A stretch of DNA of 64,000 nucleotides from contig OZ020267.1 in NCBI GenBank assembly GCA_963971225.1, positions 89,951,648 to 90,015,647 on the forward strand. The letters run 5' to 3'. This stretch comes from Melieria omissa (lineage: Eukaryota; Arthropoda; Insecta; Diptera; Ulidiidae). Of this stretch, positions 1-64,000 are shown piece by piece. The notes below the pieces were generated by a model. The model had not been told where the DNA came from. It did no database searches and saw only the letters and a list, made by a program, of their open reading frames with translations. The stretch's first letter is position 1. Each line of letters begins with the position of its first letter. A program made the translations under genes and the position numbers.

Positions 1-582
1 ACGTCAGGCGCTCCAGATGGACTACTTTCAACCTGGCGTTTCTGTTGCCGCAGTGTTGAACCCTGAACACAACGTCATTAATCCTGATCACGACCTTGCA
101 CGGTCCTTCCCATGACGTTTGAAGTTTTGGAGACAAACCTTTCCTACGCTGCGGGTTATAGAGCATTACCAGATCGCCTTCTTGGAACCCCGCTGTGTTA
201 GCTGTAGATCATATATGGCTTTCATCCTATCGCTGACTAGTTGGATACAGTCCCTTCTAAACTAGTGGATTTCTTCCAGCTTCGACCGCTTATTGACTGC
301 GTTATCAGTCTTAGCGCCTTCCGTCGGGCTGGCCACTCCGAACTTCAAGTCAGTAGGCAATCTCAGCTCCGTGCCGAACACTGCCCGGGCTGGAGTGAGT
401 GATGTCGTATCGTGCGGGGCTGACCTATACGCCATCAAGAACAGCGGAATATGCGTATCGCAATCCTTTTGATTCCTGCCTACTACTTTCCGCAGATATT
501 CTTCCTGCGTCCGATTGAATCGTTCCACCATGCCGTCGGACTGGGGATGCAAAGGACAGGTGCGAGTTTTCCTTATTCCTAG
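1..582 (-). pseudogene. G1 gypsy pol, integrase C-terminal part (3' end outside window)
   Basis: Minus-strand remnant of a Ty3/gypsy integrase, the DNA strand-transfer enzyme of an LTR retrotransposon. The end of the catalytic core is visible: a CPLHPQSDGMVERFNRT stretch holding the third acidic residue (E) of the D,D-E triad, followed by the region ending ARAVFGTELRLP. The frame is broken by a stop near 262-264 and drifts out of frame below that. The same protein region is better preserved in copy G2 (30121-30720), which identifies the family. The sequence runs off the left window edge, so the 3' LTR is not seen. On the right it stops exactly at the CCTAG target duplication of the BEL insertion and resumes at 12597. 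Confidence 0.85.
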
Positions 583-814
583 TGTTTCGATCGCGGCGGA
601 GCGGATAAATAAGTATACGCGGTATGGTTCGGTTTTTGTGGTGTTTATTGTTAAACGTACTAATAACAAGTGAGTGGTACACGAAACATGAAACGATACA
701 AACGGCCGAAGCCGGGGAGCAGAAAATAGGGGGAACATGAGTACAAAGGGAAAAGGAAAGATGGGGATTGGAGATGGGATCGACGGATCACTGAAGACAG
801 CACTCATCTAAACA
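583..814 (-). repeat. BEL/Pao 3' LTR
   Basis: This 232-bp LTR matches the copy at 12365-12596 with two substitutions that I can see (tatacg/tacacg and gatggg/gattgg), about 99% identity. Terminal bases are TG...CA. The flank on the left is the target duplication CCTAG. A GC-rich GGCGGCCGCGA stretch precedes it on the minus strand. Confidence 0.93.
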
Positions 815-1804
815 TCGCGGCCGCCATTGCAGATTGCAATCAAATATAGTTGTGGTTGCTCGTCCCCGCGTCCTCGGGTGTGAGGAAGAGTTGCGGCTGA
901 CGGCTGGCTGGCGGTGATACGCGGCTGACTGGCTGTACGGTGGGCTGACGGCTGTAGGGTTGTCGCCGTTCCGCGATGCCGGAGTGCTGGTGAGTGCGAT
1001 GAGGGCCTCTTCGCAGATGATGCGTGCGGACTTGCGGGGTTGTCTGGGGGGGGGCAGTTGCTGGGGTGCTTGCGCCGGATCTGCGAAAAAAGGAGATGTC
1101 AGTTGTGGGAAATGATATTGACATCGTTTGTGTGGGGTGTAAGCGATGAGGTTCGCCTGAGTTGCCGTCGGAGGAGTGACGGTGCTTGGGACAGGTCGCA
1201 CGGGAATGGCGACTGACTCGGACCCGGGATGGGTGCTCTCGAGGTCGGTTGTATAGGGGAGTGCAATGTGGAAATGCGAGGGGGCTGCAGTTTCCATCAA
1301 TTGCTGTGCATATTGACGCGTGGCGTTGAGCCAACGCTTGTGGTGTACCCCTTTTCGCGCTCTCATTGGGGGCGATAGCCATCCTGCGGGGGGCGAAACG
1401 TTTGGCAACGAAGGGGGTGTTTGCCATTTCAAGTTGGAGTGTGCAGGGATGGTGGGTTCCGCGTGATTTGCCTTTATTTCCATGGATGGAAACTCTACGG
1501 GATTGAGGGCGGCACTCACGTCAGAAAGGGCTTCCTGTGGAGTAGGAAGGTCATTTCGAAGGGCGGGACCAGTGTGCCTGTAATTTGGCAACTCGGTGAT
1601 ATGTGTCAAATGTGATGACATGGATACTGGACCGCTTAATATCCAACCGAATACTGTAAGTTGAGCAAGTAAGCTGCCACATACATTTCGGTGGAAACCT
1701 TCGAGCATGATCTGCGGGATGAGATCACTGCCAATCTCTATATCGATCTGCGCTGCCTCGAAGGGGTTGGGATCAGCGAGATCTAGCGTGGCAAAATCGT
1801 TCAA
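788..1804 (-). pseudogene. BEL/Pao protease end fused to proline-rich tail
   Basis: Open frame of 338 codons. The first 60 residues match the end of the BEL/Pao aspartic protease region (LADPNPFEAAQIDIEIGSD, then a GWILSGP motif). In complete BEL elements reverse transcriptase follows directly. Here the chain instead passes into about 250 residues of proline-, serine- and threonine-rich sequence with an RQPRKSARI patch and terminates inside the 3' LTR. The polymerase block is therefore missing, by internal deletion or because this is a non-autonomous lineage. The frame is offset from the upstream protease/gag frame (1966-2775) by a break in 1805-1965, where a stop ends the protease reading. 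The tail has no recognisable domain. Confidence 0.75.
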
Positions 1805-1908
1805 ATTGGGGTGGTTTATTTTGGACGGGGGGAGAAAGTCGTAAGCTTTTGAAGCACGATTGCTTGCACGGGGAGATTTGTGCTCGTTTTAGGGACTGCC
1901 AATGTCAA

Positions 1909-1931
1909 GAAGCATATATATATATATAGAG
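1909..1931. repeat. (TA)n microsatellite
   Basis: Short run of alternating TA inside the broken BEL protease region. It lies within the stretch where the reading frame is lost and may have contributed to the break by slippage. Confidence 0.8.
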
Positions 1932-1965
1932 TCCTAAAGCTCCGCGAGGGAGCAAAGGGCCGCAA

Positions 1966-2775
1966 TCATAGCGGAGGGCCGAAGCATATATGGTTGGCGT
2001 TTTTCACAATTTGTCCACCCATGCCCGAGATCTGGACGTTAGATTTCTCGATAGGCAATTTTAGGCGCCTCTGGACCTTCGAGGAAATGAAGGTGCGCTG
2101 AGAGCCTTGATCGATCAACGCTCGAACTCTGAACAACTTTCCAAAGTGTTTAATGGACACCAGTGCCGTAGGCAGAAGGGAGTGGGTGCTATTATTTGGT
2201 TGGAGGGCTGGTACTGGGAGCGTACTTTGCCTTAGAGATGTGCTGGGTTGCGCATCGAAATGGAGAGAATGAGTGATGGAGTTGTTGCTCGGTTTTGGGA
2301 TAACCGTTGAGACCAGAGAAGTGGTCGAAGGTGATCGATTGGGGGATTTAGTGAGTTGCGTTTTGCCTTTGGGGAGATGAAGCAAAGAGTGATGCTTTTT
2401 CCGGCAGTAAACGCATGTAAAATTGCTTGTACAGTCCTGAATTAGGTGAGATGTAGCAAGACATTTTACACAGATTTCATGCTTTTTCACATATGCTAAT
2501 CGACTTTGGGGTTTGAGCCTTTTAAAGCTTTGGCAAGTCCGTACGGAATGATTTGCGCTGCAGAGATTGCACGCGAAGTCCTTTTTCACTTCAGTGTGAA
2601 GATTTAGAGATCTGTGGGCCCGATTTGTGAGGACATTGGAAGATGAGGGTTGTGGTTTAGACTTGGTAGGCCGAAAGAAATTCAGCCGTTCCACTATCTC
2701 GTATCTGCAGGTCAGAAATTCGTTCATTTGTGACCAGGGGGCAGATCCTTCCGGGATGTCAATGACTGCTCCCAT
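1966..2775 (-). pseudogene. BEL/Pao gag zinc knuckles and protease start
   Basis: This 269-residue frame holds the nucleocapsid-like end of BEL Gag and the start of the protease. Two Cys/His clusters are visible at about residues 89-101 (CNLCSANHSVRTC) and 122-143 (CVKCLATSHLIQDC, then CVYC). They are followed by a basic, serine-rich linker and the protease active-site motif LIDQGSQRTFIS, the DQG form usual in BEL/Pao. The upstream gag frame (2724-3734) overlaps it in another phase. The phase change falls at a five-G run (2737-2741), so this is a probable one-base indel or assembly error. The reading ends at a stop at 1966-1968 before the protease is complete. Confidence 0.85.
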
Positions 2776-3734
2776 AAAGCTAAGGTTGCTTCAGGCAATT
2801 TGGTAGAGCATATATATACCAGCAGCGGATCCCAATTGTCAGTGTCTACGGCCTGAGACTTGAGAATAGACAGACAATTGTTTACAGAATTCTGGATCCG
2901 CTGTAGTGCCTCACTATTTTCGGTGTGGGCAGGAGTGATATTCAATAGAGATAGAATTGGGTTGTCAACGAGGATGCGCTTGTTCTCATAGCGGGATCTT
3001 AGAGCTTCCCACGCGAGTCCGAAATTTGCATCGGTAAGTGCGTATTGTTTAACAATAGCACCAGCTTGGCCTTGCGTTTTGTATCGGAGGTGATACAATT
3101 TTTGGGCTGGAGTGAGCTGGGTGTGGTTAATGTATACCGCAGTAAACATGTCCCGAAAGGACGGCCACTGCTCATAGCCCCCGAAGAATGTTTCGGTGTC
3201 GCAAGGAGGAACTTGGAGACAAATGTAGGAAGTATTTGCTGGTTCTAGGGGTTGAACCGGTTCCATACGCGTAGCAGGCTGGGGGGACTAAGATTGGAGC
3301 ATCTTAATGATGTCCAACATCTTTGCCATGCACAACTCGTATTGGTCTGTGCAGGCGTCGATCTTTTGCCTAGCCGACTCTTTAAAACCGTCGGGCTGGC
3401 TGTTGTCCTCAGCAAGGAAGACTGCCTGATGTGCGCGTATTAGCCTCTCCCATTGGGCTTGCAGATTTTTCTGCTTAATTTGGACCAGTGATGTGGTCAA
3501 ATCCTCAATGGGAGTCGATGCAAATTGTGTGCATAATTGCACGAGTCTCTCGGACTCAAAACCAAATGTGGCAACACTGGGATCGGTTGCTTTGGGACTA
3601 GGAGGCTTGGAGCGAGTTTTGAGTGCCTCGCGAGTGACAGGAACTGTCAAATGTGCCGCAGTCGACTTTGAACATCTTGGAGAAGGAGACTCCGTTTTGT
3701 TTATTTGACGCTTAGGGGATCGCTCAACAGGCAT
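2724..3734 (-). pseudogene. BEL/Pao gag, N-terminal and capsid region, one in-frame stop
   Basis: Gag starts at an ATG at 3732-3734 and reads basic, low-complexity sequence with the motif LTTSLVQIKQKNLQAQWERL, typical of BEL Gag N-termini. A TAG at 3288-3290 interrupts it. The same frame resumes without a shift and reads the conserved Gag core: ETFFGGYEQWPSFRDMF, then LTPAQKLYHLRYKTQGQA and FGLAWEALRSRYEN. The frame ends at 2724-2726 in a G-run-associated break. The in-frame TAG, if real, would allow only readthrough expression of the core. Confidence 0.85.
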
Positions 3735-4045
3735 TTTAATGGCTTAAAAAAGCTCGAAAGGGGTTGGAAATTCATTTGAATATTAATATTAGGCTTATGG
3801 GAAATAAACCTGAAGTATTACCGCGTCCGCGCGAACTATAATTCAGAATTGGAGAAATATAGACGAAAGTGTAAAAAATTTCAATACGAATTTGTATTTC
3901 TGTTGAGGATAGAAGTTTACAACTGTGTGTAAACGCGTCGAGAAATTGGTATATATAAATTGGGAAAAAACGAGAAATATGTAAATATGAATGGGGGAAA
4001 TTATTATTAAACACCAAATTTTGTTTATATGTAGTCAAATATGTA

Positions 4046-4545
4046 AGTTATGGTTCTAAAGGGAACCGGTTCAAAAAAGTATCAAGTCGGGCAGCCACCA
4101 ACAAGGCTGCACCGATCTTGTTCAATCAAACACCGCGATTATCCACGTTATAAACTTTATTCTGCTCCGATCGAGCTCTAGACTAAAAGTGAGTACAATG
4201 TGTTGCTTAAGCCTACTCGTAACCTATGTCCGGCACCGCTCCCATGGTGACGGCGATTCGCTGAGGTAGGCGATCCCACGGTGGACGCGGCGCGTGTGCT
4301 GTGTCAGCGCCTTGGCGTGCTGGTGTGGCGTAGCGAGGATCAGGTTGCAGCTCGAAGAGCGCTGACCATACACGCTGCCGAGGTCGCTGGTCACGTTGCT
4401 GCGCGCGTGTGGTAAGCAGCGCGGGAAAGTGCTGGCGTTGCATATTGCCGAGGTCGCTGGTCACGTTGCTGCGCGCGTGTGGTACGCAGCGCGGGAAAGT
4501 GCTGGCGTTGCATATTAGTTGGCCAGTGGTGGCCCCGTGCTAACT
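4046..4545 (-). repeat. Errantivirus 3' LTR
   Basis: 500-bp LTR, AGTTA...TAACT. It contains a perfect or near-perfect 70-bp direct duplication (4377-4446 and 4447-4516, beginning gccgaggtcgctggtcacgt), also present in the other LTR. A G-rich polypurine tract (GAAGGGGGGGC on the minus strand, 4546-4556) directly abuts it, as expected for plus-strand priming. The env stop codon lies inside this LTR. Confidence 0.94.
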
Positions 4546-5999
4546 GCCCCCCCTTCAAAAGTCTGCGTCCCGCTGACTATGGTTGCCAGAGGATGTTGCG
4601 TGGCAGCTTGGGCTCCCGCTGGTTCCTGGAGTGGCGGGATGCCCGTCTTCATCGTTAGTCTTCGCCAAAAGAGGTATGCCAAGCAAGCCATTACTGAAAA
4701 GATCAGAGAATCTGCAACGACAGAAAGGTTAGTCATATTCTTCAGGTGCCCCATGTATTTGAAGTTTTGTAAGTGGCCCTCGTGCACATATTCTAAGGTT
4801 GGTTTTAGACCGCGATTCGTTATGTTGTGGAGGACTGGCGGTAGTGCCAAGAGTCTTGTCACGGATCTGCTAGAATAAGTCTCGTTTCCCAACTCGATGG
4901 TTTCGTTGTTTAGCTGGATGACGAAGGTTCCCTCCAATAATTTGGTATAATTTTCTGCCCTGATGGTTCCCCTGAAATTGGTGAGAAATAGTGTGTTGTC
5001 GTCTATCGTCTCGATCACCTCCTTGTCGCTGGGTACGTAGTGGCATTCAGCGTCGCCTCCTTTAATCACTCGTGGCAGGCAGCTATCTTCGGGCAGCACT
5101 TCTATCTCCTCGGGGTAGCAGATCGTTGAATTGCTGATGTGTGTGCACGTTCCGGTGATGCCGAACGTTTCTCTTTGGTTAACCAGCATCTTGGTATAAT
5201 TGAGAGCTAGTTGTTTGCCCTCTGAGATGGTGGCTCTTGTTGTTAGAAGATGATACCTTTCGTTCTTGGTTTTCGGCAGTGAGAGCACATACAGCAGCAG
5301 CGTACCGTTCGTGTAGACTGAAGGCTTCCCATACTCGATAGCTTCAATCGCGTTCTGGTACGGCAACGTCTCTATTTCCGATATAACTTGATTGATCTCT
5401 TCCTTGTCGAGGAGGTTAGTGTTCACGATCCCGTTCTTTGCCATTTGGCATGCCCTTACGACTTCATCTACCTGTTCTTTTAGTATAAGCACCTTACTCA
5501 TAATGTTGCGTCCTGGCTCCATCGTTTCTACGTATTTTGAAACGTTGTTGACCTTCGTTATCATTTCGTTAACCTTGGCTATGACATCACTCGTGGCTTC
5601 CAAGATGCCATTATTGATTTTGTATTGCTGATTGTTGTTCTCCCAGATTTCTTTCTCTGAATTCAGCACCTGATTCCAATCGGTGGCATCGGGTGAACCA
5701 GCTATCCATTTCCACGCAGCTCCCAGCCAGTCAATGGAGCGAGTCTTCCTCTTGCTGCTGCGAAGTTCGTCAAGGCGGTCATTAATTTGGTTTACGTAGT
5801 AGTCAAAAATAGCCTTGTCTTCTGTGCTCCTCAGCGCGTCTTGGGCCACCGCAGTAATCTTCTTTGCCGCTTCCTTAAGGGATCCTGTATTGATGACGTG
5901 CACCATTTTGAAATGCCCACTGATGACCCATGCGTTCCCGTGTTGAATCGTCACCACAGGCGCCTTGTAGTTGAATATCCGGACGCCATTTGCCACCAT
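4515..5999 (-). CDS. env: Errantivirus Env (F-type fusion glycoprotein), apparently uninterrupted
   Basis: A 494-residue uninterrupted frame with the hallmarks of insect errantivirus envelope proteins, which are homologous to baculovirus F proteins. A furin-type basic site KRKTR lies at residues 83-87, followed immediately by a hydrophobic, glycine/alanine-containing putative fusion segment (about 88-103). A long helical, coiled-coil-like region runs over 110-215. About eight N-glycosylation sequons fall between residues 230 and 425. A cysteine-rich stretch occupies 284-320 and a single membrane anchor about 427-446, followed by a short cytoplasmic tail. The stop is inside the 3' LTR, a usual arrangement. 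No clear signal peptide follows the first ATG, so the true start may be supplied by a spliced subgenomic RNA. Product would act in the membrane and, in relatives, allows cell-to-cell spread. Confidence 0.88.
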   Translation of the reverse strand: MVANGVRIFNYKAPVVTIQHGNAWVISGHFKMVHVINTGSLKEAAKKITAVAQDALRSTEDKAIFDYYVNQINDRLDELRSSKRKTRSIDWLGAAWKWIAGSPDATDWNQVLNSEKEIWENNNQQYKINNGILEATSDVIAKVNEMITKVNNVSKYVETMEPGRNIMSKVLILKEQVDEVVRACQMAKNGIVNTNLLDKEEINQVISEIETLPYQNAIEAIEYGKPSVYTNGTLLLYVLSLPKTKNERYHLLTTRATISEGKQLALNYTKMLVNQRETFGITGTCTHISNSTICYPEEIEVLPEDSCLPRVIKGGDAECHYVPSDKEVIETIDDNTLFLTNFRGTIRAENYTKLLEGTFVIQLNNETIELGNETYSSRSVTRLLALPPVLHNITNRGLKPTLEYVHEGHLQNFKYMGHLKNMTNLSVVADSLIFSVMACLAYLFWRRLTMKTGIPPLQEPAGAQAATQHPLATIVSGTQTFEGGAVSTGPPLAN

Positions 6000-6320
6000 C
6001 AGGAGGTGTAGTAACCTAGCTTAGGATAGTTGTTTAGGTGTAAAATTTGTTAAGACTTATCTGTTAATGTGTTAACTAGTTAGTTAAAAAATTTGTATTA
6101 GTTTCCTTAACAAGTGGTTACCTTTTTGTAGTTAGTGGGAATTGGTATAAGGTATTTTAATATTACAAAATATAATATAGGATAATGATCTGGAGGTCCA
6201 GTAACGTATTCTAGGTAGTTATGCACCTATTTTCCTTTTTGTTTAATTAACATTATTTCTTTTCTTTTTTCTTTTTATTTTATTTTTATATATATTCTAT
6301 GCTCATGGTACCATTCTGTC

Positions 6321-6391
6321 GTTCCCAAACGGGGAATTGAGCCCCAATACCTGGGTTCTTCTTGCCAGGTATCTGCCATATTTGTTGGGAC
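6321..6391 (-). other. tRNA-like fold inside errantivirus
   Basis: On the minus (element RNA-sense) strand 71 nt can be drawn as a degenerate cloverleaf. Acceptor-like TCCCAA/TTGGGA lies at the two ends. An 8-bp stem ATACCTGG/CCAGGTAT sits in the anticodon-arm position, and a T-arm-like GGGG-CTCAATT-CCCC hairpin follows. There is no convincing D arm and the loop of the central arm is too long for a functional tRNA. The surrounding 6012-6840 region is AT-rich with no coding potential. Confidence 0.4.
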
Positions 6392-6847
6392 TTGGGTCTG
6401 CGACGGGTGTGTGATAACATTGTTTCTTTTTTTCCTTTTTGATTTTAACAGTATTCATGATACTTCAATAATTTTTTGTACATCTTAATTTTCTATTTTT
6501 ACTAAAAAAACTTGTTCTCTTTTTTTTTTGATTGTTTCTTGACGGTATGTAAAAAGCATATCTCTTTCTTGTGTGTGAGTGTATATTTTGTGCGGTTTTA
6601 CGTGCAGTTGTATTTTGTGTGCTGGTGCAAATATGTGCTGGTGCAAGTGCTTATGTGATTGAATTTATCGCATTTCATGCTATACTTATATTGTTATGTA
6701 TATTCTAGTATATAAGATATTTATTGATTGATTTACTGACGTACTTCAGCATACAAGATTGCTGATTGTATTTTATGTGGTCTTTACTAATTTATAAAAT
6801 TTCTTTTATATTTTAATTGCATATATTTTTTCATATTTTATGTTATT

Positions 6848-7126
6848 TTATTTTTTTGGAGTGCAACTCTTGATATGGGCCTTGTGAATTCTTCTTCCAC
6901 TTTCCGTCGTTACTGTCACCCTATTGTCTTTAGATACTATCTCTTTACGGTACAATGGTTTGTTTTTCCCTTTTATTGTCTTGATTGCTACGAAAATTTC
7001 CTCGCCCTTCCTATATGTTCTTGGTTTTGACCTTCTTGCATTTCTGCGTGTGTTCTGCAGTCGGAGGTTTTTTCGAATAAGCTCCCTTAAATCATTGTTT
7101 ACCTTTTGTTTTCTAATTATCGGCAC
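6848..7126 (-). pseudogene. Errantivirus integrase C-terminal fragment
   Basis: A 92-residue basic fragment whose second half (KNKPLYRKEIVSKDNRVTV, then GRRIHKAHIKS) resembles the basic chromatin/DNA-binding tail of errantivirus integrase. A diverged second version of the same tail ends the 7387-7983 frame, so this region seems duplicated or recombined. There is no catalytic core. Confidence 0.6.
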
Positions 7127-7240
7127 TTCACTCAGATGACATTGGAAAGCTCGCGTTGTTCCCTTTTAGCCAAAAGCGTTAATAATTGCAAATGGCCTAC
7201 TCATGGCACGAGTGATTTCACGTCAGTTGAAGACATAGTC

Positions 7241-7361
7241 CTCCTGGTGGAGTTGAACCACTTCGATTGTTCGCCACTCGGACCACCGAGTTAACTGGAA
7301 TTGAACCAATCTGGCTTGATCGACTACAAACGAATTTGTACCCAGACCGCTGGGGCACAAG
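7241..7361 (-). other. Cluster of tRNA-arm-like hairpins inside errantivirus
   Basis: Five consecutive stem-loops on the element's RNA-sense strand, in order: CCCAG-cggt-CTGGG (7341-7354, D-arm-like), TACAAA-ttcg-TTTGTA (7325-7340), TTGG-TTCAATT-CCAG (7295-7309, T-arm-like), CTCGG-tggt-CCGAG (7277-7290, D-arm-like) and GTGG-TTCAACT-CCAC (7247-7261, T-arm-like). The two T-arm-like elements contain B-box-type GGTTCAAYTCC. Acceptor stems are missing and the second set is too short, so these are not functional tRNA genes by eye. Confidence 0.45.
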
Positions 7362-7386
7362 GATCTATGCATGAGTTATGTGCTCT

Positions 7387-7983
7387 TTACCGATGTTGTT
7401 TCTTATTGGTCGTCAGACATTTCTTATGTCGGATTTGTGGAATTTTTTTCCCACTTTGCGTGGTTACTGTGGCATTTCTATTTTCATTGACAGTTTCTTT
7501 CTTGTACAGCGGCTTCTGCTTGCTTTTTATCTGTTTGTTAGCAATAAAACAAAAATAAACAGGAGTTGGGTAAGATGACGTTGCAAACGATGTTTCTGGA
7601 TAGCACTGATTGAAATTGTAAATTTTCGCAGTCGGCTGCTGATAACGTAACTCTGGGACAGGGTGATGTTGTCGGCTGAACTGTTGAGGATTATGAATTT
7701 TGTTACGAGAAGCAAAACCTGAATGACAGGGGTAGACAGTCTTATTCAAAGATTTCTGGGGAACAAGGTTATGCCTTGTTGCGACTAGCTGATCAACGTC
7801 TCTTGAATTTGCTATATGTGTAAAAGTAGGGCCATATAGTTCAGAGGCATGACGAAATGAAAATATTTTTGAAAGAATTTCGTAACGATTGATATTAAAA
7901 TCACGCTCCATGCATTCATACGGCAAATCTCGGCCATGATGTTTCTCTATAGCCACAGCCAATTTTTTCAAAATTTGTAACAT
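7387..7983 (-). pseudogene. Errantivirus residual pol frame, mostly unrecognised
   Basis: A 198-residue frame between gag and the tRNA-like cluster. The last 35 residues (KQKPLYKKETVNENRNATV and onward) are a diverged copy of the integrase tail seen at 6848-7126. The remainder I do not recognise. Just upstream (about 7990-8100, minus strand) one frame shows a LDFLIDT motif that looks like the start of the aspartic protease, cut off by a deletion. The interval thus appears to be protease start joined to integrase end, with everything between removed. Confidence 0.45.
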
Positions 7984-8127
7984 AACTCTCTGAGCATCCT
8001 CTTCAGGAATTTTTCCGATATATTGTCGGCATTGCCGTATCTATCAGAAAATCCAAAGTTTCCCCGTTCTTGCACGGTTTCGAGATGTAGGGTACACTCG
8101 AAATTCGTTCCCCCCGAGTTTGTCCGT

Positions 8128-9426
8128 CTAAATGAAAAACGCAGGGGGATGATCCCCTAAAAAATCCTGATCATCATCTAGGGTTCCAATATTAGTGTCC
8201 TCCTGTGTGTGTTGACTTAGATTTTCCTCTTCGGCTAACGCTTCGAGGTTGAACAGCCGCTGCTGTTTTTGTGGGAAGTTTGCAGAGGCCGCGCGCCTCT
8301 TAAACGGATTCATATTATTGGTGTCGGGTCGATTCATATAATTTACCCGCTTGGACTGGATCGACCTGTCCACATCCATTTTTTCTTGTGGCTTAGGGCC
8401 CGTCGGTCTGGGAGGTGGAGTAGACTCCATGCTTCCATTTCCCGTGTATCTATTATTTTCAAAGATTGGAGGCATGTCGCGGTAGTTTAATTTTCCCCCA
8501 TAATCGCTGGGAAACTTATATTGTCTTCGGGGCAGTGGCGGTACCTGATCTGATCCGAAATTTCTGTTCAGAGGAACCGTGACCCTGTTTGTGCTTGCGG
8601 TATGAATAATGTTGTTTCGTATTGTTAAATTCTGCATATCCAAGCATGCAGAGTACGCTTCCGGCAAGGTCTTCGGTTTCTGTACTATAAGCATGCGTGA
8701 CAAGTCGGTGTTCAACCCCCTTATGAAAACGTCCAGAGCTCGGTTCCGGTATGTCTCTATTAGTGCGTTCATTGTCTCTTCGGAGTATGTCTCGCTTTTT
8801 ATTTTATTAATAATCAATTAAAATTGATGGTTTACGGTCGCATAGAACTCGTCCAGCCTACTTCCTCTTTGCGAGAGTTGGTTTAGCTGGTGTTCCAACG
8901 TCCGTATGTCCCTTTTGTCGGCGTAATGAAGAGACAATACCCGTTTTATTTCCTGCCAGTCCGCGTCGAACACGTTGTACGACACCAGCGCTGTGTCGGC
9001 ACTACCCCTCACTTTTTGGCGGATATGTTGGAGGATTGCCCGGTAGATGGGCTTTCCCCGTACGATTTCATAGTCCTTTAGAATATTTTCCACGCTGTGC
9101 ACCCACGACACATAGCATACAGGGTTTCCGTCAAAAGTTTGAAGTTCCTTCACACAGTCAGGGAGTCGAGCGATCTCTTTGAGTTCCTGTTCATTTTGAG
9201 GTCCGCATAAGGTGGTCAGCTCCGCGCCAGGTTGTGGTTGTGATTCTCCTCGCTCAATCTGGAGAAGTCTCCCCTCAATTCCTTGAAGCGTTGCTCCTAA
9301 TAAGCCCCTGTTATCTAGCCTATCTTGTTCGACCCTGGATAGTCGTCCCTCTATACCCCTTAGCTGTTCTAACATCCTGTTGACCGCTCCGGTCAATTCG
9401 GTCAAAGAGGTTCTCATCTCGTCCAT
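8128..9426 (-). pseudogene. gag: Errantivirus gag, one in-frame stop
   Basis: A Gag-like frame starting at the ATG 9424-9426. A coiled-coil-like N-terminus (about residues 1-60, with two IEGRL repeats) is followed by the errantivirus capsid core: LQTFDGNPVCYVSWVHSVEN, AILQHIRQKVRGSADTAL and WQEIKRVLSLHYADKRDI. A TAA at 8818-8820 interrupts the frame after about 202 codons. The same frame continues to 8128 through RALDVFIRGLN, a proline-rich segment and an acidic tail ending DDDQDFLGDHPPAFF. No zinc knuckle is present, as is usual for errantiviruses. Role in relatives: cytoplasmic particle formation. Confidence 0.8.
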
Positions 9427-10093
9427 CGTCGGTCAGTTGGAAGAAAAATTCACTCACCTGTTATTTTCCTGTGACTCTAGTCCTTGTGTTGCCTCCGTAT
9501 ATATCCTTTTACTAGCACTTGGCACTCACTTCGCACTTACTTTGCACGCACTGCACACTTTTCAATGATTAGTATTTTTTTATTTTTATTTTTTTCTTTC
9601 CTTGGTTTGGCTGTATGCGCACACTGCACACTTCAATGATTTCTCTTTAGAAAACATTTTTTTAACTTTTTGCTTTTGCTAATTTTTTGTTTAAACAAAA
9701 TTTTTTGTTATATGTTTTGTCGTTTATTCGAATTTTAATTCGATGTAAGTTTACTTGTTGTCCTTTTACTCACCCTAAGATGAGCATTGAAGGCTTTAGT
9801 TAGTTATCAGGTCGTTGGCGAAATGAAATACAATTTTTTTAAGACTGGAGGGTCCCGTGGGAATCGCAGCCTTAGTGTTCACCAACGCCTTTTTTGTTTA
9901 TGTGCGGGCACCGCCTGGAAGGGTCGTGTTGTCCTGTTTAGTTGTCTGCGTTAACGGATTATTTGCGGACAACCTACTGAGGCACGACTGGCTTCACGTA
10001 CCGGCTCACTATCGCTTAACGCTTGAGTCGTCCGGAGGATATACGCCGACTCCTTGGGGGAAGCTTGCGAAAAGTGAACTTGTGGTAAGGTGG
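9427..10093 (-). other. Errantivirus leader, non-coding
   Basis: Untranslated region between primer site and gag, T-rich on the + strand. I see no coding potential or strong structure, apart from a short repeated TTTGCACGCACTGCACACTT-like word around 9537-9560 and 9610-9632. Confidence 0.6.
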
Positions 10094-10110
10094 TCCCTGC
10101 TCGGGCGCCA
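10094..10110 (-). promoter_or_regulatory. Errantivirus primer-binding site (tRNA-Lys type)
   Basis: The minus strand reads TGGCGCCCGAGCAGGGA directly after the 5' LTR. It is nearly complementary to the 3' end of a lysine tRNA, including CCA, and shares its first base with the LTR end. Lysine tRNA priming is usual for the gypsy group. Confidence 0.85.
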
Positions 10111-10610
10111 GTTATGGTTCCAAAGGGAACCGGTTCAAAAAAGTATCAAGTCGGGCAGCCACCAACAAGGCTGCACCGATCTTGTTCAATCAAACACCGC
10201 GATTATCCACGTTATAAACTTTATTCTGCTCCGATCGAGCTCTAGACTAAAAGTGAGTACAATGTGTTGCTTAAGCCTACTCGTAACCTATGTCCGGCAC
10301 CGCTCCCATGGTGACGGCGATTCGCTGAGGTAGGCGATCCCACGGTGGACGCGGCGCGTGTGCTGTGTCAGCGCCTTGGCGTGCTGGTGTGGCGTAGCGA
10401 GGATCAGGTTGCAGCTCGAAGAGCGCTGACCATACACGCTGCCGAGGTCGCTGGTCACGTTGCTGCGCGCGTGTGGTAAGCAGCGCGGGAAAGTGCTGGC
10501 GTTGCATATTGCCGAGGTCGCTGGTCACGTTGCTGCGCGCGTGTGGTACGCAGCGCGGGAAAGTGCTGGCGTTGCATATTAGTTGGCCAGTGGTGGCCCC
10601 GTGCTAACTT
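10110..10610 (-). repeat. Errantivirus 5' LTR
   Basis: 501-bp partner of 4046-4545 with the same ends and the same internal 70-bp duplication. I see one substitution near the left end (ttccaaag against ttctaaag) and one extra A in a GGGAAAAGT run. It is flanked on the right by the target duplication TGTA (10611-10614). Confidence 0.94.
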
Positions 10611-10708
10611 GTATCTGTAATAAATAAGTAAATAAATATTAGTGTATTAGTGTTTGCGGGTATAATAATTACTTCTTGTTATTTCTGGTATGAGAGGGAC
10701 CAAACAAT

Positions 10709-11198
10709 GAGCCTATTTACACGAGGGCTTTTCCCCCTGCGTTAAAAGTCATGCGTGACGAGTTTGTTGGCGAGAAGTGGTGAGAAGTCAGCGGGGTAGG
10801 CAAACACGCACGGTCAGCGAATTCCAGGGGTTTTTTTGACATTTGCTTTGCTCTTTTTCGCACTTTTCTTCAAATTTCAAACCGGCCGGACGCTTTGCTA
10901 ACAATTATATTTACATCTTCCCTATTATTTAAATTTAAGCAGTTAATAGCCATTTCAGTGACTTCTAAAATATTTTCAATAATTTCTTCTTTGTTTAAAT
11001 CCATTTTCTTTTAATAATGAGAATATCACAAAAGACGCGAAAATGTGAATGAAAGAAAATTGGCCGCTTAAGCGTCCAAAAAGCCAAGCAAAGTTGCAAG
11101 TAAAAAGTCTTCATGTAAATGCATGAAGATTTACGCAGCAACTTCAAAAGAGAGTTACAAAAAACGCAGGGGGAAAAAGCCTTCGTGTAAATAGGCTC
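10709..11198. mobile_element. MITE with about 34-bp terminal inverted repeats
   Basis: Left end GAGCCTATTTACACGAGGGC and right end (inverted) GAGCCTATTTACACGAAGGC continue as matching arms for about 34 bp (to CCCCCTGCG/CGCAGGGGG). It is flanked by a 3-bp direct AAT, compatible with a Harbinger-type duplication but too short to be decisive. No coding sequence. It lies in the BEL leader. Confidence 0.7.
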
Positions 11199-11201
11199 AA
11201 T

Positions 11202-12351
11202 AATGGGGTGAACGATTGAACTTTTTTGAGTACAGGTGGGGTGTTTTTGTCCCACTGTATTCGCTTGGGGTGACACCAGCTGTGCAATGGGTGTATAAGT
11301 GCAGCACTATTGAAAATTATTCAATGTGCTGCGAAAATAGGCTACTCGTCCCACTGTATTCGCGTTTGCTTACTTCTGCCAGCGAGAGTGGTAAATTGCT
11401 TAGGCAGAAGTGCGAATAAGCAATTGCACTTGGAAGCAGCAGCGGGAGTGCTCGCTGCTCAGTGCTTGCTTATGTCGCACAAAAACAAAGCACGAAAATA
11501 CGTACAAGTGGGAGTGTGGGAATGCAGCGGGAGAAATGCTGCTTGCCTATTTACTGCACAAGAACAGTGCGTATTTGTTGGCTGCAGTGGAGTTTTTGCT
11601 GCTTCGGCAGCGAAGGTCGCACAAAAGAGATGGCGAAAATGTACAAAGCGCCGAATTGTGTGCAGTAGCGGAATTGCTTACTGCACTGCGCTTTTTTGTA
11701 CTAAGGGAAATATGCACGCGATAAGCGGGGTACCAGAATGAAAATTTGTATTCTGGATTTGGGGAGCGGGTATATATTTAGGGTAGATATATATTTATAA
11801 ATGTTATTTATATTTAGGGAATATAAATGTTTCCCTTATCTTTGTGGGCCCAGTGCCCGAGATTTGGGATCTCCCTTCTGGAGCTGCGTGTCCGCCGCTG
11901 TGCTGTGATGCTGTTGTTGTTTGTGCTGTTCTTCTCTGTTTTCCTTTTTCTCTGCGTCGTGGGTGTGTGTTGTTGTTTTGATGTGCGTGTTTTTGTTGCT
12001 ATTGTTTCTTGCACTGCACTGTCCACTGCATTTTTGTTTTACTTTCTTGAATTTGTACACTTTTTTTGTATTTTTTTTCTTAGTTTCTTGTAATTAGTTA
12101 GTTAGTGTTGCACTTTTTTTTGTTTGATTTGTGTTGTCAATATGTGTATTTGTTTGTCACTTTTCCACTTGTTGTCTTTTGTTGTAACTATGTTTGTTTT
12201 TTTTTGTTTTTTGTTGTCTTCTCACTTTTAGTTTATGCACTTGCACCTGTTGATTGTTTTTGATTGTTGATCGTTTTGTTTTTGAAATTGTTTTTTAATC
12301 ACTATTGCTTATAGTTTTTTGTTTTCTGTTTCGCGGCGCGGGTCCGCAGTA
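11202..12351 (-). other. BEL leader, non-coding
   Basis: Long region between the BEL primer site and gag. It contains a repeated word GTCCCACTGTATTCGC (11249-11264 and 11348-11363), many GCAGT/ACTGC-type short inverted words (11390-11720) and a strongly T-rich stretch (11880-12300). Several short open frames occur in it but none resembles a protein family. Confidence 0.55.
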
Positions 12352-12364
12352 GCTCGAAGGACCA
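12352..12364 (-). promoter_or_regulatory. BEL/Pao primer-binding site (tRNA-Tyr type)
   Basis: The minus strand reads TGGTCCTTCGAGC immediately after the 5' LTR. This is complementary to the 3' end (with CCA) of fly tyrosine tRNA, a primer used by Pao-type elements. The match ends after 13 nt. Confidence 0.75.
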
Positions 12365-12596
12365 TGTTTCGATCGCGGCGGAGCGGATAAATAAGTACAC
12401 GCGGTATGGTTCGGTTTTTGTGGTGTTTATTGTTAAACGTACTAATAACAAGTGAGTGGTACACGAAACATGAAACGATACAAACGGCCGAAGCCGGGGA
12501 GCAGAAAATAGGGGGAACATGAGTACAAAGGGAAAAGGAAAGATTGGGATTGGAGATGGGATCGACGGATCACTGAAGACAGCACTCATCTAAACA
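12365..12596 (-). repeat. BEL/Pao 5' LTR
   Basis: 232-bp partner of 583-814. It is bordered on the left by the primer site and on the right by the target duplication CCTAG (12597-12601), after which G1 pol resumes. Confidence 0.93.
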
Positions 12597-13241
12597 CCTA
12601 GTAGCTCATACACTTCCTTCAATATCAGAGACTCGAAATTCCGGACTTGATCTGAGTGCAATTCCAGCAGGTTTCGAATCTGGCCACCCAGTTGTTTACC
12701 AGCATTTCCGCGACCGTGGTGGCCTCCTGGTTAGGAATAGGATACACTTCGGTCCATTTGCTAAAATAGTCCATTACCACCAGCACATATTTGTTGCCTG
12801 GAGTGTTAAGTGGGAATGGCCCGGCGACGTCCATGGCAATCCGCTCGAAGGGCGCTCCCATGTTGTACTGCTGCATGCGGCCCCGAGATCTTCTTGTCGG
12901 CCCTTTTGCAGCCGAACATCGATCACAGCTCTTAATCCAATCGGCGACAGACTCCTGGCATCATACCCAGTAGAATCGTCTTTTTATTTTGGCGACAGTT
13001 TTTGTGATGCCTAGGAGCCGTCCATTGGAGTCGTTATGGTATGCCTCGATCACCTCATTGATCCTGCATTTCGGGACTACGATTAGTTAATTGCTGCTCC
13101 GGCCATCCACACTCTCCCACTCGCGGTATAGGCAGCCATCAGACGGCCGCAGGCTTTGCCACTGCGCCCAGTAAGCCTTCGCGATCGGGCCTTCACCGGC
13201 CATCTCCTGCCAGTCTGGACGTGTGCCTTGCTCCTTCCCTT
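12597..13241 (-). pseudogene. G1 gypsy integrase catalytic core (broken)
   Basis: The minus strand encodes the start of the integrase core: FERIAMDVAGPFP with the first catalytic Asp, then VLVVMDYFSKWTEVYPIPNQ and a VAEMLVNNWVARF stretch. The uninterrupted frame runs 12876-12625. Upstream (13100-12880) the zinc-binding segment is recognisable only in pieces. The core is cut from its C-terminal part (1-582) by the BEL insertion at CCTAG. Frame breaks on both sides make it non-functional. Confidence 0.8.
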
Positions 13242-13772
13242 CTATGATTTTTTTTTAAGATCCGTATTCTCGCGCTGGTCCTTTTGTATCCTCTCCGCAG
13301 ACCACTCTTCCTCTGACATAACGCTGACCAATCGGATGTTCACTATCTGCTCTTTGCTTTCGGCTTGTGAACAATGCCTGCATTCGGTTTTGCACGGACG
13401 GCGTGACAAGGCATCTTCATTTCCATGGCTGCTACCCGTGCGATGCTCTACCGTGTAGTCGTAGCTCTGCAACCGCTCGATCCACCGCGCCAATTGGCCT
13501 TCCGGATCTTTAAAGTTCAGGAGGCATTGCAATGCCGCATGATCTGTGCGCAGGCGAAACGTTTGCCCATACAGGAATTTGTGGAAGTGTTTCACGCATT
13601 CCAATACTGCCAGCAACTCCCTTCGTGTCACACAGTAGTTGCGTTCAGACTTCGACAAAATTTTGCTGTAGTATGCTATCACTTGTTCTTGGCCATATAT
13701 TATCTGTGATAGCACACCACCAATACTATGCCCACTTGCATCTGTATCCAGCACAAACATCTCTCCAGGCAC
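13242..13772 (-). pseudogene. G1 gypsy RNase H domain
   Basis: A 176-codon frame covering the RNase H domain of Ty3/gypsy Pol, which degrades RNA in the RNA-DNA hybrid during reverse transcription. Motifs in order are FVLDTDASGHSIGGVLSQ (first catalytic Asp), YYSKILSKSERNY, TRRELLAVL (catalytic Glu), RLRTDHAALQCL (catalytic Asp) and GNEDALSRR, followed by the basic connector toward integrase. It is preceded out of frame by the reverse transcriptase remains at 13811-14189. Confidence 0.85.
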
Positions 13773-13810
13773 GGGGAAGGCCAGAATTGGAGCAGTGCAC
13801 AGTTTTTCCT

Positions 13811-14189
13811 TCAGTTATGCAAAAGCCTGCTCCTGCTCTTCGCCAACGCGAAAGCTTGATTCTTTTTCGTCAGTTTGTGCAAGCTGCCGGCTATGTTCGC
13901 AAATCCAGGAACGAATCTTCGGTAGTATGTGCACAGGCCCAGGAAACTGCGGAGTTCGTGTAGATTGCGTGGCCGAGGCCACTCCTTCACCGCCGTGATT
14001 TTGCCTTCATCCATATGTACTCCGCGGCCGGAAACCGTGTGACCCAGATACTTGACCTCTTTTTGGAACAGCGAGCACTTCTTTGGGTTTGAGGCCGGCG
14101 TTTTGTATTCGCTCGAATACCTCCTTCAACTTTCCCAGGTGGTCGTCAAAGCCACACACACAATTATATCGTCCAGGTAATCCAGACAC
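13811..14189 (-). pseudogene. G1 gypsy reverse transcriptase, palm end and thumb
   Basis: Two overlapping pieces in different frames. The right piece contains the polymerase motif YLDD (14168-14179) followed by HLGKLKEVFERIQNAGLK. The left piece carries VKEWPRPRNLHELRSFLGLC and YYRRFVPGFANIA, the conserved thumb segment. Finger and early palm motifs are missing: on the upstream side the sequence jumps straight into protease remains, so the first half of the polymerase is deleted. Confidence 0.8.
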
Positions 14190-14463
14190 TATATTATATC
14201 CGCGACGATGAACTCATTTTCCAGGCTGCTGGTGCCGATAGCAATTGTTTTTGTTACTTTTCCTCTTAGTCACAGTCCTCAGCTGTATGCCATGCAGTGG
14301 TTCCCAGTACTTCAGAAGCTTCCTTTTTATGATCGAACAACTTCCTTTCTACAACAACTACATTTCCTTCAATCGTCAAGCTGCTCGGTTGTCGTTTCAG
14401 CTGCGAGACAAGGACGGTGGGGCAGCAGGTTGTGGGGATCACGCCCCTCTGGGCTGACCCTTT
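14190..14463 (-). pseudogene. G1 protease-region remains
   Basis: Degenerate minus-strand sequence between Gag and YLDD. Scattered matches to a gypsy protease region can be read, such as SLTIEGNVVVVERKLF and an IGTSS segment in shifted frames, with several stops. I call it protease-derived from its position and these fragments only. Confidence 0.4.
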
Positions 14464-15452
14464 TTAGTTAAACGACTCCTTGTCCTCAGCCCTGCGCTTG
14501 TTGGCTGAGCCTCGATCGTCAGTATGCCTCGCTTCAGGCGATTGCGATCGAGAACGGGAACGTCTCTTCCGTTGACGGCAGTCTCGTGCTATGTGACCCT
14601 GCTTGCCGCATGTCCAGCAAACAACTTCAGATGAGACCATCCGTGGCCTGACCGGTGTCTCAGAGCTTATGGCCTGGATCGGAATGCCGTTGTCCGACTG
14701 AATTTGGCGTATCCTTGCAGGTGCATACCGAGTGCTCCCAATACATGTCGCCTCATAGGTCATCGCGCTGGTAACCATCTGGCTGGCACTGCGACGTGTT
14801 TCCGGATCATGAAGACCTTCAATAAACGCCTCAATCTTCATCCTCTCGAGATCACCAGCGCCGAATTTCTGGTAGCGCAACTGTACGAGCCGCTCAATGT
14901 CTGCTGCATATGTCTACAGCGCCTCGTTGGCTCTTTGCCTGCGGTTATTCAGCTCACAGTAGTACAGCGTTCTGTTGTGCTCGTTGCTGTACTTCGCTGC
15001 CAATGCTCTCATGATGGCCTCATAATCACTTCTCGAACATTCCGGAACTGATTTAACCTCAGCCGCAGGACCTTTCAGCGCCAGTGCCAATCGCCGACCT
15101 TTCCTGATATAGGTCCACTGATTCTCCAAAGTAGCCAAGTCGAATTGCAGTTTAAATGTATCGAACGGCGTAGCACCATCATAAGTAGGAACTTCTGTTC
15201 GGGTGGCAAAACTTTCCGGAACCGGCGCCAAACGTTCTCGTGGCTGTACCTCTCTACGCCGCTCGTAGATTTTTCTGTTCACCGAATCCTCCAGACCGTC
15301 AACTCGTCTGTTCAAGGAATCATCCAGGTCATCGACTCGTTTGACCAAGTGTTCCACTTGAGCTCCCAGGTGTACCAACTTCACATGTAGCTTGTTGGAG
15401 ATTTCTTCCACTTTCTGCTCCAAGCACGCAGAATTTTCCTGAAGCTTTCGTT
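14464..15452 (-). pseudogene. G1 gypsy gag (one stop, N-terminus missing)
   Basis: Gag of the G family. From 15452 down it reads the end of the coiled coil (QVEHLVKRVDDLDDSLNRRV repeats), a capsid core (VPTYDGATPFDTFKLQFDLA, IRKGRRLALALKGPAAEV, YEAIMRALAAKY), a TAG at 14914-14916, then in the same frame IEAFIEGLHDPETRR, the zinc knuckle CWTCGKQGHIARDC and an RS-rich tail. The SAP-like N-terminus seen in G2 and G3 is absent: the sequence stops at 15452, head-to-head with G3. The TAG replaces a codon that is CAG in G2. Confidence 0.85.
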
Positions 15453-15466
15453 CACTAGTTCACAAG

Positions 15467-15699
15467 TTCGCGATAAGAAAACTGGTATAAAAGCAGCAGT
15501 GTGCAGCGCAATGAGTCGGAGTCTGTGTTAAGCAAGCAATGGGGAAATAGGCAATAGTAGTAGTGTAAAGTAGAACAAGTGTAAATTTGTAAATAAAGCG
15601 ATTGTTAGTTCTGACTGCGTTTTTGCGCTGAATAATTAAAGTTGTTTTATTTTCAAAACCAATCCAAACGAACCTTGGGAAACTTGGATTTTCGTAACA
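15467..15699 (+). repeat. G3 gypsy 5' LTR, 5'-truncated
   Basis: It matches the right half of the G2 LTR (28319-28551), beginning GCGATAAGAAAACTGGTATA and ending TTTCGTAACA. The TATA box (TATAAAAG, 15486-15493) is kept. About 210 bp of the LTR is missing on the left, where the sequence abuts the inverted copy G1 through about 15 unrelated bases. Confidence 0.88.
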
Positions 15700-15701
15700 T
15701 T

Positions 15702-15718
15702 TGGTGTCAGTAGTCAGG
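15702..15718 (+). promoter_or_regulatory. G3 primer-binding site (tRNA-Leu type)
   Basis: TGGTGTCAG followed by a diverged stretch, directly downstream of the LTR. G2 has TGGTGTCAGAAGT at the same position (28554-28566), complementary to a leucine tRNA 3' end. Confidence 0.7.
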
Positions 15719-15760
15719 ATTGTGTTACTGAAAGTAAAATAAAATTATAAAAACGCAGAC

Positions 15761-17134
15761 ATGGTTAAACTCGAGCTGCTGAAGGTGGACCAGCTGAAGA
15801 AGGAGCTGGCTGCCTGGAATTTGCCGACTGCTGGCGGTAAAGTGGAGTTGCAGCTGCGCTTGCGAGAGGCGTGTGAGGCACGAGGCATCGATTGGACTGT
15901 GCACGAGTTCGGAACGCAGGAGCTAGAGGCGTCGGCCAAAGTGGAGGAATCGCCTGCTGGTGCTGCGTCGATGCAAAGTACGGCTACAGCAGCTACGCCA
16001 CCACAAGCAATGGACATGAGCCAACTTATGGTCGCAATGAAAGGCATGTTTGAGGCTTCCAACCGGAAAATGGAAACTGAGAATCAGGAAATTTCGGCAA
16101 AAGTCGAAACAGCAAATCGAGAAATAGCAGAGCGAATGGAAACAAAACTCCAGGAAAATGCGGACAAATTTGAAAATGCGAATCGCGAGTTGTCCAGCAA
16201 GCTTCAGGAAAATTCTGCGCGCTTGGAGCAGAATGTGGAAGAGTTTTCAGACAGGATTAATGTGAGAGACGCGAGTAGAACATTTAAACAAACGAGTTGA
16301 CAGACTGGAGGATTCGGTGAACAGAAAAATCGACGAACGGCTTAGGGAGGTACAGCTGCGAGCAAGGGTGCAGTCAGATCAGGAAAGTTTTGCCATAGAA
16401 GTGCCTACTTATGATGGTACTCCGTCGTTCGAAACATTCAAACTACAATTCGATATGGCTGCTTTGGAGAGTCAAGGGACCGATGTTAGGAAAGGGCGGA
16501 GACTGATACTGGCTCTACGAAGTCCTGCGGCTGAGGTAATAAAAACAGTTCGGGAAGGTTTGAGAGGTGATTACGAGACCGTCATAAGGGCGTTGGCAGC
16601 CAAATACAGTGACGAGCACAACAAAATGCTGTATTATTGTATTAGGCGTATGCGGCAGATATTGAGCGGCTGGTACCACTGTCCTACCCAGAATTCAGCA
16701 TGGAAGTTTTGGAAAGGCTGACGATCGAGGCGTTCATCGAAGGCATTCTTGACCCGGAGACACGTGTGAGTACATTGATGATGATGAAGCCGACATTCCT
16801 TGAGACGGTGACAAGCGCATTGACGTATGAGGTGGCCTGGAGGGGAAGTTTTCGACATTCATTCAAAGGCGTCGAGCCCAATCTGGACGTGTCACGCAAA
16901 GCCAGACAATAAGCTCAGAGGCACCAGCGAGGCCGCGGGCTGTTTCATCTAGAGTCAGTTGCTGGCGCTGTGGTAAGCCACATAACACGAGACCGCCATC
17001 TGTCGCTCTGCCAAACCATTCTTGCAAAACCGAGCGCAGGCATGATTTGCAAGCCGAAAACAAGGGACAGATTGTGGATGTTCGATCGCTAAGAGTTCTA
17101 CAAGAGGAAGATTGGAAGAGAAGTTGAAGTGTTA
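15761..17134 (+). pseudogene. G3 gypsy gag with SAP-like N-terminus, broken, plus pol scrap
   Basis: Gag starts at ATG 15761 with a SAP-like motif at residues 4-35 (LELLKVDQLKKELAAWNLPT, then GGKVELQLRLREA). An acidic linker and a long coiled coil (residues 100-170) follow. The frame then breaks near 16270-16310, resumes with the capsid core (VPTYDGTPSFETFKLQFDMA, 16317-16721), breaks again, and continues (16700-16912) to a damaged zinc knuckle near 16955-16990. The knuckle is joined directly to an RNase H tail scrap (CKTERRHDLQ), the same kind of internal deletion as in G2. The copy ends where LINE copy A begins. Confidence 0.8.
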
Positions 17135-17470
17135 CGCGTGGGCAGACGTGCCGTTTTGTGCTCCGCGGTTCTTATTGTTTTTGTCCGTCCCAGCGTGTTT
17201 TAGTGTTCGTCAGTCTGATATGTCTCGTTCGTTGCTACGCCGCGTGTGCCTAATTAATAACCAATAATAAAAATAATAACCAATAATCCTAAATAATAAC
17301 TAAACATAACTTAAAACGCAAATGCAAAATCAAATAACAAATATTATCCCGTTATCCCGTTCTCGCTGTCGGCCGTATTGACCTCTGCTCGCGTTGTTTG
17401 TTATGGTTCATTGTCCGTGTCTCCCTCCTCCGTCCGTATTCAGTGGCGATACATGCGGTTCTCGACACTG

Positions 17471-17525
17471 AGAAATTGACTGTTCTGTGGTAAAGGCATA
17501 ACACCACAGAGCATAATCAATTTCT
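17471..17525 (+). promoter_or_regulatory. LINE copy A 5' UTR hairpin
   Basis: Arms GAAATTGACTGTTCTGTGGT and ACCACAGAGCATAATCAATTTC face each other around a short loop. The same structure, with some paired changes, occurs in copy B at 57988-58048. It ends about 55 nt before the start codon. Confidence 0.6.
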
Positions 17526-17581
17526 TAGTGCGGCAGATCGCATTCCCGGCTACTTTCCTTGTCCTTTAGCCCACCCAGGCC

Positions 17582-20500
17582 ATGGTGCTGGACAAATTTC
17601 GTATAGCCTTCTGCAACGTGCGCGGGCTCAGGGCGAACTTTTTTGCTGTATACGCGTTTGTTAACCTCCATAAACCCCATGTAATGGCACTAAGTGAAAC
17701 CCAGGTGTGTGGGGATGCAGATCCACTGGATTTCCACATCCCTGGTTACCACCTACTGCCATTATTCTCTCCTCACAGGGGTCTTGCCATTTATGTGTGC
17801 AGTAATGTTGCGTACCAGTGCCAGCAACAACTATACACGATGGATGCCGAATTTAGCTCCATGTGGGTTAAATTCAATATCCAGTCGCACATTCTGCACT
17901 TCTGCAGAATTTACTTATAACAAGTTTGATCTTCTCTCTGATTCTATTTCTCAGATTCTGGAATCGTATCCGAATAGTGAAATTGTAGTTGCTGGTGGTT
18001 TCAATATTCATAATTCCAATTGGCTACGCCATTCCAGCCACACAACTCCTGAAGGCTTATTTGTCGAGCTCTTTGCCGAGTCTAATAACTTGACTCAATT
18101 AGTGCATGAACCAACGCATATCCCCTGCGTTGCTGGGCAAGCTCTCAATACTCTAGACCTTTTTCTCACTTCACATCATGAAAAATATGATGTTGAAATG
18201 CACGCACCTCTTGGAAACTCAGACCATTGCACCATTGTGGCGGCTTTCTCATACTCTTCTATCCGCAATGCTTCGCTCTTAGCCCCGAACCGCCTAGTGT
18301 GGATGTATGAGAAAGCTAACTGGAGTGGACTTAATGAGTTTTTCACCCACTTCAATTGGAAATTGTGATTTCTTGATAAAAACATAAATGCCGCAGCCAA
18401 AATGGTTGAAGAAATAATATTATTAGGAATGCGGTCCTTCATTCCCAATAATAAAATTTGCATTAAACCTAAGGACAATATCTGGTTTAATGAGACATGC
18501 AGAATTGCTGTCAGGCCTAAAGAGGAAGCTTTCAGAACATGGCAGGCAAATAAAAATGCCACCACTGAACAGCTGCGTAAACAGGTTAGAAATCGATGCA
18601 ATGCCATCCTAAGGTGCCAAAAGTTTCTGCACGAACAGCGCCAAAGGAAAAAAGTTCTTCAATGCGTGGTAGTAAGAACTTCTGGTCATTCGTTAAGAAG
18701 ATGAAGAATCAAACATCATCTTCAATTCCAACTCTTCTTAACAATGATCAAATCATCACTCACTCGGTTGATAAAGCTAATTTGTTGGCTAAAATTTTCG
18801 CAGAGAATTCATCTCTGCCCCCCAGCGATCAACCACTACCCGTAGTCGAGAACGTATCTTGCTCTATGCCAGAAATTCATTTTCGGACACGGGTAGTTAA
18901 AAGAGTGCTTGCAAATCTCGATGTAAATAAGGCTTCAGGGCCGGACGGCATTCCAGCCCTTGTTTTGCAAAAGTGCGCTACCTCACTGGCTTGTCCATTA
19001 CGCAAACTTTTCAACATGTCATACTCCACAGGTGTATTTCCGACATGTTGGAAGGTAGCAAATGTTCAACCAGTTCCTAAAAAAGGCAAGACTACTGACC
19101 CTGCGAACTACCGACCTAAAGCAATCTGTTCGGTGCTTTCCAAAGTAATGGAAAGCATTGTCAACTTCAACCTTGTGAAATATCTGGAGCACAATAGACT
19201 GCTAAGTGACCGCCAATACGGCTTCCGAAGACAACGATCGACGGGAGAGCTTATGGCGGTCCTCACCGAGAAATGGAACTATAGCATTCTAAACCTCGAT
19301 GAAAGCAAGGTTGTTGCATTGGATATTTCCAAGGCCTTTGACTTGGTGTGGCATAAAGCACTCGTGTCTAAATTGATTGCCTATGGTGTTGGTAGTACCT
19401 TCTCTCGTTGGATTACGAGCTTCCTCTATGATCGCTCTATTCGTGTTATAATAGACGGCATAGCCTCGGAAAAGCATTCCCTTAGCGCGGGAGTGCCGCA
19501 GGGTTCGGTCCTTTCTCCAACCCTCTTCCTGATCTTCATCAACGACCTGTTGTCGTCGACGAAGAATCCCATCTACTCGTTTGCGGATGACAGCACCATT
19601 TGTCATTCATACTCTTTCACAAAGCGTCCCAGCTCTGTGGAGATTGAGAGAGAACGGCGCCGTATGAATGACACACTTAATAGCGACCTACAAACAATCT
19701 CCAAGTGGGGTCAAGCGAACAGGGTCGATTTTAATCCCCGCAAGACCCAATGTTGCCTGTTATCCCACAAACGAGTCTCCCCACATCCCAACACATCCCT
19801 GGTTATGGGTGGTGTGTGTATTGCGGAATCGGCAGCTCTTGATGTTCTGGGCATGTCCATTAAGAACGATCTTCGTTGGAACGATCATATTTCATCGAAA
19901 GAAGCAGCCAAGTGCCTCAGCTTCCTAGGTTGGTTGGTTAGGCTGGCTGACCCTCGGGGGGGTCTCACATAGACCATGTTGGTCCATAGTGGTACCAGAA
20001 AGGTTCTGGAGCTTCAGACCTGTATGTAGTTTGTCAAAAACGTTTTGCCAAATCTAAGTAAGTCGCTGCTTTTTTGTTCCGCGACTCTTTCCAAGGAAGG
20101 GAACGACGCGGATCCGAGGCAGCTGACCCGTGATCTGTAGAGAGCAGGGCAGTGGCACAGCAAATGCTCCAGGGTACCCTTGGCACTGTCTTCACCACAT
20201 CTTGTGCATGCATCACTTGGTACCAAGCCAAGTTTGGCAGCGTGGGACGGTGTCAGACAGTGTCCCGTGAGTATCCCGGTCAATAGTTTGCAATCATCTC
20301 TTCGGAGTGATAGTACAAACTCTGTGTTGTTGACATTATGTTCGCGAAGCATGATTTTTGCTGTCCTGTGAGATGTAGATCTCTCCCACATGGACGCCGC
20401 TTCACGAATCATATTCTCTTCTATTTCCGTCTTGAGCGTGGAGAGGGGTGGATGGATGTGTGGCTCGCTAACCGTAGGCAGTCGTGCCCCGGCTTTGGCG

Positions 20501-21127
20501 AGCGCATCAGCCTTCTCATCTCCCTCAACTCCTTTGTGACCCGGTACCCAATAGATAGTGACCACTCTGTTGCGACAGAGTTCGTCCAATTTGGTTTTGC
20601 AGTTCCGTACGCGGCTTCCTAAAGCGGTGCAAAAAATATTTCACTCCGTCTGATCTCCGCATTATTTATACCACCTATATCCGACCTAAAATGGAGTTTA
20701 ACTCGCACCTCTGGGCGGGGGCTTCAAAAACCCATTTGGAGCTCCTCGATCGGGTGCAAAACCGTGCGATTAAACTTATAGGGGACAGTAGGGCATCCAG
20801 CTCTATTGACTCCTTGGAACATCGTCGAAACGTGGCATGTGTGGTGTTATTGTACCGATACTTTTTCGGTAGCTGCTCAGTGGAGATGAGCAGCCTGATG
20901 CCATCACTCCGGGTATTCCCCCGGGCAACCCGTTTGAACACTGGCGCCCATGCATTCCACGTCGAAACGATGTTCCAGCGCACTACGCACTACAGGGAAA
21001 GTTCGTTTCTAGCCCTACAGCGCGGCTGTGGAATGGCCTCCCTGCGGATATTTTCCCCAGCACTTATGATCTCGATGGGTTCAAGGCAAGAGCCCATAAA
21101 CACTTTACTCATAACCCTATCTCCTAA
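17582..21127 (+). pseudogene. LINE copy A endonuclease/reverse transcriptase, multiply broken
   Basis: The frame starts at ATG 17582 with the AP-endonuclease motif FRIAFCNVRGL, then ETQVCGDADPLDFHIPGYH. Compared with copy B it has a deletion near 17904, a stop near 18366-18368 and a small deletion near 18665. A long intact stretch from about 18700 covers the reverse transcriptase: NKASGPDGIPA, NYRP, YGFRRQRSTGE, DISKAFD, AGVPQGSVLSPTLF and the catalytic FADD at 19580-19591. After the nested insertion the thumb resumes at 20622 and ends with RLWNGLP-type sequence near 21030-21127. The protein would nick target DNA and prime reverse transcription, but this copy is dead. Confidence 0.85.
19928..20613 (-). 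mobile_element. 5'-truncated LINE fragment with RNase H end (nested in copy A)
   Basis: A 686-bp minus-strand insertion flanked by an 8-bp target duplication GCTTCCTA (19920-19927 and 20614-20621). On the minus strand it encodes (20589-20014) an RNase H end (IYWVPGHKGVEGDEKADALA) and a Cys/His cluster (CTRCGEDSAKGTLEHLLCHC), then a 3' UTR. It ends in CCAACC-type repeats (19928-19940). The same kind of tail and domain order occurs in L1 (36006-41330), so it is probably a related LOA-like family, severely 5'-truncated. Confidence 0.85.
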
Positions 21128-21210
21128 CCTTTATATCCTTCCTGAACCAATGCAATGCTTCGCATTAATAGGGGTCATCCCCTGCGCGTTTGTTCCTGTT
21201 AAAAAAAAAA

Positions 21211-21510
21211 TCACACATCAAAGATTTACATTTTAAATGTTCCCTTCGACATGGAGAATGGGGTGGGTATTGCACGAGGGGCATGGCACCGCCCATTGAA
21301 CCCAAATTGTTAATGTGGAATAGCTTCGGAACAATAAGTTGGAAAGCTTTGAAGTTTTGTATACCATCGTCCCATAGCTGTATCATTCTACTGGCAAAAT
21401 TTTATGGGCGTTGAACAAGGGGCGCGACATATTTTTTTTTACTGAAATTTTCCGCGTAACTTTGGAACTGAAAGTCGCATACCAAAGAAACCGGGTCACA
21501 CCCTTCGACT
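21211..21510. other. Unassigned spacer with a diverged repeat unit
   Basis: No coding potential. About 60 bp at 21240-21300 (CCCTTCGACATGGAGAATGG... ending CCGCCCATTGA) resembles 25070-25130 on the far side of the R1-clade LINE. The two may be diverged units of a dispersed repeat that the LINE split. Confidence 0.45.
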
Positions 21511-21511
21511 A

Positions 21512-21820
21512 ACTTCAAAAGTGCGCATTGGCTGGGTAGTCTGCCGAATCAGACCAAAAGAGGTGGTCACTCGATGTTACAGGTGTCACGACTTTGGGCA
21601 TGTGGCAAGAAAATGTGCGAGCAGCGTGGACCGCTCGTCGCTATGCTTTAAGTGTGGGGGTCGGGGCCACCAGGCGAAAGCTTGCGCGAATGCGCCGCTA
21701 TGCGCCCTGTGCGCCGAAAGGGGTGAAAGCAGCACTTATCATGTTGCAGGCAGCCGCGGATGCGCGTCACTTCAAAAGGTGAAAGCGGGAACCAGGGCAT
21801 CAAACCACCGCCAATCATGA
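21512..21820 (+). CDS. L4 ORF1 C-terminus with three Cys/His knuckles (5'-truncated)
   Basis: This is the carboxyl end of the Gag-like ORF1 protein. Three clusters follow in order: CYRCHDFGHVARKC (CX2CX4HX4C), CFKCGGRGHQAKAC (CX2CX4HX4C) and CALCAERGESSTYHVAGSRGC. This triple arrangement is typical of R1/jockey/I ORF1 proteins, which bind the element RNA in a cytoplasmic particle. The frame ends at TGA 21818-21820, which overlaps the ORF2 start by 4 nt (ATGA), suggesting coupled termination and re-initiation. No start exists because the insertion is 5'-truncated. Confidence 0.88.
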   Translation, partial: TSKVRIGWVVCRIRPKEVVTRCYRCHDFGHVARKCASSVDRSSLCFKCGGRGHQAKACANAPLCALCAERGESSTYHVAGSRGCASLQKVKAGTRASNHRQS

Positions 21821-24816
21821 AGTGTTTGCAGCTCAACCTGAACCACTGTCAGGCAGCGCAAGACCTCCTTCCGCAAACAATATGTGAACATGAAGTTGAC
21901 GTAGCCATCCTGAGTGAGCAATACAAAAACAAAAATGACGCAACTTGGGCCAGCAGCACATCCAATAAATGCGCCATTTGGAGCTGTGCCGCAAACGCAC
22001 AGCCGCTCGCCGTATCCGCCACCACAAGCTGCTTCGTGTGCGCCAGAATAAGCAATCTGTTTATCTACAGCTGTTATATTCCGCCCAGCACTGACTTGGC
22101 TGGCTTTAACTCCACTGTGGACGAACTAGTCAACGACGCGAGAACAAGAGGCGCGGTGCTAATCGCAGGCGACTTTAATGCGTGGGCCGTTGAGTGGGGC
22201 TGCAGAAAGACGAACCCAAGGGGCAGAGCGTTGCTAGATGCGCTAGCGGCACTGAATGTGGTCCTCCTAAACACAGGAGGCGAACACACATTCAGCAAGA
22301 ACGGCATTGGATCCGTTATAGACCTGGCCTTCATTAGCGGTGGGCTACACAGGGACAAGCACTGGCAGATCAGCGACTGCTACACTCATAGCGACCACCG
22401 CGCTATTATAATCAATATAAAAAAAACGCGTCACACAGTTTGCAAGACAGAGCGGCACTTGGGGTGGAAAGCGAACAGCTTTGATGAGGCGCTGTTCGAA
22501 GCAATGTACTGCACGGAGCACGTCATGGCCAGTGCGGACGCGGAATCGGCGGCCGCAGAGCTCTTAAAATCTATCACAAAGAGCTGTGACGCATCTATGG
22601 CCCGGCGGAAGCCCTCTAAATCACGCAAGCCAGCATATTGGTGGAATGCCGAGATTGCTGAGCTGCGTTCACAGTGCAATCGGGCAAGACGCACATGCCA
22701 GCGCGCGCGGGGCACAGCGACCTTCGAGCAACATCGGCTCGCATTTAAAAAAAGGCGCAAACTCTTCAAGAATGCCATACGCGACAGCAAACGAAGAATG
22801 TTCACAGAGCTGTGCGATGACGCTGAAAGCAATCCATGGGGCATGGCGTACAAGCTGGTGCTTAAGAAGCTTAAAAAAACAACGCAGCCAACATGCCCAA
22901 AACTGTTGGCAGACATTGTGGACGTGCTTTTTCCAAAACACCCTGACTTTGCCAGAAATCACATAGTGGAGCGCACAGAAACTACTCCAGAAATTACGGC
23001 CGAAGAGGTAGAGTGCGCTGCCCGTGCGATTCAGCTCCGCAAAGCGCCAGGTCCTGACGGCATACCCAATGTAGCCTTGAGGAAAGCTATCGCCATTAGC
23101 CCAGGCCCCTTTGCGCACGTCTTCAACCTGTGCCTCAATGACGGAGTTTTCCCATCAGCATGGAAACTACAAAGGTTGGTACTGATACCTAAAACGGCAA
23201 ATCCATCTACCGCCGCCAGCTATCGGCCACTATGCATGCTGAACTCTACCGGCAAACTGTTCGAGGGAATCTTGAAAAGACGGCTGGAGAGCCACGTAGA
23301 CGATCGGCTTTCCTGTAACCAATTTGGGTTTAGGAGGAACCGCTCGACAACAGATGCGATCAGCGTGGTGAAGAATATAACCCAAAAAGCGACTGAAGGC
23401 GTGCGCTGGCTCGGTGGGACCAATAAGTATTGCCTGCTGGTGACGCTAGACGTCAAAAACGCATTCAACAGTGCCAGTTGGAGAGCCATACTCGGCGCGC
23501 TGCATAAACTCGACGTGCCGGCATACCTGCAAAAGATAATTTCCAGTTATCTAAGCGGCAGGACATTGCGCTACGACAGTGAAAACGGTACCGTTGACCA
23601 CAAAGTCACTGCCGGGGTTCCGCAAGGGTCCGTCCTAGGGTCCTTGCTATGGAACATCATGTACGACGACATCCTGCGCCTCAAAGTCCCTGTAGGGGTG
23701 ACATTCGTCGGCTTCGCTGACGACGTGTCGATCGTGGCGGTGGCCAAAACATTGGCAGAGGTGACGCGGATCGCAGAGCAAGCTATTATAGCAGCACAGG
23801 AGTGGCTTGACGCTAAATCGCTGGTTCTAGCTGCTCACAAAACGGAGGCAGTCCTTGTCAGTAGCCGCAAGAAAGTTGAGCAAGCGACGATTACGGTCCG
23901 CAGTAGCACCATCGTCTCGAAGCCGTATGTAAAGTACCTCGGGGTCTTACTCGACCATCGGCTTTGCTTTCGCGATCACCTGCAACACGCAAACAACAAG
24001 GCCGCAGCAGCAGCGACCGCGCTGTCCAGGATCATGGCAAATATGTCCGGTCCCAAGCAGCAATGCAGGAAACTTTTGGTTGGCGTTGTCACATCAACTC
24101 TGCTGTACGGCTCGACTGTCTGGAGCGACGCATTCGTAAAGCCCTCTTACGTCCGAGGTATCAACGCGACATATCGCCGGTGCGCGCTCAGAATCTGCTC
24201 CGCTTTCCGAACAGTATCGGAAGATGCAGCTCTGGTCATCGCGGGGCTCCTACCGCTAGACCTACTGGCGCACGAGCGCAGCATACTGCAGCAATCTAGA
24301 CGCAGAGGGGAACCGAGCACCAGTGCCGCTTCCAAAGCCACACTGCGAGACGACAGCATATCTAAGTGGCAAACGCGCTGGAACAATACAGCTAACGGCA
24401 GGTGGACCTACCGGCTAATACCTGACATCAAAATGTGGCTCAGCAGGAAGCGAGGCGAGGTGGATTTCTTCCTCACCCAAGTCATCAGCTGCCACGGCTG
24501 CTTTAAAGCCTACCTCCACCGCTTTGGGTTCGAGCCTGACCCCCTGTGCGAACTCTGTGACACCCCAGAAGACGCAGAACACGCCTTCTTTGCATGCCCC
24601 CGCTTCGAGGGCCAGCGGCGGAGGCTCCACGAGGCACTGGGCTCCACCGCCACCACAGCGAACCTGGTTGCCCTCATGATCGCGAACGACGAGGCATGGA
24701 GCGCGGTATGCTGCATGGCTGCTGAGATAATGACCAAACTCCGCATCAATGAGCAAGCCAGACGAAGACGTGAGCGGGAGCAGCTCTCTCAGGCGCAGAG
24801 GCCAGCTGAAGGGTAA
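21817..24816 (+). CDS. L4 ORF2, endonuclease/reverse transcriptase, intact
   Basis: About 999 codons if the ATG overlapping the ORF1 stop (21817) is used. The frame is open further upstream, but the first endonuclease motif (LQLNLNHC) starts right after this ATG. Domains in order: AP-endonuclease with SEQY, AGDFNAW (22165-22185) and SDHRAI; reverse transcriptase with RKAPGPDGIPN, YRPL, NQFGFRRNRSTTDA, DVKNAFNSA, GVPQGSVLG and catalytic FADD (23713-23724); and a C-terminal cluster CELCDTPEDAEHAFFAC. It would nick the target and copy the RNA in place by target-primed reverse transcription. All key residues that I can check are present, so the enzyme may be functional, although this copy lacks a promoter-bearing 5' end. 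Confidence 0.93.
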   Translation: MKCLQLNLNHCQAAQDLLPQTICEHEVDVAILSEQYKNKNDATWASSTSNKCAIWSCAANAQPLAVSATTSCFVCARISNLFIYSCYIPPSTDLAGFNSTVDELVNDARTRGAVLIAGDFNAWAVEWGCRKTNPRGRALLDALAALNVVLLNTGGEHTFSKNGIGSVIDLAFISGGLHRDKHWQISDCYTHSDHRAIIINIKKTRHTVCKTERHLGWKANSFDEALFEAMYCTEHVMASADAESAAAELLKSITKSCDASMARRKPSKSRKPAYWWNAEIAELRSQCNRARRTCQRARGTATFEQHRLAFKKRRKLFKNAIRDSKRRMFTELCDDAESNPWGMAYKLVLKKLKKTTQPTCPKLLADIVDVLFPKHPDFARNHIVERTETTPEITAEEVECAARAIQLRKAPGPDGIPNVALRKAIAISPGPFAHVFNLCLNDGVFPSAWKLQRLVLIPKTANPSTAASYRPLCMLNSTGKLFEGILKRRLESHVDDRLSCNQFGFRRNRSTTDAISVVKNITQKATEGVRWLGGTNKYCLLVTLDVKNAFNSASWRAILGALHKLDVPAYLQKIISSYLSGRTLRYDSENGTVDHKVTAGVPQGSVLGSLLWNIMYDDILRLKVPVGVTFVGFADDVSIVAVAKTLAEVTRIAEQAIIAAQEWLDAKSLVLAAHKTEAVLVSSRKKVEQATITVRSSTIVSKPYVKYLGVLLDHRLCFRDHLQHANNKAAAAATALSRIMANMSGPKQQCRKLLVGVVTSTLLYGSTVWSDAFVKPSYVRGINATYRRCALRICSAFRTVSEDAALVIAGLLPLDLLAHERSILQQSRRRGEPSTSAASKATLRDDSISKWQTRWNNTANGRWTYRLIPDIKMWLSRKRGEVDFFLTQVISCHGCFKAYLHRFGFEPDPLCELCDTPEDAEHAFFACPRFEGQRRRLHEALGSTATTANLVALMIANDEAWSAVCCMAAEIMTKLRINEQARRRREREQLSQAQRPAEG

Positions 24817-25034
24817 GATATGACGAACGACGACTAAACCGGGACAACGGACCATGACGAATAAAAAGTGGACAAACAAACGCTAATAGAGTTCGAGCTA
24901 TATGCTCAATCCCGCCTCCTGACGAAATGCCTGACGGTCGTACCAGGGGGATAATTCGGACTTGAGAGGGATGGTTTTAGTGCGGTTGAAGTCCCACACT
25001 GACGGGGACCTTGGCTTTTGATGCTTTCCATCTC

Positions 25035-25037
<3 letters not shown>

Positions 25038-25066
<29 letters not shown>
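25038..25066 (+). repeat. L4 poly-A tail
   Basis: An uninterrupted run of about 29 A preceding the right target duplication. Its length suggests a young insertion. Confidence 0.9.
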
Positions 25067-25078
25067 CACCCTTCGACT

Positions 25079-25674
25079 GGAGGAATGGATTGGGCATTAC
25101 ATCAAAGAGGCGTGGCATTGCCCATAGAGTGTAGTATGAAAAAACTTGATTTATTGGGCCCATTGACTTCAAGCTTGCGTGCAAAGCCGCAGGGTCCTAC
25201 TAGTTTTTATTACAAGTTAACACACTTGCTCTGCCACCTTAGCGAATGCACCTACCTTAAACTGCTGACGGTGCATGTGCTAAGTGCATTTTGATCCTCG
25301 CGCGCTGCACGCGTATCCGGCTAAGTCGCTGACAATGCACTCCATCGTGGAAAGCGCTAAATCAGAGAAATTAGGCAATAAGCGGCATAGAACGATAAGC
25401 TTAGAGTTAAGTTAATTTAGTCGAGGTGACTTACTTCTGTTTTGGTAGCCGTGCAGTACGGTAATAAACCTCATTTTTGATACTAATTGAAAGCGTTCCT
25501 TTTCCTTCGCAGCGAATCCAAAGGGGCCAAGTGGTGGCCCACTCTAATTTTTTAGCGCTCCCCAAGGGGAGTGCTTTAACTTACATGTTACATAAAATTG
25601 TACATATATACATAAATACATATACATATACTAACAAAAAATTCGTAAAACAAAAATTCAAGTGACATGTATTT
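25079..25674. other. Unassigned non-coding DNA
   Basis: Starts with a diverged copy of the repeat seen at 21240-21300. The rest has no coding potential or recognised element. There is a CATATA-rich microsatellite-like stretch at 25600-25632. Confidence 0.5.
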
Positions 25675-25678
25675 TTAA

Positions 25679-25923
25679 CCCTTATTCTCATACCCAAACT
25701 TACTAACGTCGTTTGGCACCCGGGGTACCCGGGTACCCATTTCATGAAATTTTTAAGTTTTCAATATTTTGTTAATTAAAAAGTGTTTATAAAATTTTGA
25801 TATGATTTGTTCGCTTTTCACCTAAATAACGAGGATCCGGAAGGTAAAAAAAAAATTTTCATTATTTGTCAGTTTTTTTCACAAAAATACATCGCAGTGG
25901 GCACCCGGGTATGAGAATAAGGG
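25679..25923. mobile_element. piggyBac-like MITE
   Basis: A 245-bp element with perfect 17-bp terminal inverted repeats (CCCTTATTCTCATACCC) flanked by TTAA on both sides (25675-25678 and 25924-25927). TTAA duplication and CCC...GGG ends are the piggyBac signature. The interior is AT-rich with GGTACCCGGGTACCC-type subterminal palindromes near the left end and no coding sequence. Confidence 0.9.
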
Positions 25924-25927
25924 TTAA

Positions 25928-27770
25928 GTCAAAAATTCGCAACTAAAAAATTCAAGTTTGTTTTAAGTTATGACATTTTGAAAACTCCTTCTAATAGAAT
26001 TACGAAAAACACAAATGACCTAACATATTTTAAAAAGCAAATAAAAAAAATGTTACTGATTTTTTTTTCAAATTTCAACAGCATGATTGGCATTATTGGA
26101 AGCCTGCGTTTGACTATTACCACAGAATAAACAGTATACAGAAGGCGCATCTGAAATAATTTTGCGATTTCATTTCAGACGCGGGCGGGAAGCAACAAAG
26201 GTGAGGAAAATGTAAACGGAACCGAGAGAGTAAGCGTGAATTGATGTACGCGCATAGATTCGATAGATTTGTGCTTTATTCTCATTTCGACAACAACACG
26301 CAATATTGTTGCTTTCCGCAGCAAGCCAGCTTGGCTCTACTCGTGCACATGGAAATGGTGGTTGATTTGGCAAAGCGATCGCTCGCGGCAATTTCTATAG
26401 GTAGTTGCAGCACCAAAACTGATTAAACTTTTTTCTTTGATAATTGGCACACATTGTAGCAATAGTTTACCACTTATTATCACTTTCTTTCCAATATTTT
26501 TACATATACATTTATTTTCATTGGAGCCATTCTTACTTGTTACAACTTCTTTTTTACAAGCAGTCCGACAGAACTAAATAAATCCAATTAATTTTTCCCG
26601 TAGTGCTACCACCTTATTTATGCGCCTTGGCGATCGCTCAATCAATTTTTCTATGCAAACTTTACCTGTCCACTTCTTGTTCTTGTTTGTAAAAAAGCAA
26701 GCACGAGCCACCACCAACATGCACAGCTTCTCAGTTTACGCTCTTGCGCTCTGTGCGTTCTCGACCCCTTTACTGCTTCCCCCGCATCAACAAACGGGTC
26801 CTACCGCTGGAACCCGCAAAGAAAATTTTCTTTACACCAGATGCGCATTCTGTATATTGTTTGTTCTGTGCTATTACTTTCGTAAAGAATCAATACTTTT
26901 GAGAACACTAAAAATACAACCCTTCTGCGGGCATCCGGTTCTGGCCAGACCATGGCTGAACTTCACGGTTGTAGCAAGCCACCGGCTGATCGTTTATCGC
27001 TTTTGTCAAAATCGTCGGTGTGCTGTGTTACCGCATCGGTTGAAAATACCTGACTGAAAACAACTGACCTGAGCACTTTTCCCGTTTTTTCACTCAAATA
27101 CAGCACCGTCTGGCAACAATTAGTTTTGTTTGTTTTCAGTTTCTCCCTCTTTCGTCGGAAAATATCAGCTGATTTTGACAGTAGCGATAAACGATCCTAC
27201 CAACAAAATACATGTGGTTTTTGGTGTTGCGGGGATGCTATTACCTTATTCTTGTGCCATGGGCCAGACCATATCGAACTTTGGATCCACTTAAGTAATG
27301 TTGTAGTTAAGCTATCAAGCTAAGCACATAAACCAAAACCATGGCCTGGTCAGACCATGGTGTATTTGCATAGAAATTTGCCCGTTAATAAATTTTTTTT
27401 GTCATTTCTCACGTAATCATTGCCAGAATGACTTAAAAATATTTTTTTTCATTTGTTCCTTATTCAGTTCTTAACGGAGCATGGGGTTTTCCATTTGACT
27501 CGATTTAAAACGCTTTTTTCGTGCCATCCATGTAATCGTGACATAAGCTAGTTGGAGGGTTTTTCACTCGCTTTGGCTTTTATTTTCTTTTGGTTTAGTA
27601 AATTAGAATTTTTGTTGGAAAATAATGTCATATTTAAATTTAATATTTATCCATTGTATTCATGGTTATGTCCGTGTTTTGGTGTCAATTCAATTACATT
27701 CCTAAACTGAAGGAAGTATTTGTTGTCTTGTCGTGTCTGGTATTTTATTCGATTGGGTGTTTTCTGTGGC
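25928..27770. other. Unassigned non-coding DNA, probably intronic
   Basis: Mostly AT-rich with no recognised element. Two GCGATCGCTC words (26378, 26631) and several CCATGGTCTGGCC-like palindromic words (26942, 27258, 27339-27362) are the only structure noticed. Open frames here look accidental. Confidence 0.5.
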
Positions 27771-28106
27771 AGAGATGGAAGGAAGGGAATACTATTTTGA
27801 GGATCAGATGGATACTGTTTATGAACTTGGAGTTAAATCAGAGAGGATAATTTCTCTGAAATATTTGCCTTAGCCATAGCGGAAACTAATGCTTTAGAGC
27901 AACAAAATTAAGACATTAATTAATTAGCTCCTAGAGGTAACAACAACGGTGCTGCCAATTTCACGCTTACATTTGGCTCTGAACAAAACGAAGCTCCTGA
28001 TACTTATAGAAAAAATGGTCGTTTAGGCAGTTTAATTTAAGGATAGCGTCGACGAAGGCGACAATGAAAACGATATCCGGCCAGTTCAGCATGAACAATA
28101 ACATAT
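27771..28106 (+). pseudogene. Unrecognised degenerate coding-like stretch
   Basis: A + frame reads GREYYFEDQMDTVYELGV, LKYL, then after stops PRGNNNGAANFTLTFGS and EAPDTYRKNGRLGS. It then shifts to IASTKATMKTISGQFSMNN just before the G2 insertion. Codon-like composition and long sense runs between few breaks suggest an old coding sequence, either host or viral. I do not recognise the family. It is interrupted by G2 at 28106. Confidence 0.25.
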
Positions 28107-28551
28107 TGATACGATGAGAAATTCCGTGCCGTACTGTACAGGAATGCTTTTCTCCGCACGAATGCTTTCCAAGCATTCTTTTAGGCATGCACTTTGAAGT
28201 ACGGCAAATTTGGTATAATTCGCTTGGTATAGTCCGATATGGCAAGGGTGGTTCTCGAAGAAATAGGCTGTGCGAGAATGGCCGAGCGCTTTCTAATTGG
28301 AAGTTGCAAGAAACTTCGGCGCGATAAGAAAACTGGTATAAAAGTAGCAGTGTGCAGCGCAATGGGTCGAGACTGTGTTGAGCAAGCAATGGGGAAACAT
28401 GCAATAGTAGTAGTGTAAAGTAGAACAAGTGTAAATTTGTAAATAAAGCGATTGTTAGTTTTACTTAGTTTGCGCTGAATAATTGCAGTTGTTTTATTTT
28501 CAACCACAATCAAAATGAACCTTGGATGACGAGCTTGGAAGTTTCGTAACA
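28107..28551 (+). repeat. G2 5' LTR
   Basis: 445-bp LTR starting TG and ending CA. It is nearly identical to 30732-31173 apart from scattered substitutions and a small indel at the AAGCATTCTTTTAGG stretch. It contains a TATA box (28337-28344) and an AATAAA-type signal (28440-28446). Confidence 0.93.
28337..28344 (+). promoter_or_regulatory. G-family LTR TATA box
   Basis: TATAAAAG preceded by AAACTGG and followed about 25 nt later by TGTGCAGCGCAATGG. It is conserved in the G2 3' LTR (30959-30966) and the truncated G3 LTR (15486-15493). Confidence 0.7.
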
Positions 28552-28553
28552 TT

Positions 28554-28566
28554 TGGTGTCAGAAGT
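28554..28566 (+). promoter_or_regulatory. G2 primer-binding site (tRNA-Leu type)
   Basis: TGGTGTCAGAAGT two bases after the LTR end is complementary to the 3' end, including CCA, of a fly leucine tRNA. The match ends after 13 nt. Confidence 0.78.
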
Positions 28567-28612
28567 TCGGATTGTGTTACTGAAAGTAAAATAAAATTAT
28601 AAAAACACAGAC

Positions 28613-29959
28613 ATGGTTAAACTCGAGCTGCTGAAGGTGGACCAGCTGAAGAAAGAGCTGGCTGCCTGGAATTTGCCGACTGCTGGCGGAAAGGTGGAGT
28701 TGCAGCTGCGCTTGCGAAAGGTGTGTGAATCACGAGGCATCGATTGGGCTGCAAACGAGTTCGGAACGCAGGAACAAGAGGCGTCGGCCAAGGTGGAGGA
28801 CTCGCCTGCGGGTGCTGAGTCGATGCAAAGTACGGCTGCAGCGGCTGCGCCACCACAAGCAATGGACATGAGCCAGCTTATGGTTGCACTTAAAGGCATG
28901 TTTGAGACTTCGGGAAATGGCAGCGAAAGTGGAAACTACGAATCAAGAAATGGCTAAAATGGAAACGGTGACCCATGAAATATCGGCGCAGGTGTCAGCG
29001 AAACTCGAAAGCACAAATTGCGAGCTATCCACCAAGCTTCAGGAAAATTCTGCGCGTTTGGAGCAGAAAGTGGAAGAAATCTCAAACAAGCTTGATGTGA
29101 AGGTGGAGCACCTGGGAGCGCAAGTGGAACACTTAGATAAACGAGTCGACGGCCTGGATGATTCTCTGAACAGACGAGTTGACGACTTGGATGATTCCTT
29201 GAACAAACGAGTTGACAGTCTGGAGGATTCGGTGAACAGAAAAATCGACGAGCGGCTTAGAGAGGTACAGCTGCGAGCAAGGGTCAATTGACTACCTATG
29301 ATGGTACTACGTCGTTTGACACATTCAAACTAAGATTCGAGATGGCTGCTTTGGGGAGTCAGTGGACCAATGTTAGGAAAGGTCGGAGGCTGATACTGGC
29401 TCTAAGAGGTCCTGCGGCTGAGGTAATAAAAACAGTTCCGGTAGGTTTGAGAGGTGATTACGAGACCGTCATAAGGGCGCTGGCAGCCAGATACAGTGAC
29501 GAGCACAACAAAATGCTCTATTATTGCGAGCTGAAGAGCCGCAGGCAAAGAGCAAACGAGGCGCTGCAGACGTATGCAGCAGACATTGAGCGGCTCGTAC
29601 AGTTGTGCCACCCGAAATTCGGCGCTGATTATATCGAGAGGATGAAAATTAAGGCGTTTATTGAAGGTCTTCATGACCCGGAGACACGACGCAGTGCATT
29701 GATGATGGGCAAGCCGACATTCCGTGAGACGGTGACAAGCGCATTGACGTATGAGGCGGCCTGGAGGGGAAGTTTTCGACATTCATCTGCAGAGATGCAT
29801 GGAGTCCAATCTGGACGTGTCACGCAAAGCCAAACAGTGAGCTCAAAGGCACCAGCGGGGCTGCGGGCAGTATCATCTCGAGTCAGTTGTTGGCGATGTG
29901 GCAAGCAAGGCCACATATCACGGGACTGCCATCTGCGAGGAAAGCGTTCCGGACAATAG
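28613..29959 (+). pseudogene. G2 gag with SAP-like domain, coiled coil and zinc knuckle (frame-broken)
   Basis: Starts at ATG 28613. Residues 4-35 look like a SAP helix-extended loop-helix (LKVDQLKKELAAWNLP, then a GGK turn and LQLRLRK). Three frame segments (28613-28957, about 28884-29291 and 29288-29959) together read an acidic linker, a coiled coil built of 14-residue DSLNRRVDDLD repeats, the capsid core (TSFDTFKLRFEMA, VRKGRRLILALRGPAAEV, YETVIRALAARY, QTYAADIERLVQ), IKAFIEGLHDPETRRSAL and the zinc knuckle CWRCGKQGHISRDC. Frame changes fall near 28910 and 29286. The SAP-like domain would be unusual in Gag and could bind DNA. Confidence 0.85.
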
Positions 29960-30720
29960 ACGTCACCAAGAAGGGCTGACGCTCTGCCACACCATTCGTG
30001 CGAGACCGAGCGCAGGCATAATTCGCAAGCCGAAAACGAGGGACAAATTGTGCCCGATTACGAAGGCTTACTGGGCACAGTGGCAAAGTCTACGTCTGCA
30101 GAAAAACTCGCACCTGTCCTTTGCATCCCCAGTCCGATGGCATGGTGGAACGATTCAATCGAACACTGGAGGAATATCTGCGGAAAGTAGTAGGCAGGAA
30201 TCAAAAGGATTGGGACACGCATATTCCGCTGTTCTTGATGGCGTATAGGTCAGCCCCGCACGATACGACATCACGCACTCCAGCCCGAGCAGTGTTCGGC
30301 CCAGAGCTGAGATTGCCGGATGACTTGAAGTTCGGAGTGGCCAGCACGACGGAAGGCGCTAAGACTGATTACGCAGTTAATAAGCGATCGGAGCTGGAAG
30401 AAATCCACCAGTTTATAAGGGACCGTATCCAACTAGTCAGCGATAAGATGAAAGCCAGATATGATCTACGAGCTAACACAGCGGGGTTCCAAGAAGGCGA
30501 TCTCGTAATGCTTTACAAACCGCAGCGCAGGAAAGGTTTGTCTCCAAAGCTTCAAACGTCATGGGAAGGACAGTACAAGGTCGTGACCAGGATTAATGAC
30601 GTGGTGTACAGGGTTCAACGCTGCAGCAGCGGAAACGCCAGGCTGAAGGTAGTCCATTTGGAGCGCCTGGCGTCTTACTCCGGTGGAGCCTCGGTACTTG
30701 TTCGGGACGAACAAGTCTAA
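29960..30720 (+). pseudogene. G2 residual pol: RNase H tail joined to integrase C-terminus
   Basis: After the Gag stop, about 60 nt of RNase H-connector sequence remains (CETERRH, then AENEGQIV and a YWAQWQSLR segment). This jumps at about 30100 directly to the integrase end. The 200-codon frame 30121-30720 then reads MHPQSDGMVERFNRTLEEYL, MAYRSAPHDTTSRTPARAVF, KMKARYDLRANT and the GDLVMLYKPQRRKG and YRVQRCSSGNARLKVVHLERL sequences, the usual GPY/F-like end of gypsy integrase. Comparison with G1 shows two separate deletions. Confidence 0.85.
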
Positions 30721-30731
30721 GTGATGGGCAG

Positions 30732-31173
30732 TGATACGATGAGAAATTCCGTGCCGTACTGTACAGGAATGCTTTTCTCCGCACGAATGTTTTCCAAACA
30801 TACTAGGCATGCACTTTGAAGTACGGCAAATTTGGTATAATTCGCTTGGTATAGTCCGATATGGCAAGGATGGTTGTCGAAGAAATAGGCTGTGCGAGAA
30901 TGGTCGAGCGCTTTCTAATTGGAAGTTGCAAGAAACTTCGGCGCGATAAGAAAACTGGTATAAAAGTAGCAGTGTGCAGCGCAATGGGTCGAGACTGTGT
31001 TGAGCAAGCAATGGGGAAACATGCAATAGTAGTAGTGTAAAGTAGAACAAGTGTAAATTTGTAAATAAAGCGATTGTTGGTTTTACTTCGTTTGCGCTGA
31101 ACAATTGCAGTTGTTTTATTTTCAACTACAATCAAAACGAACCTTGGAAGACGTGCTTGGAAGTTTCGTAACA
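30732..31173 (+). repeat. G2 3' LTR
   Basis: 442-bp partner of 28107-28551, followed by the target duplication ATAT. Confidence 0.93.
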
Positions 31174-31281
31174 ATATTCTGCATGTTTTTCTTTGGGAAA
31201 GCAGTTCAGAGTAGGGAAAGCAGTTAACAGTGTAAGGAATCCAGAAATAATAATAGATATATCAAAACGCAATTTATACTA

Positions 31282-31794
31282 CATGGGCTGAAAAGTCTTT
31301 GGCCTGGCATAGAGATGGCGCCAAAAATTAAGAATTATTGTGTTGTGCATGGAAAACCATCCTTAACTTAGATTCTGTCAAAGTTTCATGACATTTGGTT
31401 GACTCGTTTTCAAGTTATTGCTTTCGAAGTGACGCTACCTCTGAATTTTTGTAAACAATGGAAAAAAGTGAATTTCGTGTTTTGATAAAACATTGCTATT
31501 TGATGGGCAAAAAAAAAGTGGAAACAAAAGCATGGCTTGATAAATGTTATAATACATCTGTATTTTTGCCCATCAAATAGCAATGTTTTATCAAAACACG
31601 AAATTCACTTTTTTCCATTGTTTACAAAAATTCAGAGGTAGCATCACTTCGAAAGCAATAACTTGAAAACGAGTCAACCAAATGTCATGAAACTTTGACA
31701 GAATCTAAGTTAAGGATGGTTTTCCATGTACAACACAATAATTCTTAATTTTTGGCGCCATCTCTATGTCAGGCCAAAGACTTTTCAGCCCATG
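31282..31794. mobile_element. mariner-derived foldback (233-bp arms)
   Basis: Near-perfect palindrome: arm 31282-31514 and inverted arm 31562-31794 differ at about three positions and enclose a 47-bp spacer. Both ends are flanked by TA. Each arm carries a mariner-type terminal repeat (CATGGGCTGAAAAG), 5' UTR and the first codons of a mariner transposase (MEKSEFRVLIKHCYLMGKK). The left reading runs on into the spacer. No catalytic domain is present. Confidence 0.9.
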
Positions 31795-31796
31795 TA

Positions 31797-32735
31797 GTAT
31801 GCGTCTCAATGTGTTTGAGTCATGATACTGCATTATGTCGTTGCAACCACTGCATTGGTCAAGCAGTTAAAACAAATCCATAAACAACGTATTTGACGTT
31901 TTTAAATTTTTAAATTCTTTTTAACCTTACTGCCGTATTTTTTCAATTTCAGAATTGATGCCTTGAAGTTGAAACTCGCTTTTACTTAACTATTCTAGTA
32001 TATTTTTACCATTTTACGTAAATAAAATGTAGGCAAGCACAAGAAATTATTGTGTTCACACTTTCTGGTTTTTTATATCCTTAACAACAATCCTCGATTA
32101 TCCTCTTGTTTCCACCATGGTTTGGCCAGATAATGGGAGATTTAGGTTTTACGTGGGTACTCACAGAAGAGATAAAGCAAATAGTAAAAATGTTTCACAA
32201 TTCTATATTTGTACATCAAATTGGATAAATGAATTTATACAACGAGGGGGATCTATCCTCCTAATCCCCTCCCTTGGGGACGTCACTGTCGTTTAAACTT
32301 ATTTTAAATTTAAACGAAGTTTGAGTAAACTATATATGAAGAGAAAAATTAACCCTTAAAAGAAAAATTCTGGTTACGACAAATATTTTGAATAAGAAAA
32401 GTTATCATCTTTTATCATCTAATATTTTTGAAAAGCTGGAGTTCAATGTTAATAAAATTATTAACAAAAGTACTGGTATCACGCAATGCAATGCGCAATG
32501 TCTGTCAGGCCGATGTTTTAAAATTAAAATTAGTTTCCTTGGCCTTTTAATCACAATAATTTAATTTGCTAATGTTAGAATACTTTCAATATAAAATGTA
32601 CATAAATGTATTTTTAGTTAAGGCTTAAGGATTACTCAAAGGCAGTTACATTTAGAGAAATCGTGATTTATATAAGAAATATTCCACTTACTTCATTTCA
32701 TATTTCAGCCAAAATTAATTTCTGTTTATTTTCAG
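31797..32735 (+). other. Probable hand intron, acceptor side
   Basis: AT-rich, non-coding. A polypyrimidine-rich TTTCTGTTTATTTTCAG immediately precedes the hand exon and is a good 3' splice site. A CCATGGTTTGGCCAG word (32116-32130) recalls similar words at 26942-27362. Confidence 0.6.
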
Positions 32736-32891
32736 ATAAAAACTTTGAAACTTGCGATATTGTACATTAAATATCTTGTAGAAGTATTAGATGGTGATCA
32801 AGATCCTAAAACTGGATTCCGGGCCGACTTGAAGCCACTTCATAGAAGAAATTCGATTGAAAAGAGATCTTATTTAAAAAGTGATTTAAAG
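32736..32891 (+). CDS. hand: Exon of hand (bHLH transcription factor), helix 2 and following linker
   Basis: A 156-bp phase-0 exon of 52 codons bounded by TTTTCAG on the left and AAG|GTAATC on the right. It begins IKTLKLAILYIKYLVEVL, the second helix of a bHLH dimerisation domain, then LDGDQDPKTGFRADLKP and a basic KRSYLKSDLK end. This matches the Hand family, and specifically what I remember of fly Hand, better than other Twist-related proteins. Hand acts in the nucleus in heart, visceral and blood-lineage development. Basic region and helix 1 must be in an upstream exon, and the last few dozen residues in a downstream exon. I find neither in the window. If the donor is not used, the frame would stop 8 codons later (32916). 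Confidence 0.8.
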
Positions 32892-33149
32892 GTAATCTGC
32901 GAAGAGCTATTTTAAAATCACAAAATCAGTTCCTGCTAAACAAATTGAACCGCCATAGACTAAGCTTAGTTAGTAAAGAAAGAATCGTCTTCGTACCGTA
33001 ATCTAACTTGTCGAATCCCCATTGACCACAGAGCTTGGAGGATAGGCCATGATCAACAGATTATTATTATTGATGGGGATGATGCACTGCGACCTGTAGA
33101 TCTATTGTGCCCCCTTCTTGGACTTCAAAGACTGTCAGTGAGTCCAGTA
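32892..33149 (+). other. Probable hand intron, donor side
   Basis: Begins GTAATCTG. Non-coding sequence with no recognised element before the SINE. Confidence 0.55.
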
Positions 33150-33480
33150 TCCAGTAGCTCAGCTGGCTAGTGCGTTGGGCCGCGAGTCAAATGCGACGCT
33201 CGAACCCAGGTTCAAGACTCCGTTGCTGCTAACATAAAAAAGAAAAATAACAAATTTTCTTTTAGCGGCTGTCCTCTCAGCAGGAAATGGCAAGCCTCCG
33301 AGAGTAAAATTTCCCATGAAAACTCCCCACTCGCAGTTCGGAATCGGCTTAAAACTGCAGGTCCCTTCCAACCTTGTAAAAATTCGAACGCACAACAGGG
33401 ATGGTTGCGGGTAGCTAGGCCTTAGTCGCGGTATCGGGCTGTCGTGCCAATCAATTATTAAAATTAAATAATTAAATTAC
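33150..33480 (+). mobile_element. tRNA-derived SINE
   Basis: A tRNA-like head with A box TAGCTCAGCTGGCTAG (33155-33170) and B box GGTTCAAGACTCC (33209-33221) is followed by an unrelated body (GAAATGGCAAGCCTCCGAGA..., TCGGCTTAAAACTGCAGGTC). The tail is AT-rich (ATTAAAATTAAATAATTAAA). The body resembles a SINE I associate with tephritid flies. No clear target duplication was found. Confidence 0.8.
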
Positions 33481-33489
33481 AGGTCACTC

Positions 33490-34437
33490 TCCTAGTATGG
33501 GCCTAGGAGAGTGGGCACATACTAGGCTGTAGCGCTTTGCCATACCCTTGTAGAGTCTAGATGCCTAGGCTTGCTCAATATTCTCGCAGAAATTTTAGGA
33601 ATTTCTGGCTTGGCTTAACTGTTCTCCTTATTATAAAGGGTCAGTGTGCTCCTGTACTCAGACCATTTCCCGGTACGTTTAGTCCAGTTAAATAGCCTGC
33701 GAACCTTGCTTCGCAGCGTGCTAAAGTCCTTGCTCTACCAGGGTACGTCCCTGGAGGAATCAATCTTGCTGACTGGGCAGCTGTCCTCATATGCATCAAT
33801 AACCTTGAAGCAATTCGCAATAATTTCTAGTCCCATGGAGTTCCTGATGTTGTCCCCCATCCCAAAATTGGTGGAGTTTAGGCTCAGTGTCTCCTGGAAC
33901 CTTTCCCAGGCTGCTTTCCGAGGATTTCTCAGAATCTTCCTAACTGAAGCAGAGCCTTTAATGTATAACGTTTTCTATGATCCGACATTGAAGGCTCACC
34001 AGACACTCCAGTGTTTAACCAGTTCGGAGCTAAGAGTGTTTCCTAGGGTAATGTCTAGGACCTCCTCTCTCGAACTGGTTACAATCGTTGGTATATTCCC
34101 CACGTTAAAAATTTGTAGTTTATTACTAACAATAAATTCCAAAAACCCCTTTGATTTGTATCACTGCTTCCCAATTCTTCGCTGTGCGCATTTGCGTCGC
34201 AGCCTAGTATCAGTGGCAGCTTTTTCTGCTCACAGTACTTCACCAGTTTAGAGACTGCCTCTGGCGGAGCCAGAGTGTCCTCTCCTGGGAAGTAGCCTGT
34301 GGCTATCACAATGTCCTGCGCGGTCCCGTGTATTTGTACCGGTATCTGTACCGCAACCAGATCCCTAGAAAAGAAGTCTGCAAGACAAAGATAATTCAAA
34401 CCATTGGTTATTAACATGCAGCCTCTTGAGTTGTTAC
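33490..34437 (-). pseudogene. L3 LINE endonuclease, C-terminal part and linker (old host element)
   Basis: Minus-strand AP-endonuclease of a jockey/R1-superfamily LINE. The clean frame 34417-34079 reads LADFFSRDLVAVQIPVQI, IVIATGYFPGED, and LILGCDANAHSEELGSSDTN (the catalytic Asp/Asn motif), then decays. Further left REEVLDITLGNTL and FCENIEQA fragments belong to the endonuclease end and linker. The frame is cut at 34437 by the hAT-like insertion and its upstream half lies at 46568-46990. Joining the two across the insertions keeps one open frame. Confidence 0.85.
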
Positions 34438-34611
34438 CAGCGTTGCCACAAGAAAAACAAATTAATAATCAGGAACAAAAATAAAAATAACTAAAATGTA
34501 ACAAAAATAACCAAAATGTTTATTTGGCATAAACAACTACTTTACTTTTACAAAACAATACTTTTACAAAAAGTAGTCGTAAAAAAGAGTTGTTGACTCT
34601 TTTAAAACATA

Positions 34612-35057
34612 CAATCGTGTCTGGGTACAGTGAACATCCTATATAGTGAACACCAAAATTTTTACATGGAGTACTCTAAATAGTGAACAAACGAAAACCT
34701 CTTAATAGTGAACAAAATTCTGAAAGCAATTTCAAGCAAAAAGCAACAAAAAACACAAGAATGAATCAAAAATGAAAGAGGGTATTCCCCTAATTTGTAT
34801 TTTTGCTGTTGATTGTTACAAAGTCAGCTGTTTCTTGACGTAAATAATTATGTTTTTTGTCGAGTGCAAACCGATTGTGGTTGAAAGTACGGTTTTTAAT
34901 TTTTATTTTAATTATCTTTTAAATGTATATACACACAGTGTAGTTTGAGCAAATAAAACGAGTTTTTGAACAAAAATTCTAACCTTAATATTGTGAACAA
35001 CCTAAATACTGTGAACAGGCCTTGCAATTATTTGTTCACTATATCCAGACACGACTG
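34612..35057. mobile_element. TA-flanked MITE, pogo/Tc1-like ends
   Basis: Ends CAATCGTGTCTGG and CCAGACACGACTG are inverted and flanked by TA (34610-34611 and 35058-35059). Near both ends the word TAGTGAAC or TGTGAAC recurs (34631-34712 left, 34994-35042 right). No coding sequence. Confidence 0.8.
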
Positions 35058-35189
35058 TAGTTATCGATTTAAAAAATGCTGCTTACTCTTTTACAAGAAA
35101 AAGCGGAACAAATGCAGAATAGCGTACCCTCATGAAAAAAAAATGAAAATTTGGCTATATAGAACTTGTTTTTGTGAATGTAACAAACA

Positions 35190-35418
35190 AAAAATTTTGC
35201 TGGGGAAACGCCTACCAAAGGCGTGGCATGGGGTCAAAGTTCAAAACTGTTATCAAAATAACTCAGTCAATTTGTGGTACACTAAAATATAGGTATGAAA
35301 AAGGCTTTTCGTTTGATACTCATATCGTATAAATCGATTGAAAATTGAATGAGTTATTTTGATAAAAGTTTTGACCCCGTGCCACGCCTTTGGTAGGCGT
35401 TTCCCCAGCAAAATTTTT
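35190..35418. repeat. Foldback repeat with about 80-bp arms
   Basis: The arm 35190-35273 (AAAAATTTTGCTGGGGAAAC..., CAAAGGCGTGGCATGGGGTC) pairs with 35340-35418 in inverted orientation with a few mismatches around a 66-bp spacer. Flanking duplication is not clear. Confidence 0.8.
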
Positions 35419-35572
35419 AGTTTGCTAGACTCAGGAGCCAAACTTCTTTGTATAAGCATACTTATTAATTTTTTTCACGAGGTTACGCTATTCTGCACTT
35501 AAGCCGAAAAAGCAATGACTATGAGTTGCCACTATCAATCAGTATCAATATTATTGCCACTCCCAATAATAT

Positions 35573-35989
35573 TGTTACGAAAATCCAAGTTCGTTTTGAT
35601 TGTGCTTGAAAGTAAAACCACTTCAATTATTCAGCGCAAACGCAGTCAAAAACCAACAATCGCTTTATTTACAAATTTACACTTGTTACTACTTTACACT
35701 GCTACTATTGCATGTTTCCCCTTTGCTTGCTCAACACAGACTCGACTCCCTGCGCTGCACACTGCTGCCTTTTATACTTGTTTTCTTATCGTGTCGATGT
35801 TTCTTGCACATTCTAGTTGTACTTTCTATCTCGATTGTTCTAGCACAGCTCATCACCTTTCGTGAACCATCCTCGCCATATTATAGCAAGCGAATTGTAG
35901 CAAGTGTGCCGTACTCCAAAGTGCATGCCTAAAAGTATGCTTGGAAAAGCATTCATGCATAGCACAGCACAGAGTGCCTCATCGTTTCA
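35573..35989 (-). repeat. Solo LTR of the G gypsy family
   Basis: A 417-bp minus-strand copy of the G2 LTR (TGTTACGAAA...CATCGTTTCA on the + strand). It is flanked by an exact ATAT duplication (35569-35572 and 35990-35993). No internal sequence is left: the result of recombination between two LTRs. It contains the TATA box in inverted form (CTTTTATA near 35768). Confidence 0.92.
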
Positions 35990-36130
35990 ATATTGTGCTC
36001 ATTGATGGTTGGTTGGTTGGTTAGAGTGGCAATGCCCCAGGCATCCAATTAGCGCAGATGCGCCGTTTTGAAACCACTATCTTGATTCAACCTAGGTAGA
36101 TGGTTGTTATACTCCCGGTGACTAAAACCG

Positions 36131-39100
36131 CTACAGCCAATTCGAGAGGTTTAGAAAGGCAAGAAGTGAGCTTACCTTGTAGTCCTTGATTTCGTCAACG
36201 TTCGTAAACGTCGGTTTACCTAGAGTTTTCCACCGTCTCCTTGCTAAGGCCGGGCAATCGCAGAGAAAGTGTTGAATCGTTTCCTTTTCCTCGGGATTAT
36301 TGCAGCTTCTACAGCAGGTATTATGAGGAATGCCCATTTTGGCAGCATGCTCTCCAATGGGCCAGTGACCCGTGATGACAGCGGTGAGCCTGGCTGCATC
36401 ACGTCGGCCTCTGTTAATTAATTCGGCTGATTTGTTCCTGTCGTACCTTGGCCATAAGGATCTGCTGATTTTACAGGAACGCATCCGAGCCCACCTGGTA
36501 TCAGCTTTAGCAAGGAAGCCTTTGGAGATTTCACTCTTGATGGAACCAATTGGGATGCGGACCATTTCCGCTACCCGTTCCTCAAGTGCGGAACCCCCCC
36601 TGGCTAGCTCATCCGCTCTTTCGTTACCCTCAATGTTCTTGTGCCCCGGCACCCAGATTAGGGTAACTTGGAACCGACGAGCCAGATCCATTAAGGCCTC
36701 CTTACATTCCCACACCAGCTTGGATGTTATAACCGACGAGCCCAACGCTTTGATGGCAGCTAGGCTGTCAGATAGTACGCATATGCTGTTTTTGTAGGTG
36801 GTATCGTCCAAAGCCATCCTACAGGCCTCTTTAATAGCGAAGACTTCCGCCTGGAAGACGCTAGCTGTGTTGGGGAGGCGAATGGATTTGCTGAGCCTCA
36901 GCTTCTCTGAGTAGATTCCCGCTCCTACACCGCAGTCCATCTTTGATCCATCAGTGTAGATTTCGGTATCGCTCCCACTTGTGACTCTTCCTTTCTTCCA
37001 TTCCGAACGGGAGGGAATACGTATGCCATACCTTTTCCCGAAGAATACAGTGGGAATTTTATAGTCTGTCTCCGCAGTGTGTGCATTTTGCAGTTGATCT
37101 AGTATTGACCCGTGCCCATACGGTTTATTCTTCCAGCATCCTATCTCTCTTAACCTGAGAGCGCTTAGAGTGGCGGTGTTAACGATATGAAGATCTATCG
37201 GAAGTAAGTGCGCCAATACATTCAGAGCCTCTGTAGGGCAGGATTTGATCGCCCCTGTTGCTATCGCGCATGCTGTTCTTTGTATTCTGCTCAGCTTTGT
37301 GGTGTTATAGTCCCTCCTGAGAGCTTTCCACCAAACTAAGGAGCCATAAGAAAGGATAGGACGTACAACCGTTTTGTACATCCATAGCATTAGGTCCGGA
37401 CGGAGCCCCCATTTCCGGCCAATCATCCTTTTACAGGCGTACAGAGCAAAGCCCGCTTTGCTGACTCTGTGTTCGATGTTTGTTTTCCAGTTTAGCTTTG
37501 GGTCCAAGATTACCCCCAGGTACTTGGCGCTAGACGAGAGGGATAGTGTCGTTCCGTTCAGCATAGGTAATCTAAATCTAGGTATCTTGGTCCGCGTGGT
37601 GAAAAGCATCAGTTCAGTCTTACTTGGATTAAGGCATAGCCCACGACCCGTGCACCAAGCTCTCAATCTTTTCAGCGCTGCCTGAAGGATATCACTTATC
37701 ACTTCGAGACACATCCCCGATGCCAACACCACGACGTCATCCGCGTATGCCACGACTTTGATACCTCTACCGTTTAATTCAGCTAGTATTCTATCCAGGG
37801 CACAAACCCAAAGTAGAGGTGATAGAACTCCTCCTTGGGGGGGTGCCTCTGTTTAGGTATTTGGTCAGCGAACTTTTCCCCAGTTCAGCCCTGATCTCCC
37901 TTGAATGGAGCATTGTTGTTATCCAGCCGCAGATGTCTACATTAACTCCAAGGTATTCTAGCGATTCCCGGATCGCATCTATACGGATGTTGTTGAAGGC
38001 CCCCTCAATATCCATAAAGGCCGCCAGTGTATACTCTTTGTGTTCTATGGACTTTTCCACCGTCCTTACAACCTCATGGAGTGCCGTTTCCGTGGACTTC
38101 CCCTTTAGGTATGCATGTTGGGCATCAGATAGCTTGCTTCCCACCACATTCCTGATGTGCAGGTCGAGCAGCCTCTCGAAGGTTTTAAGCACAAAGGATG
38201 TTAGACTTATCGGCCGAACATCCTTTGCTGACTCGTGTCCCCTTTTTCCCACCTTGGGGATAAAGACAACTTTGACCCTTCTCCAACTAGAAGGGACGTA
38301 TGGAATTGTTATGCATGCTCTGAAAATTGCAACGAGCCAAGGAATTATCCACTCCTGCGTGGCCTGAAGCATCATAGGAAAGATTCCATCCGGTCCAGGT
38401 GATTTGTAGGCTGAAAAACTTTTGATTGCCCATGCAACTTTGTCTTCCGTTATAATCACGGTACCAATACCCGTGGTAGGTGACCTCTGATGCTCAAAAT
38501 CCTGCTCTTCATCCGAAGATCCTGGGAAATGAGTTTCTAGAAGTAGATTCAAGGCTTCCTGCGTGCTATCTGTCCATGAACCATCCGCTTTCCTTATAAA
38601 AGAGGGGCTGGTATGGTCCTTGGATAAGATCTTGCTTAGCCTAGCAGAATCCTTGGTGGTTTCTATTGAAGAACAGAAGTCCTTCCAGCCCTTGCTTTTG
38701 GAATTCCTGATTGCTTTTTTGTATTTCCTGAGACTGTCCTTGTAACCTTCCCAGTTGCCAGAGGAGTAGCTCTGGTTAAACATCCTACGAGTCTCTGCCC
38801 TGAGGCTAGTGAGATCCTGGTTCCACCAGGGAGGAAATGATTTTTTGGAGTATTTCACCGGACAGGATATTCTAAACGCAGAAGCCATCGCGTTTTCTAA
38901 CCGTCGGATATTGCTATCTACATCTACTGCCGAGGTTATGTCTGAATTGGGTGCCCTGCCCATTTTCTTCTTGGCTATCCTAGCGAACCTAGACCAGTTG
39001 GTACGTTTAGGGTTTCTGTAGGGTGGAGGGGGTTCGGCCCGAACATCTAAGTCGTAGAGTATCCAAGCATGATCCGAGAAGGACTTCTGATTGGATACCC

Positions 39101-39713
39101 TCCACTTATCCACAGATACTAGTTCGTTTTCAGTTAGTAGTGTAACATCTAGGACCTCCTCCCAGCCACTGAAGCCTTCAGAGCTAGGGAAGGTGAAGGT
39201 CGGAGTATTACCTCTGTTACACACTACCAGGTTAGTATTGATAATAAAATCGTAAAGGTACTCACCCCTTTCATTGGTCTCGGTGCTCCCCCATAGTGTG
39301 TGTCTGGCGTTGGCATCACACCCTAGGAGCAGTGCACCGGTACAGCCAGCCACCAGTCTACGGACCTCCTCCGGGGGCGCTGGCCGATCGTGCGCCATAT
39401 ATACTGAGGCTAGTGTCATGCTAACCCCGTCAGCAGCCTCCAGCTTGACCACCGTAGCATCGACTGTGCTGTGAAGAGGTAGAAGATACATGCAAAGATG
39501 TTTTTTTGCGACTATACAAGTCCTCGGCTTACCGTCGATCCTTTTATAGAAGATATTGTAGTCGCTTCGTTGGAGCCCTTTCACCATAGTGCTCCGCACC
39601 CATGGCTCCTGGACGAGAGCGATGTCGACGTCCGCCTCCGATAGGAGGACGGAGAGGTTGTCCGTTGCCAACTTGGAGTGTTGGAGGTTGACTTGGACAA
39701 CCTTCAATCCCAT
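36131..39713 (-). pseudogene. L1 ORF2: endonuclease, reverse transcriptase, RNase H (single frameshift)
   Basis: ORF2 starts at ATG 39711-39713, directly abutting the ORF1 stop (TAAATG). The first frame (to 37791) holds the endonuclease (VVQVNLQHSKLATDNL, VQEPWV, LLGCDANARHTLWGS, SFSDHAWILYDL) and the first half of the reverse transcriptase (SPGPDGIFPMML, RPISLTSF, DAQHAYLKGKSTETAL, MDIEGAFNNI). The frame is lost at a seven-G run (37837-37843, + strand), in the GTP..G motif. It continues in another frame from 37753 with catalytic YADD (37736-37747), thumb, RNase H (IYTDGSKMDCG, FQAEVFAIKEA, LSDSLAAI, WVPGHKNIEGNERAD) and a CRSCNNPEEKETIQHFLCDC cluster. Only this one break separates it from a full frame. 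Confidence 0.9.
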
Positions 39714-40892
39714 TTAGACGTCGGTATGGGGGGGATTGGGATCGCTGAGCTTGACGCCGTCCATCAGCTTTTCTGCGTCCCCAATCTCGTCGATGGCCTC
39801 CTCATCCCCGCCGGATGAGCGGAACACCTTCACTTTTGCGTGCCGAACGCCAAAGCGAAGCTTATGGTCTGCCTTTTCCAGGGCAGCCAAGCTCTCCTCG
39901 GTGATCATGAGGAGGAATGACATGCTGGCCTTCTGCGGAGCCTCCGCTTTGATCACCTGCCAGTCAGTCATGGGTATTGATGGGTTGTGCGCTTGCATAT
40001 AAGTCACCAGTTTGTCGGTATCCAGTGGCATATTTGGCAACCATATGCGAGCCCGTGGTCTCCTAGGGACCTCACTGGCCGGGATAAGCTTAAGCCTTAA
40101 GCCTCCCGCTGCCTCCCCTAACTTGGAGATGCAGCTTTCCAGGAAATCCCTAGAAAATTGATCCTCGCATTTGATTACCCGATATCCCCGGATAACCTCC
40201 GCAGAGTCGAAGCTGGGAAGAGGTGCCGCCGGGCTCGCAGTCAGGTTGCCCAATACATGGTCCATTACCAATTGGGTCAACCTGGCCTCGATTTCTCCCC
40301 ACTTTTCCAGTGCTTCTTTGCCGCGGTTGGTGGTAGCGTCGACGAGTGCAACCTGCAGATGGTCACGCACAACGTCACTGAAGATCCTCTTCGGTTTCGA
40401 CGGTTCAGCTGCCCCGGCCACTTTGGGTCGTTTGGTGTCACGGTTCGACTTCTCCTGAGTAGACCGGTTTCGCTTCGTCGCTTCAGTTTTTGGTAAGGTC
40501 GCTTGGTACTCCCGGTACTCATCGACTACCTTCTGAAACCGCACCTTGTCCTCCGCATCCTTGGGATGAGCAGTACCAGCGGCTTCGTTTTTTCTAATCC
40601 TGCCGAGGATAGCCAAAGCCCTCTGGTACTGCTTATACCTGGACGGTGGTCTAGGATTGACCGGTTTCAGTTGGCCCCTTGCTGCAGCGGATGTCGAGGG
40701 TTTCTCAGAGAGGATTGGCGTGCTGTGACCCACAGTGCCAGGCGTCTCTGAGGAAATGGGTATGATTGTATCCTGGCTCGAAGCCAGGAGTTCGTCTTCG
40801 GAGGATGTTCCCGGAACTTCTCTCCTGTCCGTTCGTCTATTGTCCTTGTCCGAAGTCGTGATTTGTCCGAGGCTGGGTTTTTTTGAAGTCAT
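39714..40892 (-). CDS. L1 ORF1, intact, 392 codons
   Basis: An RNA-binding/particle protein of the LINE, by position. The N-terminal 90 residues are Ser/Thr-rich and probably disordered. Then comes a basic RNPRPPSRYKQYQRAL-like region, a lysine-rich patch (TKRNRSTQEKSNRDTKRPK) and a C-terminal globular region (about 165-370) with RGYRVIKCEDQFSRDFLES, RARIWLPNMP and LRFGVRHAKVKVF. This resembles the DUF4780-type domain found in insect LINE ORF1 proteins. No CCHC knuckles. It ends in TAA at 39714-39716, immediately followed by the ORF2 ATG. Confidence 0.82.
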   Translation of the reverse strand: MTSKKPSLGQITTSDKDNRRTDRREVPGTSSEDELLASSQDTIIPISSETPGTVGHSTPILSEKPSTSAAARGQLKPVNPRPPSRYKQYQRALAILGRIRKNEAAGTAHPKDAEDKVRFQKVVDEYREYQATLPKTEATKRNRSTQEKSNRDTKRPKVAGAAEPSKPKRIFSDVVRDHLQVALVDATTNRGKEALEKWGEIEARLTQLVMDHVLGNLTASPAAPLPSFDSAEVIRGYRVIKCEDQFSRDFLESCISKLGEAAGGLRLKLIPASEVPRRPRARIWLPNMPLDTDKLVTYMQAHNPSIPMTDWQVIKAEAPQKASMSFLLMITEESLAALEKADHKLRFGVRHAKVKVFRSSGGDEEAIDEIGDAEKLMDGVKLSDPNPPHTDV

Positions 40893-41482
40893 GTCAACTG
40901 GTTCGTACGGTCACCTGCCCGACCTGGCGGGCTGTGCTAAAACACCGAAGTGCTAGCACGGTGACCAAAGCAAGATTGGGGAAAGGGAGGGTCCGTCACG
41001 GCATAGCCCCTTACCGTGATAAGGCCACCGTTCCTTCCTGAGGCGGCCAGGTATCAGGAAAGCTCCGTTCGAATACAGCCGATATTACTCCCTGGCTGCA
41101 AATCAGTCCGATGGGCACGGGTCGCATAACACCCCGGATTAGGGAGGTTTTCGCTGTGCTACCTTAGCCGACCACGACCAGAACCAGATCTGGAAGTGGC
41201 CGTTTCCAGCCGTCACCACGCGGAGGTGTTAGCACACGCTTCCATCAGCCAACTCAGTTACGGCACGTACACTTTCCAGTGTTACATGTTGATCCCCCTG
41301 AGTGACTGACGGCACGACGGCCTTTGATATTTAAGATACATTTTGTATCAGTGTGCTATATTCTTAAAGATACATTTTGTCATCAGTGGGCAATTTTCTA
41401 AAAAATAACCAAATAACCAAAATCTATTTTCAAAAATAAAAATAACCATTTTTGGTTAAAAATAACCAAAACGGCAACGCTG

Positions 41483-41496
41483 GTTGTTACACCTAA
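41483..41496 (-). pseudogene. L3 LINE: 14-bp sliver between two DNA transposons
   Basis: The sequence GTTGTTACACCTAA lies between the hAT-like and Harbinger-like insertions. It consists of the hAT duplication, the bases ACC and the Harbinger TAA duplication. It is in frame with the L3 endonuclease segments on both outer sides. Confidence 0.75.
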
Positions 41497-41639
41497 AAGT
41501 CGGTATGCAGCTCTCAAGAAAACGCTCAAGAAAAAACGAGCATATGTTTCTTGATCGTAAAAAAGTAGTAGTGAAGTAAATTTGACGTTTGAAAGAAATT
41601 TTGACAAGTTGCTTGCATTCTACTGGAAAATTTTTAATT

Positions 41640-41897
41640 TTAATACATAATAAAATTCAGTTCTCTCCAAATGGACGACGATTGGTAAGTTTTTAATACA
41701 GGTTTTTCCACAGCTGCGCTTATGTGGGCCCAGGCCTGGTCCACAGCATTCTTATTAGCGTGCAATGCACTGCTTATGTTCCAGATCCTGGGCCACTTCT
41801 GCACTTCCTTGGCTAGCTGGTGCTTATCCGCATGGGTAAAATTGAAAGCGCGCTTTTGGCGTTTTGAGCTCGTGGCTTGGCTCGGAGTGGATTCCAT
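41640..41897 (-). CDS. MADF/Myb-like small protein of the Harbinger-like element
   Basis: An 85-codon frame: a basic N-terminus with SSKRQKRAFNFTHADKHQLA, then EVQKWPRIWNISSALHANKN and WAHISAAVEKP. The W...P..W....Y/N+N...W..I spacing resembles MADF or Myb/SANT DNA-binding domains. In PIF/Harbinger elements such a protein brings the transposase to the nucleus and to the ends. The frame after residue 68 probably is not authentic, since a splice donor-like sequence occurs there. The match is by eye and weak. Confidence 0.45.
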   Translation of the reverse strand: MESTPSQATSSKRQKRAFNFTHADKHQLAKEVQKWPRIWNISSALHANKNAVDQAWAHISAAVEKPVLKTYQSSSIWRELNFIMY

Positions 41898-42043
41898 TCT
41901 GAAATTAGTAAAATTACATTAGAAATACATAGGTTAGGTTAGGTTAGGTTACGGAAGGGGCGTGTGCGGCAAGCACTTCCACTCGGAGACCCTGTTGGGT
42001 CCATTGTGAATCCCTTCATTTTCGGAGAAACCGGTGCCTTTTT

Positions 42044-44925
42044 CTATCTGTTGGGATCCCTGTAGATCCAGGCGGGATCTTTTGGGAACCATTTGGTCTT
42101 GACGAGGAAATTGTGTAGATCAGTAATCTGTGCGTATGCTACCTCCGCTAGCCCATCAAAGAACCTTGCCCCAAGAGTCTGGAGTCGTCGTCCTTGTAGT
42201 GATGGGCAGTGGCATAGCAGATGCTCGACCGATTTTACTGCATCCTCGTCTCCGCAGCTCCTGCATAAATCGGCGGTCGCCAAACGCCATTTGCATAGCA
42301 GTGACCTGTGATTACCCCCGTGACCATGCGTATAGCATGCTTGTCGAGGAACAGAAGGCTCTTAGTTTTTCTCGCGTTGAGCGCCGGCCACAGGGTACGT
42401 GCAATCCTGCAGTCGCACCTACTTGTCCAGGCTCTGTTTGTAGCTCGTGTGAGCCACTCCCCTATTGAACCCATCATAGCAGAGATCGGTGGTAGCACCG
42501 CGTTGACCGCCTCGCTGGCTGGCATCGCTGACCCTGCACGGGCTAATTCGTCCGCCTGCTCGTTCCCTTCGATATTGCTATGTCCGGGAACCCAGCACAG
42601 ACGGACCCTGCACTGTCTTATGCCATCCAGTGCTTTCCGACAGTCTAGTACTACCTTTGATTTCACTACGGTGGATTCAATTGCTTTAAGAGCAGCCTGG
42701 CTGTCAACACAAATGACGGCCGCACTAAGTGCCGAGTTTTTTATGTGCTGCGCTGATTTCATAATGGCGAAAACCTCCGACTGGAAAACGCTGCAATAGT
42801 CTGGTAGTCTGTACGACCAGTAGACATTTTGCGTTTCGCAGTAGACACCCGCTCCGGTCCCATCCTCTGTCTTCGAGCCGTCGGTAAAGTAGACTCCCGC
42901 AGAGTCTTCCACCTCGGGCTGTTGCCAGTTGTCTCTGGAGGGATAATCGATGGGGATCTTCAATTTGAAGTCGCTGCGCTTTACCAGCAAATCAGTGGCC
43001 TTACCTAGAAGACCTTGTCCGGTAGAGCTAGTTATTAGAGCATTCAGAATGCTGGAATGTCCATAGTTGCCTGGATTCAGCTGGTTAGACTCCCTCAGCC
43101 TAAGGATTGTCTTTGCTGCGCTGGCCTTTACGAACAAGTCCACTGGGGGAAACAGAAACAATTCCAGGGCCATCCGTGGAGCGCTTTTTGCCGCCCCTGT
43201 GATTGCCAAGGTGGCAAGTCTCTGCACTTTCTCCAGACTGCTTCGGTTGCTCTTTTTGTCCATGGCTGGCCACCATACATGAGAACCATAGGTAATGATG
43301 GGTCTGATAACCGCAGTGTACATCCAATGGATGATATACAGTTTTAATCCCCATTTTTTACCAAAGGCTCCCCTGCAGGCATACAGCGCGTTGAGTCCCT
43401 TTTTCATTCTTTCCTCAATGTTTCGCTTCCACGAAAGTTTTGAGTCCAGAATAATGCCAAGATATTTGGCCTCTTTTGATAGCTTCAGGGGATGCCCGTC
43501 CACACAGGGAAGAGCGAATTCCTGAATCTTCGTTTTCTTGGTGAACATCTTCTGATGGAAGCCGGTCCTATCGTTGAGTTGATTATCCTGTCTTGCAGCA
43601 TAGTTCCAACCCAATCGATAACGAAGCTTTCCACACTATGAGCACGAAGTGCCTCTGTTATGGCCTCAGTGGTGACATTGTTGAAAGCTCCCTCTATATC
43701 TAGGAAAGCCGCCATTGTGTACTCCCTTAAGGCCAACGAATTCTCTATGGGGGCAACTACGCTGTGCAGTGCACTGTCTACCGACCTCCCCTGGAGGTAG
43801 GCATGTTGTGCATTACAGAGCTCAGAAGCTAGCCCCCGGTTGTCTCTTATATGTTTGTCCAGCAGCCTCTCCAGCGTTTTCAATAAGAATGAGGAGAGGC
43901 TGATGGGTCTATAGTCTTTAGCCGTGGTGTGGCTGGGTTTTCCTGCCTTTGGTATAAAGACTACTTTGACCTCTCTTCACTGCTTTGGCACTACATTCCC
44001 TAGTAAGCATCCCTTAAAAATGTTTACAAGGGGTTGCAGAATACAGTCTCCGGCCTGTTGTAGCATTGCTGGAATGATACCGTCAGGCCCCGCGGACTTG
44101 TAGGGGTCAAACGACCTTATGGCCCATTCGACCTTAACCTTGTCCACTATTGTGGCAACAGCTTCCGGTGGTGTAGTTGTTCCGAGTTGCTCTGGGAGAT
44201 TATCCGAGTCAGTAGGAACATGACACTGGGGAAAGTGTGCCTCCATTAGAGCCACGAGCGAATCTTCACTTGACTCCGCCCATGATCCGTCCGGCTTGCG
44301 GATGCAGCTAAGAGCACAGTGCTGCTTAGACAGGACTTTCCTTGGCCTGGACGCCTCGTTGACACAGTCTATCGATTCGCAGAAGGTTCTCCACGATTCT
44401 CTTTTGGCTTTGCAAATAGCCTTCTTGAAGGCGTTGAAACTGGATCGGTATGCGTTCCAGTCCCTTGCCTCTCCACTTAATTTTGCTCTATTGAACAGTC
44501 GCCTTGTCTCCTGACGTAGTAGTCGAAGCTCAGGATCCCACCAGCTGTCGCTGTGCTTCCTCTTGACTCGACTTACCGTACAGGAAGACTTAAAGGCAGC
44601 GTTCAAAGTGCCCGTTAGGAGTTCAACCGAGTTCTCAATCGCGCGCTTGTCTGTGACTGGGGCGAAACGTTTCGGCCTCAGTCTTGAACGAACGATGGTC
44701 GCGAATTTCTCACAGTTTGCCCTCCTTGGGTTCAAAGGTGGTAATTTACAAACCACGTCAAAATTGACATCGAAGAGTATTCGGTTGTGGTCCGAGAAGG
44801 AACAGCCGTCCGATACTCTGAATTAGGGCCACATCGATATCCTCCTCCTCCATGAACCTCATCAAGTCGTGGGTTGCTGCTTTGGAGTGATGCAAGTTAA
44901 TTTGCACCACTCGTAGCTGTTCCAT
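42044..44925 (-). pseudogene. L2 ORF2 with endonuclease and RT deletions
   Basis: Starts MEQLRVVQINLHHSKAATHD (44925) and reaches DVALIQ. It then jumps to the end of the endonuclease (about 44830), so the catalytic middle is missing. Reverse transcriptase fingers follow (SFDPYKSAGPDGIIPAML to about 43977; AQHAYLQGRSVDSALH and MAAFLDIEGAFNNV in 43883-43560). The GVLSP-to-YADD block is deleted at about 43545-43575. The frame 43614-42235 reads thumb, RNase H (VYFTDGSKTEDG, FQSEVFAI, ICVDSQAAL, WVPGHSNIEGNEQAD) and a CRSCGDEDAVKSVEHLLCHC cluster at the end in a shifted frame. It is not functional. Confidence 0.88.
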
Positions 44926-45016
44926 CTGTGGCTTGTTCACGGTGACCCGGAAAACGCGCCTTGATTGAACCCAACCCGAACTTGATGACGCCCGAGCGGT
45001 GAAAGAGGTGAGTGTA

Positions 45017-45880
45017 TCATAGACGATCAACAGCGATCGTCAAATCATTTCCCACTCCATTCTTGCTCTTCACATTCGTCAGAACTCTCGAACTCTGGAC
45101 CGCCAGTTCCTTGTTTTGTACGCCTATAACCTTCAGCACGGATTCGGCCTCCGGCACCGGGGGCGGTATCCATACTGAGACTATAGGCCTCAAAGGGAGA
45201 ATGGATCGGGAGACGACCTTTAACTTGGCGCCCGGCCAGAGTTCGCCCAGGCCACCGATTGCAGAACGGATGAAATCCAGAGATTTCGTGTTACCGCAGC
45301 CGATGACCTTGACGCCTCTCTGCCAGCCCGCTCCGTCGAAGATGGTCTCCTCACCATCAGCCCGAACTATGGCATCCAGAATCTTCGATTCAACAAGCAG
45401 CGAGTTGGCGGCCGAGATTTTCCCATCGGGGTCATTCCGGTCAATAACGGCTGCCTGCAACTCGTTGGGGACGGAAAAACTAGTAGACTGGTAAGTCTTA
45501 GGTTTTTTCGCCTCTTTCTGAGTCTCTTCACCGAATCTGGCCCTCTTGGCAGCTTTGCCAGCCTTAGAGATAGACGTAGCTGCTTCCGAGGTACCGTCCC
45601 CGGTGATGGTCGGCTTTTTTACTCTTGTGGCGGCAGTTTTTGTCTCCTTCGGAGGGTCACCCAGCAAGGTGGCTTCCAGATCGGGGTCCAGTGTATCGAT
45701 GCTGCTACCCTGTGATAAGGTAATAGCTTCATCGTCGGTGGCAGCACCGATACGCAGACCGCACAATCTTGAGCCTATGTCTAGGCCCTCCTCATTCGAC
45801 TGTAAGGCTGGTTGTCGTTGAAGCGACATTGCCTTCTTCCCAGTAGCATTAGTAGACTGCGTGACCTGGGGTCCCGCCAC
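45017..45880 (-). CDS. L2 ORF1, 287 codons
   Basis: ORF1 protein related in plan to that of L1: Ser/Thr/Asp-rich N-terminal half with basic KAAKRARFGEETQKEAKK patch, then a C-terminal region (VKVIGCGNTKSLDFIRSAIG, LPLRPIVSVWIPPPVPEAE) like the DUF4780-type domain of L1. It lacks the last about 60 residues seen in L1, and the stop lies about 90 nt before the ORF2 ATG. It may therefore be truncated by a frameshift. Confidence 0.7.
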   Translation of the reverse strand: MAGPQVTQSTNATGKKAMSLQRQPALQSNEEGLDIGSRLCGLRIGAATDDEAITLSQGSSIDTLDPDLEATLLGDPPKETKTAATRVKKPTITGDGTSEAATSISKAGKAAKRARFGEETQKEAKKPKTYQSTSFSVPNELQAAVIDRNDPDGKISAANSLLVESKILDAIVRADGEETIFDGAGWQRGVKVIGCGNTKSLDFIRSAIGGLGELWPGAKLKVVSRSILPLRPIVSVWIPPPVPEAESVLKVIGVQNKELAVQSSRVLTNVKSKNGVGNDLTIAVDRL

Positions 45881-46310
45881 ACAGCCTGAGAAGTTGCTTG
45901 ATCTCGACGCCAGGTGGCCTTATCGCTCACCACCTACCGCCGGTACTGGGGATCCGACTCCCTGCACCGTAACAGTCAACTCTTTCTCTGCCACCTCAGA
46001 CGGACGAAAGACACCTCTTCCCTGTGGGATTTCTTTTGAGTCTGCCATCCCACGCACAAAAAGACTCGGACGCGACCGCCCCTAACATGGGGAAAACAGA
46101 CGTCGTTGTGTGCCGCCCCTAACCTGGGGAAACAGACGCACACCGGGTAGGTCTTAGTTGTTGCTCCTCCACCGGCCTGCCTAACTTGGGTACCCCTGTC
46201 AGAAGACAGCGCAATTGCTGCCTCCGGTCAGTATAGTCCGGTGAATCATCGCTAACGTAAACCCCCACACCACGACAAGGTGCCTACCCGAGTGGGGGAA
46301 GAAATACATA

Positions 46311-46567
46311 AAAACAAATTAAATTGGAAGTTTACTTACTTTTGTCACTGCAGCTGTCACTTTTCCTTTGAGTAATAAATAGGTACACATATGTTTCTTG
46401 CCGAAATCAGTGTTGTCATGTCACTTTTCAATGAAAAAAAGTATTAAAAAACCGAATCAGTTTTCTTGTGAGGTGCATACACCTCAAGTAAATTTGACTC
46501 AAGGAAATTTCCTTGAGCTTTTTTTTATATGAAGTTTTCGCTTTTCTTGAGAGCTTCATACCGATCT
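46311..46567. other. Right part of the Harbinger-like element
   Basis: Non-coding end of the element beyond L2, AT-rich with a CTCAAGGAAATTTCCTTGAG palindrome (46498-46517) near the terminal inverted repeat. Confidence 0.6.
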
Positions 46568-46990
46568 TAATGTCCGAAATTACCTGAACGTTCCTTTCTG
46601 CCAAACCTTTAATTTGGCCCCTGCACACCCAGGGTTCCTAGACCAGCACTACACTCAGTCTAGACCTGAGGGTTGCCCTCGCGATGACTGCCGAGGCGGC
46701 CTTCGCGTGGTGCAGATTGATCTGCCCAACTTAAGTGTTGGTCATCTCCGTCTCAGGATCTGCCGGCTACGTCTTTATCCTCTTTCAGACCGCCTTCCTT
46801 GTCTGGGTCCGACAGGGGGACTCTGTCCGAGTCTTCATCCTCGGCGGCCATGCTCAGCATTGAGAGGTCGATCGCGTCGATCCCCTCAGCTTCGTGAGGT
46901 AGAAGGCTGATTTCTTCGATGACCTCACTGCTGGCAGCTTCCTTCTCGACCAGAGTAGCCATCTCCTTCGGAATCTCTGATCAACAGATA
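46568..46990 (-). pseudogene. L3 LINE: end of ORF1 and start of endonuclease
   Basis: The minus strand reads an acidic ORF1 end (46962-46753: EVIEEISLLPHEAEGIDAID), then in shifted frame an ORF2 start (INLHHAKAASAVIARATL), and EPWVCRGQIKGLAERNVQV, the typical first endonuclease block. It stops at the TAA target duplication of the Harbinger-like element. The downstream half is at 33490-34437. Confidence 0.82.
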
Positions 46991-47080
46991 GAACAGACAG
47001 AAATTTGAAATAGAATAAAATTTAGATGTATGAATCTACAGACTGAGATCCAAAACATGCATGTGTTCCTTACCTTACAT

Positions 47081-48609
47081 AAGGTCCGTTTCATAATTAT
47101 AACCCCACTTGATTTTCCTGAATATCTTGAAAACCAGAAGTGCTATCAAAAATGCGTCTTCTGATGAAATTGCACTGGCTAATAGTGCAATTTGATAACA
47201 ATAAAAAAATCAAAATCGTGGCAACTTCTTTATAAAAAAGAATTTTGTATATATTTAGTGTTTCATAGCATGCAGTTTGGTTGCATACTGATTTAGGTAG
47301 TTAAGAATTAATCATGTTGTGTATGATGCCACGAGAAAATGTTTAACCGATATCGAGAAAGGACAAATTCTCGCGTTTAAACAGGAAAACGTAGGAACTC
47401 GCGAAATTGGGCGCAGGATTGACAGGAGCTAGAGCGTTGTCCAAAATTTGTTGAAGGACAAAGACTCCTACGGGTCCAAGAAACGTTCTGGGCGAACAAA
47501 ATCGTTGAATCAACGCAGCGACTCCCATATTATACGCGAGGTAAGCAATTCTTCGCAAACGCTGAGTCAACTAAAGAGCACTTGTGACGTCAGTGTGCCT
47601 AGAGCAACAGTCTGGCGCACCATCAAATGCAGTAAAAACATCGTATTGAGGGCTGCGCCCAGACTTTTGGCCCGTCATAAAACCGCTAGACTCACAATTG
47701 CTCTCCAGAACAGGGGTGACGATTGGAAAAAAGTTCAAATAGTTTTAAATTGGTTTATGCTTACCACTAATGCTTCTTCTTATTTTAGGTAATGTTTTTT
47801 GATGAAAAAGAATGGAATTTGGATGGGCCGGACGGATATCATGGCTACTGGCGAGACTTGCGGAAAGAACTTGAATTTTATTCCAAATGGAACTTCGGTA
47901 GTGGAACAGTGATAGTCTGGGGTGCAATTTCATCCGAAGGATGTCTCGAACTACAATTTACATCGAGCCGAATGAAAAGCAGTGACTACATTAGCGTGCT
48001 GCGCATGAGTACTTCCTTTTTTGATTCAACAGACACCCAATGGCTATGTATTCCAACAAGACAATGCCGCCATCCAACCAAGTCGCGAAACCATGACTTG
48101 GTTTTCAGCCAATAATGTGGAAGTTATGGATTGGCCGGCGTACTCCCAGACCTCAAACCCTTCGAAAATTTGTGGGGAATTCTAGTTCGTCGCGTCTACG
48201 CAGGAAACAAGCTATTTAACACCGATGTTAATCTGAAAAGTACCATTCTCAAAGAATGGTACAACATCGTAAATGTAATGCAAAAATTGATTCATAGCAT
48301 GAATGATAGAATATCCAATGTTGTGTTAAATAAAGGAAAACAGTTGCAAAACTAACCATGCGATTTTCTTCTTCTTGAAACCCATTTTTGCCTACTTAAC
48401 ACAAGTAGCGTTATAAATATGAAATATTGAATATATAAAAAATTCTTTCTTATAAGGAAGTAGCCACGATTTTTGAATTGTTTTTTATTGTTATCAAATT
48501 GCACTATTACCAGTGAAATTTCATCAGAAGACGCTTTTTTGATAGCACTGCTGGTTTTCGAGATATTCAGGAAAATCAAGTGGCGTTATAATTATGAAAC
48601 GGACCTTTT
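47081..48609 (+). mobile_element. Tc1-like transposon with long inverted repeats
   Basis: Ends are inverted copies of about 185 bp: 47081-47266 starts AAGGTCCGTTTCATAATTAT and 48425-48609 is its inverse, with scattered mismatches. They enclose one broken transposase. The exact outer TA duplication is unclear (TTACAT left; CCTTTTTTT right). Confidence 0.88.
47330..48355 (+). pseudogene. Tc1-like transposase, broken
   Basis: N-terminal paired-type helix-turn-helix sequence (LTDIEKGQILAFKQENVGTR, EIGRRIDRS) runs into a stop, then QNLLKDKDSYGSKKRSGRTK and VSVPRATVWRTIKCSKN. The first catalytic Asp region is FFDEKEWNLDGPDGYHGYWRD (47795-47860). The middle (IVWGAIS, SSDYI) is readable. The second region (DNAAI-like, then YSPDLKP and FENLWG near 48140-48175) is in shifted frames. 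At least three frame breaks and a stop make it inactive. The order fits Tc1 DD34E transposases. Confidence 0.85.
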
Positions 48610-49095
48610 TTTGGTCCTGAAAGTTTAAAATAGAAAATTTAGTTAAAATGAGACAATTTTTGTATTCATTTGATATCCATATCTTCATCATTGCACAACC
48701 GCAAATATTAAAAAAAAAATCGAAATATGTATGCCCAAACTATTATATTAGAAAATTGTTGTTTATGTTGGTATATATATATTTTTTTACGTGTTCATTC
48801 CTCTCTGGAGCATAGGGCCTCCACAAGACAGCCTTGTGATTTACGTTAATTAGTTGTGTTGTTCTGCTAGGGTAGGTGATTGGCCTGCCGCAGGTAGTCC
48901 TAAGTGATGGAATCATCTAACGCCGCTCAGGAACGTCGCCTCCGCTCTTAGCGCCATCTGTTGTGAGGAGGTTACAGCAGAATGGTTGGGGACCTCGCTA
49001 GGATCAGGTTGGTGCGCGCTGTTTTTGCAGTTGTCCGCTTCCCCTTGCAGATGTCGCTCGTGTGCATGTTTTGCGTAACTGTTTATTTGTTTGCT
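48610..49095. other. Unassigned non-coding DNA
   Basis: AT-rich to 48790, then a GC-richer stretch to 49070 with no coding potential and no family that I recognise. Confidence 0.5.
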
Positions 49096-49335
49096 TTATA
49101 TCAGCCGCACAGCGCATAATTGCGCGTTCTATTGCGTGGAAGTAAGTGGAATAGGAATAATTGGGTTGGGAATCAATGAACTTGGATATGTTGCAGGGTT
49201 TTTAGGAAAATTTAGAGAACAGGAAAAATCGGAAAAATTGGTTGGAAAAGTGCGGGGACCGTGCACACGGCGGGAGTTAAACCCACGACCTCTGGGATGA
49301 CAGTCTAGTGCACTCACGCTAGGCTATCGAGGCTG
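49096..49335 (-). mobile_element. Possible tRNA-derived SINE
   Basis: On the minus strand an A-box-like TAGCCTAGCGTGAGTG and a B-box-like GGTTTAACTCC (about 49272-49282) lie about 35 nt apart, followed by a TTTTTCC-rich body. It looks like a tRNA head plus unrelated tail. It could also be a decayed tRNA pseudogene. Confidence 0.5.
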
Positions 49336-49872
49336 CCGAGGCTGTTGCTATATAACTTTTAAATATAATTTTTCGTTGCCGATAACTGTTATTTTGAGAA
49401 TTTTGTTTTACGTGATTCATATCTTGTATGAAAGAAAACAAATTTTTGTAATGCTACATTTTTAATATGAATTCATTTTTTATTTGCGTCAATACACCGT
49501 GATTTGACTCCATACAACCGCGGGACAAAATTAGAAGGAGTGGTCCGTTCTTCATAAAATTTTGTATACTAGTTAAACATGGTCTGCTGAACTGAAATCT
49601 ATTTAGTTTTTCTTAAACTGTTATAGTTTAGCAATGCCTGAAACTTAAATTTTCAATTTTCGTCGTTTTTGTTGAGCTATAGCAACGAGTGTGTTGGCTA
49701 GATTTTTCAGATTTTACATTTCATCGGTAACGTCAACATTGATAATTCCAAAAAGAAACAGAAATTGTCTTAGGAACCTCTGGTTTTGCAATAAAAATGA
49801 TTATAATAGACGTAAGTTTAGCATTTTTGCCGATTTTATCATTTTTCGTGCTGATTGCATACTTTCAGGCAT
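49336..49872. other. Unassigned AT-rich non-coding DNA
   Basis: No coding potential or repeats recognised. It ends with AAAT (49873-49876), the left target duplication of element Y. Confidence 0.5.
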
Positions 49873-50409
49873 AAATTGTAATGGATCCTGTGTTGGGCGC
49901 TATTTATGCAATAGACCCTTCCAAAAGGACCTGCTGGTATGGTTGTAGTGCAATGTCGAGCGGGTGTGCATGCTAGCTGGGTACCAGGTCGAGCACCTGC
50001 CGCTACATACCAACAATACACAAAGTCATTCATGCACGTCGGTTTTTCTTACTAGAAAACACCCAAAAAAAGAAGAAGATGACACTCTCACACCGCGGAC
50101 AATTCTACCTATCAACCGGCCATGCAACTTGACATACGGACAATCGGACGGACAATACCACTTATGAACCTACTCGTCCACCCCGCAGGTGTAGAGTATA
50201 AGTTCACGCAAGCAGCAGTGAGGCGACAACACCGAGGTGGCAACAACAAGATGGGGACCTAAGGTGTTCTATGGCCCCCGGCTCTCCCCTTCCCAACCTT
50301 AGCGAGAGCGTTTCCGTCTCTCCCGACCCATCCATTTGGCAACGACGCCGATCACATTCAATATCTATTTACATTTTATTCATTTTGATACTTATGCTAA
50401 ACATTATTT

Positions 50410-50700
50410 AGGAAGCGGAAGCCGGAAAAAATATTACAATTCTGAGCTTAGAATACTATTTAGGGGGCGGAAGCCGCAACAGAAATATAACAATTCTCAA
50501 CTTAGAATATTATGTAGGGGCGGAAGCCGCAAACTAAATATAACAATTCTCAACTTAGAATATTATGTAGGGGCGGAAGCCGCAAAAGAAATATAACAAT
50601 TCTCAGCTTAGAATACAATTTAGGGGCGGAAGGCGCAACAGAAATATAACAATTCTGAGCTGAGAATACTATGTAGGAGGCGGAAGCAGCAAAAAAGAAA
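50410..50700. repeat. Six-unit tandem array of about 54 bp in the Y LTR
   Basis: Each unit contains GCGGAAGC and an imperfect palindrome of the form ATTCTnAGCTnAGAAT or ATTCTCAACTTAGAAT, followed by an AAATATAACA-like spacer. The right LTR has the same six units (61105-61390). Confidence 0.9.
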
Positions 50701-50999
50701 TATAGATTACGTTCACTTACTCGACCTGATCGGCGATCCCTCGTTGTTTGCGCAAACAATTCGGCGATGCGGCGAAGCTCAGGAGAAATTCGTTGATTGC
50801 TGGACCTATTCCTGCTTCCCTGTTGCTGCCTTCACAGAGACGCCCAAAAAAAAATGAATTAAAGGTTACTAGGCTAAAATTTGAAACAAAGCAATTGATA
50901 GGGATACCGCACGAGGGGGGGTTTCTCCCCGCCCCCTTTCCCAGGAAAACAAAACGTGATTTGCCGTGACGGCGCTGCGGCACTTGAGCTGCTGTGGCG

Positions 51000-51290
51000 G
51001 CTATCGGATCATCCGCTGCGTCGTCGCTGTGCCGCGCTTGGCTGGCTGTGGCTGCGGGGTACGAGCGCCGCTGCAATGGCGGCTGAAGGTGGCTGCTGGT
51101 ACGTGCGCCGCTGCAATGGCGGCTGGAGGTGGCTGCTGGTACGTGCGCTGCGATGGCGGCTGCACCGCGCTTGGCTGGCGGGGCTGCTGGAACGTGCGCC
51201 GCTGCACCGCACGTGGTGGTCTGGTGGCGCTGTGGCGGCTCTCGGATCGTGCGCTGCGTCGTCGCTGTGCCGCGCTTCTTTTTCTTTTTT
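51000..51290. repeat. GC-rich minisatellite in left Y LTR
   Basis: Repeats of GCTGCTGGTACGTGCGCCGC and GGCTGGCGGGGCTGCTGGAA-type words. The lack of stops makes all frames on both strands open, which is a composition effect. It is much shorter than its partner in the right LTR. Confidence 0.85.
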
Positions 51291-51670
51291 TTCCCCCACT
51301 CCCGCTCCTTTCCACGCTCCTCGCGCCTCTTATTCTGTTCTGACCGCCTTGTTGCACTGTTCGTCCCTTAATTCTCGTCCACCTCGCTCGGTTTTCGTTC
51401 TTTTTTTTCCTGTCAAGTCAGCAGTTCGTTCGTTATTGTTCGTTGGTTGCCACGTCAGCAGTTCGCCAGTTCTTGTTCTGTGGCTGCCACGTCAGCAGTG
51501 CGAGTTTGGTGTTCATCTATTACCAGCCTAGAGTGCACACAGGGTTGCATTTTTAATCTTTTACCACACGAAAACAAAACAAAAAAAAAGGCAACCATCA
51601 CAAAGCAGGTTCAAAATTTAAGTTTGACTTAAAATTTGAATCTGAAAAATGGTTGCAATGAAAAAAAAGT

Positions 51671-52555
51671 TTACAGCGGTTGCATATCCTTGCCGTGATA
51701 TGTTCCTAAGAGCTTCCCTGACTCATCTTCAAGCACATAATATGCCGTGCCTACCCGACTTCGAACCCGCGCCTTGAGAAAAGTATGCGCTAGTTTGCTG
51801 TTAAAATTATTAGCTTGTTTACTAAGTGCAAAATTCCTCCTTAGCACTACTTGTCCTGGCTTGTAACTTATCGGCCTAGAGCGCATGTTGTATGTTTTGA
51901 CATTAGCATTGTACGATTTCTGAATGTTAGTGCGCACAGTATCTCGAATGAGCGGCAGCATGGTGAGCCAATGTTCTTGATTATGTATACACCCTTCTTC
52001 GATCATGTTAATGTTCCTCAGAAGCTCATAATTATCCCCATGTGTGACCGTGTGCTGTCCAAAGACAGTAAAATACGGACTTTTAGAGGTGGACTGATGA
52101 GTCGAGTTGCGCAGCGCGCAGTTGATACTGCTTAAGTGAACATCCCACTCGCGCTGATCTTCTTTTATGTACGCTCGAAGGGCAGCATTGATTGAGCGAT
52201 TAACTCTTTCGGAACTGTTGCTTTGCGGTGAATACAAAGCGGTGCATACATGTTTTATACCGCACTTGGTTAGAAACGATTCGAATTCCCCTGATTTGAA
52301 TTGGCTACCATTATCGCTCACGAGATACTCTGGCACACCGAAAACGTCAAATACATGGTCTTTGAGAAAGTTTATTATAGGTGTTGAACTAAATTTCTTT
52401 AAGGGGCAAAGGAAGGTAAATTTTGACAACTGGTCTAAGACGATTAAAATGCCAATATGTCCATTTTTCGCCCGGGGAAATGGGCCGATTAAGTCAACGT
52501 ACAGTCGTTGAAAAATCCTTTCAGTTGGTACGAAATTTCCCATGGGTGGTCTCAT
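51671..52555 (-). CDS. Element Y integrase core and C-terminus
   Basis: 294 codons. The D,D-E catalytic core is complete: LYVDLIGPFPRA (first Asp), LVSDNGSQFKSGEF (second Asp) and SPQSNSSERVNRSINA (Glu). A basic C-terminal region follows with VRTNIQKSYNANVKTYNMRS, YKPGQVVLRRNF and a YYVLEDESGKLLGTYHGKDM end. The frame stops at 51671, 68 bp before the LTR. The zinc-binding N-terminal domain of integrase is in the upstream frame (52552-54261). The break between them is near 52638-52641, at a four-A run on the + strand. It inserts the cDNA into the genome. Confidence 0.88.
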   Translation of the reverse strand: MRPPMGNFVPTERIFQRLYVDLIGPFPRAKNGHIGILIVLDQLSKFTFLCPLKKFSSTPIINFLKDHVFDVFGVPEYLVSDNGSQFKSGEFESFLTKCGIKHVCTALYSPQSNSSERVNRSINAALRAYIKEDQREWDVHLSSINCALRNSTHQSTSKSPYFTVFGQHTVTHGDNYELLRNINMIEEGCIHNQEHWLTMLPLIRDTVRTNIQKSYNANVKTYNMRSRPISYKPGQVVLRRNFALSKQANNFNSKLAHTFLKARVRSRVGTAYYVLEDESGKLLGTYHGKDMQPL

Positions 52556-54261
52556 GACTTTTGTCGGATATTTAGTAGACTTACATATTTCGCATTTGGA
52601 AACATACTCGCGTACAGATAGCGAAAGTCCTGGCCAGAAAAGAACCGCCTAATCCTATCGACAGTCTTGGCTATGCCGCCGTGGGCCCCTACCGGTACGT
52701 CATGAGCGTTGTGAATCACTCTTTCCTGTAAGGCTTTCGGTACGACTAGCTTCCATGTCGAATCTTGTTGTTCGATATCGCCCGAATAAGGTTCAGTCCG
52801 GTGGTATATGAAATTCTCACGAACTTGAAAATCAGGATACTTGTCCACATTGGCTAAAATTTTCTCCCGCAACTCTACATAGTCCAAGTCATTAAAATTG
52901 GGTGATGCGAGATCGATGTCTGGTACATAGTCAACTTGCAGCGCAGCTACATTTTCTGAACTGTCGGAGCATGCACGAGAGAGAGCGTCCGGAACCACGT
53001 TAGCACTACCCTTACGATGTTCAATTGTAAATTTGAAACCTTGTAACTTAAGTGCCCAGCGCGCTAGACGTCCGTTAAGGTCTGATTGTTGCATAAGCCA
53101 ACGAAGACTAGCGTGGTCAGTGATGATTTTAAATTCCTGCCCTTCTACATAAGGCCGGAACTTCTTGACGGCCAGCACTGCTGCCAAACACTCCTGCTCA
53201 GTCACGGAATAGTTGCGCTGTGCTTTGTTCAGCTTCTGCGACATATAAGCCACAGGGACTTCAACGTTTTCTTCATTTAGCTGGGCTAACACTGCCCCTA
53301 TTCCATGCTGACTTGCATCACATTGAATGATGAACGGCTTTGTAAAATCGGGGTTTGCTAAGAACGGTGCTGATGTCAACCTCTCCTTCAGTTCACTAAA
53401 TGCTGACTGTGCCTCCTCAGACCAGTCAAATGACCTAGATTTTTTTAATAGCTCAGTTAGCGGATGTGTCAAATCGGCAAAATTAGCAATAAAGCGCCGG
53501 TACCAACCTGCCATGCCCAAAAATCTGCGGAGTTGGCGTACCGTTTTAGGTGGTGGGTAATCAACAATGGCAGAAACCTTATCAGGGTCAGTCTGTAGAG
53601 TACCGTTGCCAACTACATAGCCTAAATAGCTAACTTGCGTTAAACATAATTTACTCTTGGCTATATTGATCGTTAGGCCTGCTTTTTGTATGTGGTATGC
53701 TACTTCCTGCAACAACTGAATGTGTGAAGAGAAATTTTCCGATACTAGCAATAGATCATCCAGATATACGAATACGCGCTCCTTCAAATTATAAGGAATC
53801 ACCTTATCCATTAGCCGGCACACTGTTTGTGGAGCGTTGCACAGGCCAAATGGCATTACCTTAAACTGGTAAAGAGGCCGGTTTGGCACTGTGAAAGCCG
53901 TTTTCTCGCGAGAACTCGCCTCCAATGGAATTTGCCAGAAGGCGTCTTTCAAATCCAAGCTTGAGATAAATTCTGCGCGAGGAAGTCGGCTTAAGATTCC
54001 CTCAATGTGCGGCAGTGGATAGGCGTCCTTTACCGTTACTGAATTGACTTTACGGCTGTCTAGGCAAAGCCTCACTTTCCCTGGCTTCCTCACTAACACA
54101 ACCGGTGAAGACCAGGCGCTAGGTGACTCTTCGATTACGCCCATCTGAATCATTCGATCTATTTCCTGACCCACTAACTTTTCTACTGCTGGTGAGATGG
54201 GGAAGTGCCTCTGCTTAATTGGCTTCGCTGATCCCACATCGATCACATGCTCCCGGAGCAC
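52552..54261 (-). CDS. Element Y reverse transcriptase and RNase H, start of integrase
   Basis: A 569-codon open frame. Reverse transcriptase motifs in order are VIEESPSAWSSPVVLVRKPG, LCLDSRKVN, SSLDLKDAFWQIPL (about 101-113), MPFGLCNAPQTV, catalytic YLDD at residues 166-169 (53755-53766), SYLGYVV and the thumb RRFLGMAGWYRRFI. RNase H spans about residues 311-430 with CDASQHGIGAVLAQ, EQECLAAVLAV, ITDHASLRWLM and DALSRA. The integrase His/Cys zinc domain begins near residue 530 (HNAHDVPVGAHGG). All catalytic residues that I can check are present. The frame is separated from protease and integrase by breaks at mononucleotide runs. The first ATG is not a real start, because the protein is made as part of Gag-Pol. 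Confidence 0.92.
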   Translation of the reverse strand: MLREHVIDVGSAKPIKQRHFPISPAVEKLVGQEIDRMIQMGVIEESPSAWSSPVVLVRKPGKVRLCLDSRKVNSVTVKDAYPLPHIEGILSRLPRAEFISSLDLKDAFWQIPLEASSREKTAFTVPNRPLYQFKVMPFGLCNAPQTVCRLMDKVIPYNLKERVFVYLDDLLLVSENFSSHIQLLQEVAYHIQKAGLTINIAKSKLCLTQVSYLGYVVGNGTLQTDPDKVSAIVDYPPPKTVRQLRRFLGMAGWYRRFIANFADLTHPLTELLKKSRSFDWSEEAQSAFSELKERLTSAPFLANPDFTKPFIIQCDASQHGIGAVLAQLNEENVEVPVAYMSQKLNKAQRNYSVTEQECLAAVLAVKKFRPYVEGQEFKIITDHASLRWLMQQSDLNGRLARWALKLQGFKFTIEHRKGSANVVPDALSRACSDSSENVAALQVDYVPDIDLASPNFNDLDYVELREKILANVDKYPDFQVRENFIYHRTEPYSGDIEQQDSTWKLVVPKALQERVIHNAHDVPVGAHGGIAKTVDRIRRFFSGQDFRYLYASMFPNAKYVSLLNIRQKS

Positions 54262-54897
54262 GTTTTCCCGAGGCCATTCTCTTCATACGATGGAAAGCAA
54301 CTGATGGCTGCGTTTAGCTTTTGCCTTTGCTCCGGTGTTAAGTTATGTGAATTTGAGTCTTGATTTTCGACGTTAACCTCCCCGATAATGTGAGTTGCTA
54401 ACTTAAACAACCTCCAAAAATTTACTCCTAGATAAACGTTTTGAGACAGCGTCGGAATAACGTAAAACTCAACCGGTTTTGTGCCTTTCTGATAAGTTAC
54501 TTCCAATTCAGCAACACCTACAACTTCCTGGGTAGCCCATCCGCTGTGCGAGCGTGCAGCTTCAGCGGTTTAAGACCTAGCTCGTCTTTGCGCTGGAGTA
54601 TACGTTGAGCCAGCTCTCCTCCTATACAACTAATCGTTGCCCCCCGAGTCGAGCAAGCCTAACATAGGAGTGTCAAGTAACCTAATTGAGGCGTACGGCC
54701 TAACGTCACCAGGTTTGCCTAAAATAGAAGATATTAGGTCGGTGCGCTTGAACTTCATCTTCCGCCAATACTCACTTGCGCGTAAAGCCGAGCGAGAGTC
54801 AGGTTGGTTAAAAATTTGCCTACGCCGAGTGTTATATTCTTCCAACCGTTGGTGGAATGTCCCGGGGTATCAAAAGAAACTTGAGGTTTGCAAATGG
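54243..54897 (-). pseudogene. Element Y protease and Pol N-terminus, two frame breaks
   Basis: From 54845 to 54630 the frame reads basic RRRQIFNQPDSRSALRASEY, then LDTPMLGLLDSG with the aspartic protease active site, and is lost straight after it at a six-G run on the minus strand (near 54641-54647). The frame 54506-54243 continues the protease (ELEVTYQKGTKPVEFYVIP, LSQNVYLGVNFW) and the linker to reverse transcriptase, and is again offset near 54261 beside an A run. Order and motifs are normal. The breaks may be real mutations or sequence errors. Confidence 0.8.
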
Positions 54898-56556
54898 CTA
54901 TTGGTTCTGCCGTCGATTTGACATTAGTTGTGGGGGCTTGCTGGTGTTGTTGCGAGCACCCCTCGGCGGGTTTCCCTGCTGGTTGCAATTGGGGCAATTA
55001 GGAAGGAAAAATGCTAGGAGACCGCATCCATAGCAAAATACGCGCCGCGGTTTTACGCATTGCTTATATCGATGGCCTGCCTCGTCACAATTCCAGCATT
55101 TCATGTTACTAATTTCATTAACAGCATCCATCTCAGCGAAGGATTCGCTGTCATTATCACCAGAATTGGTCCCTACTTCGTCAATTTCGGAAATATACCT
55201 CCTAGTAGCGGTAGCAGTTCTTGCAGGAAAGATCTGTGTACCCTGCACATGTTCAAAGAAATTCTCATGCCTACGACAAGCACGACGTAAATCTGACAGA
55301 GTGCCGATGTTAAGATGCAGTAACTCAAACCTAATTTCGGGTCGAAAATTGCGCATGACTGTTTCGATCAACTCTTCTTCAGTCAAAGGGGAGCTCAGTG
55401 CATCGTATAGTGTCATAATGGACTCTAAAAACTTTTCAAAGGTCTCATTCGCTTTTTGTTTGCGAGTGCGTATCGATTCTTTGATGTCGTATTCAGACCG
55501 AAAATCTTTATATTGTCTACGTAATGCCTCACATAGGTCAAACCAGTCTAATCTGTGGATAGTACGGTGATAACGCCAATACCAACTTTTAGCTTTTCCC
55601 TCAAATAGTATGTGAGCGTTTTGACATAGCGCACTAAAGTTACCGCGTAAGGATGAGACAGTCAAAGCATTGACTCGGTAGATAAATTCGTCCACAGAAA
55701 CACTTTCGATTGACCCATCAAATACGAGCTTCCAATCAGAAATAATTTTTGCAACAGAACTAAGTGAATGGTTAGTAGCCTCACCTAGCCTTTGCGGAGC
55801 GCGAGAGCTACCTCTTTGTGCTGAACCACCTTGGATTCCCGACCGCGCGCGACTCTCATCACTATTCAGCCTAGCCTGATTTAAGTTTCTACCAGAAAAG
55901 GGTTCCTGTTGAGGCCAATCCGGCTCAGCTTGGTTTTCCCGCGGGTTTCCCTCAACATTCGATTGTACCCGATTAACATTTAATGCGCGGAAATATTGCT
56001 CTAAGGAATTGGTGACCAACTGCTCAACTGTATTTTGGATTGTGCGGGTATTAGTTTCTTGCTGTCGTTGTATCGTGGTTTCTACAAGTTCTTGTAGGCG
56101 CGTCGAGTCCGAGTTAGAGTTTTGTCTTGTTAGGTTATTTTGTAGGTTCGAGGTTTTTGGACGTCTGCCCCGACGACGAGCGCTGTTCGTGGCCGGGTTA
56201 GTAGTTCCAATGAAAGGTCGATTAAGAATTTCAGCTCCCGTTGTGTGTGAGCGTGTAACAGGGCCTTCGGCAACTTTTGTTGTTCGCGGAATAGCTCCCG
56301 ATGACATTTGTTGGTGTTCTTCGGGGCGTGAGCCTTGTTCATTAAAGTCATTTATCGAGTGGGTGTCGATTACGCGACGACACAACGGACAGGTGTCATT
56401 GTCATGCAACCAGATTGAAATGCATGTGCGGTGGACCTCATGGTTGCACGGTGTAGTGGTGCAATTTGTTTCGGTAGTTGCTTCATCGCAAATAGAACAC
56501 AAACCTCCTGGTGTAACCAGTTGAGGCAAATTTTCATCACTACGACGAACAGCCAT
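54898..56556 (-). CDS. gag: Element Y Gag with N-terminal RING-H2 domain
   Basis: An intact 552-residue frame. Residues 20-59 form a complete RING-H2 finger: C20-x2-C23-x13-C37-x-H39-x2-H42-x2-C45-x10-C56-x2-C59. It has the hydrophobic residue I22, the W49 and the P57 that contact E2 enzymes in active ubiquitin ligases, and an Arg (R60) after the last Cys. A disordered, Ser/Asn/Gln-rich region (65-255, with a basic RRRGRRPK patch) is followed by a Ty3/gypsy capsid core (about 260-430: IISDWKLVFDGSIESVSVDE, KAKSWYWRYHRTI, LRRQYKDFRSEYDIKESI). A CX2CX4HX4C knuckle lies at 487-500, and a second (508-521) has Phe in place of His. The start ATG is followed at once by the RING, so the domain belongs to Gag. 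Confidence 0.92.
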   Translation of the reverse strand: MAVRRSDENLPQLVTPGGLCSICDEATTETNCTTTPCNHEVHRTCISIWLHDNDTCPLCRRVIDTHSINDFNEQGSRPEEHQQMSSGAIPRTTKVAEGPVTRSHTTGAEILNRPFIGTTNPATNSARRRGRRPKTSNLQNNLTRQNSNSDSTRLQELVETTIQRQQETNTRTIQNTVEQLVTNSLEQYFRALNVNRVQSNVEGNPRENQAEPDWPQQEPFSGRNLNQARLNSDESRARSGIQGGSAQRGSSRAPQRLGEATNHSLSSVAKIISDWKLVFDGSIESVSVDEFIYRVNALTVSSLRGNFSALCQNAHILFEGKAKSWYWRYHRTIHRLDWFDLCEALRRQYKDFRSEYDIKESIRTRKQKANETFEKFLESIMTLYDALSSPLTEEELIETVMRNFRPEIRFELLHLNIGTLSDLRRACRRHENFFEHVQGTQIFPARTATATRRYISEIDEVGTNSGDNDSESFAEMDAVNEISNMKCWNCDEAGHRYKQCVKPRRVFCYGCGLLAFFLPNCPNCNQQGNPPRGARNNTSKPPQLMSNRRQNQ

Positions 56557-56884
56557 GCTTAAAAGTTATTGTTCCCAACAAAATTCGATAAAACGTCAAA
56601 TTACGATTTCCCAAAAAAACATGTTTGTTGTACTTAAAGATAGGAAAAAAAATGGTTTCTCTTATTTTTTCGAAAGAGTTCTAAACAAAAGGTCTAAATG
56701 TGATCATGCGTCGTTGACAAAGAGAGAAATGTTGTTGCCACTCTGCATTCACCTCACGAAGTGTACAGAAAAAATTAAGTTGGTGTCGAATAGCGAGCTA
56801 CTGCTATTATTTATGAGCTACACAACTACCTTAAGTCGACTTTGTACTCATAAAAGGATAACAGCTTCAAAAGACAACATTGAC

Positions 56885-57380
56885 TTTTAGGTATAAAATA
56901 ATGGTAGAGTGTACCTTTAAGGACAGATACTTCAACTCTATTCCGAAATAAATTACAGCCTAAAAGAGCAGTGTTCGGGAGAAAGTTCGTTACGATTTCT
57001 TCCGGTTGGTTAGCTGAACGTCTACAAACCATTCACGACTAATTCCGACACCTTCCAAAAACGCAACCTTTTCAAAGAAAAGAGCGGAAATTTGTTGTGA
57101 GTATCCCACGGGTTTAATGGGCCCCAGCCTCACAAGGAAAACATGAACTTTTAGGTATAAAATAATGGTAGAGTGTACCTTTAATACAGATACTTCAACC
57201 CTATTCCGAAATAAATTAAAGCTTAAAAAGTTCGTTACGAGTTCTTCCGGTTGGTTAGCTGAACGTCTACAAAGCATTCACGACTAATTCCGACACCTTC
57301 CAAAAACGCAACCTTTTGAAAGAAAAGAAAGTAAATTTGTTGTGTGGATCCCACTGGTTTTGTGGGCCCCACGTTGGGCG
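56885..57380. repeat. 264-bp tandem duplication in element Y leader
   Basis: Two diverged direct copies (56885-57148 and 57149-57380) each start TTTTAGGTATAAAATAATGG and end near GGGCCCC. They differ by short indels. The second ends in the primer site. Confidence 0.88.
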
Positions 57381-57383
57381 CCA
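57366..57383 (-). promoter_or_regulatory. Element Y primer-binding site (tRNA-Lys)
   Basis: The minus strand reads TGGCGCCCAACGTGGGGC, an exact 18-nt complement of the 3' end (with CCA) of fly tRNA-Lys(CTT). Four bases separate it from the LTR. Confidence 0.88.
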
Positions 57384-57642
57384 TTTATGTAATGGATCCT
57401 GTGTTGGGCGCCATTTATGCAATGGACCCTTCCAAAAGGACCTGCTGGTATGGTTGTAGTGCAATGTCGAGCGGGTGTGCATGCTAGCTGGGTACCAGGC
57501 TAAGCTCTTCGGGTGTGGGGGGGTTCTTGCTCGAGCACCTGCCGCTACATACCAACAATACACAAAGTCATTCATGCACGTGGGTTTTTCTTACTAGAAA
57601 ACACCCAAAAAAAAACACCCATGAAGGTGAAGAAGAAGAATT

Positions 57643-60600
57643 CGCGTGGGCAGACGTGCCCTTTCGTTGCTCCGCGGTTTTTTAATGTTTTTATGTGTGT
57701 GCGCGTGCTAAATATATATATAAATGTTCCGAGTGTCGCGTATTGTCCGTCCGTCACTGCTATCGCGTTGTGGCCCACTAAAATCGCGCGGCCACATCAA
57801 TAAATATTTAAATTAATTAAACGCGTTATGCATTTGCAAACGCCCAACTGCAGTGCTAGTGCCGTTATATTCGCCGTGCGCCACTTCGACCTCCGTCCGC
57901 GTTGTGTTGTTGCTATGTTTTTTTTCCCGTGTTGTCTTTTTCCTCCGTCCGTTTCTAGTAGCGCTACATGCGGTCCTGTTCGACACTGGGAAATTGACTG
58001 CTCTGTGGTAAAGGCATAACACTTACCACAGGGCAACATCAATTTTTCAGTGCGTTCAGATCGCATTTCCGACTGCTTTCCTTGTCCTTTAACCCACCCA
58101 GGTCATGGTGCTGGACAAATTTCGTATAGCCTTCTGCAACGTGCGCGGGCTCAGGGCGAACTTTTTCGCAATATACGCGTATGTAAATCTCCACAAACCC
58201 CATGTAATGGCACTAGGTGAGACCCAGGTGTGTGAGGATGCAGATCCACTGGATTTTCACATCCCAGGGTACCACCTACTGCCATTATTCTCTCCCCACA
58301 GGGGTCTTGCCCTTTATGTGTGCAGTAATGTTGCGTACCAGTGCCAGCAACAATTATACACGACGGATGCCGAATTTAGCTCCATGTGGGTTAAATTCAA
58401 TATCCAGTCGCACATTCTGCACTTCTGCTTTCTGTACAGAAGCTCGAATTCAGGGAGAGATTTTACTTATAACAAGTTTGATCTTCTCTCTGATTCTATT
58501 TCCCATATCCTGGAATCGTATCCGAATAGTGAAATTGTAGTTGCTGGTGATTTCAATATTCATAATTCCAATTGGCTACGCCATTCCAGCCACACAACTC
58601 CTGAAGGCTTGTATGTCGAGCTCTTTGCCGAGTCTAATAATTTGACTCAAATAGTGCATGAACCAACGCATATCCCCTGCGTTGCGGGGCAAGCTCTCAA
58701 TACTCTAGACCTTTTCCTCACTTCACATCATGAAAAATATGATGTTGAAATGCACGCACCTCTTGGAAACTCGGACCATTGCACCATTTTGGCGTCTTTT
58801 TCATACTCTTCTATCCGCAACGCTTCGCCTTTAGCCCCGAAGCGCTTAATGTGGAAGTATGACAAAGCTAACTGGAGTGGACTTAATGATTTTTTCACCC
58901 ACTTCAACTGGAAATTGTGTTTTCTTGATAGAAACATAAATGCCGCAGCCAAAATGGTTGAAGAAATTATATTATTAGGAATGCGGTCCTTCATCCCTAA
59001 TAAGCTGGTTTGCATTAAACCCAAGGACAATATCTGGTTTAATGAGACATGCAGAATTGCTGTCAGGTCCAAAGAGGAAGCTTTCAGAACATGGCAGGCA
59101 AATAAAAATGCCGCCACTGAACAGCTGCGTAAACAGGCTAGAAATCAATGCAATGCCATCCTAAAGCGCCAAAAGTTTCTGCACGAACAGCGCCAAAGGA
59201 AAAAAGTTCTTCAATGCCAGCGTGGTAGTAAGAACTTCTGGTCATTCGTTAAGAAGGTGAAGAATCAAACATCGTCTTCAATTCCAACTCTCCTTAACAA
59301 TGATCAAATCATCACTCACTCGGTTGATAAAGCTAATTGGTTGGCTAAAATTTTCGCAGAGAATTCCTCTCTGCCCCCCAGCGATCAACCACTACCCGTA
59401 GTCGAGAACGTATCTTGCTCTATGCCAGAAATTCATTTTCGGACACGGGTAGTTAAAAGAGTGCTTGCAAATCTCGATGTAAATAAGGCTTCAGGGCCGG
59501 ACGGCATTCCAGCCCTTGTTTTGCAAAAGTGCGCTACCTCACTGGCTTGTCCATTACGCAAACTTTTCAACATGTCATACACCACAGGTGTATTTCCGAC
59601 ATGCTGGAAGGTGGCAAATGTTCAACCAGTTCCTAAAAAAGGCAAGACTACTGACCCTGCGAACTACCGACCTATAGCAATCTGTTCGGTGCTTTCCAAA
59701 GTAATGGAAAGCATTATTAACTTCAACCTTGTGAAATATTTGGAGCACAATAGACTGCTAAGTGACCGCCAATACGGCTTTCGAAGACAGCGATCGACGG
59801 GAGACCTTATGGCGGTCCTCACCGAGAAATGGAACCATAGCATTCTAAACCTCGGTGAAAGCAAGGTTGTTGCACTGGATATTTCTAAGGCCTTTGACCG
59901 GGTGTGGCATAAAGCACTCGTGTCTAAATTGATTGCCTATGGCGTCGGTAGTATCTTCTCTCGTTGGATTACGAGTTTCCTCTATGATCGCTCTATTCGT
60001 GTTGTAATAGACGGCATAGCCTCGGAAAAACATTCCCTTAGCGCGGGAGTGCCGCAGGGTTCGGTCCTTTCTCCAACCCTTTTCCTTATCTTCATCAACG
60101 ACCTATTGTCGTCGACGAAGAATCCCATCTACTCGTTTGCGGATGACAGCACCATTTGTCATTCATACTCCTTCAAAAAGCGCCCCAGCTCTGTGGAGAT
60201 TGAGAGAGAACGGCGCCGTATGAATGACACACTTAATAGCGACCTACAAACAATCTCCAAGTGGGGTCAAGCGAACAGGGTCGATTTTAATCCTCGCAAG
60301 ACCCAATGTTGCCTGTTATCCCACAAGCGAGTTTCCCAACATTCCAACAGATCCCTGGTTATGGATGGTGTGAGTATTGCGGAATCGGCAGCTCTTGATG
60401 TTCTGGGCATGTCCATTAAGAATGATCTTCGTTGGAACGATCATATTTTTGGCGTGTCGAAAGAAGCAGCCAAGTGCCTCGGCTTCTTAAAGCGGTGCAA
60501 AAAATATTTCACCCCGTCCGATCTCCGCAATATTTATACCACCTATATCCGACCTAAAATGGAGTTTAACTCGCACCTATGGGCAGGGGCTTCAAAAACC

Positions 60601-60790
60601 CATTTGGAGCTCCTGGATCGGGTGCAAAACCGTGCGATTAAACTTATAGGGGACAGTAGGGCATCCAGTTCTATTGACTCCTTGGAGCATCGTCGCAACG
60701 TGGCATGTGTGGTTTTATTCTACCGATACTTTTTCGGTAATTGCTCAGTGGAGATGAGCAGCTTGATGCCATCACTCCGGGTATTCCCAC
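57643..60790 (+). mobile_element. LINE copy B, jockey superfamily, 3'-truncated
   Basis: Same family as copy A (17135-21210), with the same 5' end CGCGTGGGCAGACGTGCC. It stops abruptly at 60790 within the coding region (copy A continues about 400 bp further to its A tail) and is joined there to LTR sequence. Loss of the 3' end is unusual for a LINE and implies a later deletion or recombination. Confidence 0.88.
57988..58048 (+). promoter_or_regulatory. LINE copy B 5' UTR hairpin
   Basis: GGAAATTGACTGCTCTGTGG pairs with CCACAGGGCAACATCAATTT around a short loop. Same position and shape as 17471-17525 in copy A. Confidence 0.6.
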
Positions 60791-60861
60791 GGACAATTCT
60801 ACCTATCAACCGGCCATGCAACTTGACATACGGACAATCGGACGGACAATACCACTTATGA
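58105..60861 (+). CDS. LINE copy B endonuclease/reverse transcriptase, open to the truncation
   Basis: 918 codons, of which about 895 belong to the LINE. The last 23 are translated from LTR sequence. Endonuclease: FRIAFCNVRGLRANFF, ETQVCEDADPLDFHIPGYH, VVAGDFNIHNSNW, GNSDHCTI. Reverse transcriptase: NKASGPDGIPALVLQK, PVPKKGKTTDPANYRPIA, YGFRRQRSTGD, LDISKAFDRVWH, AGVPQGSVLSPTLF, and FADD at 60136-60147 with a Ser after the Asp pair. The thumb reaches EHRRNVACVVLFYRYFF before the junction. Unlike copy A no frame break is seen, and the EN/RT frame is the only frame of the element visible. The missing end held about 110 residues. Confidence 0.9.
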   Translation: MVLDKFRIAFCNVRGLRANFFAIYAYVNLHKPHVMALGETQVCEDADPLDFHIPGYHLLPLFSPHRGLALYVCSNVAYQCQQQLYTTDAEFSSMWVKFNIQSHILHFCFLYRSSNSGRDFTYNKFDLLSDSISHILESYPNSEIVVAGDFNIHNSNWLRHSSHTTPEGLYVELFAESNNLTQIVHEPTHIPCVAGQALNTLDLFLTSHHEKYDVEMHAPLGNSDHCTILASFSYSSIRNASPLAPKRLMWKYDKANWSGLNDFFTHFNWKLCFLDRNINAAAKMVEEIILLGMRSFIPNKLVCIKPKDNIWFNETCRIAVRSKEEAFRTWQANKNAATEQLRKQARNQCNAILKRQKFLHEQRQRKKVLQCQRGSKNFWSFVKKVKNQTSSSIPTLLNNDQIITHSVDKANWLAKIFAENSSLPPSDQPLPVVENVSCSMPEIHFRTRVVKRVLANLDVNKASGPDGIPALVLQKCATSLACPLRKLFNMSYTTGVFPTCWKVANVQPVPKKGKTTDPANYRPIAICSVLSKVMESIINFNLVKYLEHNRLLSDRQYGFRRQRSTGDLMAVLTEKWNHSILNLGESKVVALDISKAFDRVWHKALVSKLIAYGVGSIFSRWITSFLYDRSIRVVIDGIASEKHSLSAGVPQGSVLSPTLFLIFINDLLSSTKNPIYSFADDSTICHSYSFKKRPSSVEIERERRRMNDTLNSDLQTISKWGQANRVDFNPRKTQCCLLSHKRVSQHSNRSLVMDGVSIAESAALDVLGMSIKNDLRWNDHIFGVSKEAAKCLGFLKRCKKYFTPSDLRNIYTTYIRPKMEFNSHLWAGASKTHLELLDRVQNRAIKLIGDSRASSSIDSLEHRRNVACVVLFYRYFFGNCSVEMSSLMPSLRVFPRTILPINRPCNLTYGQSDGQYHL

Positions 60862-61104
60862 ACCTACTCGTCCACCCCGCAGGTGTAGAGTATAAGTTCA
60901 CGCAAGCAGCAGTGAGGCGACAACACCGAGGTGGCAACAACAAGATGGGGACCTAAGGTGTTCTATGGCCCCCGGCTCTCCCCTTCCCAACCTTAGCGAG
61001 AGCGTTTCCGTCTCTCCCGACCCATCCATTTGGCAACGACGCCGATCACATTCAATATCTATTTACATTTTATTCATTTTGATACTTATGCTAAACATTA
61101 TTTA

Positions 61105-61390
61105 GGAAGCGGAAGCCGGAAAAAAATATTACAATTCTGAGCTTAGAATACTATTTAGGGGGCGGAAGCCGCAACAGAAATATAACAATTCTCAACTTAG
61201 AATATTATGTACGGGCGGAAGCCGCAAAAGAAATATAACAATTCTCAACTTAGAATATTATGTACGGGCGGAAGCCGCAAAAGAAATATAACAATTCTCA
61301 GCTTAGAATACTATTTAGGGGCGGAAGCCGCAACAGAAATATAACAATTCTGAGCTGAGAATACTATGTAGGAGGCGGAAGCAGCAAAAA
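61105..61390. repeat. Six-unit tandem array in right Y LTR
   Basis: Counterpart of 50410-50700, same unit number, with a few substitutions (for example GTACGGGCGG for GTAGGGGCGG). Confidence 0.9.
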
Positions 61391-61689
61391 AGAAATATAG
61401 ATTACGTTCACTTACTCGACCTGATCGGCGATCCCTCGTTGTTTGCGCAAACAATTCGGCGATGCGGCGAACTCAGGAGAAATTCGTTGATTGCTGGACC
61501 TATTCCTGCTTCCCTGTTGCTGCTTCACAGAGACGCCCAAAAAAAAATGAATTAAAGGTTACTAGGCTAAAATTTGAAACAAAGCAATTGATAGGGATAC
61601 CGCACGAGGGGGGGTTTCTCCCCGCCCCCTTTCCCAGGAAAACAAAACGTGATTTGCCGTGACGGCGCTGCGGCACTTGAGCTGCTGTG

Positions 61690-62470
61690 GCGGCTATCGG
61701 ATCATCCGCTGCGTCGTCGCTGTGCCGCGCTTGGCTGGCTGTGGCTGCGGGGTACGTGCGCCGCTGCAATGGCGGCTGAAGGTGGCTGCTGGTACATGCG
61801 CCGCTGCAATGGCGGCTGCACAGCGCTTGGCTGGCGGGGCTGCTGGAACGTGCGCCGCTGCACCGCACGTGGTGGTCTGGTGGCGCTGTGGCGGCGCTGC
61901 ACCGCACGTGGCTGCGGGAACGTGCCCCGCTGCAATGGCGGCTGGCGGTGGCTGCTGGTACGTGCGCTGCGATGGCGGCTGCACCGCGCTTGGCTGGCGG
62001 GGCTGCTGGAACGTGCGCCGCTGCACCGCACGTGGTGGTCTGGTGGCGCTGTGGCGGCGCTGCACCGCACGTGGCTGCGAAAAGTGCGCTGTGGCGGCTG
62101 CGCAGCACTTGGCTGGCGGGGCTGCTGGAACGTGCGCCGCTGCACCGCACGTGGTGGTCTGGTGGCGCTGTGGCGGCTCTCGGATCGTGCGCTGCGTCGT
62201 CGCTGTGCCGCGCTTGGCTGGCGGTGGCTGCTGGTACGTGCGCCGCTGCATTGGCGGCTGGAGGTGGCTGCTGGTACGTGCGCTGCGATGGCGGCTGCAC
62301 CGCGCTTGGCTGGCGGGGCTGCTGGAACGTGCGCCGCTGCACCGCACGTGGCAGCGAAAAGTGCGCTGTGGCGGCTGCCCAGCGCTTGGCTGGCGGGGCT
62401 GCTGGAACGTGCGCCGCTGCACCGCTCGTGGTGGTCTGGTGGCGCTGTGGCGGCTCTCGGATCATGCGCC
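61690..62470. repeat. Expanded GC-rich minisatellite in right Y LTR
   Basis: At least four long units containing GGCTGGCGGGGCTGCTGGAA and CGTGGTGGTCTGGTGGCGCT (beginning near 61827, 61990, 62109 and 62389) plus partial ones, against a single unit in the left LTR. Several frames of 240-320 codons on both strands cross it. I regard these as composition artefacts. Confidence 0.85.
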
Positions 62471-62728
62471 TCGCGCCTCTTTTTTCCTCTTATTCTGTTC
62501 TGACCGCCTTGTTGCACTGTTCGTCCCTTAATTCTCGTCCACCTCGCTCGGTTTTCGTTCTTTTTTTTCCTATCAAGTCAGCAGTTCGTTCGTTATTGTT
62601 CGGTGGTTGCCACGTCAGCAGTGCGAGTTTGGTGTTCATCTATTACCAGCCTAGAGTGCACACAGGGTTGCATTTTTAATCTTTTACCACACGAAAACAA
62701 AACAAAAAAAAGGCAACCATCACAAAAT

Positions 62729-64000
62729 TAAATAAAGTTTGTCGAAAAATACGTGTTTAGACCACTTTTAAAATTAAATTATTTTCTGAGATCGGAAGAT
62801 ATCGGAGGATGTAATTACATTATCCGACAAAGAAAGAATACTTCTTAAAATAAAAAAATCCAGGAACATACTTTCACATACGTTTTAGATATTTTCCTCT
62901 AAGTTTTGCCCATTTTCAGATTTTTAATTTAGAAAAATATTTTAAATTAAAAGTGAAGTAAAAGCCTACGCTTTGCAAATTTTGAGAAAACATTAAAAGC
63001 GAAAATAGCCACATCATTTCTTATTCTATATTGAAAGTTTCAGCAACTTCTTGGTAACCATGTATTTTTAAAATTTTTTGTACTCAATAGACTAAAACAC
63101 AGAAAATATGTGTTTACATTTTTTTGCGAAAAAAGTTTCAACTTTGAGCCGGTTTTGCACAGACACTAATTAATTTTTTGCACAGATTTTTTTGGGGTTT
63201 TCTTAGTTGGAGTTTTACCTTTCAAATTACATCAAAATCGTTAAATTCTGAGACCATAAATTTTTTGAATTTTGTGTATGGAACGAATCACTGTGCCATA
63301 CATTAAAAGCTGGCACGTGGCTTTAGAGTAGTGTACGCGAGTTCCAAGTCTGAAGGTTTTAGTTTCAAATTCCAAAAACTCAGTTAGTAATAATAGAAAA
63401 AATACAAATTTTTTATGAAATCCACCTAGCGTTTGCTTTGAATTTAACTGAAAATAACTCTAAAATGCCATTTACGATTGTTATTTGTAAAATATTGCGT
63501 TTGTCATGTGCACAGTAATTACAATGCACTGTAATAGCTGACGGAAATCGGTTTTCTACAGGTAGTTTGTGTTTGTCAATTTGGTGTGGTACAAATAAAT
63601 GTATTGATGCAAGTAAAAATGAGTTCATACTCAAAATGTAGTAAGGGAACGTAAACAATTTGCTTTCTTTTATAAAAGTTATGGAGCAATGTAAAAACAA
63701 AACTCTTAATATAATAGTTATCGGAAACGTAAAAACAAAACATATTTAAAAGTTATGAAGCAACGTAAAAAAATGTTCCAATAGCATCAGAAACGATCAG
63801 AAACGATATCAGAACTCTTCACGCCACTTCCGTGTGCTTACACAATTGTGATACCCTGTTGGACCAGTTATGTGTCTGTTTATCTGGCGTTAATCATGTG
63901 CTTTACGTTTGTGTGTCATATATTCCTCCTAATAGCCCGGATGCTCTCTATGCGATACATGTGAATAATGTCTTGCACTTGCCGCCGATGAATGATAACA
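62729..64000. other. Unassigned AT-rich non-coding DNA
   Basis: Right of the AAAT duplication of element Y. No coding potential, splice-bounded exon or recognised repeat. A few GAAACGATATCAGAA-like direct repeats occur near 63785-63810. Confidence 0.5.

What the first reader, a model, noticed from the sequence alone, without database searches (positions are those of the whole stretch)
54898..56556. Retrotransposon Gag with a complete N-terminal RING-H2 (E3-ligase-like) domain
Seen: eight ligands in exact RING-H2 spacing (C20, C23, C37, H39, H42, C45, C56, C59), plus I22, W49 and P57 at the E2-contact positions and R60 after the last Cys, in the same open frame as a standard gypsy capsid core and zinc knuckle. 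Known: host TRIM/RING proteins restrict retroelements, and RING ligases ubiquitinate neighbours. Inference: the element may carry its own ubiquitin ligase to modify Gag particles, a host restriction factor or silencing proteins. I do not know of a described Gag with this arrangement.
Basis: partly seen in the sequence, partly recalled or inferred. Interest (0 to 1): 0.92.

Follow-up and report, generated by a model that had tools for sequence, protein, structure and literature searches.

The report
Retrotransposon capsid protein carrying RING domain
A jumping gene in what is likely a fly genome encodes a capsid protein that begins with an intact RING zinc domain, found also in six related families of that genome and predicted to attach ubiquitin to proteins; the same arrangement was already reported for this element lineage, and I found no experiment on what it does.

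Summary
The 552-aa gag frame (56556-54898, minus) holds a complete RING-H2 domain (Pfam zf-RING_2, E 5.5e-9, above cut-off), a predicted long helix, a capsid region and two zinc motifs. It is no private fusion: 45 of 48 related gag loci read in the same genome keep all eight zinc ligands in the gag frame, across six subfamilies, and RING-Gags occur in Eurosta, Rhagoletis, Drosophila yakuba, Calliphora and Lucilia. In the three best-sampled subfamilies RING pN/pS is 0.09-0.14 against 0.34-0.39 in the linker; two small ones do not show this. On a capsid tree RING state needs two changes among 57 scorable rows; RING-less members cluster, so later loss is likelier than recent gain. The element fits the Osvaldo lineage (tRNA-Lys primer site, 1.7-kb LTRs). 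The claim of novelty fails: Negre and Simpson (2013) report a RING in the Gag of a Calliphora Isis-like element and in Osvaldo. Ubiquitin-ligase activity is plausible but untested; only 19 of 33 RING-bearing relatives keep all four E2-contact residues.

The parts
54898..56556 (-). gag frame, 552 aa, uninterrupted
56527..56556 (-). leader peptide, residues 1-10 (MAVRRSDENL)
   Evidence: similar leaders in RING-bearing and RING-less relatives
56377..56499 (-). RING-H2 domain, residues 20-60
   Evidence: Pfam zf-RING_2 5.5e-9; predicted fold, pLDDT block means 92-95
55981..56106 (-). predicted long helix, residues 151-192
   Evidence: AlphaFold2 model
55249..55794 (-). capsid region, about residues 255-436
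   Evidence: Retrotrans_gag; Foldseek to dArc1/dArc2 capsids, best E 4.3e-5
55057..55098 (-). CCHC zinc knuckle, residues 487-500
   Evidence: sequence and alignment
54985..55035 (-). second zinc-type motif CxxC..CxxC, residues 508-524
   Evidence: cysteines invariant in 29 aligned Gags
51671..54950 (-). pol (protease region, RT-RNase H, integrase), spread over three frames in this copy
57366..57383 (-). primer-binding site, match to the tRNA-Lys 3' end (tRNA end recalled)
49877..51602 (-). 3' LTR, 1,726 bp
57388..62724 (-). 5' LTR, interrupted at about 57614-60786 by another retroelement
49873..49876 (.). ATTT flank (target-site duplication), right after the 3' LTR
62725..62728 (.). ATTT flank (target-site duplication), just before the 5' LTR

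Best explanation
The gag gene of an Osvaldo-type Ty3/gypsy retrotransposon encodes a RING-H2 domain joined in frame to its capsid, and this RING likely works as a ubiquitin ligase displayed on the element's own particles. Shown: the domain order, its presence in six subfamilies of the genome, purifying selection on the RING in the well-sampled ones, intact E2-contact residues in this family, and absence of the domain in a related group of Gags that keeps the rest of the protein. Inferred: assembly of Gag would bring many RINGs together and favour E2 binding, and ubiquitin would pass to Gag itself or to host proteins held on the particle. Because relatives do without the domain, it is likely an accessory function (control of Gag level or of host factors) and not part of capsid building.
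For: Profile and fold. Conservation: 45 of 48 loci. RING pN/pS 0.12, 0.09, 0.14 in subfamilies A, B, C against linker 0.39, 0.34, 0.35. E2-contact positions 22, 49, 57, 60 vary less than other non-ligand RING positions (1.29 against 2.30 bits, permutation 0.008, 29 sequences). Solved RINGs matched by sequence or fold include RNF12, RNF38 and RNF165 in complexes with E2 or E2~ubiquitin. RING and capsid distances correlate (rho 0.35, 1 of 2000 permutations as high, 28 sequences). RING-less relatives cluster on the capsid tree.
Against: No activity was measured. Only 19 of 33 RING-bearing rows keep all four E2-contact residues. E2 positions are conserved in RINGs in general and share family history, so one search is weak evidence of activity. 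RING pN/pS is 0.51 in D and 0.50 in F (in F above the linker's 0.36), on 7 and 3 variable codons. The lysine-poor linker is no sign of self-ubiquitination: RING-less Gags are poorer still. Foldseek E-values for RING matches are 0.019 or more. The Osvaldo placement was not tested on a pol tree.
Confidence: 0.5

Rival explanations
1. The RING is a structural zinc module or protein-docking surface of Gag without ligase activity, as recalled for the RING of the arenavirus Z matrix protein.
For: Zinc ligands are kept more widely than E2-contact residues: W49 in 24 of 33 and R/K60 in 25 of 33 rows, with H, E, K or Y at 49 elsewhere; the RING sits where retroviral Gags have a matrix region.
Against: The E2 set is complete in the window family and in most nearest relatives; RING-less Gags exist, so it is not needed for particle building.
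Confidence: 0.35
2. The RING is a relic of an ancestral fusion, now under weak constraint and being lost branch by branch.
For: Absent in 24 of 58 scorable Gags; L012 and L020 have lost one ligand in otherwise open frames; small subfamilies D and F show RING pN/pS near 0.5.
Against: RING pN/pS 0.09-0.14 in the three well-sampled subfamilies, at or near capsid values.
Confidence: 0.1
3. A private insertion or chance fusion of a host RING exon in this one copy.
For: This copy's pol is broken and its 5' LTR is interrupted.
Against: Same arrangement in 45 of 48 loci and in proteins of other species; published for Osvaldo and the Isis-like element.
Confidence: 0.01

Closest known systems
Isis-like element of Calliphora vicina (Negre and Simpson 2013, PMC3630058; passages seen)
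   Same: Osvaldo-lineage gypsy element with long LTRs and a RING in its 531-aa Gag; a C. vicina RING-Gag-RT gene model (P0115) is 35% identical to the window Gag over residues 20-522, though I did not show that it is the same element.
   Different: Its LTRs are 2.57 kb against 1.7 kb here; different species and family.
Osvaldo of Drosophila buzzatii
   Same: Reported to have a RING in Gag and to prime with tRNA-Lys.
RLIM/RNF12, RNF38, RNF165 RING-H2 ubiquitin ligases
   Same: RING sequence and predicted fold; E2-contact residues.
   Different: Host enzymes without a capsid; activity of the Gag RING is unknown.
TRIM5-type host restriction factors (recalled)
   Same: A RING followed by a long helix and brought together on a capsid lattice; for Gag this is inference.
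   Different: No B-box or SPRY match in the Pfam scan of this Gag; here the RING belongs to the element.

Membership tests
Osvaldo lineage of Ty3/gypsy | primer site complementary to tRNA-Lys (as given in PMC3286476) | tested here: met
   57383-57366; same core in the other copies examined, L049, L050, L051, L053, L054; tRNA end recalled; trait
Osvaldo lineage of Ty3/gypsy | long LTRs (997-2055 bp in mosquito members) | tested here: met
   3' LTR 1,726 bp; trait
Osvaldo lineage of Ty3/gypsy | pol falls in the Osvaldo clade on a tree | not tested
   no reference Osvaldo pol available with these tools; the pol search named fly proteins only by locus
Osvaldo lineage of Ty3/gypsy | Ty3/gypsy domain order gag, RT-RNase H, integrase | tested here: met
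RING-H2 E3 ubiquitin ligases | eight zinc ligands in RING-H2 order and a profile match above cut-off | tested here: met
RING-H2 E3 ubiquitin ligases | E2-contact residues (I/L, W, P, R/K; set recalled) | tested here: met
   I22, W49, P57, R60 in the window; all four in 19 of 33 RING-bearing rows
RING-H2 E3 ubiquitin ligases | ubiquitin transfer | not testable with these tools
   needs a bench assay
TRIM proteins | B-box after the RING | tested here: not met
   no B-box among the 11 Pfam families at E up to 0.1
Errantiviruses (env-bearing gypsy) | env frame downstream of pol | tested here: not met
   pol frame ends at 51671 and the 3' LTR begins at 51602

The most novel reading that the evidence does not exclude
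A whole retrotransposon lineage has, since before its deep branches split, carried its own assembly-triggered ubiquitin ligase on the outside of its particles, used to remove or modify host proteins that bind the capsid (a TRIM5 turned round); one branch discarded it and carries in its place a short conserved 'NVSFTV' motif that would recruit a host factor instead.
Probability: 0.25. Interest if true: 0.75.

Novelty: new member of a known kind. Interest (0 to 1): 0.42.

Why it matters
If active, this would be a ubiquitin ligase built into the structural protein of a retroelement, in a lineage with natural RING-bearing and RING-less relatives, so its part in assembly, Gag level and host interaction could be tested by plain comparison in fly cells. 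It would also give a meaning to RING-Gag gene models now filed as 'uncharacterized protein' in fly databases.

Tried and rejected
Lysine test: linkers of RING-bearing Gags are lysine-poor (K per residue 0.0245, 33 rows), but those of RING-less Gags are poorer (0.0110, 23 rows; Mann-Whitney p 0.0005), so there is no support for selection against self-ubiquitination.

Private fusion: rejected. Errantivirus: rejected for want of an env frame. TRIM membership: rejected.

Literature: eight searches. PMC3630058, PMC12910113 and PMC3286476 were seen as passages; PMC12910113 gave only a legend listing RING among D. virilis TE domains. In PMC12992720 the word ring occurs once, as ring canals (12 of 25 passages shown); PMC3098803 and PMC5408442 hold no 'ring'; PMC3175473 has RING only in a Pfam table. 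No test of ligase activity of such a Gag turned up in the listings of these searches, which cover open-licence papers only; the original Osvaldo and Isis papers were not seen.

The VIA-align listing covered the capsid only; its silence on the RING means nothing. In the tree's own table, where truncated rows count as a third label, RING+ needs 6 changes; the figure of 2 is for the 57 rows of known state. The host species was not identified: 'likely fly' rests on the species named for related elements.

Full report
What is there. On the minus strand, 56556-54898 is one open frame of 552 codons. It encodes, in order, a ten-residue leader, a RING-H2 domain (residues 20-60), an arginine-rich, lysine-poor linker, a predicted 42-residue helix (151-192), a capsid region (about 255-436), a CCHC knuckle (487-500) and a second CxxC..CxxC motif (508-524). 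Pfam gives zf-RING_2 at 5.5e-9 and Retrotrans_gag at 1.1e-8, both above their cut-offs. AlphaFold2 on 55 sequences gives block means of 92-95 over the RING and mostly 84-98 over the capsid, with mean pLDDT 72.6 and pTM 0.40 because the linkers are low. Foldseek has seven matches at E up to 0.001, all dArc capsids; RING ligases (RNF12, RNF165, RNF38 and others) follow at E 0.019 and weaker with high probability and, for RNF165, TM-scores of 0.76-0.83 on the target. By sequence the RING matches RLIM/RNF12 at 2.8e-10.

The element. It lies on the minus strand between 4-bp ATTT flanks at 62725-62728 and 49873-49876. The 3' LTR is 49877-51602 (1,726 bp). The 5' LTR runs 62724-57388 and is split at about 57614-60786 by another retroelement. 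The LTRs match at 95.6% over 1,151 columns and 85.0% over 226 columns. The primer site at 57383-57366 fits the 3' end of tRNA-Lys, which I recall. pol follows gag but is spread over three frames here, so this copy is defective although its gag is open. No room is left for env. Another copy, L049, has open gag and pol frames and LTR stretches 99.3% alike over 1,082 and 94.9% over 567 columns. tRNA-Lys priming and LTRs of 997-2055 bp are the traits that a Culex study gives for Osvaldo-like elements (PMC3286476, passages). I did not place pol on a tree with Osvaldo.

Is the RING a trait of the family? A search of the whole assembly (490 Mb) gave 119 match rows. I read 48 loci: 8 given by the tool and 40 picked by me from that table. 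They form six subfamilies (A 9 plus L008, B 15, C 11, D 4, E 5, F 3; my grouping), representatives of the others being 29-32% identical to the window Gag. 45 of 48 hold all eight ligands in a gag frame; L012, L020 and L036 have each lost one, the first two in otherwise open frames. Many of the 48 are near-copies.

Elsewhere, 54 database proteins matched; an alignment search listed 87, which I read as 59 Gags and 28 RING proteins without a gag domain. In a Pfam scan of the window Gag with the first 54, 51 of 55 match Retrotrans_gag and 24 of 55 match zf-RING_2 at E up to 0.001. RING-bearing hits with species names are from Eurosta solidaginis, Rhagoletis pomonella and Drosophila yakuba; a pol search listing the best 120 of 5096 added RING-Gag-RT gene models of Calliphora vicina and Lucilia sericata.

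Selection. Summed over pairs within a subfamily, RING pN/pS is 0.12 in A, 0.09 in B and 0.14 in C; linker 0.39, 0.34 and 0.35; capsid 0.22, 0.14 and 0.10. D gives 0.51 (linker 0.82, capsid 0.25) on 7 variable RING codons, F 0.50 (linker 0.36, capsid 0.12) on 3, and E has one variable RING codon. Between B and F (four loci) the RING is 0.33, linker 0.61, capsid 0.20. So the RING is constrained roughly as the capsid is in the well-sampled subfamilies; the small ones cannot say, and F as it stands points the other way.

Gain or loss. I labelled 70 Gags (59 database proteins, 11 from this genome): 34 with RING, 24 without, 12 too truncated to call; six labels were set by hand after reading N-termini. 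A tree of capsid plus knuckle for 69 of them (P0048 dropped by the motif filter) needs two changes of RING state over the 57 rows of known state. RING-bearing rows lie on both sides of the midpoint root. Of 23 RING-less rows, 21 sit in one supported clade (99/98); the other two, P0023 and P0029, lie in the next larger clade of 32, which also holds one RING-bearing row, P0008. The count cannot tell gain from loss, but RING on both sides of the root favours an ancestral RING later lost. The leader pattern [RH]Sxx[NDEH][LIVF] occurs in 21 of 34 RING-bearing and 21 of 24 RING-less rows; where it is present in RING-less Gags, the domain is missing after a conserved start and not through a late start codon. 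RING and capsid distances correlate (rho 0.35; 1 of 2000 permutations as high; 28 sequences), as long joint descent would give.

Is it a ligase? For: I22, W49, P57 and R60 are present here, and these positions vary less than the other non-ligand RING positions (1.29 against 2.30 bits, permutation 0.008, 29 sequences), though they are conserved in RINGs in general. Against: only 19 of 33 RING-bearing rows keep all four; position 49 is Y, H, K or E in 9 and position 57 is Y or A in 3, so some branches would be weak or inactive. The lysine test gave no support. I take a ligase acting on particle-bound proteins as likeliest, about one in two, with a non-catalytic zinc module as the main rival.

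What is known. [quoted passage not shown] a supplement legend there also colours a RING in Pao_Cv1. A 2026 Drosophila virilis paper lists RING among TE domains in a legend (PMC12910113). The arrangement is thus described already. No functional study appeared in the eight searches.

Verdict. A real, conserved domain of untested function in a known kind of element: new member of a known kind, interest 0.42.

Noticed in passing
L056 (G000 C4:43,697,001-43,706,999), 1439-2338 and 6745-7644 minus: A tandem array of a 5,306-bp unit (99.96% between two neighbours) holds an internally deleted copy of the window family with an open 300-aa frame: leader, RING and linker, without capsid. One search lists six such 1-256 matches in two places.
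   Followed up: partly
L058 (G000 C36:564,001-573,999): A second tandem array, unit 6,120 bp (99.92% between neighbours), holds subfamily E gag and part of pol.
   Followed up: partly
database proteins P0030-P0048: RING-less Gags carry after the leader a motif of the type NVSFTV (13 of 24 RING-less, 0 of 34 RING-bearing), roughly where the RING would be.
   Followed up: partly
58105-60861 (+), within about 57614-60786: A 918-aa frame that looks by eye like a non-LTR retroelement endonuclease-reverse transcriptase, nested in the 5' LTR; its last bases run into LTR sequence.
   Followed up: no
57340-57430; L049 1820-1930; L050 1780-1860: The tRNA-Lys primer-site core is repeated two to four times in units of about 30 bp across the LTR end, one of them matching in full.
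   Followed up: no
50991-51604 and 61707-62726: G+C-rich, repetitive stretches inside both LTRs give long open frames on several frames, likely without coding meaning.
   Followed up: no
56862-57126 and 57125-57371: A tandem duplication of about 250 bp between primer site and gag start (85% alike).
   Followed up: no
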